Below are positions 1 to 40,139 of a stretch of 40,139 nt of DNA, one piece after another. Under the pieces are notes generated by a model. It was given only the letters and a program-made list of their open reading frames with translations. It searched no databases and was not told the origin of the DNA. The DNA comes from Bacillota bacterium (GTDB lineage: Bacteria; Bacillota; Sulfobacillia; DUSP01; JBFMCS01), in contig JBFMCS010000053.1 of NCBI GenBank assembly GCA_040754315.1, forward strand, positions 1 through 40,139. The letters are read 5' to 3'. A program made the position numbers and the translations under genes. Position 1 is the first letter of the stretch. The number at the start of each line of letters is the position of its first letter.

Positions 1-193
1 ACAGTCTCTTGAGCGCTTTCGGGTTCAAACCGATCACGTTCTATGCTGCCTACGATACCTCCTGACCAATTATGCCCACACGTAGCGGCTTGCTTAGAAG
101 AACATACCTGATGTGCGGAAAATCGGTCACAACTGGCTGTTCCACTTGTTTGCTTCACCGCTACCAAGCAGTAAACAAAACGACCACGTTGAG
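1..193. other. Window edge with no recognised gene
   Basis: This stretch lies downstream of the prepilin remnant on the minus strand and is less GC-rich than the rest of the window. One minus-strand frame is open across most of it, but it carries no motif I recognise. It may be the decayed continuation of the pilin locus. Confidence 0.3.
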
Positions 194-650
194 TTACAGG
201 TGCTCTTGGCTGCTAGCCACTAAAGTGGCGACTTGACTAGGGGCCACGAGGTTGACCCCGTAGTCTTCTTTTGCCTGGTCACGCCTGCCTCGATTACGAT
301 ATACGGCTGTGCCTGTGTTACCGGAGCCTACCTCCATGGTAAATGATTGAGAGTCCGCAGCCATTACTATCTCATCTAATCCGCCGATAGTTCATGCACG
401 GGGCGGTTTACTAGCTTCTATGGCAGCTAGGTCCATACCTATGTAGCCTAGTTCTCCGCCAGACGCACAGTACACCTGCCCCACCAGCACACAGTTCCTA
501 GCCACCGTCAACGCCTCAGTGTCATAGGCCGCCCGTCTCGCCCCTACCCCCGGTAACTGTGATCGCTATGACGATCATCAGATCTATGAGGGTAAATCTA
601 TACCGAGCGGCGAAATATGTCTTTGCCAGAGTAGCACAGCCAGTTGCCAC
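194..650 (-). pseudogene. Decayed type IV prepilin-like gene
   Basis: One minus-strand frame reads [13 protein letters not shown] (codons 599-561), an almost exact copy of the class III prepilin signal and N-terminal helix (consensus GFTLIELMIVIAI). After that the reading shifts by one frame. From 565 downward the new frame reads a pilin-like segment containing [16 protein letters not shown], then meets an in-frame TGA at 394-392, then stays open to TAA at 196-194. Stitched together the product would be about 140-150 residues, a normal pilin size. Defects: Gly(-1) is Arg, Glu5 is Asp, the tail of the hydrophobic helix (usually followed by AAIAIP) is missing at the frameshift, and there is a premature stop. 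A GTG at 650 could be the old start. No pilus assembly genes are nearby. I infer a dead gene; clustered assembly errors at a contig end are the alternative. Confidence 0.6.
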
Positions 651-722
651 GCGGGTAGTCAGACTCAGGGAGCGACCCCGTTCCTAGTGTCTACCCAGTT
701 GGCCGTGAAGGGAGCGATATGG

Positions 723-992
723 ATGAAGTGCGCTCGTGTGCTGATCTCCGGAAGGGTTCAAGGGGTGTTCTTCAGGGCCAGCGCGCGAGAAGAGGCCCAG
801 AGGCTTTCCCTGTCGGGCTGGGTGAGGAACCTGCCGGATGGGAGGGTGGAAGCCCTCCTGGCCGGTCCCCAGGACAAGGTGAATGCCATGATAGCCTGGT
901 GCCACCAGGGACCCCCTTCGGCCAACGTCACCGGGGTAGAGGTGTCCTGGGAGGAGGCACCTCCAGGTCTCAAGGGGTTCCGGGTGCGCTAG
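723..992 (+). CDS. acyP: Acylphosphatase
   Basis: This 89-residue protein hydrolyses acyl phosphates such as acetyl phosphate or carbamoyl phosphate in the cytoplasm. The N-terminal signature GRVQGVFFR is present with the phosphate-binding Arg at residue 18, and the partner Asn is at residue 36 in GWVRNLPDG. Length fits the family (about 90 residues). An in-frame GTG at 687 would add 12 residues, but the ATG at 723 has an AAGGGAG ribosome-binding site eight bases upstream and matches the family start. It ends in TAG and is convergent with the flavoprotein gene at 1014, only 21 bases away. Confidence 0.92.
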
Positions 993-1013
993 GCGAGCCA
1001 GGGCAAGGGACAT

Positions 1014-1676
1014 TCACCTGGCGTAGGGCCTGTCCCTCATCCTCTCAAGGGTCCCGCGCCTGCGTGCCGCGGCGTTCCATCCCCGGTTTCCCATCCAAGT
1101 ATAGACGGCCGGGGACATCATGGGTCTCCTCATGAGAAGACCGGCCTCACGCGGCACTTCCCCCCCCTCAGCCATGGCCTGGGCGGTCATGTCCAGGGCC
1201 TTCCTCACCAGGCGGCCCATCCCACCCGTCTTCTCCAGGGGCCTTGGGCCAATGGCGGCGCCCATCCCCAGGGCGAGCCCGCCCAGCCACTCTAGACCGC
1301 ATGCCCCCGCGAACTGCCTGCATATGTCCAGGGCGGTGTCAGCGTGGAACGCTTCGGGGAAACCGCAATTGACGATGGCCAGCAAACCGCCCTTGGGAGA
1401 CAGATCTCTCCTGGCGTATACCTCCTCCATTGCCCTGGTAACCAGCGCCGGCTGGCTGTCAACGTAGAGGGGGAATGCCAGGACTACGAGATCAGCGCCA
1501 TAGACTGCCTCCGCAATGCCGCCCTCTCCAGGGCCACGGCGGGCCAGGTAGACCCGGGAGGTATCCATTCCTCTCTCGGCCAGCCGGTTCATGAGATAGG
1601 CCCCCAGGGACGCCGAGGTGCTGCGTTCCCCCTTCGGGCTTCCCACCAAGAGAAGGGCGTTCTTCACCTCGCTCAC
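1014..1676 (-). CDS. Flavodoxin-fold NAD(P)H-dependent oxidoreductase
   Basis: A 220-residue protein with the flavodoxin-like start ALLLVGSPKGERSTSASLG (residues about 7-25), a typical phosphate-binding loop for FMN. A second core strand-loop reads ADLVVLAFPLYVDSQPA, as in NADPH-dependent FMN reductases and iron-sulfur flavoproteins. It has no Cys cluster like that of its upstream neighbour. The basic C-terminal tail (NAAARRRGTLERMRDR) is unusual. Its ATG overlaps the stop of the upstream flavoprotein by four bases, so the two are translationally coupled and may act together. Substrate unknown; the decarboxylase genes upstream suggest a redox role in the same anaerobic metabolism, but that is inference. 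Confidence 0.75.
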   Translation of the reverse strand: MSEVKNALLLVGSPKGERSTSASLGAYLMNRLAERGMDTSRVYLARRGPGEGGIAEAVYGADLVVLAFPLYVDSQPALVTRAMEEVYARRDLSPKGGLLAIVNCGFPEAFHADTALDICRQFAGACGLEWLGGLALGMGAAIGPRPLEKTGGMGRLVRKALDMTAQAMAEGGEVPREAGLLMRRPMMSPAVYTWMGNRGWNAAARRRGTLERMRDRPYAR

Positions 1677-2248
1677 CCTTCCGCACCTGCCTCCTCCAGC
1701 ATATACCGGATGGCCAGGGCCACCGCGGCCTCGGGAGCGTCCCTGGTCACCACAACGCTGGAATGCCCTGCAGCCTGGAGGTTGATGGCGTTCCGGGATA
1801 CCAGGGCCCGGAAGATCCTGGCCTCTTCTTCACAGGGGGAATCCTGCACACCCATTGCGGCCAGCCCGAGGCACCGGTGGTAGCGAGGCGCGTGGTGAAT
1901 CTCGCTCCCTGCCTTGACGAAATAAGGGAGGATGTTACCGATGAGCCTGTCAACGCCCTTCTTGAGCACAGAGGAATAACCGCCGAAGGTCACCGGGGAG
2001 AGGAACACCAGGATGTCACACTGGGCAACCGCCCTGAGCGCCTCCAGGCCATCATCATGGATGACGCACACCCCCGGGGTCTTTACCCAGCAGCCAAAGC
2101 ACCCCCGGCAATCCGCCACGGACATACCGTCGAGATCCAGCACATCCACATCGTGACCCGGGGCCTTGAGGCTTTCCACCAGTACTGCGAGGACCCCGGT
2201 GAGGCATGCGTCTTCACCACGGGCACCGTTCAGCACCACTGCCTTCAT
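1673..2248 (-). CDS. NADPH-dependent FMN reductase / iron-sulfur-flavoprotein-like protein
   Basis: A 191-residue flavodoxin-fold protein. It begins MKAVVLNGARGEDACLTG, a flavin phosphate-binding loop, and carries the compact Cys motif CRGCFGCWVKTPGVC at about residues 48-62, as in iron-sulfur flavoproteins and related FMN reductases. The segment ILVFLSPVTFGGYSSVLK is the usual second flavin-contact loop. It starts 28 bases after mmdB with a GGGAGGG ribosome-binding site, so it could be read from the same transcript as the decarboxylase, and it overlaps the next flavoprotein by four bases. Whether the cysteines bind a cluster or act as a redox pair cannot be told from sequence. Confidence 0.75.
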   Translation of the reverse strand: MKAVVLNGARGEDACLTGVLAVLVESLKAPGHDVDVLDLDGMSVADCRGCFGCWVKTPGVCVIHDDGLEALRAVAQCDILVFLSPVTFGGYSSVLKKGVDRLIGNILPYFVKAGSEIHHAPRYHRCLGLAAMGVQDSPCEEEARIFRALVSRNAINLQAAGHSSVVVTRDAPEAAVALAIRYMLEEAGAEG

Positions 2249-2276
2249 GCGTACCCTCCCCCGCCTCTCCCTGCAT

Positions 2277-3389
2277 CTAGGACAGGACCGAAAGAAGCAC
2301 CCCCGCCGCCACAGCCGAGCCTATGACACCAGCCACATTGGGCCCCATGGCATGCATAAGGAGGAAGTTCGACGGGTTCTCCTCCTGCCCCACACACTGG
2401 GACACCCGGGCCGCCATGGGCACCGCGGACACCCCCGCTGACCCGATCAGGGGGTTCACCTTACCCCCTGAGAGGAGGCACATGAGCTTGCCCAGGAGGA
2501 CGCCGCCGGCTGTCCCCATTGAGAAGGCCGCCAGCCCCAAGCCGATGATATAAAGGGTCCTGGGAGACAGGAACACACTGGCCTTGGCAGTGGCACCCAC
2601 TGTGACCCCCAGGAAGATGGTGATAATGTTGATCAACTCGTTCTGGGAGGTCTTGGAGAGCCTGTCCACAACACCGCTCTCCCTCAGGAGGTTCCCCAGC
2701 ATCAGCATTCCGATGAGGGCCATTGCCTTGGGGATGAAGAGCCCGCAGATGACTATCACCATGACCGGGAACAAGATCTTCTCCAGCTGGCTGACGGGCC
2801 TCATCTGCTCCATCACCACCATGCGCTCCTTTTTAGTTGTCAGTGCCCTCATAATGGGAGGCTGGATGATGGGAACCAGGGCCATGTAGGAGTAGGCTGC
2901 CACCGCTACGGGACCCAGGAGCTCAGGGGCCAGCTGGGACGTGAGGAAGATGGCGGTGGGACCGTCTGCCCCCCCGATTATCCCGATGGATCCGGCCTCG
3001 GCTGGGGTGAAACCCAGCCACAGAGCCCCCAGGAAGGTAGTGAATATCCCCAGCTGGGCGGCGGCCCCGAGGAGAAATGTCTTGGGGTTTGCTATCAGGG
3101 GGCCGAAGTCCGTCATGGCCCCTATGCCCAGGAAGATGAGGGGGGGATAGATCCCCTTCTTCACACCCAGGTACAACAAGCCCAGCAGCCCTTCATCCTC
3201 CATAAGGCCTGTGAGGGGAAGGTTCGCCAGGAGCATGCCCGCCCCAATGGGCAGGAGCAGCAACGGCTCGTATCTTCTCTTGATGGCCAGGTACAGCAGG
3301 ATACCCGAGACTGCCAGCATGATTACCTGTTTGGCGTCTATGGCAAAGAAGCCCGAAGACGTTATGAAGTCCGCAAGATCCCGCAGCAC
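2277..3389 (-). CDS. mmdB: Na+-translocating decarboxylase beta subunit (MmdB/OadB/GcdB family)
   Basis: This 370-residue membrane protein is the carboxybiotin decarboxylase and sodium channel of the biotin-dependent decarboxylases. The hallmark [13 protein letters not shown] is at about residues 136-148; in OadB the Asp of this motif is a Na+ site. Many hydrophobic segments surround it, and the late conserved segment [16 protein letters not shown] is also present. Length and motifs are those of a full subunit. It starts with GTG two bases after the biotin-carrier gene. Order A-D-C-B with the three preceding genes is that of methylmalonyl-CoA decarboxylase operons, and the neighbouring mutase gene favours methylmalonyl-CoA over oxaloacetate or glutaconyl-CoA. 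Confidence 0.92.
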
Positions 3390-3390
3390 G

Positions 3391-3777
3391 CTATGCCTCC
3401 CGGGCTATGACAGCCATGATGTCCCCGGTATTCACGCTCTGTCCCTTGGCTACCCTTATGGCTGTCACCGTGCCGGTAACCGGGGCAGGGATTTCGTTCT
3501 CCATCTTCATTGCCTCCAGCACCACCACGGCCTTGCCCATCTCCACCCTGTCCCCTTCGTTCACCTTGATGTCCAAGATCACGCCGGGCATGGGCGATGC
3601 GAGTTCCACCGCCCCCACCGCGCTGGCCGGGGCTGGCTTGGGGCGCTCTGCCTTGGATTCGGACTTGGGGACCGGCCCAAAGCCCGGCTGTAAAGGGCTC
3701 ACATCAGAACCGTCTTGGATCTCCTCCACCTCTACCTCATACTCTTCGCCGTTCACTCGCACCCTGAACTTCCTCAT
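3391..3777 (-). CDS. mmdC: Biotin carboxyl carrier subunit of the Na+-pumping decarboxylase
   Basis: A 128-residue biotinyl protein that shuttles the carboxyl group from the carboxyltransferase to the membrane subunit. The N-terminal part ([19 protein letters not shown]) is the usual beta-strand lead, then comes a Pro/Ala-rich linker (about residues 35-55), then a biotinyl domain with the site EAMKMEN, whose second Lys-Met lysine is biotinylated. The open frame extends further upstream, but that extension overlaps the preceding gene and looks unlike protein. The ATG at 3777 has AAGGAAGGG upstream and follows the delta-subunit stop by two bases. Stop codon is TAG. Confidence 0.92.
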
Positions 3778-3779
3778 CC

Positions 3780-4145
3780 CTAACCCTTCCTTTCGACAGC
3801 TGACAGCCTGGCGTTCATTATGTCTAGGCGGCCCTGCGCCGCCCACTGCGGGCATGGCCGGGACACCCGGGTGATCCTGATGACCCGGGCCGGAGTCTCC
3901 ATGCACTGGGCTACAGCTGCGGCTATCGCCGCCACCAGGGCATCATCCCTTCTCTCCTCCCCGGGCATAACCTCAGCGGGCTGGGGTTTACCACCAGCCT
4001 GGTCTTGCTTGGGCTCCCTGGGCCGGCGGATCACTCTCCCCAGGAACACTATGGAGAGATACAGGATGATGAGGACGGCGAACACCACCGCCATACCCAG
4101 AAGACCCACCTTCAGTCCCTGGTAGGTACTACTGTTCAAGCCCAT
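3780..4145 (-). CDS. mmdD: Decarboxylase small membrane subunit (OadG/MmdD-like)
   Basis: A 121-residue protein with one N-terminal transmembrane helix (VGLLGMAVVFAVLIILYLSI, about residues 13-32), a basic and proline-rich linker, and a soluble tail containing DDALVAAIAAAVAQCM, the small helix common in OadG/MmdD family tails. It anchors or stabilises the decarboxylase complex at the membrane. It sits between the carboxyltransferase and biotin-carrier genes with 12- and 2-base gaps, the usual operon position. The sequence is poorly conserved in this family, so the assignment leans on topology and context. Confidence 0.85.
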   Translation of the reverse strand: MGLNSSTYQGLKVGLLGMAVVFAVLIILYLSIVFLGRVIRRPREPKQDQAGGKPQPAEVMPGEERRDDALVAAIAAAVAQCMETPARVIRITRVSRPCPQWAAQGRLDIMNARLSAVERKG

Positions 4146-4157
4146 CGCCCCCTTCGG

Positions 4158-5690
4158 TTACGCCGGGAAGTTGCCGTGCTTCTTGGGATGCCTGGCCTCG
4201 CGCTTGGATGCTATGGACTCCAGGGCCCGGAAGAGCTGGGGCCTGGTCTCGGCCGGATGAATGATGGTATCCACGAAACCCCGGGACGCAGCAACGTAGG
4301 GATTGGCGAACACCTCCCGGTACTCCTGGATCTTGGCCTGCCTCACGCCCTCTGGGTCCTTGGCCTCGGCCATCTCGTTCTTGTAGATGATGTTGGCGGC
4401 ACCCTCAGAGCCCATCACCGCGATCTCAGCAGTGGGCCACGCCAGGACCCTGTCGGCCCCTAGCGATCGGCTGCACATGGCTATGTACGCGCCCCCGTAG
4501 GCCTTCCTCACCACCAAGGTTATCTTGGGCACCGACGCCTCGGCATAGGCGTAGAGGAGCTTGGCGCCATGCCGGATTATGCCGCCGTGCTCTTGCTCGG
4601 TCCCGGGCAGGTATCCTGGGGTATCCACCAGGGTTACCAGGGGCACGTTGAAGGCATCACAGAACCGGGCGAACCTCGCCGCCTTGTCCGCGGAATCAAT
4701 ATCAAGGCAACCCGCGAGGATGCGAGGCTGGTTCGCTATGATGCCCACGGAATAGCCCCCGAGGTGCCCGAAGCCCACCACAATATTGGCGGCAAAGTGG
4801 CGGTGAACCTCGAAGAATTCCCCGTTATCCAGGAATCCTTCAATCACCCTCCTCATGTCATAGGGTTTGGTGGGATCTGGCGGGACCACTTGGGCCAGTT
4901 CAGGGTTCGTCCGGGCAGGGTCATCACCGTTTCCCAGGTAGGGCGGGTCCTCCAGGTTGTTGGAGGGAATGAACCCTAGCAGCCTGCGGGCCTCTGAGAT
5001 GCACTCCTCCTCGGTTACGGCCATGAAGTGCGCCACCCCCGAGGATGCGGCATGGGTATGGGCCCCGGCGAGTTCCTCCCAGTCCACAGTCTTGCCTTCC
5101 ACAGCCTCCAGTACCTGCCGGGCCCTGGTGAAGAGACGGCTTGTGCCAGCCACCATGAAAACGAAGTCAGTCATGGGAGGCAGGAAGGCTGCCCCTCCCG
5201 CCGCGGTGCCCAGGACCAGCGATAGCTGTGGGATCACCCCTGACGCCATGGCATGCCGCAGGAACAGGGAGCCGTAGCCCGTTAGGCAGTCCAGGTTTTC
5301 ACTGAGCCTTGCCCCTCCGGAATCCAGGAGCGCCACCAGGGGGGCCCCCGCCTTCATGGCAAGGTCCGCCACCTTGCATATCTTCTCCGCATGCATCTCT
5401 CCAAGGGCTCCGCCCATGACCGTCCGGTCCTGGGCATAGGCGTAGACCACCCGCCCGCCAACCTGGCCGTGGCCACAAATCACGCCGTCACCCGGTACAT
5501 TCATGCCGTTTGTGCGGCTGGTTGTGAACAGGTCTATCTCGCTGAAGGTCCCCGGGTCAAAAAGCAGGGCCAATCGCTGCCGGGCAGCCAGTACACCTAA
5601 AGGCAACCCTCCCTGGCCATGGGCCATGGCCACCTCCTCCCGGGCCAGCAAGTCGCGGATCTTCTTTTCTGTCTCCTTCAAGAGTCCCAC
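4158..5690 (-). CDS. mmdA: Methylmalonyl-CoA decarboxylase / acyl-CoA carboxylase carboxyltransferase subunit
   Basis: A 510-residue biotin-dependent carboxyltransferase that moves the carboxyl group of methylmalonyl-CoA to biotin. It has the two crotonase-like halves of the propionyl-CoA carboxylase beta/MmdA family. The first half contains ALLDSGGARLSENLD and LGTAAGGAAFLPPMTDF. The second contains VDTPGYLPGTEQEHGGIIRHGAKLLYAYAEA and KAYGGAYIAMCSRSLGAD, with the paired Gly-Gly/Gly-Ala oxyanion turns expected. Start is a GTG at 5690. It heads the A-D-C-B decarboxylase group and follows methylmalonyl-CoA mutase by 38 bases. No biotin carboxylase gene is nearby, which favours the decarboxylase role over an ATP-dependent carboxylase. 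Confidence 0.92.
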   Translation of the reverse strand: MGLLKETEKKIRDLLAREEVAMAHGQGGLPLGVLAARQRLALLFDPGTFSEIDLFTTSRTNGMNVPGDGVICGHGQVGGRVVYAYAQDRTVMGGALGEMHAEKICKVADLAMKAGAPLVALLDSGGARLSENLDCLTGYGSLFLRHAMASGVIPQLSLVLGTAAGGAAFLPPMTDFVFMVAGTSRLFTRARQVLEAVEGKTVDWEELAGAHTHAASSGVAHFMAVTEEECISEARRLLGFIPSNNLEDPPYLGNGDDPARTNPELAQVVPPDPTKPYDMRRVIEGFLDNGEFFEVHRHFAANIVVGFGHLGGYSVGIIANQPRILAGCLDIDSADKAARFARFCDAFNVPLVTLVDTPGYLPGTEQEHGGIIRHGAKLLYAYAEASVPKITLVVRKAYGGAYIAMCSRSLGADRVLAWPTAEIAVMGSEGAANIIYKNEMAEAKDPEGVRQAKIQEYREVFANPYVAASRGFVDTIIHPAETRPQLFRALESIASKREARHPKKHGNFPA

Positions 5691-5728
5691 CCCAATCCCG
5701 GTTGTGCCCTACTCCAGTGCGGCACCGG

Positions 5729-7387
5729 CTACCACGACCTGTCCGGCCGGTACTGGCCAAAGGCCCCTCGAAGAACACCGCATATCTCCCCCAGGGAGGC
5801 ATAGGCCTTTACCGCCTCCAGGAACAGGGGAAGGAGGTTCTCCCGAGAGGAAGCCGCCTTCTTTATGGCATCCAGGCACTCCTGGACACGGCCTTCGTTC
5901 CTTCTCGCCTTAAGAGCCGCGAGCCTCGCAGCCTGGAGCCTCGCAGCCTCTTCATCCACCTGAAGCAACATCTCGCAGGAATCCTCTTGGACGGTAAAGG
6001 CGTTAACCCCTACCACAACCCTTTCCCCGGATTCAACCTCTCTCTGGTAACAGTAGGCGCTGTCCTGGATTTCGCGCTGCATGTACCCGGCCTCGATGGC
6101 GGCCACTGCGCCACCCATATCCTCAATGCGATCCATGTAGGCCGCGGCCTCCGACTCCAGGCGGTCCGTGAGGGATTCTACGTAGTAGCTGCCACCCAGG
6201 GGATCGGCACAGCCGGCAACGCCTGACTCGTGGGCTATGATCTGCTGGGTCCTCAGGGCAATGGCCACGGATTCCTCGGTCGGAAGCGAGAGCGCCTCAT
6301 CCCGTGAGTTGGTATGCAGGGACTGGGTGCCCCCCAGCACCGCCGCCAGGGCCTGCAGGGTCACCCGGACCACGTTGTTGTTCACCTGCTGGGCAGTGAG
6401 GGTTGAGCCCGCTGTCTGGGTGTGGAATCTCATCATCCAGGACTTGGGGTCCTTTGCCCTAAATCGTTCTCTCATGATCCTGGCCCAGAGGCGCCTGGCC
6501 GCCCTGAACTTGGCCACTTCCTCCAGAAAGTCCAGGTGAGAGTTGAAGAAGAAAGAAAGCCTTGGGCCAAAACCGTCTACGTCAAGACCGCTGGCCAGGG
6601 CCGCCCTTACGTACTCCACCCCGTTGGCCAACGTGAAGGCGATTTCCTGTGCCGCCGTGGCTCCGGCCTCCCTGATGTGATACCCGCTGATGGATATCGT
6701 GTTCCACTCGGGAAGGTGCCGGGAACAGTACTGGAACGTGTCGGTGATGAGTCTCATGGACGGTTTCGGCGGGAAGATGTAGTTACCCCTGGCCACATAC
6801 TCCTTGAGTATGTCGTTCTGTATGGTTCCCTGCAGGCTGTTGACATCCACCCCCTGCTTTTGGGCCAGGGCCACGTACATGCACAGGAGGATCGCCGCAG
6901 GAGCGTTTATCGTCATGGAAGTGGACACCCGGTCCAGGGGTATCCCCTCAAAGAGCCTCTCCATGTCCGCCAGGGTATCTATGGCCACTCCCACTCTCCC
7001 TACTTCCCCCTCGGCCATGGGGTGGTTGGAATCGTACCCCATCTGGGTGGGGAGGTCGAAGGCCACGCTGAGACCGGTCTGGCCTTGCTCCAGAAGAAAA
7101 CGGAAGCGCCGGTTGGTCTCCTCGGGCGTGCCATACCCCGCGTATTGTCTCATGGTCCAGAAACGGCCCCTGTACATGCTGGGGTGCACGCCGCGGGTGA
7201 AGGGATAATCCCCAGGGAATCCCAGGTCAAGCAGGTAGTCCTTCCCGCTGAGGTCCAAGGGGGTGTACACTGCATTAACCGAGAGTCCCGACGGGGTTTT
7301 AAACTGCCCCTTTCTCTCCGGGTGCCGGGAGATCGTCTGGGCTCTCCTGGCCTCCCAGCGCTCAAAGGCCTCCCGAAGGCGATCCAT
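5729..7387 (-). CDS. mcmA1: Methylmalonyl-CoA mutase, large (catalytic) subunit
   Basis: A 552-residue catalytic TIM-barrel subunit that interconverts succinyl-CoA and (R)-methylmalonyl-CoA with adenosylcobalamin. The CoA/substrate region reads [16 protein letters not shown] and [14 protein letters not shown]. The residues that separate true methylmalonyl-CoA mutases from isobutyryl-type mutases are both of the methylmalonyl kind: Tyr in RQYAG and Arg in PSMRL. The radical-cage His is in [12 protein letters not shown]. The protein ends at about residue 550, so the cobalamin-binding domain (DxHxxG) must be a separate subunit, and none is in this window. Start ATG at 7387 with GGGAGGGG upstream. 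The preceding gene is gdh, the next mmdA. Confidence 0.95.
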
Positions 7388-7434
7388 CCAATCACCCCTC
7401 CCTAGATGACACTCCCCTTAGATTCTATCCAGGT

Positions 7435-7452
7435 CTCTGAGTTCCTTCAGAG
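7435..7452. other. Inverted repeat in the mutase leader
   Basis: CTCTGA-N6-TCAGAG is a perfect six-base dyad about 50 bases upstream of the mutase start, next to a TAGAAT that could be a -10 element on the minus strand. It could be an operator or a small hairpin in the leader. Short enough to be chance. Confidence 0.25.
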
Positions 7453-7473
7453 CTTAGCCACAAACAGGGGGAA

Positions 7474-7503
7474 GGGCCCCCCCTCCCCACGGAGGGCGGG
7501 CCC
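7474..7503 (-). terminator. Strong GC hairpin after gdh
   Basis: A 13-base stem with one mismatch and a four-base loop (GGGCCCGCCCTCC / GGAGGGGGGGCCC on the minus strand) begins 17 bases past the gdh stop. The bases after it are only weakly T-rich (TTCCCCCTGTTTG). It may be a terminator, or an attenuating or mRNA-stabilising hairpin between gdh and the mutase gene. Confidence 0.5.
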
Positions 7504-7520
7504 ACCCCGGGTGCTATCAC

Positions 7521-8777
7521 TCAGCCGAGCCAGCCTCTGATCTTCATGGCCCCGGCCACCCTGTTCACAGCCACCAGGTAGGCGGCGTCTCTCATCTTCA
7601 CACTCTTCTTCTTTTGCATGTCGTAGACAGCCTCGAAGGAGGATACCATCATCTGCTCCAGGCGCTCGTTGACCTCTTTTTCCGTCCAGTAGAAGCTGTA
7701 GAGGTTCTGTACCCACTCGAAGTAGGAGACGGTTACGCCTCCGGCGTTAGCGAGGACATCAGGGATGACGAACACGCCGTTACGGGCCATTATAACATCG
7801 GCCTCGGGGGTGGTGGGGCCATTGGCAGCCTCCCCCACGATCCTGGCCTTGATATCCTTGGCATTGGCCGCTGTGATCTGGTTTTCCAGGGCCGCCGGGA
7901 TTAACACCTCACACTCCAGTACCAGCAGTTCCTCATTGGAGACATCCTGGGAACCTGGGAAACCCTTTACACTACCAGTCTCGTTCTTGTACTCCTGGAG
8001 CTTGGCCGGGTCCATCCCCGCCGGGTTATAGACGCCTCCCTTGGAGTCGTTGGCCCCTATGATCTTCGCTCCCATGTCTCCCATGAGCCTTGCTGCGATG
8101 CTCCCAGCGTTGCCGTAGCCCTGAACCACAGTACGTGCACCCTTCATGTCGATGCCCAGCTTCCGCCCGGCCTCGCGCACCGTTACAACGCAGCCACGGG
8201 CCGTGGCCTCATTCCGCCCTGCGGAACCGCCAATGATCAGGGGCTTGCCGGTGATGAGACCAAACTGGTTCTTCATCTTCATCTTTGAGAACTCGTCCAC
8301 CATCCAGGCCATCACCTGAGGATTGGTGTAGACATCCGGCGCGGGGACATCCATCTCCGGGCCTACTATGGCGGCAATGGCCCTAATGTACGAGCGGCTT
8401 AGCCGCTCCAGTTCCTTGACAGAGAGTTCCTTTGGATTACAGGCCACTCCACCCTTGCCACCGCCGTAGGGAAGGCCCAGGATGGCACACTTGAATGTCA
8501 TCCACATGGATAGCGCCCTCACCTCATCGGCGTTCACATCCGGGTGGAAGCGAATGCCGCCCTTACAGGGGCCCACCGCATCATTGTGCTGGGAACGATA
8601 TCCTTGGAAAACCTTCACACTGCCATCGTCCATCTCGACAGGCACCGCCACCTCAAGGAACCTGAGGGGTTGCTTCAGGAGATCGTATACTGCTGGCTCA
8701 AGACCGAGAGCCTTGACAGCCTCAGCCACCTGGCTCTTTACGATCTCATAGGGGTTGATGTTCTCGGACACAGACAA
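7521..8777 (-). CDS. gdhA: Glutamate dehydrogenase
   Basis: A 418-residue Glu/Leu/Phe/Val dehydrogenase that deaminates glutamate to 2-oxoglutarate and ammonia with NAD(P). The substrate-binding and catalytic Lys region [10 protein letters not shown] is at about residues 69-78, followed by [10 protein letters not shown]. The dinucleotide fold has [23 protein letters not shown] and [18 protein letters not shown] are the conserved late segments. Length fits the hexameric bacterial class. ATG at 8777 is preceded by AAGGGAGGG. It lies between the 2-oxoacid oxidoreductase genes and methylmalonyl-CoA mutase, which makes a catabolic role most likely. Confidence 0.96.
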
Positions 8778-8827
8778 ACCCTCCCTTGCTTTCCTTCTCT
8801 AGTTTAGGGAAAAAATCACTCCAGTCA

Positions 8828-9391
8828 CTACCTACCCCCTCGTTCCTGAGGCCCCTCCAGGGATCCTGCAGTGGCGAAACCCACCTCTAGGGCCTTCAGG
8901 TTCACGTCGGCGGTCCCCTTGGGCACCCTGTCCAGAACAGCAGTGGTCAGGGCATCCCTGGAGACGACGCCGGAAAGCCCCACAAGAAGCCCAAGAGCCA
9001 CTATGTTGGCGGTAATGGCCTTGCCGACCTTTTCCCGGGCCAAGGCCGTTATGGGCACACAATAGGCACTACACGTGGCACAACCGGTGTCCGGAACCCC
9101 ACCGGAGTCCACCACCAGGAGGCCGCCGGGTTTCACGTCCGAGGAGTATCGATCGAAGGCCTCCTGGGTCATGACCAGCAGGACGTCAGGCCTGGAGACC
9201 TTGGGATAGTCTATGTCACCGTCATCGATGACCACCTCTGCCTTGCTGGCGCCTCCCCTTGATTCCGGGCCGTAAGACTGGCTCTGCACAGCGTTGAGCC
9301 CATCATGTATTGCGGCCGCCTCAGCCAGGATGATGCCGGCCAGGATCAACCCCTGGCCACCCTCACCGGCCAGCCTGACCTCCACGCGCAT
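8828..9391 (-). CDS. korC: 2-oxoacid:ferredoxin oxidoreductase, gamma subunit
   Basis: A 187-residue gamma subunit of the KorABCD-type enzyme. It starts MRVEVRLAGEGGQGLILAGIILAEAA, the usual glycine-rich signature, and has SYGPESRGGASKAEVVI and YPKVSRPDVLLVMTQEA as in other KorC/PorG proteins. The ATG overlaps the korB stop (TGATG), so the two are coupled. Last of the four subunit genes, 50 bases before gdh. Substrate is inferred from context to be 2-oxoglutarate; 2-oxoisovalerate or another 2-oxoacid cannot be excluded. Confidence 0.93.
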   Translation of the reverse strand: MRVEVRLAGEGGQGLILAGIILAEAAAIHDGLNAVQSQSYGPESRGGASKAEVVIDDGDIDYPKVSRPDVLLVMTQEAFDRYSSDVKPGGLLVVDSGGVPDTGCATCSAYCVPITALAREKVGKAITANIVALGLLVGLSGVVSRDALTTAVLDRVPKGTADVNLKALEVGFATAGSLEGPQERGGR

Positions 9392-10224
9392 CAGGAACGA
9401 CCCCCCTTCAGGCGAGCCATGGCAGTGTCGATGACCCGCTGGTATTCCTCGGTGAATTCCTCCCTGGGAGCCTTCTTCAGCACGCCCGTGACGATCTTTC
9501 CTTTAAGCTCCTGGGGGTCCTTGGTTGCCGCGGCCTTCACGGGGACCGAATTCTTCTTGTACCACTCGAGCATATCCACGGCAGACCCTAGCTTGTTCCT
9601 CCGGCCGTAGTAGGTTGGGCACTGGGAATAGGCCTCAACAAAGCTGAACCCCTTGTTCTCCAGGGCCAGGGCTATGAGGTCCACCAGCTGTGTCACGTGA
9701 TAGGCGGTACCCCTGGCCACAAAGGTAGCCCCCGCCGCAGCCACAAGGTCACACAGGTCAAAGGGATGATCCACATTACCGTAGGGAGCCGTCGTGGCCA
9801 TGTGCCCAAATGGCGTAAGGGGCGAGTGCTGGCCGCTGGTCATCCCGTAGACATTATTGTTGAAGCACACTGTGGTGATGTCCACATTCCGCCTGCAGGC
9901 GTGGATCAGGTGGTTTCCCCCGATGGCAGCGGCGTCCCCGTCCCCGGTGACCACCACCACCTTGAGATCAGGCCGGGCAATCTTGATCCCTGTGGCAAAG
10001 GCCAGGGCCCGGCCATGGGTTGTGTGCAGGGTATCGAAATCCATGTACCCCGTGGCCCTGGAAGAACAGCCGATCCCGGAGACCATCACCGTCTTGTCCC
10101 TGTCAATTCCCACCTTTTCGATGGCCCTCAAGATTGCGCCCAGGAGTATGCCGTGACCACAGCCCGGGCACCAGATATGGGGCAAGAGACGCTGCCTCAG
10201 GTACTTCTCGGCAATAGCACTCAT
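9391..10224 (-). CDS. korB: 2-oxoacid:ferredoxin oxidoreductase, beta (TPP-binding) subunit
   Basis: A 277-residue subunit carrying the thiamine diphosphate site. HIWCPGCGHGILLGAI near residues 17-32 is the N-terminal KorB signature. VVTGDGDAAAIGGNHLIHACRRN with FNNNVYGMTSGQ (about residues 90-128) forms the GDG...N TPP/Mg motif. Length is that of the short KorB type. It overlaps korA by four bases and korC by one. Together with the alpha subunit it oxidatively decarboxylates a 2-oxoacid to the acyl-CoA and reduces ferredoxin. Confidence 0.95.
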   Translation of the reverse strand: MSAIAEKYLRQRLLPHIWCPGCGHGILLGAILRAIEKVGIDRDKTVMVSGIGCSSRATGYMDFDTLHTTHGRALAFATGIKIARPDLKVVVVTGDGDAAAIGGNHLIHACRRNVDITTVCFNNNVYGMTSGQHSPLTPFGHMATTAPYGNVDHPFDLCDLVAAAGATFVARGTAYHVTQLVDLIALALENKGFSFVEAYSQCPTYYGRRNKLGSAVDMLEWYKKNSVPVKAAATKDPQELKGKIVTGVLKKAPREEFTEEYQRVIDTAMARLKGGRS

Positions 10225-11354
10225 GGGGCAACCCTCCTCACAGCCTCAAGTACCTCCGGTGGAGTGAAGAGCTCCCCGTCAACCCGGGACAATCCCTCAA
10301 CCCTGCATTGTCCCTTGGAGGCCCTGTCTACCTCAATGACTATCTGGCCCAGGTTCATCTCCGGTACCAGGATGGCCTTGACCCGTCCCGCCAGGTCCCG
10401 GATGGCCTCTTCCGGGAATGGCCACAGGATCCCCAGTTTCACTAGGCCTGCCTTGATGCCCTGGGCCCTGGCCATCCTTACCGCACGTAGCGCGACCCTC
10501 ACCGGAGAACCGTATGCCACCACGGCAACCTCGCAGTCATCGCAGGACTCTGACCACACCGATGCCAGCTGGGCCCTGCGCCTCTCCACCTTCTGGCACA
10601 CCCTGGCCAGCAACTGGGCGGCCTTGGGGCCCCTGTCGATGGGAAACCCGTCCTCCCCGTGATAAAGGCCGGTAACGTGGAACCGGTAGCCCGCGCCGAA
10701 GGCAGCCATTGGGGGCACATCGGAGCGCGAAACATCGTAGGGCCTGTACTCCCCGGGTTCAACATCAGGCCCAGGCCTCTCTAGTATGGTAACCTTCTCG
10801 GGGATCACCATCTTCTCTCTCATGTGGCCAATGACCTCATCCATCAAGAGGATGGTGGGAGTCCTGAGGGTCTCCGAGGCATTCACCGCGTCTATTGTGA
10901 AGTGATAGGCCTCCTGTACGGAAGACGGGCAGTACACGACTGTGGGGTGGTCGCCGTGGGTGCCCCAGCGGGCCTGCATGACATCTCCCTGAGCAGGGCA
11001 AGTCGGCAGCCCCGTGGATGGGCCCACCCTCTGGACGTTCACCACCACACAGGGCACCTCCGCCAGGGCAGCATATCCCAGGTTCTCCTGTTTGAGACTG
11101 AAGCCCGGGCCCGACGTGGCAGTCATGGACTTCACTCCCGCCAGCGAGGCACCAATGACCGCCGCCATGCTGGCTATCTCATCCTCCATCTGCACGAACT
11201 TGCCTCCCACTTGGGGGAGGCGAAGGGCGAGCGTTTCCGCGATCTCTGTCGATGGTGTGATGGGGTAGCCTGCGAAGAACCGGACACCCGCCCTTATGGC
11301 GGCCTCGGCGCAGGCCTCATTCCCCTGTAATAAAACAACCTTGCCTTCACTCAT
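10221..11354 (-). CDS. korA: 2-oxoacid:ferredoxin oxidoreductase, alpha subunit
   Basis: A 377-residue alpha subunit. GNEACAEAAIRAGVRFFAGYPITPSTEIAE near the N-terminus and MTATSGPGFSLKQENLGYAA are the family signatures for the pyrimidine-binding side of the TPP site. GLPTCPAQGDVMQARWG follows. The open frame could start at 11438, but the extra residues do not resemble the family. The ATG at 11354 begins the expected MSEGKVVLLQGNEA and overlaps the ferredoxin stop by eight bases. The subunit order D-A-B-C matches archaeal and clostridial 2-oxoglutarate:ferredoxin oxidoreductases. Confidence 0.94.
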   Translation of the reverse strand: MSEGKVVLLQGNEACAEAAIRAGVRFFAGYPITPSTEIAETLALRLPQVGGKFVQMEDEIASMAAVIGASLAGVKSMTATSGPGFSLKQENLGYAALAEVPCVVVNVQRVGPSTGLPTCPAQGDVMQARWGTHGDHPTVVYCPSSVQEAYHFTIDAVNASETLRTPTILLMDEVIGHMREKMVIPEKVTILERPGPDVEPGEYRPYDVSRSDVPPMAAFGAGYRFHVTGLYHGEDGFPIDRGPKAAQLLARVCQKVERRRAQLASVWSESCDDCEVAVVAYGSPVRVALRAVRMARAQGIKAGLVKLGILWPFPEEAIRDLAGRVKAILVPEMNLGQIVIEVDRASKGQCRVEGLSRVDGELFTPPEVLEAVRRVAP

Positions 11355-11583
11355 CAGTCTCACCTTCGTCAAGGACGATGGCGAAATCGGGGCAGCGAAG
11401 CTCGCACAGGCGACAGCCGGTGCAGGCCTCCGGGTCAATCACCACAGCCTTGCCGGCATCCCCCTCCCCCAGTACAGCCTTGGGACAGAAGGCTATGCAG
11501 ATCCCGCAGCCTTTGCACCACTTCGAATTGATGATCACCTTGTGCTTCTTCTCGGCGGTCTTCAAACCGTCATCACTCCCCAT
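11347..11583 (-). CDS. korD: 2-oxoacid:ferredoxin oxidoreductase, delta (2[4Fe-4S] ferredoxin) subunit
   Basis: A 78-residue bacterial-type ferredoxin. Two CxxCxxCxxxC/P clusters are plain: CKGCGICIAFCPKAV (about residues 23-37) and CTGCRLCELRCPDFA (about 54-68). It passes electrons out of the oxidoreductase. The ATG overlaps the stop of the GntR-family gene (TGATG), so the regulator and the enzyme genes are transcribed together. Confidence 0.94.
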   Translation of the reverse strand: MGSDDGLKTAEKKHKVIINSKWCKGCGICIAFCPKAVLGEGDAGKAVVIDPEACTGCRLCELRCPDFAIVLDEGETDE

Positions 11584-12566
11584 CAGTATCTGCTCTTTCT
11601 TTCGAGGAGGGTTGACTTGAGGAGGTTGATGGAACCGGCATCAGGCCGGTAGATGAACTCAACCACCTCGGTCCCGTTGGGACACAGCCTCTCTACCTCT
11701 TTCTTCCTTCCAGGGCTCACCATGACGATGCTCAAGTCCTCCAGGAATTCCTTTAGGTCCTCTTCGTTCCTTGAGGTTAGGAAGGAGAACTCCAGATCTA
11801 TCCCGCCGTTGGTCAGGGACTTGGCCACCCGTTCAGAGAAGGCCTCAGACAGGCAGACCAGTCCTACCTTCTGGCCGGGCCGCACCCTGGCCATGCGTAC
11901 CATGGTCTCCATCACAGGATCCAGCGCTATTCCCAGCACCTCTGCCTTGGATCCCCGGAGGAGTTCCTTCACCTCCTCCAGGTGGAAGAAGGTGGTCACC
12001 ACCATGTCCACCCCCGAAAGCGTCCACCTGACTGCCTCGGCCTGCCGGCGGAGATCGTCCACCATCACAGGGATGATCTTCACCCCGGCGCCTAGTTCCA
12101 GTTGCCTGGTGAAGTAGTCCAGCTGCTCGCGGTTGCACTCCACGAAGGCCACCCTGATCTGGGTGAGCGCCTCCTTCTTCCGCTCCGCCACAGCCCTGGC
12201 GGAGGCCACGAACTCCTCAGGGTCAAATCCCAGGAGGAGTGCCTCCTCCAGGCACATCTCCAAGGCCCCAGCCAGGCGTTCCCTCCGGTCCCTGGGTCCC
12301 ATGGTGTTGAGCCCCATGGTGACAAAGGTCCCCCTGCCTTGCCGGGAGAACAAGAGGCCCTGGGATTCAAGCTCCCTGTAGGCCATGCTCACCGTGTTCC
12401 TGGAAAGCCCCAGGCGTTGTGCCATCTCTCGCTCCGTCGGGAGTTTCATTCCCTTCTCCCAGTGCCCGGCGAGCACCATCTGCTCGATTTGCCTGCTAAG
12501 TTGGAGGTAGATGGGGATGCCAGTCTTCCTGTTAATCTCCAGAGGCAACGTCTTGCCCTGTCCCAT
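11583..12566 (-). CDS. GntR-family transcriptional regulator
   Basis: A 327-residue regulator. Residues about 10-80 form the winged helix of the GntR family: IPIYLQLSRQIEQMV, LPTEREMAQRLGLSRNTVSMAYRELE and a wing ending GRGTFV. The remainder (residues about 100-325) alternates strands and helices (VGLVCLSEAFSERV, VVTTFFHLEEVKELL) like a periplasmic-binding-type or UTRA-like sensor, but I cannot name the ligand. It is the first gene of the array and overlaps korD by one base, so it probably controls the glutamate/2-oxoacid pathway, including itself. Confidence 0.88.
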   Translation of the reverse strand: MGQGKTLPLEINRKTGIPIYLQLSRQIEQMVLAGHWEKGMKLPTEREMAQRLGLSRNTVSMAYRELESQGLLFSRQGRGTFVTMGLNTMGPRDRRERLAGALEMCLEEALLLGFDPEEFVASARAVAERKKEALTQIRVAFVECNREQLDYFTRQLELGAGVKIIPVMVDDLRRQAEAVRWTLSGVDMVVTTFFHLEEVKELLRGSKAEVLGIALDPVMETMVRMARVRPGQKVGLVCLSEAFSERVAKSLTNGGIDLEFSFLTSRNEEDLKEFLEDLSIVMVSPGRKKEVERLCPNGTEVVEFIYRPDAGSINLLKSTLLERKSRY

Positions 12567-12602
12567 ACCCCATACCTCCTATCCTTGGAGCCTGCCACGG
12601 CT

Positions 12603-12608
12603 ATTATA
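12603..12608 (-). promoter_or_regulatory. Candidate -10 element for the GntR/kor array
   Basis: A perfect TATAAT on the minus strand, 37 bases ahead of the regulator start, would give a leader of about 30 bases. The -35 position is poor, so it would need an activator or be one of two promoters. Confidence 0.4.
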
Positions 12609-12807
12609 TGCAGTTGGCCTGATCGTAAGAGCCTTTTTGGATCACTATGTGACTGTTCGACGCACACTTGTCGATTCCTTCAGGCTCATGTGACAACCAT
12701 GACAAGAGAATCCAGAGTAGTGATGGCAGGGCAAAAGGACGAGTCACCCCGCCAGGACCCCAAGAGGAGTACTCGGCGGTTTCGCCCGGTACTTGCACTA
12801 TATAGAC

Positions 12808-12835
12808 AGTATAGACAGTGTCCAGCAGTGCTCAA
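12808..12835 (-). promoter_or_regulatory. Candidate sigma-A promoter overlapping a tandem repeat
   Basis: On the minus strand TTGAGC (12830-12835), a 16-base spacer and TATACT (12808-12813) make a reasonable sigma-A promoter. The -10 overlaps two head-to-tail copies of a nine-base unit (TATAGACAG on the plus strand), a plausible operator for the GntR protein. Leader to the regulator would be about 235 bases. Confidence 0.4.
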
Positions 12836-12929
12836 ATGAGAAGGACCTCTCGCCCCTTGGGACGAAAGGCCATACAACCTTTCCAAAGGACCAGGACGAC
12901 TGGCCCTTCTCTTTGTGACGGCAGGAGCC

Positions 12930-13115
12930 CTACTGCATGTTTCTAGTCAAGGCCCAGTAGGCCAGGAACACCAGCGCCCCCAGGGTTGAGACTATGAACC
13001 TTCTTACCCCGGGTGAGAACCTTCTTTGGCCCAGATGGTGGAATATGACTGCGGCCAGCACTGGGGCAGCCATGACAAGCAGTACGTAGTACCAGGATCG
13101 CAGCACCCCGGTCAC
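12930..13115 (-). CDS. Small membrane protein of unknown function
   Basis: A 61-residue frame with two hydrophobic segments (YYVLLVMAAPVLAAVIF at about 9-25 and FIVSTLGALVFLAYWAL at about 40-56) separated by a basic loop (HHLGQRRFSPGVRR). The pattern is that of a small two-helix membrane protein. It starts 36 bases after the sigma-54 activator stop on the same strand and could be the last gene of that operon. No family recognised. Confidence 0.5.
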   Translation of the reverse strand: MTGVLRSWYYVLLVMAAPVLAAVIFHHLGQRRFSPGVRRFIVSTLGALVFLAYWALTRNMQ

Positions 13116-13151
13116 CCTCCGATCTTACCCTTTTCGATGCCGTGGTTGTCC

Positions 13152-15263
13152 TCAGGCCTCGTAACCGGACAGCTGTCGCCCGTTAGACCGCCTCATCTTC
13201 CTCAGCACCGTGGAGGGGTCTATCTCCAAAACCTTCGCGGCCTTGCGAATGCTCCCCTGTTGCTGTATGGCCTTGCTTATCAACGCCTGTTCGAACTCCC
13301 CTATTGCCTCTTTAAGGGGACCCACATCCAGGGCAGGGCAGGTGCCAACCATCAAGCCCTGGGTGGGGGCAGCATGAGCCACCGCCTTGGGAAGGTTGCC
13401 GGCTTCAATGGCCTCTCCCTTGGTCATGATGACCAGGCGTTCCAGCGTGTGGGCTAGCTCCCGAATGTTCCCGGGCCACGAGTACTCGCACAGTTGATCC
13501 ACTGCCCCAGGAGACAGTCTCTTATCCGTCCTGTACCTTGAGTTAAACCGCTGGAGGTAGGTATGGGCAAGGAGGGGTATATCTTCCTTGTGATCCCGCA
13601 AGGGGGGCACAGTCAGGGGGATTACGTTAAGCCGGTAGTAAAGGTCATTCCTGAAGGCGCCCGCCTCCACCATTTTCTCCAGATCCTTGTTGCTGGCAGC
13701 CAGAACCCGAACGTCTATCTTCTGGGGCGACACCCCTCCTACCTTGAAAACCTCCTGCTCCTGGAGGACTCTCAGGAGCTTGGCCTGGAGTGACAGAGGC
13801 AACTCCGCGATCTCGTCCAGGAAGATTGTGCCCCCCTTTGCCAGTTCGAACATCCCTGGCTTCCCGGCCCGGCTAGCTCCGGTGAAGGCCCCCGGGGCAT
13901 AACCGAAGAGCTCTGACTCAAGAAGCGTCTCGGGAATTGCAGCGCAGTTGACCTTGATGAACGGCCCATCCTTGCGAGCACTGTGGTCATGGATCATCTT
14001 TGCGATGACCTCTTTTCCTACACCCGTTTCGCCCAGGATCAGGACCGTGGAATCGAACGCGGCCACCCGGAGGGCCATCTCAATGATGCCCTTCATGCAG
14101 GAGTGCTCTGTCAGGACCACCTGGGAGTTCAGGTGCTCCCCGCGGAGGAGGCTCAGCTCAGTGCTGTAACGTTGTTGCAGCTCCGTTGAGATCTCCAGTT
14201 CCCTCTTGAGCCTGCCCAGTTCCGTCATGTCCCGGACATTCGTGACAACCTTGCACAGGTGTCCATCTTCGTTGAAGATGGGGCTCCCGGTCACCAGGAC
14301 ATCCTTGCCGGTGGCAGTCCTCTGCATGAGGGTGACAGGCATCCTTTGCATGCGGACCTTTCCGACCAGATCCTCACCGATGGTTTTGCCTAGTACTTCC
14401 TCCTTGGAGACTCCCATGAGGCGTTCATACGCGGAGTTGACCTGCTCTATCGAACCCGCTGAAGAGGCAACGCAGATCCCATCGTACGAGGATTCGATGA
14501 TGGCGTGAAGCTGGTTGCTGAGCTTCCTGAATGAATCCAGCTGCCTGGATATGGCCTCCAGTTCCGAGATGTCCTGGAACACACCGACAGCCCCAATGAC
14601 CTCATCGTTCTTGATCAGGGGAGTCCTGTTGCAAAGCAGTGTCCTCTTTCCCAGGCTGACCTGCACTCCTGTCTCCGCGCGGCCCGTGGCGATGACGGTC
14701 AGAAGGCCGGATTCGGGGAACACCTCATCGATGTGCTTCCCCATGGCGCTGGTGGCCTCCAAACCCAGGATCCGGCTGGCGGAGGAGTTATGGGTGATCA
14801 CACGCCCGTCGATGCTCACAGCGATTATCCCGTTATGGGTCGACTCAATAATGGTTGAAAGGCGCTCCTTCACATAACGGACGTCTCCGGAGAACACCCT
14901 CATCAGATCAGTCTTGGTTATCATCCCCAGGAGTTTTTGGTTTCGGTCCACCACGGGAAGTCTCTTCACCGGGAGAAGGCAGATCTCATAGACAGACCGG
15001 TCAGGGTCAATGCACAGGATATCCCGGGCCATCAGGTGTTTCACAGGCTTATCCCAGCCAAGCCCATCAACGATGCCGTTGAGTATATGGGACTTGGTGA
15101 CCATGCCCACCACACGGCCATCATCGGTAATGGGTATCCCGTCAATGGGCTTGCGTTTGAAGATAGCCGCTGCCTCAGCTATTGTGGCCTGGGGCGGCAG
15201 TGTGTAGACCTCACGTGTCATGACCTCTTTGACCTTTGTGTCAGCTATGACCGCTGCACCCAC
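13152..15263 (-). CDS. Sigma-54-dependent activator with CBS pair, two PAS domains, AAA+ and Fis-type HTH
   Basis: A 703-residue enhancer-binding protein. Residues about 10-125 are two CBS motifs ([36 protein letters not shown]), which in other proteins bind adenosyl ligands. Residues about 130-235 and 250-350 are PAS domains. The AAA+ domain has Walker A GETGVGKE (411-418), the sigma-54 contact loop GAFTGA (458-463), Walker B FLDE (481-484) and the arginine-finger segment DLYYRLNV (540-547). A Fis-type helix-turn-helix lies near the C-terminus ([21 protein letters not shown]). GTG start with AAGGAGG nine bases ahead. It follows etfA by 54 bases and is likely part of the operon it activates, from the -24/-12 site at 23107-23121. 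Confidence 0.94.
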
Positions 15264-15317
15264 AGGTTATCATCCTCCTTCAACCCTGGAGTCTATGATC
15301 CTAGACTACAGCTGCGC

Positions 15318-16325
15318 CTACCCTTTGTCAAAGAAGTCTGACTTCACCTGGACCTCCCTCTCCCCCAGGAGCCTGAGCAAGTGCGGTAGGATCTTGTGAC
15401 AGTCCGCGACGATGCCGAAGTGGGCGTGCTGGAAGATGGGAGCCTGGGGATCCTTGTTGATGGCGATGAACACCTCGGGCCCCTTCACCCCACAGACGTG
15501 AAGCTGGTCTCCAGATATGCCAACTGCCAGGTAAAACCTGGGCTTGACCGTCTTGCCGCTCTGCCCTATCATCTGCTCCTCCCGGGACCAGCCCTCGTCT
15601 ACTGCAGGCCGTGTGGCCCCCAAGGCGGCACCCAGGCCCCGGGCAACCCCCTCCAGCACCTTCCAGCCCTCAAGACTGCCCAGGCCCATGCCGCCTGCCA
15701 CTATCACGTCAGCCCCCTCCAGCTGGGCGCCGGTGCTGGTCTCGGCCCGGAGGCCGGTGACTCGCACCCCACTTCCCAGGCACACACCAGGTACAACACT
15801 AATGACCTCGCCCTGGCGCCTGCGGGACTCAGGGGACTGGTAGGCCCCCCGCTGGATGCTTACTATCTGAGGCTCCCGGGAGAAACAGAACACGGCAGAA
15901 CCCCCGAAGGCAGGCACATAGGCCTTGAGCCGGCAGCCAGGTCCCATCTCCAGCCTGCTGGAGTGAGCCACCAGGCCCACACTCAGCCTGGCGGCCAGGG
16001 TAGCCGCCAGGACCTTGCCCTCAAAGGTGGCCCCGAAGAGGATGACCTTAGGCTGGCGTTCCCTGGCCAGCCTCTCAATGACCGGAACCGTGACCTCCGC
16101 CCTGCCCGCGAGGGCGCCAGGATGCTCCAGCGCCAGGGCAAGGTCCGCCCCGTAATCGAAGGCCTCTTCGGCCCGGTTAGAGGCATCCTCTCCCACCGAA
16201 AGGGATACCAGCCTGGCGCCGCACTCGTCGGCTAACCTCCGCCCCTCCCCTAGGGCCTCCTGGGAAACGGCCATGAGCCCTTCAGAGTCACACTGTACGA
16301 ATGCCCAGATCTCAGGTATGCTCAC
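15318..16325 (-). CDS. etfA: Electron transfer flavoprotein, alpha subunit
   Basis: A 335-residue FAD-binding ETF alpha subunit that accepts electrons from the acyl-CoA dehydrogenase encoded next to it. The C-terminal FAD domain is clear: GATRPAVDEGW, then QMIGQSGKTVKPRFYLAVGISGDQLH and VFIAINKDPQAPIFQHAHFGIVADC. The frame extends upstream to 16508 but those residues are out-of-family. The GTG at 16325 gives the normal N-terminus (VSIPEIWAFVQC) and overlaps etfB by 14 bases. No N-terminal ferredoxin domain is present. Confidence 0.94.
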   Translation of the reverse strand: MSIPEIWAFVQCDSEGLMAVSQEALGEGRRLADECGARLVSLSVGEDASNRAEEAFDYGADLALALEHPGALAGRAEVTVPVIERLARERQPKVILFGATFEGKVLAATLAARLSVGLVAHSSRLEMGPGCRLKAYVPAFGGSAVFCFSREPQIVSIQRGAYQSPESRRRQGEVISVVPGVCLGSGVRVTGLRAETSTGAQLEGADVIVAGGMGLGSLEGWKVLEGVARGLGAALGATRPAVDEGWSREEQMIGQSGKTVKPRFYLAVGISGDQLHVCGVKGPEVFIAINKDPQAPIFQHAHFGIVADCHKILPHLLRLLGEREVQVKSDFFDKG

Positions 16326-17139
16326 CCTGGGCCCTCCCTTCTGGCAAGAGGCCGGACTGGCGCACCTTGTCCCATATCCACTGCGCCAGTTCCTCGGGCT
16401 CGCCCTGGATGAAGGTGGAGGTCTTGCCCGGGGGGGCAGGCACCAGGTCTGCCATGTACGTGCCTGCTCCCACCAGGCCGACCTCGCAATGATCAAGTCC
16501 CAGATCACCCACTCCCCACTTCACCAGGGGTTTCTGCCTTGCCCTCACCATGTCCGACAGCCTGAGGCCCCTGGGCGTATTTACCTCTTTAAGCACCCCC
16601 ACCACAACGGGAAGGGGTGCCTCGATTGTCATGATTGCGGTATCACCCTGGGCCTCCAGGTGCAGTGAGCCGTCCACCATCTCCAGGGCCTTGACACCTC
16701 CCACGTAGGGCATGCCGAGGAAGGCTGCCACCTGCGGCCCGACCTGGCCGGTGCTCCCATAGTAGCTGGTGGACCCCGAGAGCACCAGGTCGATCTGGCC
16801 GATCTTCCGTATCGCCGCAGCCAGTGGCCGGGCTGTGGTCAGGGTATCGGCACCGCTGAAGGCGGGGTCGGACAGGAATACACCCTGGTCCGCCCCGAGA
16901 GCCAGCGCCTGCTTGAGGTTCATTTCCGCTGGCAAGGAGCCCATGCACAGGGCGGTCACGGTGCCCCCGTAGGTCTCCTTCAGGCGCGCCGCCGCCTCCA
17001 AGGCATGTCGATCCAGCGGGCTGATCACCCGGTCGATGCCTTCCTTCCGCAGGGTCTTCCTGGCAGGGTCGATGGTGATCCTGTGCCACATCTTCGGGTC
17101 TGGCACGGACTTGACCAGCACCACCACGTCAAGGCCCAT
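16312..17139 (-). CDS. etfB: Electron transfer flavoprotein, beta subunit
   Basis: A 275-residue ETF beta subunit. It begins MGLDVVVLVKSVPDP, has ISPLDRHALEAAARLKE and the nucleotide-contact region LGADQGVFLSD, and LVLSGSTSYYGSTGQVGPQVAAFLGMP, the family signature (usually with Asp-Gly before the Thr-Gly-Gln). It starts 16 bases after the acyl-CoA dehydrogenase stop and is coupled to etfA. Whether this ETF is of the electron-bifurcating type cannot be settled from what I can see. Confidence 0.93.
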   Translation of the reverse strand: MGLDVVVLVKSVPDPKMWHRITIDPARKTLRKEGIDRVISPLDRHALEAAARLKETYGGTVTALCMGSLPAEMNLKQALALGADQGVFLSDPAFSGADTLTTARPLAAAIRKIGQIDLVLSGSTSYYGSTGQVGPQVAAFLGMPYVGGVKALEMVDGSLHLEAQGDTAIMTIEAPLPVVVGVLKEVNTPRGLRLSDMVRARQKPLVKWGVGDLGLDHCEVGLVGAGTYMADLVPAPPGKTSTFIQGEPEELAQWIWDKVRQSGLLPEGRAQGEHT

Positions 17140-17155
17140 AAAGTCTCACCTCCAC

Positions 17156-18295
17156 CTACTCACCGTAGCGCTTGAGAGCAGCCCGGGCCATGACGATGCG
17201 CATGATGTCTGACGTGCCAGCCGAGGGCAACATGACATAGGCATCCCTTAGGTAGCGCTGCACAGGATACTCCTTCATGAAGCCGTAGGCTCCATGAACC
17301 TCGCAGGCTAGGCTGGCAGCCTTCACCGCCCCTTCGCACGATACGTACTTAGCCACGGCGAACTCGGTGTCACAGCGCTGCCCGGCATCCTTCATGCTGG
17401 CAGCGTAGTATCCCAGGTGCCGGGCTGATTCGGACACCGCGTACATCTCCGCCAGCTTCCACTGGATGCCTTGGAGCTTGCTCAAGGGTTTGCCCCCGAT
17501 CACTCGCTGGTTCGCGAACCTGGTGGCAGCCTCCAGGGAGGCCGTGATGGACCCCAGCGCCACGCCGGTCAAGCCCGCCCTGCCCACTTCCCCTATGGCA
17601 TTCAGGGCAATCTTGAGGCCAGCGCCATCGGGACCAAGGAGGTTCTCCTTGGGCACAATGCAGTCCTCCATGATGATGTCCCCTGTGTCGCTTCCCTTCA
17701 GACCCATCTTGACTTCGGTCCTCCCCGGCCGGTACCCGGGCATCCCTTTCTCCAGCATGAAGGCGTTGAACACAGTGTCGTCGTGGGCCATCTTCGCCAT
17801 TACCAGTGCGGCACCGGCCACCTTCGCATTGGTGATGAAGACCTTGCGCCCGTTGAGCACGTAGTGATCGCCCGCGTCCCGGGCAAGGGTGGTGATGCCG
17901 GTAGGGTCGGAGCCCCCGGTAGCCTCGGTCACCGCCGCGGTTGCCAGGAGCCTGCCGCTGGCCATCTCCGGAAGGTACTTCCTCTTCTGGTCCTCGTTGC
18001 CGAAGACCACAATGGGCTCTATCCCGAGGTGGAATACCTGCAGCATCATGGCGGCGGCGGCCGATACCCGGGCGACCTCCTCCAGGACGATGAGGCGAGC
18101 CACATGGCCCATGCCCACCCCCCCATACTCCTGGGGAATGGTAAGCGCCATGAAGTCGCGCTCACCCATGGCATCCAGGATCTCCTGGGGCACCTCATCG
18201 TTGTCCTCGATCTCCTGTGCCCTGGGGGCCAGGATCTCCTCGGCGAACTCACGGGCGGCCGCCTTCAGCATCTCCTGCTCTTCCGTAAACCTCAC
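17156..18295 (-). CDS. Acyl-CoA dehydrogenase family protein with catalytic Glu replaced by Ala
   Basis: A 379-residue flavoprotein of the acyl-CoA dehydrogenase family. FAD-binding AVTEATGGSDPTGITT (about 121-136), FITNAKVA and CEVHGAYGFMKEYPVQRYLRDA (about 331-352) are typical. In most family members the catalytic base is the Glu of Tyr-Glu-Gly-Thr near the C-terminus. Here that position reads SAGTSDIMR, with Ala at residue 359. Isovaleryl-type and long-chain enzymes place the base on an earlier helix. The region here contains Glu236 in LNAIGEVGR, but by my alignment it is two residues off. The substrate is therefore unlikely to be a plain short-chain acyl-CoA. It lies between a permease and etfBA in the sigma-54 operon. 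Confidence 0.9.
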   Translation of the reverse strand: MRFTEEQEMLKAAAREFAEEILAPRAQEIEDNDEVPQEILDAMGERDFMALTIPQEYGGVGMGHVARLIVLEEVARVSAAAAMMLQVFHLGIEPIVVFGNEDQKRKYLPEMASGRLLATAAVTEATGGSDPTGITTLARDAGDHYVLNGRKVFITNAKVAGAALVMAKMAHDDTVFNAFMLEKGMPGYRPGRTEVKMGLKGSDTGDIIMEDCIVPKENLLGPDGAGLKIALNAIGEVGRAGLTGVALGSITASLEAATRFANQRVIGGKPLSKLQGIQWKLAEMYAVSESARHLGYYAASMKDAGQRCDTEFAVAKYVSCEGAVKAASLACEVHGAYGFMKEYPVQRYLRDAYVMLPSAGTSDIMRIVMARAALKRYGE

Positions 18296-18396
18296 GTCGA
18301 AACTCCTCCCTTCGTGTCAAGGCCATGGTCGTAATAGGGCCGGTAGGCGTGAGGGTGCCCATGCCTCAAGCCATCCCGGCCTGCCGTCACCTTATC

Positions 18397-19818
18397 TCAC
18401 CTCAGGTCCTCCTTGAACCACTTGTGCTCTATGAGAAGGTAGAGCACAAGGCCCATGCCCAGTCCCCAGGCCGCACCCCGTGTCGCTATGACGGCACCCA
18501 TCACGGCGGCTATGCCACGCTGCGTGTTGCTAGTGGTCATTTCCATTGCAAGGTAGCCGCAGAGGTAACCCTGGAGTAGCAGGGTTAGGGACAGGCCTAT
18601 GGGCAGCCCGGGACGGAAGAAGGTCACCAGGGGGCCTAGGAGCAGGGCAATGCTCATGCCCCAGAAGATGCTGGTGGCGCCGCCCCAGTAGGTTTCCTCT
18701 TGTTCCCTCGTGCTGTTAATGTAGCGGTTCACCACCAGCGCCTGCCCGCCTGTCCATTGCGGTCCCGCCAGGGGAAGGTAGGTGAAGAAGAAGGATTCCA
18801 GGAGGTTACGGATGGATGTAATGATGTGGTTGCGGTTAGCATTCCATATGAGCTTTTCGTCCGGCCTTTTTTCATCGGCAGCCTTCAAGAGGCTCGCGGC
18901 CACCAGTGTATCACCAAAGGCAATGACATAGGCAGTGAAGGCCAGGGGCAAGGCCGCCAGGAACAGGCTGGCGCCGGGGAACCCGATACTGAAGGGCGAG
19001 AGGGATGACACCATGTCACCCAGGGCCAGGGGGGTGAGACTCCAGCTGATGGTGGGAGCCGCCACCTCCCCCACGATTATCCCGATGACGTAGGAAAGGA
19101 AGAAGGGAATGGCTATTCCGAACTGGGCTACAAAACGGAAGAGACCGTAGCGTTTCCTCAGGGTTGCCGTGGAGCTAGAAAACAGCATGAAGAAGGATAC
19201 GAACAGGCCAAGGAGCAAGGCCACAGGGAACTGGACCACCCGTCCCCCTTCCTTGAACTCCCCTAGAAGCGACGCGATGGCGGCCCCCATCAGGATGCCC
19301 GCCTTCATGCTTAAAGGTACCGCATCGATGACCCTCTTGGCCGTGCCGGTGATACCTAGGATGAGGAAGATCAAGCCTACAGACATCTGCAGGGCGATCA
19401 TTGCGTGGACCCTGGTCACTCCAGGCTCGAAACCGGAAAGGAACGCGATGTAAAGCGGTATCCCCGGGGTGATCCAACCCGCCACGGCGGGGTCCCCGAA
19501 GTGGGTGTGGAGAAGGTACATGAAGTTGTTGAGGATAACCATGGTGATGGCAATCTCAAAGGGGATACCCAGCACATCGGTCATGGCAGCGATTATGCCC
19601 ATGGGCACCACGCAGAGGATCGCTCCCTGGAGCGCGTCGGGGATTTCTATTGGGTAGTGAACAAAGGGAACTCTGAACTTGAGGATGCCCCCGGTATATG
19701 CCTGCTCAGCCCCGTATTCCCTCTTTCCGCGAAACGAATGCATTCTCCTCTTTGCCTCCTTCACTGTGGTATCAGGGAACCCCTCTCCGGAAACGGGTCG
19801 CGGCTTTGTCTTTCCCAT
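18397..19818 (-). CDS. Multi-spanning permease, NCS2-like
   Basis: A 473-residue integral membrane protein with an approximately 60-residue hydrophilic, basic N-terminus and about a dozen hydrophobic segments (for example ALQGAILCVVPMGIIAAM, MSVGLIFLILGIT, VALLLGLFVSFFMLF, FFLSYVIGIIVGEVA). The segment IDAVPLSMKAGILMGAAIAS resembles the xanthine/uracil/benzoate permease superfamily, where a similar IP-x-GI-x-GI motif occurs. Such proteins import small organic anions or bases. Its place between a CoA ligase and an acyl-CoA dehydrogenase suggests that it brings in the substrate of this operon. Family level assignment only. Confidence 0.7.
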   Translation of the reverse strand: MGKTKPRPVSGEGFPDTTVKEAKRRMHSFRGKREYGAEQAYTGGILKFRVPFVHYPIEIPDALQGAILCVVPMGIIAAMTDVLGIPFEIAITMVILNNFMYLLHTHFGDPAVAGWITPGIPLYIAFLSGFEPGVTRVHAMIALQMSVGLIFLILGITGTAKRVIDAVPLSMKAGILMGAAIASLLGEFKEGGRVVQFPVALLLGLFVSFFMLFSSSTATLRKRYGLFRFVAQFGIAIPFFLSYVIGIIVGEVAAPTISWSLTPLALGDMVSSLSPFSIGFPGASLFLAALPLAFTAYVIAFGDTLVAASLLKAADEKRPDEKLIWNANRNHIITSIRNLLESFFFTYLPLAGPQWTGGQALVVNRYINSTREQEETYWGGATSIFWGMSIALLLGPLVTFFRPGLPIGLSLTLLLQGYLCGYLAMEMTTSNTQRGIAAVMGAVIATRGAAWGLGMGLVLYLLIEHKWFKEDLR

Positions 19819-19860
19819 CGCCTCCCTCCCGTAAGGAATACCGGCCAGCCTCGGAGTCGC

Positions 19861-21174
19861 TCAAGCTGAGGCTCGCTGGTCAATGACGCGCTTGGCCTTG
19901 TGGGTCGCCCTGGGAATGGTGTTGGGGGCCAGCACGCTCACCCGGGGCCGGATGCCCAGTATCTGGTAGCAGGAGGTTATGACCTTCTCTCCCAGCCCGT
20001 CCAGGTCTCCCGTGTAGTGCGGGGCATGCTCCACCTCCACCGTGAGCACGGCCAGGTGCTTCTCCTCGGTGATCACCAAGCGGAACTCCCCGGTAAGATC
20101 TGGGCTCTTCCGGACCACGCTCTCAATGTCGCTAGGGAAGACATTGACACCCCGGATTATAAGCATGTCATCAAGACGACCATGGATCCCGTGAAGCCTG
20201 GTGTGGGTACGGCCACAACTGCACATCTCCGTGGTACACGAGACTATGTCACCCGTACGGAACCTTATGAGTGGGCGGGCCTTCTTCTTCAGGGAGGTGA
20301 GCACCATCTCCCCTCTCTCCCCTTCGGGGACCTCCTCGCCGGTCTCCGGGTCCACCACCTCCACTAGGATGTGGTCATCTGCCCAGTGGAGGCCCTCCTT
20401 GGCCTCGCACATGCCGGCGCAGGCACCGAAGATGTCTGATAACCCGTAGTAATCATAGAGGTCTGCGCCCCACAGATCCTCTATCCTCTCCCTGGTCTGG
20501 GGTATAGAGCCACCAGGCTCACCTGCCACGAAGAGCTTGCGGATCTTCAGATCCCTCTTGGGGTCTATGCCCATGCCCAGGGCAGTCTCCCCCAGGTACC
20601 ACGCATAGGATGGAGTCGTCCAGGTTATGGTGATGCCCCACTGCTGAAGGATCTGCAGGAGTCGCTCAGAGGGGATGGTTCCGGCCCACACGGTCAGGGC
20701 CCCTACCTTCTGCGCCCCGATGACATCTGGGCCCCCCACGAAAAGGGTGAAGTTCAGGGCGTGACAGTAACGGTCCTTCGGTCTCATGCCCGACGACCAG
20801 AAAAGGCGGGCCTCGTAGTCCTGCCATACCTCGAAGTCCTCCCAGGTGAAGGGGGAGGCGGTGGGCACGCCTGTGGACCCGCTGGATGCCGAGATGTACA
20901 CGAAGTCCTCCTCGGGAACACACACAAGATCTCCGAAGGGGGGCACGGCCTCCTGGCGTTCCCGGAGCACTACCTTGTTTATGAAGGGGAACTTCTTCAG
21001 GTCCTCAAGGCTCGCCAGATGGCCAGGCTTCACACCGTGCTCATCGAAGCTCTTCTTGTAGTAGGGGGAAATGTGATACGCAAAGGCCAGGTTCCCCTTC
21101 AGGAGATCCAGCTGCAGATTCTTGATGCCGTCCCTGGAGAGTGTCTCGAGTTCCTCGTCCCAGAACCTTCTCAA
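19861..21174 (-). CDS. PaaK-like phenylacetate/aryl-CoA ligase
   Basis: A 438-residue acid-CoA ligase of the PaaK subgroup of the adenylate-forming family. The phosphate loop is SASSGSTGVPT (about 95-105). YYGLSDIFG is the adenine-side motif, RFRTGDIVSC the hinge region, and GRLDDMLIIRGVNVFPSDIE the C-terminal domain signature. TEMCSCGRTH gives the Cys-rich turn seen in PaaK proteins. The frame is open to 21363, but the extra residues are not family-like. TTG at 21174 has AAGGGAGGG six bases ahead and gives the usual length. It activates a carboxylic acid with ATP and CoA; the acid could be aromatic, but the family is broader than its name. Confidence 0.88.
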   Translation of the reverse strand: MRRFWDEELETLSRDGIKNLQLDLLKGNLAFAYHISPYYKKSFDEHGVKPGHLASLEDLKKFPFINKVVLRERQEAVPPFGDLVCVPEEDFVYISASSGSTGVPTASPFTWEDFEVWQDYEARLFWSSGMRPKDRYCHALNFTLFVGGPDVIGAQKVGALTVWAGTIPSERLLQILQQWGITITWTTPSYAWYLGETALGMGIDPKRDLKIRKLFVAGEPGGSIPQTRERIEDLWGADLYDYYGLSDIFGACAGMCEAKEGLHWADDHILVEVVDPETGEEVPEGERGEMVLTSLKKKARPLIRFRTGDIVSCTTEMCSCGRTHTRLHGIHGRLDDMLIIRGVNVFPSDIESVVRKSPDLTGEFRLVITEEKHLAVLTVEVEHAPHYTGDLDGLGEKVITSCYQILGIRPRVSVLAPNTIPRATHKAKRVIDQRASA

Positions 21175-21224
21175 CGCTGACCCTCCCTTCCAAATTCCCT
21201 GCCCGGGCAGACGGCTGGTGATGG

Positions 21225-22253
21225 CTAGTCCCTGTCTGGATAGCGGCCGTATTCCCGGGCTACCCTCATGAAGTGATCCACGGTTTCCGGGGCCGTGGTT
21301 GGGGGCACCTCGCAACCTGATGAGAGTATGAAGGCGCTTTGCGCCCGGGCTGTGTCGATGCACTCCCGTGTCTCCCTCTCTATCTCTTCCTTCACGCCCC
21401 GCTGGAACGTGGTTGTTGCCACGTTGCCGATCACCACCACCTTCTTACCGGCCGTCTCCACCATCTTCCTCAGGGACGAGACCGCATCGATGCTGAGGGC
21501 GCCAGCCCCCACATCTACAAGGTCCTGCATGATAGGGTCAATGTAGCCGCAGACATGCAGCGTCAGGGTGGCCCTCTTGTCCCGGTAGTACCTCATCAAC
21601 TCCTCGTGATAGGGCTTGATGAAGGCCTGGTATATCTTGGGGGAAATCACGCTGCAGGACACCGTGGCCTCGGAGTAGCTCAACCCGGTACCGGTGGCCA
21701 GAAGGCTGTCCCCGGCGACCTTGGCTACCTCCACACAGAACTTCACCAGCTCGTGGACGAAGGCAGGGTCCTCATAGGTGTCATAGATGAGGTTCTCGAT
21801 CCCCCTCAGGCTTGCCGCCATGGCCCAGGGTCCCAGCAGTGTGCCGCCAACAGCCGCGTCCTTGACCTCCCGCCTTACCCTTCCGCAGGCCTCCAGGTAG
21901 AGTGGCAGGCGGCCGTCCCTCTCCGGCACGGGTACCCGGAGGCTGGCCAGCTGCCCCTTCTCCTCCAGGGGATACTCCTTCAGCTGGCACATGGCGTCCT
22001 CGGGAAAGATGAGCCTCGCCCCCATGGCCTCTACCTCAAGGAGAAGGTCCGCCATGACCACGACGATGTCGGGCTGGTACCGCTCGTTGGCGGCCAATTG
22101 AGCGTCAGCCATAGCCTCGGGGTCTGTGAGGTATTCCCTGGTGGATTTCCCTATGAGCTGCGCGGAGAAAGCACCCAGGATGGGGTAGGCAGGCACCATA
22201 TCAGCGAAGGTACGCTTGAACGCTGCTTTGACTCTTTCCATTCTCGTGGACAA
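21225..22253 (-). CDS. MtaA/CmuA-like (uroporphyrinogen-decarboxylase-fold) methyltransferase
   Basis: A 342-residue protein of the UroD superfamily, in the methylcobalamin-dependent methyltransferase branch rather than heme synthesis. The zinc ligands of that branch are visible: His and Cys in LTLHVCGYIDP and a distal Cys in LSSGCEVPPTTAPE, the His-x-Cys...Cys pattern of MtaA/MtbA. The segment TGTGLSYSEATVSCSVISP also fits. Such enzymes move a methyl group between a corrinoid protein and a thiol. No corrinoid protein is encoded in this operon. It starts three bases after the DUF169 gene, so the two are probably made together. Confidence 0.82.
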   Translation of the reverse strand: MSTRMERVKAAFKRTFADMVPAYPILGAFSAQLIGKSTREYLTDPEAMADAQLAANERYQPDIVVVMADLLLEVEAMGARLIFPEDAMCQLKEYPLEEKGQLASLRVPVPERDGRLPLYLEACGRVRREVKDAAVGGTLLGPWAMAASLRGIENLIYDTYEDPAFVHELVKFCVEVAKVAGDSLLATGTGLSYSEATVSCSVISPKIYQAFIKPYHEELMRYYRDKRATLTLHVCGYIDPIMQDLVDVGAGALSIDAVSSLRKMVETAGKKVVVIGNVATTTFQRGVKEEIERETRECIDTARAQSAFILSSGCEVPPTTAPETVDHFMRVAREYGRYPDRD

Positions 22254-22256
22254 GGT

Positions 22257-23036
22257 CTACTCCCCTCTCTTAGCCCAGGTGTCCTGGAGTGTCGTGTACT
22301 TGGGCGGGAAGCTCACCTCGTAGTTTAGCCACACAGGAATGGGATAGCGGACGCCCGCCTTGTGCGTGCCTTCGAGACCTGAAGAAACTTCATCCACCTT
22401 CGCAGCGGGGATGGTGAAGGCCATTTCGTCATCCTGCGTATGACCGAACACGCGCTCACCGTTACCCGGCATTATGACTTGGCACTGCCCGCTTTCCATG
22501 GTGTTGACAATAGTCTCCGCGCACTCACCCCGGCCGGAGAAGGTCGACGTGAGCGCTCCCCCCTCCTTGTAGAGGGCCGCCTGGACCAGTCGCATGAGCT
22601 GGGCAGGGTTAACGTACACGTACGCGAAGTCGGGCTCAAAGGTGGCCCTGGCGATGGGGGCCACCAGCAGGTAGGCGTACTTGCCCAAGGGGAACCGCCG
22701 CACCGCCTCCTCTGACTTCCGGCCGGCTTCAAGGCTGGAGGTGTACATGCCGTCGGCAAGGTTGCCCTCAGTGTAGTAGGGCACTGCCTCCTCAAAACCC
22801 AGCGCCACCGACCCTATGGGGCAGTTCTGGTCTTCCCGGCCTAGAGCCATGGCCCACCCGTACCGGCGCGTCATGTTGAACACCTGGCATATGGCAAGAC
22901 GCTTCTTGAGGTCCCTGGAGGGGATCCGAACCTTCTCTGGCAGTTCCTCCCCGGGCGGCACCATTTTGACCGCAAGCGGCAGGGTCCCGGGCTTCACGTA
23001 GGCGTCCAGCGCTCCTGACAAGGCTTTCAGATCCAA
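22257..23036 (-). CDS. DUF169 family protein
   Basis: A 259-residue protein with the features of DUF169: an N-terminal LPLAVKMVPPGEELPE, LAICQVFNMTRRYGW (Cys at about residue 50), DQNCPIGSVALGF (Cys at about 71), and a late GRGECAETIVNTMESGQCQVIMPGNGERVFG. The family has no established biochemical function that I know of. The paired Cys residues could bind metal or a cluster. It is the first gene after the -24/-12 promoter and is followed closely by the MtaA-like gene, a recurring partnership as far as I recall. Confidence 0.8.
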   Translation of the reverse strand: MDLKALSGALDAYVKPGTLPLAVKMVPPGEELPEKVRIPSRDLKKRLAICQVFNMTRRYGWAMALGREDQNCPIGSVALGFEEAVPYYTEGNLADGMYTSSLEAGRKSEEAVRRFPLGKYAYLLVAPIARATFEPDFAYVYVNPAQLMRLVQAALYKEGGALTSTFSGRGECAETIVNTMESGQCQVIMPGNGERVFGHTQDDEMAFTIPAAKVDEVSSGLEGTHKAGVRYPIPVWLNYEVSFPPKYTTLQDTWAKRGE

Positions 23037-23106
23037 TACTGCTCACCTCTTCTTCATTTGGTCACGGAAGGCTAAACCTCCCAAATCTGCTCCTAGTGGA
23101 ATATTC

Positions 23107-23121
23107 GCAAGGTTCATGCCA
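23107..23121 (-). promoter_or_regulatory. Sigma-54 (-24/-12) promoter of the DUF169-etfA operon
   Basis: The minus strand reads TGGCATGAACCTTGC, matching the sigma-54 consensus TGGCACGN4TTGC at all fixed positions but one, with exactly ten bases between the GG and GC pairs. It ends about 70 bases ahead of the DUF169 ATG. The operon ends with a GAFTGA-containing activator gene, which supports it as functional. Confidence 0.8.
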
Positions 23122-23129
23122 GTGAAGCA

Positions 23130-23538
23130 GGAGGCCACAGACTTGCGCGTGGTCCAGGGTGGGAGCAAGCGGTGGGCATGCCAAGGTTGGGATCAGAATC
23201 TGGCCACCTGGTGGCATGGCTGCAACACTAGAGGCGGTCTCAAAGGGTAGGGCCGTTGCGCTAATGCAGCTGGCAGTAGTGGGGCTGCGATTTTGCAACG
23301 GGCACCAAGCGGTGGTTGATAGAGGATGCGGGCACCCCGGGATCTCGATTTCCCTCGTTCGCCTGCGAAGGCGGGGTTCCATGTTCCATGATCGAAGCGT
23401 GGTGATGCTCCAACACCACACACTGGGCACCAGGGTACGATTAACCCTGGCGGCCAGGTACAAGACCATCCGGTGTCAAGACTAGTCTTAGGGTATCACT
23501 TTGCGGTTATGGCGAGACCCTCCTTTGCCCAGAACAAA
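23130..23538. other. Upstream control region of the sigma-54 operon, no gene seen
   Basis: About 400 bases between the -24/-12 promoter and the yajC terminator. Open frames here lack protein-like composition. It contains the dyad at 23430-23450 and the 12-base palindrome AAGACTAGTCTT at 23478-23489, either of which could be an enhancer site for the activator. Confidence 0.4.
23430..23450. promoter_or_regulatory. Perfect dyad, candidate enhancer site
   Basis: CCAGGGT-ACGATTA-ACCCTGG is a perfect seven-base inverted repeat with a seven-base spacer, about 310 bases upstream of the sigma-54 promoter. That distance suits an upstream activating sequence for the Fis-type HTH of the activator. Only one full copy was seen. 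Confidence 0.4.
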
Positions 23539-23568
23539 GCAGGCCCCAGGATAACCGGCAGGGCCTGC
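23539..23568 (-). terminator. Rho-independent terminator after yajC
   Basis: On the minus strand GCAGGCCC, a 14-base loop and GGGCCTGC are followed by TTTGTTCT. It lies about 95 bases past the yajC stop. A second weaker hairpin (TGGCGC/GCGCCA, 23588-23609) precedes it. It would end the ruvC-yajC transcript and shield the sigma-54 operon. Confidence 0.65.
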
Positions 23569-23662
23569 ATAGTGAAAGGCACTTCCTTGGCGCTAACCAC
23601 ACGGCGCCACTACCGCAAGTGAAGGGGTCTTCAAACGCCCCGGGGAATCACGACAACCCTGT

Positions 23663-23938
23663 CTAGTTCCCTCCCAGGACGTATCCAACTCCACTCTTTG
23701 TCAGCTTGATCTCCACCTTGTCTGCTATCCTCAGGGTGACGCTGTCATCAGCCATATCGGTGATGGTGCCGTGAATGCCTCCCAGGGTCACCACCTTATC
23801 TCCCTTCTTAAGAGAGGACAGCATCTGGTCGCGCTTCTTCCTCTGCTGCTGCTGAGGCCTAATGAGCATGAAGTACATCAAACCGAACAGCAACACCACA
23901 AAGATCAGGTTTGGAGGTATACCGTTCAATAATGCCAC
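23663..23938 (-). CDS. yajC: Preprotein translocase subunit YajC
   Basis: A 91-residue protein with one N-terminal membrane helix (LIFVVLLFGLMYFMLI, about 11-26), then the hallmark IRPQQQQRKKRDQMLSSLKKGDKVVTLGGIHG and a short beta-rich domain. YajC joins SecDF at the Sec translocon. It follows tgt by 67 bases, as in many Bacillota. secD and secF, which often come next, are absent: a terminator follows instead. Confidence 0.95.
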   Translation of the reverse strand: MALLNGIPPNLIFVVLLFGLMYFMLIRPQQQQRKKRDQMLSSLKKGDKVVTLGGIHGTITDMADDSVTLRIADKVEIKLTKSGVGYVLGGN

Positions 23939-24005
23939 TCCTTCCAGGTTTCAGCTCGTGCCGCTGGCATCGATTTCCTCTTCGACGGGGTCTTTTCAAA
24001 CCCTC

Positions 24006-25121
24006 CTACTCCTCATTAGAATCCCCCGAAAACGCCTTGAGGAATTCCCTTGACCACTCTAGAAACCTCCCGGCCTCGATGGCGTCCCTGGCCATAGCCG
24101 TGAGGCGAAACATGAAGCTAAGGTTGTGGAGGCTGACCAGGCGGAAGGCCAGGACTTCCCCGGCCTTGAAGAGGTGCCGCAGGTACGCCCTGGAGAAACA
24201 CCGGCAGGCATAGCAGTGGCAGCCCTCCTCCAAAGGGCCAAAGTCCCGCTCGAAGCACAGGTTCCTCAGGTTCAGCCGCCCGCCTGAGGTGAGGGCGTTC
24301 CCGTGCCGGGCGTTCCTAGTGGGATACACGCTGTCGAACATGTCTGCGCCCATGGCTATCGAGGCCAGGATGTCCTCGGGGGCGCCCACCCCCATGAAGT
24401 ACCGGGGGCTGTTCTCAGGGAGGAAGGAGATGGCCGCCTCGGCCACCCTGTTCCTGACCTCCCGGGGTTCCCCTACAGCCAGCCCCCCTAGTGCATACCC
24501 TGGGAAACCCATCCTGGTGATCTCCGCGGCGCTCCTGGCCCTGAGGTCAGGGTACGTGGAGCCCTGAATGATGCCGAAGGGCGCAGGGCCCGGCGGCAGC
24601 GCCTCCAGGAAACGCCCGGCCCACAGGGTTGTCCGGGCTACGCTGGCCTCGGCCTCCTCCCTGCTGGAGGGGTACGGCGGGCACTCATCCAGGGACATCA
24701 CGATGCCGGCGCCCAGGCCATGCTGGATGAGGGCGACGGACTCCGGGGAGAAGAAGTGCTCCCCCCCATCGATGTGGGAGCGGAACAGGACACCGTCAGC
24801 CTTGAGTACCCTCAGTGGGGCAAGGCTCATCACCTGGTATCCCCCGGAGTCTGTAAGGGTGGGGCCATGCCAGGCCATGAAGGCACCAAGACCCCCTGCC
24901 TCCCGTACCACATCCACCCCTGGCCTGAGGTAGAGGTGATAGGCGTTGCCCAGCACTATCTCGGCCCCGGCCTCCCGGAGGTCGTCCGGCCCCAGGGCCT
25001 TCACGCTCGCCTGCGTGCCCACGGGCATGAAGAGCGGCGTTTGCGCGGTGCCTGAGGGGATAGCAAGCCTGCCCGTCCTGGCCCTTGTCTCCCCATCCCT
25101 CTTGAGCACTACAAAATCCAT
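24006..25121 (-). CDS. tgt: tRNA-guanine transglycosylase
   Basis: A 371-residue enzyme that exchanges guanine-34 of tRNAs for preQ1. The catalytic region has LTDSGGYQVMSL and GGLAVGEPREV. The nucleophile Asp is in MFDSVYPTRNARHG. The zinc site is CHCYACRCFSRAYLRHL with a later His (VSLHNLSFM). Length matches bacterial Tgt. Eleven bases separate it from queA, so the two queuosine steps are encoded in order. Confidence 0.97.
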   Translation of the reverse strand: MDFVVLKRDGETRARTGRLAIPSGTAQTPLFMPVGTQASVKALGPDDLREAGAEIVLGNAYHLYLRPGVDVVREAGGLGAFMAWHGPTLTDSGGYQVMSLAPLRVLKADGVLFRSHIDGGEHFFSPESVALIQHGLGAGIVMSLDECPPYPSSREEAEASVARTTLWAGRFLEALPPGPAPFGIIQGSTYPDLRARSAAEITRMGFPGYALGGLAVGEPREVRNRVAEAAISFLPENSPRYFMGVGAPEDILASIAMGADMFDSVYPTRNARHGNALTSGGRLNLRNLCFERDFGPLEEGCHCYACRCFSRAYLRHLFKAGEVLAFRLVSLHNLSFMFRLTAMARDAIEAGRFLEWSREFLKAFSGDSNEE

Positions 25122-25132
25122 TCATCCATCCC

Positions 25133-26149
25133 TCACAGGATCAGCATGGCATCCCCGAAACTGAAGAACCGGTAGCGTAAACGCACGGCCTCCCTGTAGG
25201 CCTCCATCACCCTCTCGGTCCCGGCAAACGCCGCCACCAGCATGAGCAGGGTCGACCTGGGAAGGTGGAAGTTGGTCACCAGGGCCCCGATCACGCGGAA
25301 GCGATAGCCGGGATATATGAAGAGGTCTGTCCTGCCCTCACCCGCATTTACCCTCCCGTCCTGAGCTGAGGCCTCCAGGGTCCTGGTGGGGGTGGTTCCT
25401 ACGGCCACCACCCTCTTTGACTCGTTCACGGCCCGGGCCGTTCCTGGCGGAACCCAGTACCTCTCGTAGTGCATGACATGGTCCTTGACCCTCTCGGTCC
25501 TCACCGGCTGGAAGGTCCCGGGCCCTACGTGGAGGGTGACCCATTCCACCCCGCACCCGGCCCGCCTGACCCTCTCCAGCAGCTCAGGGGTGAAGTGGAG
25601 CCCGGCAGTTGGCGCCGCGCAGGACCCCTCCTGGCAACCGTACACCGTCTGGTAGCGTTCCGGGTCCTTGATTCCCCGGCGGATATAGGGCGGCAAGGGC
25701 ACCTGGCCCACTTGTCTCAGGGCCTCCATCACGTTGGAGACCCCCAAGAAGGAGACCACTCGCTCCCCGGCAGGACCTGTTTTCAGCACCCTGGCCCGGA
25801 GCCCTCCGGGAAACGCCACGCCTGTACCGGGCTTGAGCCCGCGGGCGGGTTTTGCCAGCACGAGCCACTCCGAAGCCCCTACAGCCTCAACGAGAAGCAT
25901 CTCCACCCTCCCCCCCGTGCCCTCCCTGGTGCCTAGGAGGCGGGCCGGGAGCACCCTGGTGTCGTTCAACACCAGGCAGTCACCCTCTCCCAGGTACTCT
26001 GGGAGGTCCGAGAACCGCCGGTGCTCCAAATGCCCGTCCTGGCAAAGCACCATGAGGCGGGAGCTGTCGCGCTGGGCCAGGGGCTCCTGGGCGATGAGCT
26101 CCTCGGGCAGGTCATAATCGAACTCCTGGAGTGACGGGCCCTGGCTCAT
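25133..26149 (-). CDS. queA: S-adenosylmethionine:tRNA ribosyltransferase-isomerase
   Basis: A 338-residue enzyme that builds epoxyqueuosine from preQ1-tRNA and S-adenosylmethionine. It begins MSQGPSLQEFDYDLPEELIAQEP, the standard N-terminus, followed by FSDLPEYLGEGDCLVLNDTRVLPARL. APTAGLHFTPELL and VTLHVGPGTFQPV are further conserved stretches. The frame is open well upstream, but the ATG at 26149 fits the family length and overlaps the DUF2905 stop by four bases. Confidence 0.96.
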   Translation of the reverse strand: MSQGPSLQEFDYDLPEELIAQEPLAQRDSSRLMVLCQDGHLEHRRFSDLPEYLGEGDCLVLNDTRVLPARLLGTREGTGGRVEMLLVEAVGASEWLVLAKPARGLKPGTGVAFPGGLRARVLKTGPAGERVVSFLGVSNVMEALRQVGQVPLPPYIRRGIKDPERYQTVYGCQEGSCAAPTAGLHFTPELLERVRRAGCGVEWVTLHVGPGTFQPVRTERVKDHVMHYERYWVPPGTARAVNESKRVVAVGTTPTRTLEASAQDGRVNAGEGRTDLFIYPGYRFRVIGALVTNFHLPRSTLLMLVAAFAGTERVMEAYREAVRLRYRFFSFGDAMLIL

Positions 26150-26379
26150 CTCCTGAAGAACAGGGAGAGGACGACGGTGAGCAACAGGCTCAGGATCAGG
26201 CTGGTGGCCAGGGGAAAGTAGAAGGTGAAGTTGCCCCTGCGGAAAACCATGTCTCCCGGAAGGCGGCCGATCCCCGGTATCTTGTCTGCGAACACCAGCA
26301 GGCCGCCGAATATGAGGAACGCCACACCCACTATGATCAGTACCCGCCCAGTACCCTCGAAACCTGTCAATGCCTTCAC
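26146..26379 (-). CDS. DUF2905 family small membrane protein
   Basis: A 77-residue protein with two hydrophobic helices (VLIIVGVAFLIFGGLLVFA and FYFPLATSLILSLLLTVVLSLFF) around the conserved loop IPGIGRLPGDMVFRRGNFTFYFP. Function unknown. The GTG start overlaps the queH stop (GTGA) with AAGGAG seven bases ahead, and its own stop overlaps the queA start, so it is embedded in the queuosine/ruv transcript. Confidence 0.88.
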   Translation of the reverse strand: MKALTGFEGTGRVLIIVGVAFLIFGGLLVFADKIPGIGRLPGDMVFRRGNFTFYFPLATSLILSLLLTVVLSLFFRR

Positions 26380-26918
26380 CCCTTGCTCCTTCCATATCGC
26401 TCGGCCTCGCTGAATACGCAGCCGCAGTACTCCTGGCGGTAGAGCCCCATTCCCCGGGATTTGAGAGTGGATTCCCTGTAAAGAGGGCGGAAATCCCGGT
26501 AGATGAACCTGGTATCCAAGGCTCGCGCCCAAGCCTCGGCCTCCTCCACCATCACACCGTGCTTCTGGTATGGGCTCACAAGAAGCGTGGAGGAGAAGCC
26601 GTCGAACCCCCCTGCCCGGGCCTCCCTGGCAGCCCGGCCCAGGCGGAGCCTGTAGCACTGCCGGCAGCGGTCATCCAGGTCCCCGATGACTGAGGTGAGG
26701 AACTCCTCCAGGTCGTATGTCTCCCCATATATCACGTCCAGGCCCACCTGGGACGAGTAGTCCTTCATGGCCTCCCGGCGTCTCAGGTACTCAGTGTAAG
26801 GGTGGATGTTGGGGTTCCAGAAAAACCCCACAACGTCGTATCCCTCCCCCCGGAGCGCGGGCACCGGCCCCGCGGAGCAGGGGGCGCAGCAGCAGTGAAG
26901 CAGGATCCTCAGGCCCAT
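26376..26918 (-). CDS. queH: Epoxyqueuosine reductase QueH
   Basis: A 180-residue QueH-family protein (formerly DUF208) that performs the last queuosine step without cobalamin. Conserved cysteines: HCCCAPC (residues 8-14), CRQC in the middle (about 86-89) and YCGCVFSE near the C-terminus. These hold an iron-sulfur cluster and a nearby metal in the family. With queA and tgt beside it, three consecutive queuosine steps are encoded here. Confidence 0.92.
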   Translation of the reverse strand: MGLRILLHCCCAPCSAGPVPALRGEGYDVVGFFWNPNIHPYTEYLRRREAMKDYSSQVGLDVIYGETYDLEEFLTSVIGDLDDRCRQCYRLRLGRAAREARAGGFDGFSSTLLVSPYQKHGVMVEEAEAWARALDTRFIYRDFRPLYRESTLKSRGMGLYRQEYCGCVFSEAERYGRSKG

Positions 26919-26924
26919 CCCCTC

Positions 26925-27947
26925 CTACCACAGCATAGGTTGCTTAGCATCCCTCGCGTGTATTCCCAGGTGCTCGTAGGCGTGACGGGTCAGCACCCGT
27001 CCCCGGGGGGTCCGCTTTATGAAGCCGATCTGCAGGAGGTAGGGTTCCAGCACGTCCTCCACGGTGTCCGCCTCCTCGCTGATGGCCGCGGCGATGGTCT
27101 CCAGTCCCACAGGCCCGCCCTCGTACTTCTCAGCGATGACGTGGAGCATCTTCATGTCCACCTGGTCAAGGCCTATGGGGTCCACCTCCATCATGGCTAG
27201 GCCCTCCAGGGCAACCCCTCCCGTGATGACACTGCCCGCCCTCACCTGAGCGTAGTCCCTGAGGCGCCTCAGAAGCCGGTTAGCCACCCTGGGCGTGCCC
27301 CGGGCCCTCCGGGCAACCTCCGACGCCCCCTGCTCCTCAAGGGCCACATCCAGGATCCGGGCAGACCTTGTCACTATCCGCTGGAGATCCTCGTGCCCGT
27401 AGAACTCAAGGCGGCTGATGACGCCAAACCTGTCCCTCAGGGGCGACGTCAAAAGTCCCGCCCGGGTGGTAGCCCCCACCAGGGTGAACCTGGGTATCTC
27501 CAGCCGGAGGGAGCGGGCGCTGGGCCCCTTGCCTATGATGATATCCAGGCAAAACTCCTCCATGGCCGGGTAGAGTATTTCCTCAACCGCCCGGGAAAGG
27601 CGGTGTATCTCGTCGATGAACAGCACATCCCTGGGCTCCAGGTTGGTCAGGATCGCCGCAAGGTCCCCAGCCTTCTCGATGGCCGGGCCCGAAGTGGTCC
27701 TGATCCCCACCCCCAGTTCCTGGGCAATGATGTTCGCCAGCGTGGTCTTACCCAGGCCGGGCGGCCCGTATAGGAGCACGTGATCCAGGGATTCGCCCCT
27801 CTCCAGGGCAGCCTGGATATAAATGGAGAGCCGCTCCTTCACCTTCCCCTGGCCGATGTAATCCACCAGCCGTCTTGGCCTCAGGCTCCCCTCCAGGACC
27901 AGGTCCTCATCCCTGGCCATGCCCGACAGGATCCTCTCTTCAGTCAA
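26925..27947 (-). CDS. ruvB: Holliday junction branch migration ATPase RuvB
   Basis: A 340-residue AAA+ motor. Walker [10 protein letters not shown] is at 61-69, Walker [10 protein letters not shown] at about 108-116, and sensor regions [19 protein letters not shown] and the C-terminal winged helix ([17 protein letters not shown]) follow. Full length. Its start overlaps ruvA by eight bases. Confidence 0.97.
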
Positions 27948-28560
27948 GCGGCACGCCCCCCTTGGGCCTCGCAGTCCTTCCGAGGGCCTTCAGGGCTAGT
28001 TTCAGGAGCCCCTCGGCGGTATCGCCCCCGTCCTGGCCCATGGCCTCCTGGAGAACACGCCCCGCCGCAAGCCTGTCATAGCCCAGGGACACCAGGGCCT
28101 CCATGGCTTCCCCCATGGCGTCGCTAGCCGTGATGCCCACTGGATCGCCTCCCGGCAAGCTCACGCCCAGGCGATCCCTGAGCTCCAGCATCATGCGGTG
28201 GGCCGTCTTCTTGCCTATCCCCGGTATCCTGGTGAGGGAGCGGACATCCTCGAAGAGGACAGCCCTGTGGAACTCCGACGGGGTTAGCGCTGAGACCACC
28301 CCCAGGGCCATCCTGGGGCCTACGCCTGAGACTGCTATGAGGTCCTCGAAGAGCTGGAGTTCCTCTGCCTTGAGGAAACCGTAGAGGGTCATCTCGTCCT
28401 CCCTTACATGGAGATGGGTTTGGAGGATGGCCTCTGCGCCCGTTCTCAGGAGGTTCTTGGCCCGGCCCGTCGTGAACACCTTGTAGCCCACACCTTGCGC
28501 CTCTATCACAACATAGTCTGCCTGGATCTCGTAAACGGTCCCTCGAAGAAGCCGGATCAT
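27940..28560 (-). CDS. ruvA: Holliday junction DNA-binding protein RuvA
   Basis: A 206-residue protein with the N-terminal OB fold ([29 protein letters not shown]), two helix-hairpin-helix motifs ([43 protein letters not shown]), and a C-terminal UBA-like domain ([22 protein letters not shown]) that contacts RuvB. Overlaps ruvC by four bases. Confidence 0.96.
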
Positions 28561-29051
28561 CCCAACCCCAGTCTCCTCTCAGTGGCACACGTGTGAAGGC
28601 AGCACACCGCCACGGCCAGGGCATCGGCCACGTCCGCGGGGCGGGGCGCTTCCCTCAGGGCCAGGATGGCCTTGACCATGGCCTGGACCTGGCCCTTGGT
28701 TGCAGCTCCGTGGCCTACGACTGCCATCTTCACCTGGAGGGGAGTGTACTCCCGCACGTCCACTCCCTTTTGGGCGGCAGCCAGCATCACAACCCCCCGG
28801 GCCTGTCCCACCGCCAGCGCGCTGCGGGCATTCTTGTTGAAGAACACTTGCTCCACGGCGAGGAACTCAGGCCGGTGCTCGTCTACCAAGCGGTCCACCG
28901 CCTGGAACACATAGAAGAGGCGCTGGTGGGCGGGGAGGTGTGCCTCAGTCCTGATGGATCCGAAGTCCACCGCCTGGAGCCGGCCCCCCTCGGCCCTCAC
29001 CATGCCCCAGCCCGTCATGGCCACCCCAGGGTCAATGCCCAGGACCAGCAC
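28557..29051 (-). CDS. ruvC: Holliday junction resolvase RuvC
   Basis: A resolvase of about 164 residues. The first catalytic Asp is in VLGIDPGVAMTGWG, Glu in AVEQVFFNKNARSALAVGQARGVV, and the C-terminal acidic pair in ADVADALAVAVCCLH. The frame is open to a GTG at 29060, but a GAGGTGAT ribosome-binding site suits the GTG at 29051, which gives the usual VLVLGIDPG start. It begins the ruvC-ruvA-ruvB-queH-queA-tgt-yajC unit. In many Bacillota bofC lies just upstream of ruvA or ruvC; here about 4.8 kb separates them. Confidence 0.94.
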   Translation of the reverse strand: MLVLGIDPGVAMTGWGMVRAEGGRLQAVDFGSIRTEAHLPAHQRLFYVFQAVDRLVDEHRPEFLAVEQVFFNKNARSALAVGQARGVVMLAAAQKGVDVREYTPLQVKMAVVGHGAATKGQVQAMVKAILALREAPRPADVADALAVAVCCLHTCATERRLGLG

Positions 29052-29060
29052 CAGCATCAC

Positions 29061-29225
29061 CTCGGCAAGATAGCTTCGACGGTAAGGAGGATGTTTCCTT
29101 CCCTCATTAACTACGCCTTCATCCCAGTACCAGGGAAGATCGTCCTCTCCTTCATGATGCTCCTAGGGCGCCTGGAGCTGCTGACGGTCCTAGTGCTCCT
29201 TTCCCCGGCCGTCTGGAGAAGGTAG
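29061..29225 (+). pseudogene. C-terminal remnant of a TrkH-type potassium transporter
   Basis: The plus-strand frame ending TAG at 29223-29225 reads INYAFIPVPGKIVLSFMML, then LGRLELLTVLVLLSPAVWRR. This is the conserved end of TrkH/KtrB potassium channel subunits (usually NYAxxPxxGKxxLxFxMLxGRLExxTVLVLxxPxFWR). Only about 50 residues remain, abutting the ruvC start on the other strand, and the rest of trkH is missing. There is no start signal. It marks one edge of the apparent insertion between ruvC and bofC. Confidence 0.65.
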
Positions 29226-29706
29226 CAGGACGGCTGCCAAGAGGAGTCAATCTGGAACAGGCCGCCATGCCCATGGGTCAGCTGGGATGGCGGTCTTTCT
29301 TGCGCCCCAGGATGAGAGGGGCACCGTCATCGCAGGCTAAGGCCAGGGTGAGGGGGCCCCCGGGGAGCACGGCAATACCGGGACAACCAGGAACCCCTGC
29401 TTCCTCGTCAGGCCTTCCCTAAGCACTCGAGGTGACTCGTAGTACACCACGGCCCCCGGTCCCAGGACTGGCATGGAAGCGTGGGAGCCGGGTCACATCA
29501 TCCTGGCACCGAGTGGCTGGTCCCCGGTGTGCCATGGGACACATCCCCCAGGGCCCATGGAGGAGGAAACCCCGGAGACACCGTGGAAGAAGGAGCATGG
29601 TGTAACGCACATATCACCCGGTCATCCCGTCCAATACCTCTCGATTGGGGGTGGTGGCACGAGAACGCCTGTGGACCCCAACTTGAAAGCGAGGGAGGGA
29701 GGAGTA
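29226..29706. other. Leader region of mttB with dyads and a possible broken frame
   Basis: No intact gene seen. CCATGGG (29532-29538) and CCCATGG (29554-29560) form a perfect seven-base dyad. GTGTGCCATGGGACAC (29528-29543) is a near-perfect palindrome. Both are candidate operators or leader hairpins for mttB. On the minus strand a frame from 29474 (MPVLGPGAVVYYESPRVL...) runs into a shifted frame ending near 29279, protein-like but unrecognised, and may be another gene remnant. Confidence 0.35.
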
Positions 29707-31185
29707 TTGAAAAAAGGCATACAGGCAGCATTCAACGTCACAGCGGGGTTCGGTCTTAACATGTTTTCCAGTGATGAACTCTACAACATACATCTAGCCA
29801 CCTTGGATGTGCTCTACCGGTGCGGGGTCAAGGTCCACTCCAGGGAAGCGCAGGAGATCATGGACGGCGGAGGGTGCATCGTGGACCCCAAGACGAGCAT
29901 GGTAAGGTTCCCGTCCTGGGTGGTGGAGGAAGCCATCCGCTGGGCCCCTCCGAAGGTGGTGCTCTGGGGCAGGGACCCCGCCAAGAAGGTAGTGCTGGAG
30001 GGAACCCGGGTCCACTTCACCAACTTCGGTGAGGGCATCATGATGCTGGACCCCTTCACAGGGGAATACCGGAAGTCCACCAAAGAGGACGTAGCCTGGA
30101 CAGCCCTCATGGCCGACGCCCTGGATGAGATCGATGTGTACGAGCGGGCGGTCTCCGCCCGGGACATGCACCCGGAGGTGGCCCCGCTCCACGAGGCTGA
30201 GGCCTACTTCTCTAACACCACCAAGCCCTGTTTTCAGGGTCCCGGCAGTGGGTGGCTGGCCAAGAAGCAGTTTGCCATGGCCGCTGCGGTGGCGGGGGGA
30301 ATGGACAGGCTGAGGACGCGCCCGGTGCTCTCCACCATTGTCTGCCCCACAAGCCCGTTACAGCTCACCCCGCACTGCTGTGAGGTAATAGTGGAATCCG
30401 CCAGGCACGGGGTACCCGTGAATGTGCTATCCATGGCCATGGCGGGCGGCTCCTCCCCGGTGACCCTCGCGGGCACGCTGGTTACCCACAATGCGGAGGT
30501 GCTCTCCGGCATCGTCCTGGCACAGCTCACCGCCAAGGGGACACCCGTGATATATGGCAGCTCCACGACAATGATGGATCTCCGCACTGCGACCGCGCCA
30601 GTGGGCGCGCCGGAGACAGGTATGATAAACGCAGCCGTGGCGAGGCTTGCCCAGTTTTACCTGTTACCCAGCTGGGTTGCCGGTGGTTAGGGGGACAGCA
30701 AGGTCCCCGATGCCCAGGCGGCTCATGAGAAGACCATGACCGCCCTCCTGCCGGCCCTGGCCGGGGCGAATCTCATCTACGGCCTGGGCATGCTCGAACT
30801 AGGAATCACCTTCAGCTTCGAGCAACTGGTGATGGATGCGGAGATGGCCCGGATGATCAAGAGAGTGGTAGGCGGGATTGACGTCAATGACGAGACCCTG
30901 GCAGTGGATGTCATCACGCAGGTAGGCGCCGGTGGTGACTTCCTGATGCAGGATCACACAATGAAGCACATGAGGACGGATCAATCCCAGGCCCGGATGA
31001 TCAACCGCAAGATGAGGGATGCATGGCTCCAAGAGGGCGGCAAGGACATGACCGAAAGGGCACGCGACGAAGCCCGGTACATCATCAACAACCACAAGCC
31101 CGAGCCGCTCACTGCAGGCGTCGCCGGGAAACTCAGGGAGATCGTCGAGGAGACCGAGGAGGAACTGGGGATCCGCAAGCCCTAG
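29707..31185 (+). CDS. mttB: Trimethylamine methyltransferase MttB with in-frame TAG (pyrrolysine)
   Basis: A 492-codon gene of the MttB family, which transfers a methyl group from a methylated amine to a corrinoid protein. An in-frame TAG at 30688-30690 (codon 328) divides two frames in the same phase. The frame before it ends [11 protein letters not shown], and the frame after it continues without any shift as [15 protein letters not shown], the normal MttB sequence at the known pyrrolysine site. The true stop is TAG at 31183-31185. TTG start at 29707 follows GGGAGGAG and gives the expected N-terminus ([19 protein letters not shown]). Length agrees with family (about 495). No corrinoid protein (mttC), permease or pyl genes are in the window. 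The alternative is a nonsense mutation, but the strict frame continuity, family site and ordinary codon use after the TAG argue for readthrough as pyrrolysine. Confidence 0.9.
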
Positions 31186-31261
31186 AGGCCCGGAGGACCC
31201 GCCGGAATACCGCGGGCTGGCCGAGAAAGGGGCCGGACCGGTTTTTGGGGAGGAGTTGCAG

Positions 31262-32677
31262 ATGAAGAAATCCTTCCAGTTCCTCGAACTGGACGACGTA
31301 AAGAAGGTGCACCAGGCCACCCTGGACATTCTGGAACGGGTTGGCATCGCCTGCCAGTCCGAGAATTTCAACAGGTTCGCGGCTGACCACGGGTGCAAGG
31401 TCGAGGGAGGGCGGATCAAGTTCCCCCCCGGTGTGGTGGAGAAGTATCTCAAGATGGCTCCGGAAGGCTTCAACCTGTACGGCCGGGAAGGCCAGGTGCT
31501 GGAGTTCGGGAAGCGACAGGCCTACTCGCAGATCTGCAGCGGCACACCTACGGTGAACGACCTTGACACGGGGGAGCGGAGAAACTACGTCCTCCAGGAC
31601 CTCATAGACATCACCCGCCTGGTGGACGAGCTCCCCAACATCCACATAGTGTCCTGCGGCGTCCCCACGGATGTGGACCAGAAGGTCTACATGGTGGTGG
31701 AGATCGCCACGATGCTCCAGAACAGCTCGAAGCCCTGCAGGCTCCCCATTGAATCCGCCGTGGAACTCAAGGAAGTGTCAGAGGTGCTCTCAGTGGTATC
31801 AGGCAGCATGGATGAGTTCCGCAAGAAACCCCTGCTCTACCTGGAGGTATCCCCCTTGAGCCCGCTGGACTTCGGGAAGGAGCCCGCCGAGTGCATCGTG
31901 GCCTTGGCAGAGGCCGGCATCCCGGTGGGCATCATACCCTGCCCCATGATGGGTGCCACAGGGCCCATGACCCTGGTTGGCTCGGTGACCCAGCACAACG
32001 CCGAGCTGGTGGCGGGCGTCGTGGCGGCCCAGATGGCCAACCCGGGCGTTCCCACGGTCATGTCCCCCCGGGTCACCTTCATGGATATGAAGAGCGGCAC
32101 CGCCCTGTGGGCAGCCCCGGAGACCGGTATAGCGGGGGCCTGCTCCGCACACATGGCCAACTACTACAAGATCCCGGTCACGGTATCCGGTTTCTCAGTG
32201 GCCTCACAGGTAGCGGACCAGCAAGCTGGCTACGAGCGCACCTTCAACGCCATGGCCACCGCCATGGTGGGGGTGGATGTGCTGGGAGCCGCGGCATCGC
32301 TGGATAACGCCTTGACCACCTGCTACATCCAGGCGATCCTGGACGATGAGATCTGCTCCCTGGTGAGGCGGGCGCTGAGACCCTTGGAGGTCAACGAGGA
32401 TACCCTCGCAGTGGACGCCATAGCGGAGGTAATCCAGAAGAACACCTCCTTCCTCGGGCTGAAACACACCCGGAACTACCTGAGGAAAGGCGAGCTCTGG
32501 GTGCCGTCCATAGGGAGCCGCCTGACCTTCGAGGAGTGGGCCAAAGAGTGCGAGAGCGTGGAACAGGCGGCAAAGCGGAAGGCCACCCAGATCCTCAAGG
32601 CCGAGAGGAGACCCATCCTGGACACGAATGCCGAAAAGGAGATAGAGGCAATCATCCAGGCAGCCATGGCCGAGTAG
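31262..32677 (+). CDS. MttB-family methyltransferase without pyrrolysine
   Basis: A 471-residue MttB-superfamily protein. It opens with LDDVKKVHQATLDILERVGI, parallel to the first MttB. It has IPCPMMGATGPMTLVGSVTQHNAE and SPRVTFMDMKSGTALWAAPETG in the barrel. The residue aligned with pyrrolysine is Ser in IPVTVSGFSVASQVADQQAGYE. Non-pyrrolysine members of this superfamily demethylate quaternary amines such as glycine betaine, proline betaine or carnitine; which one applies here cannot be read from sequence. ATG at 31262 with GGGGAGGAG six bases ahead is better than the TTG at 31256. It follows mttB by 76 bases on the same strand. Confidence 0.88.
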   Translation: MKKSFQFLELDDVKKVHQATLDILERVGIACQSENFNRFAADHGCKVEGGRIKFPPGVVEKYLKMAPEGFNLYGREGQVLEFGKRQAYSQICSGTPTVNDLDTGERRNYVLQDLIDITRLVDELPNIHIVSCGVPTDVDQKVYMVVEIATMLQNSSKPCRLPIESAVELKEVSEVLSVVSGSMDEFRKKPLLYLEVSPLSPLDFGKEPAECIVALAEAGIPVGIIPCPMMGATGPMTLVGSVTQHNAELVAGVVAAQMANPGVPTVMSPRVTFMDMKSGTALWAAPETGIAGACSAHMANYYKIPVTVSGFSVASQVADQQAGYERTFNAMATAMVGVDVLGAAASLDNALTTCYIQAILDDEICSLVRRALRPLEVNEDTLAVDAIAEVIQKNTSFLGLKHTRNYLRKGELWVPSIGSRLTFEEWAKECESVEQAAKRKATQILKAERRPILDTNAEKEIEAIIQAAMAE

Positions 32678-32697
32678 GCCTGGCAAGGCTGGAATCG

Positions 32698-32720
32698 GGA
32701 GGGGGCGACTAGCCCCCTCC
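32698..32720 (+). terminator. Hairpin after the second MttB-family gene
   Basis: GGAGGGGGC, a five-base loop and GCCCCCTCC form a perfect nine-base stem, 21 bases past the stop. There is no T-tract, so it may be a factor-dependent or weak terminator. Confidence 0.5.
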
Positions 32721-32935
32721 TGCCACACTACCCAGCATGCGAGTCCGCACCGGCGGTTCAGGTTAGGCATCATTCTACCCCCCCCTCGAAAGACTGCTAC
32801 GCTGCAACCTCCAGCGAACGCACCCGAATGGTGGCGTAAGGGGATCATCAAGGGGCGCAGCGGGGTAATAACCTGCCCGGCGACAGTCATTCTAATCAAT
32901 GCTATCTTCGGACCGGGTTTATGCTCTCCCCCTCT
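32721..32935. other. Intergenic stretch, nothing recognised
   Basis: Between the MttB hairpin and the hic promoter no coding or structural signal was recognised on either strand. Confidence 0.3.
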
Positions 32936-32960
32936 CACGTATGCAAGTACGTGTTATAGT
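32936..32960 (+). promoter_or_regulatory. Candidate hicAB operator and -10 element
   Basis: CACGTA-N6-TACGTG (32936-32953) is a perfect six-base dyad immediately followed by TATAGT (32955-32960), a possible -10. It lies just ahead of the hicA remnant. HicB-type antitoxins bind such dyads to repress their own operon. Confidence 0.4.
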
Positions 32961-32984
32961 CTGGCTGAGGGGTGCAGGCAAGCA

Positions 32985-33178
32985 AAAGCATACTCTTCTA
33001 GGGATCTAATCGCTATGATTCAAGGAGAGCTGGCTGGGTACGTGACAGGGCCAGTGGCAGCCATTACCAATTCAAGCACTCTACAAGATCGGGCCTGGTG
33101 ACCATCCCACACCCAAGAAAGACTTTACCCACGAAGACGATAAGAAGCATACTTAAGCAAGCAGGTTTGGAGGAGTAG
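32985..33178 (+). pseudogene. hicA: Frameshifted hicA toxin gene
   Basis: The C-terminal two thirds of a HicA toxin are intact in one frame: AGWVRDRASGSHYQFKHSTR, then SGLVTIPHPRKTLPTKTIRS, then ILKQAGLEE and TAG at 33176-33178. The catalytic His of GSHYQF is present. The N-terminal part, SSRDLIAMIQGELAG, lies in another frame and has no start codon; the two join near 33033. In the main frame a TAG at 32999-33001 precedes the intact part with no start between. I read this as an inactive toxin gene. It ends 27 bases before hicB. Confidence 0.7.
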
Positions 33179-33205
33179 CACTCATGCAGAAAGGAGGCCT
33201 GGATA

Positions 33206-33610
33206 ATGGTCAAAGAGAGATACGTTTTCCCTGCAATCTTTGATTATGCACCTGACGGCATCTCGGTACGGTTTCCTGACCTTCCCGGCTGCCTTACCTG
33301 TGGTGATGATGACGAGGAAGCGCTGCGCATGGCCAAAGAGGCAATGGCTCTTCATCTTTATGGATTGGAATCGAACGGCTATCCTATTCCAGAACCTACT
33401 TCCGCCGGTAAGCTGAGGGTGGGGTCTAACCAGGTCGTAGTGCTCATTGAAGTATGGATGCCGCCCTTCCGTGATGAAATGGAGCAGCGAGCTGTCAAGA
33501 AGACCTTGACTATACCGAAGTGGCTGGACGACCTTGCTCAGGAGCACAGAGTGAACTTCTCACACCTGCTGCAGAATGCATTGAAAAAGTATTTAGGAGT
33601 AACCGAGTAG
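33206..33610 (+). CDS. hicB: HicB-family antitoxin
   Basis: A 134-residue protein. The N-terminal HicB fold reads FPAIFDYAPDGISVRFPDLPGCLTCGDDDEEALRMAKEAM (about residues 8-47), a partial RNase H-like fold. The C-terminal segment VKKTLTIPKWLDDLAQEHRVNFSHLLQNALKKYL is a ribbon-helix-helix-type DNA-binding tail. ATG at 33206 with AAAGGAGG ahead. The cognate hicA just upstream is frameshifted, so the antitoxin is an orphan in practice. It lies inside the segment separating bofC from ruvC. Confidence 0.88.
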   Translation: MVKERYVFPAIFDYAPDGISVRFPDLPGCLTCGDDDEEALRMAKEAMALHLYGLESNGYPIPEPTSAGKLRVGSNQVVVLIEVWMPPFRDEMEQRAVKKTLTIPKWLDDLAQEHRVNFSHLLQNALKKYLGVTE

Positions 33611-33896
33611 GCGGGCGCCGGCACCGCTCCCCCGGATCATCGCTGTGTGTGACTGCTCAGGGCAGTCTGGCAAGGTAGACGAAGTTGGCGGTACGCAGAG
33701 AGTAGACTGATGAGGTCCTGGCCCAGTACGCGGAGCCCATGGAAAACAGGTAGTAGCGGCTTCCTTCACATCCCTCCTTGCCACGGACATCCTTGCCCTT
33801 GTCTATGGGTGTCGCCACCCACTCCCACAGAAGGACCCTCACTCCCGAACTAACGGCCCGCCGGTTCCCTTCGCCATACTTCCCGCGTACTCAACT
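33611..33896. other. Intergenic region with a possible protein remnant
   Basis: No intact gene. On the minus strand at about 33657-33770 a short frame reads YYLFSMGSAYWARTSSVYSLRT with a hydrophobic end. It looks protein-like and resembles the tails of DUF1566/DUF6273-type surface or phage proteins, but it is too short to assign. It sits at the bofC-proximal edge of the inserted segment. Confidence 0.25.
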
Positions 33897-34481
33897 TCAT
33901 TCCGTCAGGCCCTCCAGAACCTCCCTGACCCCCTGGTCACCCCGCACCCATATGCCGGCTTCCAGCCTCTTGCGGTCGCCCTCGTAGAGAGAAGACGCCT
34001 GGATCCTGGTGCGCTCCTTCAGGTATGGGTCAGGCCTGGGCCTGCCGTAGAACACTGCAACGTACCCGTCCATTATTCCGATCCACCGGTATTCATGGTC
34101 CTCCGGGCAAAGACCCTCCAGGAGCCTGGTAAGGTGGAGGTAACCGGGCCCAACACCCTGCACCTCCCAACCCCAGTCCATGGCCTCGAGGTCCTCCCGG
34201 GTCAGGCCTATGATCTCCGGGGGGGCCAAACCTATGTCCACCACAGAGTGGCCGCACTCAGAATAGTGGGTCCTGTAGGTGATCCGGGTCCTGGGCTCAA
34301 CGCGGAAGTCCCCTCCTGGCGCCAGCCGGTTCGCCCTGGGTACTTCCCGGGGCACCGGGGGCCCGGAGATGCCGCTCCCCTTTATGAGGTGGGCAGTGAG
34401 AACGTAACCCAGGCCAAAGCCCAGGGCCACGATGGCCACCATTGCCAAGGCCTTCCGCTTGTCCCAGGCAAGACGAAGCAT
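33897..34481 (-). CDS. bofC: BofC-like sporulation protein (bypass of forespore C)
   Basis: A 194-residue protein with an N-terminal membrane helix or signal (ALAMVAIVALGFGLGYVLTAHL, about 11-32). The C-terminal BofC domain follows: TYRTHYSECGHSVVDIGLAPPEIIG, CPEDHEYRWIGIMDGYVAVFYGRP and RLEAGIWVRGDQGVREVLEGL. In Bacillus BofC restrains the forespore-to-mother-cell signal for sigma-K activation. It supports a spore-forming organism. It follows yebC by 63 bases on the same strand. Confidence 0.82.
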   Translation of the reverse strand: MLRLAWDKRKALAMVAIVALGFGLGYVLTAHLIKGSGISGPPVPREVPRANRLAPGGDFRVEPRTRITYRTHYSECGHSVVDIGLAPPEIIGLTREDLEAMDWGWEVQGVGPGYLHLTRLLEGLCPEDHEYRWIGIMDGYVAVFYGRPRPDPYLKERTRIQASSLYEGDRKRLEAGIWVRGDQGVREVLEGLTE

Positions 34482-34544
34482 GCTACCCCTCCTGGTGCCC
34501 AGAATCTGGGGTTAGCATGCCCCGCGGTTCTCCAGGATATGCCT

Positions 34545-35300
34545 CTAGCCCAGGTGCGCCTCCATCTCCTCCTCAGACATATCGAAGTTGGAGTAGACCC
34601 TCTGGACGTCGTCATGCTCCTCCAGGCTGTCCATGAGTCTCATGAGCTGCTCCGCCTCCCTGCCTGAAACGGTCACGGTGGACTGGGGTACCATCACCAG
34701 CTCGGCCTCCCCCACCTTCACGCCCTTGCCCTCGAGAAAGCCCCGAACGCTCTCGAGATCCTCGGCAGCAGTGTACATGGTGAAGGCGTCGTCCTCCGCC
34801 TCCATGTCCTCGGCCCCGGCGTCCAAGGCCAGCATCATGGCCTCGTCCTCGTCCATGGAGGCCCCTTCCCTCTGTACCCTCAGGCTTCCCTTCCTCTTGA
34901 ACACCCAGGCAACACAGCCAGACTCCCCGAGGTTACCCCCGTTCTTCGAAAACACGTACCTTATCTCCGCCGCAGTCCTGTTCTTGTTGTCGGTGAGGAT
35001 CTCCAGGAGCACCGCGACGCCACCGGGACCATAGCCTTCGTACACCATCTCCTCGTAGGAGACACCCTCCAGCTCCCCTGTTCCCCGCTGGATGGCCCTG
35101 GTGATGTTCTCCTGGGGTATGTTAGCGTCTTTTGCCTTCTGCACCGCCAGCTTGAGACGGTGGTTTATTTCGGGGTTCCCCCCTCCCTGGCGGGCCGCCG
35201 CGATGATCTCCTTGCTGATCTTGGAGAAGACGTTTCCCCGGGCCGCGTCAGCCCTGGCCTTGCGATGCTTTATGTTAGCCCACTTGGAATGGCCGGACAT
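34545..35300 (-). CDS. yebC: YebC/PmpR family protein (TACO1-like)
   Basis: A 251-residue member of the YebC family: MSGHSKWANIKHRKARADAARG at the start, then GGGNPEINHRLKLAVQKAKDANIP and YEGYGPGGVAVLLEILTDNKNRTAAEIRYVFSKNGGNLGESGCVAWVF. Members act as transcription regulators or help ribosomes through difficult sequences. Full length. It starts 12 bases after the ThiF-like gene stop. Confidence 0.97.
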   Translation of the reverse strand: MSGHSKWANIKHRKARADAARGNVFSKISKEIIAAARQGGGNPEINHRLKLAVQKAKDANIPQENITRAIQRGTGELEGVSYEEMVYEGYGPGGVAVLLEILTDNKNRTAAEIRYVFSKNGGNLGESGCVAWVFKRKGSLRVQREGASMDEDEAMMLALDAGAEDMEAEDDAFTMYTAAEDLESVRGFLEGKGVKVGEAELVMVPQSTVTVSGREAEQLMRLMDSLEEHDDVQRVYSNFDMSEEEMEAHLG

Positions 35301-35312
35301 TATGTAACCCCC

Positions 35313-36083
35313 TTACTGGCTCTTCGTTGACCTGCCCCCCTGGCACACGGGACAGCCAGGGTGCCCCTCAACGCTTACCTCGATGAACTCCAAGGTCAAG
35401 CCGTTGAAGAGCAGGAGCCTTCCCCGCAGTGTCCTGCCAACGCCCAGGAGGATTTTTATGGTCTCCATGGCCTGTATGGCCCCTATGACCCCAGGGGCCG
35501 CGCCGAGGACCCCCGCCTGCTGGGGTGACAGCGTGGCCTCCGGCGGCGGAGGTTTAGGGAACAGGCAACGGTAGCACGGGCCATCCGGGGGCCAGAACAC
35601 AGACGCCTGGCCCTCGGTGCGAAAGATGCTGCCATGAACCATGGGGACACCCAGCCTCACGCAGGCATCGTTGATGACGTAGCGGGCCTGGTAGTTGTCG
35701 GTGGCGTCCACAACCGCCTGGAAACCCCGGAGGATCTCCAGGGCATTGTCCTGGGCCAGTGCCTCACTGAAGGTCTTCAGCCGGACGTCCGGGTTCAGGC
35801 CCTCCAGCTTCTCAGCGGCGGATTCTACCTTGGGTCTCCCCACATCGGCCTCACGGTGCAGGATCTGCCTCTGGAGGTTGCTCACATCCACCACATCAGC
35901 GTCGATTACCCCGAGGGTCCCCACTCCCGCTGCCGCCAGGTAGTAGAGGGCTGGCGAGCCAAGCCCTCCCGCGCCAACCACCAGGACTGAAGACCCCAGC
36001 AGCCGTTCCTGGCCTCCGGCGCCGATCTCGGGGATAACGATGTTCCTGGAATACCTGGCCTCCTGCCGTGGACTAAGTGTCAC
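35313..36083 (-). CDS. ThiF/MoeB-type E1-like adenylyltransferase
   Basis: A 256-residue E1-like protein that adenylates the C-terminus of a sulfur-carrier protein for thiamine, molybdopterin or a similar pathway. YSRNIVIPEIGAGGQERL and VVGAGGLGSPALYYLAAAGVG (about 34-54) form the ATP-binding fold. DADVVDVSNLQRQILH and DNYQARYVINDAC follow. Two CxxC zinc pairs are present (CYRC and CPVC). No carrier protein gene is nearby to fix the pathway. The GTG start overlaps the stop of the decayed ATPase gene by four bases. Confidence 0.9.
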   Translation of the reverse strand: MTLSPRQEARYSRNIVIPEIGAGGQERLLGSSVLVVGAGGLGSPALYYLAAAGVGTLGVIDADVVDVSNLQRQILHREADVGRPKVESAAEKLEGLNPDVRLKTFSEALAQDNALEILRGFQAVVDATDNYQARYVINDACVRLGVPMVHGSIFRTEGQASVFWPPDGPCYRCLFPKPPPPEATLSPQQAGVLGAAPGVIGAIQAMETIKILLGVGRTLRGRLLLFNGLTLEFIEVSVEGHPGCPVCQGGRSTKSQ

Positions 36084-37195
36084 CCTTTCTTCCCTCCCTG
36101 CCTTACCCTGAGAGTCCTCATGCGGTTGACGGCGCCAGCCAGTTCAAAGATGCGAGGCATGGCACAGGTGCCTTCGGGTTGCCCCTGGTAGGGCGAGAGC
36201 AAGATCAAGCCCTCCTTGGTCACCTCGTCCAGGGCCTCCTTCAGGATACCTGCGAGGCACCTTTCCCCATCAACGTGATTCTGGGCAATGTAGTGTATGA
36301 GTTCCCCAATGGCCCGGGTTTGGCCTTCATCCACCAGCTGCTCCATGTCGTCCAGGAGCACAGTGGTGTCGCCGAAGACCAGAGCCCTGGTGCCCCTGGG
36401 CTGGATCTTCACCCCTCCTGCCCCGGTAGGGGTCAAAGCTCCCTGGCACCGGGATCCTCTGGGCGCCGGCAGCCGGAACGTGCCCCGGGCTCCCGTCTCT
36501 CGCCCCGTAGGATACTCCCGTGCCACCATGCGGGCCTTCTCCGTGACATCCAGGCCCTGTAGGCATCCATCATTATTACGGTATCAGCTACGTCCAGGTA
36601 GTCGCCGGACCCGCCCATCACCAGGACGGTAGACACCCCCGTCTCCAGGAAGATCTCCCTGGCCCGGTCAACGAAGGGGGCAACTGTGCTGCTCCTAGAT
36701 GAGGATACCAGCGCGACGAACTTCATGATAAGGGACCTGCGCATGCAGAAGCTGGTTTCCCAGGACCGCGAGCCCATTACCCTTGAAAAAAGTCCTCAAG
36801 CCGGAGTCGAACCCGGCGCTTTCACCTGATCTGGATTCGACCGGGCTTTCTTCCGTTTCGCAAGCCAGATAGAAATAGATGTCCCCCAGGGAGTCCCGCT
36901 TGACCTTCATGGTCTTGATCTTCCCTTCCACCTCGCGAGAGAGGTCCTCAAGGCCGGTCCTCCTGGCGGCCGTAGAAAAGAGCCTGCCAGGGAAGCCCGC
37001 CCTCTCCGCGCGCACCCTCACCCTTACCCGGCTGGGGGCAGCGAAGGGATCCCCCTGCACGTGGTCAACAAGGAGAATGAAGCCCGGGAACTGGTATCCA
37101 CCCTCGATATCCTTGTATGCCTTGTAGCCCCGGCCTGAGATCCGTTCCAGGGTTCTCCTGAGGTCATCGGAACTGGCTAGCGGAACACTGGTCAT
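36080..37195 (-). pseudogene. Broken predicted ABC-class ATPase
   Basis: Three fragments of one protein lie in order on the minus strand. The N-terminal piece (37195 to about 36800) has LRRTLERISGRGYKAYKDIEG and GFILLVDHVQGDPFAAPSRVRVRV, typical of the predicted ABC-class ATPase family (about 550-570 residues). A C-terminal piece in another frame (about 36750-36550) reads VAPFVDRAREIFLETGVSTVLVMGGSGDYLDVADTVIMMDAYR. It shifts again near 36556 into VAREYPTGRETGARGTFRL, ending RIFELAGAVNRMRTLRVRQ at 36080. The central ~250-300 residues, with the Walker A and most of the nucleotide site, are gone. I infer an internal deletion plus at least one frameshift. Confidence 0.75.
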
Positions 37196-37204
37196 GGCAG
37201 CCTC

Positions 37205-37657
37205 CTAGTGAGTCTCCCTGTCCTGGAGGACCCCCTTGACAACTGGCATGAACTCCCGGTTGGCCCAGCACCGCCTGTCGTAGGCCCTTATCACCCCGTA
37301 GGAGCCAAGGAAAAACAGCGCGGCACCGGCGATGCCTGCGGTTTCGGGGCTCACCAAGAGGTCAAGCCCCCGGGAAACCCATAGGCCCACGGGGTAACCC
37401 ACCGCCGCGAAGAGCAAGGGAACTATGTAGACGATGAAGGCAGCCTTTAGAACATTGGATGAATCCATCTCCACCCTCACCCAGTCTCCCGGCACGGCAT
37501 TGGAGTCATTGCGGGCCTCGATGAGGAGGTCACCGGATCCGCCGGCGGCAAAAAGCCCGCACTTCTTGCAGGAGGCACACATGGAGGTCCTTGTCATCCT
37601 GACCTTTGCTATGTCCCCCTGGGTTTCTTCCACGTAGCCGACTTCCAGCATGGACAT
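37205..37657 (-). CDS. RseC/MucC-like membrane protein (SoxR-reducing system family)
   Basis: A 150-residue protein. The N-terminal soluble part (EVGYVEETQGDIAKVRMTR) is followed by a Cys cluster CASCKKCGLF (about 27-36). Two membrane helices come next (AAFIVYIVPLLFAAVGYPVG at about 72-91 and AGIAGAALFFLGSYGVI at about 107-123). This is the RseC architecture. In Proteobacteria the family modulates sigma-E or feeds electrons to SoxR with the Rnf complex; in Bacillota it often accompanies Rnf or redox genes, none of which are here. It starts the minus-strand group that ends with bofC. Confidence 0.85.
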   Translation of the reverse strand: MSMLEVGYVEETQGDIAKVRMTRTSMCASCKKCGLFAAGGSGDLLIEARNDSNAVPGDWVRVEMDSSNVLKAAFIVYIVPLLFAAVGYPVGLWVSRGLDLLVSPETAGIAGAALFFLGSYGVIRAYDRRCWANREFMPVVKGVLQDRETH

Positions 37658-37684
37658 CGCCCCTGTCGATTCGTTCTCAAGGGA

Positions 37685-37713
37685 ATTCTAACACTTTTGC
37701 CACGCATCGTGAA
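37685..37713 (-). promoter_or_regulatory. Candidate sigma-A promoter for the rseC-bofC group
   Basis: On the minus strand TTCACG (37708-37713), a 17-base spacer and TAGAAT (37685-37690). Transcription would begin about 20 bases before the rseC-like start. Confidence 0.5.
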
Positions 37714-38241
37714 CCTGTACACCACTGGGACCGGGTAGTGTGCACTGGCCCTGGCAGCTGTCCCAGGTGAAACATGGGTTCCACCTGCAAAGCAGTGTGC
37801 CACTGCCTGAGCGCACCGTGCTGGCGGACTGGGACCCCTGGCAAAACGACGGGTGGCCGGTGGGCCATTCCCCCGTCCTTTTATAACCACCACCCTGCGA
37901 TCAACTTACCGGAGTTTGCCCTCTTTAGAGCCCCCCTTTTGATCCCCGGCAAGCCCCGAAATGACAGCGAAAACCAGGAACACTAATCCCGCCCCTAGGG
38001 GGACACCATCACCAGCGGTTACCATCTCCGGGTTCGTGCCCGGGGTTTCAGGCCTGGATACGGAGAAAAAGGGGGAGGGAACCTCAGGGGGGTTAGATCT
38101 TTCAGTCCATGCCTGGCCAGACTGAAGACCGGCCAGCAGCGTCCACCGTCTCGCGGAAGGGCGGAAGGGATCGGGCCTTCCGCCCGGAATCCCACCCTCG
38201 GATGCCCTAAGCCGCGTCTTTCGATATGAGGAGGGACTAGA
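37714..38241. other. Intergenic region upstream of the ureohydrolase gene
   Basis: No intact gene. On the minus strand about 37906-38110 a frame ends in a segment like a cell-surface anchor: a Pro/Ser-rich lead, then TAGDGVPLGAGLVFLVFAVI and a basic end; it may be a surface-protein remnant. On the plus strand two overlapping stems could alternate in the leader of the next gene: TTCAGTC/GACTGAA (38101-38107 with 38120-38126) and CTGGCC/GGCCAG (38113-38118 with 38131-38136). Confidence 0.3.
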
Positions 38242-39174
38242 GTGCATAAACCCATGGACCCTGGCAAGACCCCTCGCTTCAGTGGGATAGGCACCTTCAT
38301 GCGCCTTCCCCACACCACCGAGCTTGCGGGCGTGGACTTCACTGTCATGGGGGTACCCTTCGACACCGGGAGCACATTCCGGGTGGGCGCCCGCTTCGGA
38401 CCATCTGCCATCCGCCGCATGTCGGCCCTCCTTCGTACCTACAACCCCGCACTCGGCGTTGAGCCCTTCCGGTATCTTTCCGGCACCGACTACGGCGACC
38501 TCCCAGTGGTTCCCGGCTACATTGAGGAATCCTATCGCAGGATCCAGGAAGCACTGGCCCCAGTGGTGCAGGCAGGCGTAATCCCCATAATGCTCGGTGG
38601 CGACCACTCGGTGAGCCTGCCGGAGCTCAGGGCAGTGGCCAGGAACGGTCCCGTCGCCCTGGTGCACTTCGATTCCCACCCGGACGCCTGGGACGGCTAC
38701 TTCGGCCAGCCCCACTTCCACGGCTCACCGTTCCTCAGGGCCGTGGAGGAAGGACTCTTGGATCCCGGGGCCTCCACCCAGGTGGGCATCAGGGGCTCCG
38801 TGGAGGGACCGGAGGATCTCACAGGACCCGTATCCCTGGGTTTTCGCCTGATCACAGCACAAGAAACCAGGTCCATGGGATCCCAGGCGGTACTGGAGGA
38901 GATACACAGGAGGGCAAAGGGTAAGAGGGTGTTCGTTTCCTTCGATATCGACTTCGTGGACCCCGCCTACGCCCCGGGCACCGGTACCCCTGAGGTAGGG
39001 GGCTTCACCTCTTTAGAGGCCCTCGAGCTCGTCCGCGGCCTCGATGGCCTCGATTTCGCCGCCTTCGACCTGGTGGAGGTGGTCCCCCAGTATGACAGCG
39101 GGGATGTCACGGCGCTCCTGGCCGCCAACATCGTGTACGAGTTCATCTCGCTGCTGGCCGTGATAAAGAGCTAG
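38242..39174 (+). CDS. Arginase/agmatinase-family ureohydrolase
   Basis: A 310-residue ureohydrolase that cleaves a guanidino compound to urea and an amine. The manganese ligands are all present: GGDHSVSLPEL, LVHFDSHPDAWDG and VSFDIDFVDPAYAPGTGTPEVGG. The N-terminal VMGVPFDTGSTFRVGARFGPSAIRRMS is typical of agmatinase-type members, but guanidinobutyrase and other relatives share it, so the substrate is open. The start is a GTG with GAGGAGGG ahead; an in-frame ATG lies four codons later. It is the only plus-strand gene here apart from the insertion and acyP, and its stop overlaps the convergent yunB stop by four bases. Confidence 0.92.
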   Translation: MHKPMDPGKTPRFSGIGTFMRLPHTTELAGVDFTVMGVPFDTGSTFRVGARFGPSAIRRMSALLRTYNPALGVEPFRYLSGTDYGDLPVVPGYIEESYRRIQEALAPVVQAGVIPIMLGGDHSVSLPELRAVARNGPVALVHFDSHPDAWDGYFGQPHFHGSPFLRAVEEGLLDPGASTQVGIRGSVEGPEDLTGPVSLGFRLITAQETRSMGSQAVLEEIHRRAKGKRVFVSFDIDFVDPAYAPGTGTPEVGGFTSLEALELVRGLDGLDFAAFDLVEVVPQYDSGDVTALLAANIVYEFISLLAVIKS

Positions 39175-39836
39175 AGCCCGATACGCACGTAGGTGGAGGG
39201 CACCTCGCCCGGGATTATCGCCTCGCAGATGGTAGCCTCCATCTGCACATTGACGTGGGTGGTGATCAGGGGGATGAGCACCTTCACATCCACATCAGCC
39301 TCCATGTAGATGAGGTGCCTCACGGTGTTGATGCCGGCAGAATCGAAGCGGTCCCTGATGTGAACCTGGGTCATGCCCATGGGTACTATGTGCACGGGGA
39401 TCCGGGGCCCCATGTTCGCCAGGATGGTGCTGCCCAGGGCCTGGCCCAGGGGGATGGAAACGGACACATCCTCCAGGCGCTTCACCGCCTCCTGTATGGC
39501 CTTGAGGCTCCTGGACTGGGCCCTTATCAGGGCCAGCCGGTTAGGGCGGATCAGCATGATCCTCCCGGTGCTGTCCCTGTCGATCTCCATGAGGTCCTGG
39601 TACCGAAAGGCATCCGCCAGCTCCGCCTCCACGGTGGATGCCATCACCTGGAGGGCGAGGTTGGTCACCTTGACCTCACTGATAGCCTTGAGGGTGGGCA
39701 TGATGGCCCTCTCAAGCCCGTAGAACCCGTACGCTAGCAGCACCAGCGCCAGGAAGAGGGCGAAGCTCCGGCCTCGTCTCGGTTTTCTGCCCCGCTTCAC
39801 TTCATCACCGGGCCCGGGAATCCCAAGGGGCCCCAC
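39171..39836 (-). CDS. yunB: Sporulation protein YunB
   Basis: A 221-residue protein with a basic lead (KRGRKPRRGRSF) and one membrane helix (ALFLALVLLAYGFYGLERAIMP, about 26-47). SIPLGQALGSTILANMGPRIPVHIVPMG and INTVRHLIYMEADVDVKVLIPL are the YunB hallmarks. In Bacillus yunB is a mother-cell gene needed for normal spores. A GTG at residue 13 is a possible alternative start. Confidence 0.88.
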   Translation of the reverse strand: MGPLGIPGPGDEVKRGRKPRRGRSFALFLALVLLAYGFYGLERAIMPTLKAISEVKVTNLALQVMASTVEAELADAFRYQDLMEIDRDSTGRIMLIRPNRLALIRAQSRSLKAIQEAVKRLEDVSVSIPLGQALGSTILANMGPRIPVHIVPMGMTQVHIRDRFDSAGINTVRHLIYMEADVDVKVLIPLITTHVNVQMEATICEAIIPGEVPSTYVRIGL

Positions 39837-39867
39837 CTCATTGTATGCGGCAGGGCCCCTTAACTTC

Positions 39868-40139
39868 TTATCCCAGCCGGATCCGGCAGTAGCGCCTCTT
39901 CCCCACCTGAAGGATCATGCCGTCGGACAGCAAAACCTCCCTATCCTCGGCCACCCGCTCCCTGTCCAGCCTCACGGCACCCTGGGAGATCAACCTCCGG
40001 GCCTCGCTGTTGGAGGGAGCCAGGCCCGTCTCCACAAGGAGCCTTACCAGGGTCACCGTGTTGGAGCAGCTCAAGGCCACGTCGGGTATCTCTCCTGGGA
40101 GATCACCCTCCTGGAACACCCTCTTGAACTCATCCCCGG
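39868..40139 (-). CDS. tyrS: Tyrosyl-tRNA synthetase, 3' end (S4 domain)
   Basis: Partial gene; the 5' part lies beyond the window. The visible 89 codons begin DEFKRVFQEGDLPGEIPD and contain the S4 RNA-binding domain, LVRLLVETGLAPSNSEARRLISQGAVRLD, ending GMILQVGKRRYCRIRLG. This is the C-terminal end of bacterial TyrS, which binds the tRNA. It follows directly upstream of yunB on the same strand with a 31-base gap. Confidence 0.9.
   Translation of the reverse strand, partial: GDEFKRVFQEGDLPGEIPDVALSCSNTVTLVRLLVETGLAPSNSEARRLISQGAVRLDRERVAEDREVLLSDGMILQVGKRRYCRIRLG

Follow-up and report, generated by a model that had tools for sequence, protein, structure and literature searches.

An mttB gene with an in-frame TAG codon

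The window, that is, the whole analysed stretch of 40,139 nucleotides and the entire contig C53 of a Bacillota genome (G000), carries on its forward strand an mttB gene for a trimethylamine:corrinoid methyltransferase of the pyrrolysine (Pyl) type (positions 29707-31185). The reading frame starts with TTG at 29707, preceded by a purine-rich, Shine-Dalgarno-like GGAGG at about 29698-29702, and ends on a TAG at 31183-31185, beyond which the same frame meets its next stop 67 codons downstream. Translation reveals a single internal stop, TAG at 30688-30690, which is codon 328. If this codon is read as pyrrolysine, the product comprises 492 amino acids and matches Pfam MTTB as well as TIGR02369, the equivalog model for Pyl trimethylamine methyltransferases, over its full length (761.9 bits against a cut-off of 525 bits; model positions 1-469 of 469). 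An earlier sequence-only reading had placed the frames on both sides of the TAG in phase and had predicted that together they yield a complete MttB; its coordinates and codon number are correct. Its expectation that a standard annotation would divide the gene is borne out by the open reading frame listing, which gives 29473-30690 and 30736-31185, and mttB clearly exemplifies how ordinary annotation breaks such a gene in two.

Chromosomal housekeeping genes surround mttB. One flank comprises ruvC, ruvA, ruvB, queA and tgt, and the other a BofC-domain gene, yebC and a ThiF gene. The presence in the window of BofC, a sporulation protein, fits a Bacillota host. Only 70 bp downstream of mttB, on the same strand, a second gene of the MttB superfamily (31256-32677) encodes a non-Pyl member with Ser at the corresponding site (Pfam MTTB, 284 bits; TIGR02369, 355 bits and thus below the cut-off); it terminates with its own TAG and is probably cotranscribed with mttB. 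No tRNA was found within the window, and the flanking genes scanned around mttB include no corrinoid protein gene.

Residue 328 aligns with Pyl334 of the solved Methanosarcina barkeri MttB (7XCM), the pyrrolysine position of that enzyme (PMC9842639), just where the sequence-only reading had suggested looking. Homology to the archaeal protein (PDB 7XCL/7XCM/7XCN) extends over the full length. The active-site residues Gly110, Met249, Tyr364 and Gly372 are all present; Gly110 and Tyr364 were taken as pocket residues from PMC9842639, and these two as well as Met249 have equivalents in the M. barkeri enzyme. The window protein differs from its archaeal counterpart by Glu in place of Thr at position 111 and by its bacterial host, and no mttC was found beside its gene. 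In addition, the methyl groups presumably enter C1 metabolism in the bacterium instead of being converted to methane.

Among the 37 distinct TAG-containing mttB genes that were aligned, every one has the TAG in the identical column, and in a Desulfosarcinaceae homologue it likewise is codon 328. Protein identity to three relatives is about even before and after the TAG (67/67, 67/67 and 69/63%), and on either side of it third codon positions are about 2-5 times more variable than the first two. Purifying selection is equal on the two sides. Together, the constant TAG column, the even identity and the codon-position pattern imply that the frame beyond the TAG is translated and selected.

The pyrrolysine cassette and its distribution

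The host genome (2.92 Mb, 65 contigs, rated 100% complete, 3.6% estimated contamination) harbours on contig C43 (locus L035), in this order, tRNA-Pyl, pylSc, pylB, pylC, pylD, pylSn and mtbB. The tRNA-Pyl (pylT, 7118-7189) has a CUA anticodon and adjoins pylSc; its fold displays one base between the acceptor and D stems, a D loop of 5 nt and a long anticodon stem, which are features of tRNA-Pyl (PMC3941956). All five protein-coding pyl genes exceed their NCBIfam cut-offs: pylSc (between tRNA-Pyl and pylB; 345 bits), pylB (8158-9231; 456 bits), pylC (9228-10394; 381 bits), pylD (10397-11209; 248 bits) and pylSn (about 11222-11593; 117 bits). Directly after pylSn, mtbB, the gene for a dimethylamine methyltransferase, contains an in-frame TAG at 12674. 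The set for expansion of the genetic code, namely pylT (CUA), a split pylS, pylB, pylC and pylD, is complete, so that the search proposed by the sequence-only reading returned all of its targets in one cluster. The split pylSn/pylSc and a TAG-containing mttB are shared with Acetohalobium arabaticum, Desulfitobacterium hafniense and Candidatus Formimonas warabiya DCMF. Unlike in these systems, the window mttB is separated from the pyl cluster and located between ruvC and bofC/yebC, the genome has four TAG-containing mtbB genes, and the MttB paralogue adjacent to pylT has probably lost its TAG.

Overall, TAG occupies the Pyl position in six methylamine methyltransferase genes of this genome, two mttB and four mtbB; the second mttB of this kind, on C14, is 51% identical to the one in the window. 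As the cassette (C43) and the window (C53) represent different contigs, a binning error is conceivable in principle, given the number of contigs and the estimated contamination, but TAG-containing methylamine genes also occur on C14, C56, C11 and C52 of the same bin, which counts against it.

The genome is rich in relatives of mttB, with 30 MTTB-family matches, of which 26 are full-length and many are located on C52, where MttB genes share an island with an mtbB and with corrinoid proteins. Numerous MttB paralogues are likewise found in other Bacillota with Pyl systems (82 in DCMF; PMC9768040). Twenty-four full-length members have a sense codon at the Pyl site, and the non-Pyl superfamily (MtgB, MtpB, MtcB, MtyB) belongs to the same fold family as the window MttB. 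The non-Pyl members of this genome are 28-42% identical to the window protein, except for the Val paralogue next to pylT (50%); most have Cys, Val, Leu or Ala at this position and His in place of Tyr364. The sole mtmB-like gene (L041 1477-2889, contig C23) lacks an amber codon, follows an apparent corrinoid-protein gene and resembles a recently described non-Pyl MtmB class (MtqB); the known non-Pyl MtmB homologues include a tetramethylammonium/choline methyltransferase (PMC13044021). An MttB gene on C4 with two in-frame TGA codons was considered as a candidate for selenocysteine and rejected, since both TGAs come before any Met of the conserved region and thus lie upstream of the gene.

This abundance of paralogues bears on the substrate. 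That the window gene encodes a Pyl protein acting on another methylated amine or methyl donor would be compatible with the two divergent Pyl-MttBs and the 30 superfamily matches in one genome, and the role of the Pyl-MttB of strain DCMF is undecided (PMC9768040). However, a score of 762 bits lies well within the equivalog model for trimethylamine, and Gly110, Met249, Tyr364 and Gly372 are retained, which makes a different substrate unlikely. We are highly confident in the prediction that 29707-31185 encodes a pyrrolysine-containing MttB that would act on trimethylamine.

We surveyed 398 genomes of the phylum, scoring as TAG-mttB any MttB above the TIGR02369 cut-off with a TAG. pylSc is present in 23 genomes, 22 of which have TAG-mttB; in the remaining one (G127), with a completeness of 83%, only an MttB fragment was seen. 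By comparison, TAG-mttB occurs in 3 of the 375 genomes that lack pylSc, and these are 61, 80 and 89% complete. MtbB yielded 35 matches in 17 genomes, all with pylSc, and TAG is present in 35 of 35. Within the same order, one genome (G001) has pylSc and TAG-mttB and another (G002) has neither. Because the whole cassette, the TAG-containing genes and the co-occurrence of pylSc with TAG-mttB point the same way, it is very probable that pyrrolysine is both synthesized and inserted by the host. This supports the corresponding proposal of the sequence-only reading; of the two observations that it had named as contradicting pyrrolysine, an absence of pyl genes and a sense codon in close relatives, neither was made, and the relatives carry TAG. 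Pyrrolysine use is an already known trait of some Bacillota, and this gene adds one more lineage to the bacteria that have it.

UAG 328 and the ordinary use of TAG

Stop codon usage was estimated from a 552 kb sample of the genome (the window, L035-L040 and L122-L141), in which a simple codon-model gene call delineated 420 genes. TAG terminates 157 of them, TGA 193 and TAA 70; as the gene call is approximate, the TAG share of 37% is an estimate. It is higher than the background of 27.5% that TAG contributes to stop triplets over all frames. Across relatives, 10 of the 37 TAG-mttB genes also end on TAG. Backup stops show no clear enrichment behind terminal TAGs (within 10 codons, 17% for TAG, 13% for TAA and 22% for TGA). 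The only clear cases of Pyl proteins in the 552 kb sample are methylamine genes, and other long extensions past a TAG resemble, by their first residues, a following gene that shares the frame. Thus, unlike Pyl methanogens, this bacterium does not avoid TAG, in keeping with other Bacillota Pyl systems, in which amber codons are managed by regulation instead of avoidance (PMC3941956). Since UAG is also a common ordinary stop, including that of mttB itself, pyrrolysine insertion must be conditional or leaky.

The frequent use of TAG for termination lends some weight to the view that codon 328 is a true stop and mttB a pseudogene or the source of a truncated protein, and translation would indeed end there whenever charged tRNA-Pyl is absent. 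As a full account, this view is refuted by the downstream part of the gene, which is conserved like the upstream part; the single TAG column across 37 distinct genes and the complete pyl cassette also speak against it, and we consider it extremely improbable.

A dedicated RNA signal downstream of UAG 328 (a PYLIS-like element) would explain why this codon is decoded and terminal UAGs stop translation. In its favour, an Rfam PYLIS_3 match (30688-30787, forward strand, 85.4 bits) starts exactly at the TAG, and a perfect 6-bp hairpin follows immediately (30691-30708); when the 80-nt stretch was shuffled 200 times, 5 of the shuffled sequences folded equally well. The hairpin is not conserved in relatives, being complete in only 1 of the 37 TAG-mttB genes, and compared with other parts of these genes the region behind the UAG has only a slight advantage in folding (mean z -0.39). 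Moreover, the paralogue with Val at the Pyl site, which has no UAG there, matches PYLIS_3 as well (54.1 bits). A conserved structure downstream of the UAG was not found, and the match is one of sequence; in view of the TAG-less paralogue and the unconserved hairpin, it reflects coding conservation of the protein. In agreement, no common structure was found for mttB in PMC3639795. We therefore rejected PYLIS as the recoding signal and regard a dedicated element of this kind as improbable.

For incorporation, substrate and regulation, we infer the following scheme. PylB, PylC and PylD would build pyrrolysine from lysine, the split synthetase PylSn+PylSc would charge it onto tRNA-Pyl(CUA), and the charged tRNA would decode the UAG of codon 328. 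If the protein works like its archaeal counterpart, trimethylamine would bind to the imine of pyrrolysine and donate one methyl group to a corrinoid protein. The resulting dimethylamine may then be demethylated by the Pyl-MtbB enzymes that this genome encodes. Because UAG is so frequent as an ordinary stop, the amount of charged tRNA most likely sets the limit on insertion; methylamines may induce its supply, as has been reported for Acetohalobium. A certain level of termination would be expected at codon 328, and likewise a certain level of read-through at other UAGs. There is proteomic precedent for a Pyl-MttB in a Bacillota strain (PMC9768040).

Sense-codon members of the pyrrolysine clade

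The paralogue with Val at the Pyl site (codon GTT) lies on contig C43 (L035 5346-6836, reverse strand; TIGR02369, 626 bits), adjoining pylT in divergent orientation. Although devoid of an amber codon at this position, it belongs to the Pyl clade of MttB, as do two proteins from the genomes G072 and G030 with His (CAT) at the site (L101 4966-6471 and L106 3827-5329, respectively). G030 is 98% complete and lacks pylSc; its gene for the His member precedes those for a BCCT transporter and a corrinoid protein in an apparent operon. Relative to TAG, GTT requires three nucleotide changes and CAT two. Mixed inventories have precedent in M. burtonii, which has mttB genes both with and without amber (PMC3941956); the literature searched yielded no description of Pyl-clade members with a sense codon.

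The three Val/His proteins form a clade (support 100/100) that is nested among TAG genes. Its enclosing forks have support values of 97/93 and 99/95, and of 99/98 and 96/96 when M. barkeri is added. An AU test against a single clade of TAG genes gave p values of 0.056 and 0.059, so that secondary loss is likely, albeit short of formal proof. On the strength of the bootstrap values, this group has probably lost pyrrolysine secondarily. A further Pyl-clade MttB, in G127 (L095, contig C290), has GTG (Val) at the site and Phe at the position of Tyr364, and is a fragment cut by the contig end; it possibly represents an independent loss.

The Val/His group retains Gly110, Met249, Tyr364 and Gly372, whereas most other sense-codon MttBs have His at 364. 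We also compared the 86 columns in which Pyl-MttB is conserved and the three Val/His members uniformly keep or uniformly change the residue: 81 are kept and five are changed, namely the Pyl site and positions 209, 284, 286 and 383. The Val/His protein appears to be a functional enzyme whose pocket is altered. We tentatively suggest that this clade, having lost pyrrolysine and kept its catalytic residues, may act as a Pyl-free amine methyltransferase, a reading that we find plausible yet do not favour.

For the host, the co-existence on one mRNA of an internal UAG that would specify pyrrolysine and a terminal UAG that signals stop makes the limits on bacterial pyrrolysine insertion directly testable. 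For the family, the Val/His clade, if its proposed history and function are true, would be a natural experiment on MttB's need for pyrrolysine, and these sister enzymes could reveal what a trimethylamine-type active site does without it.
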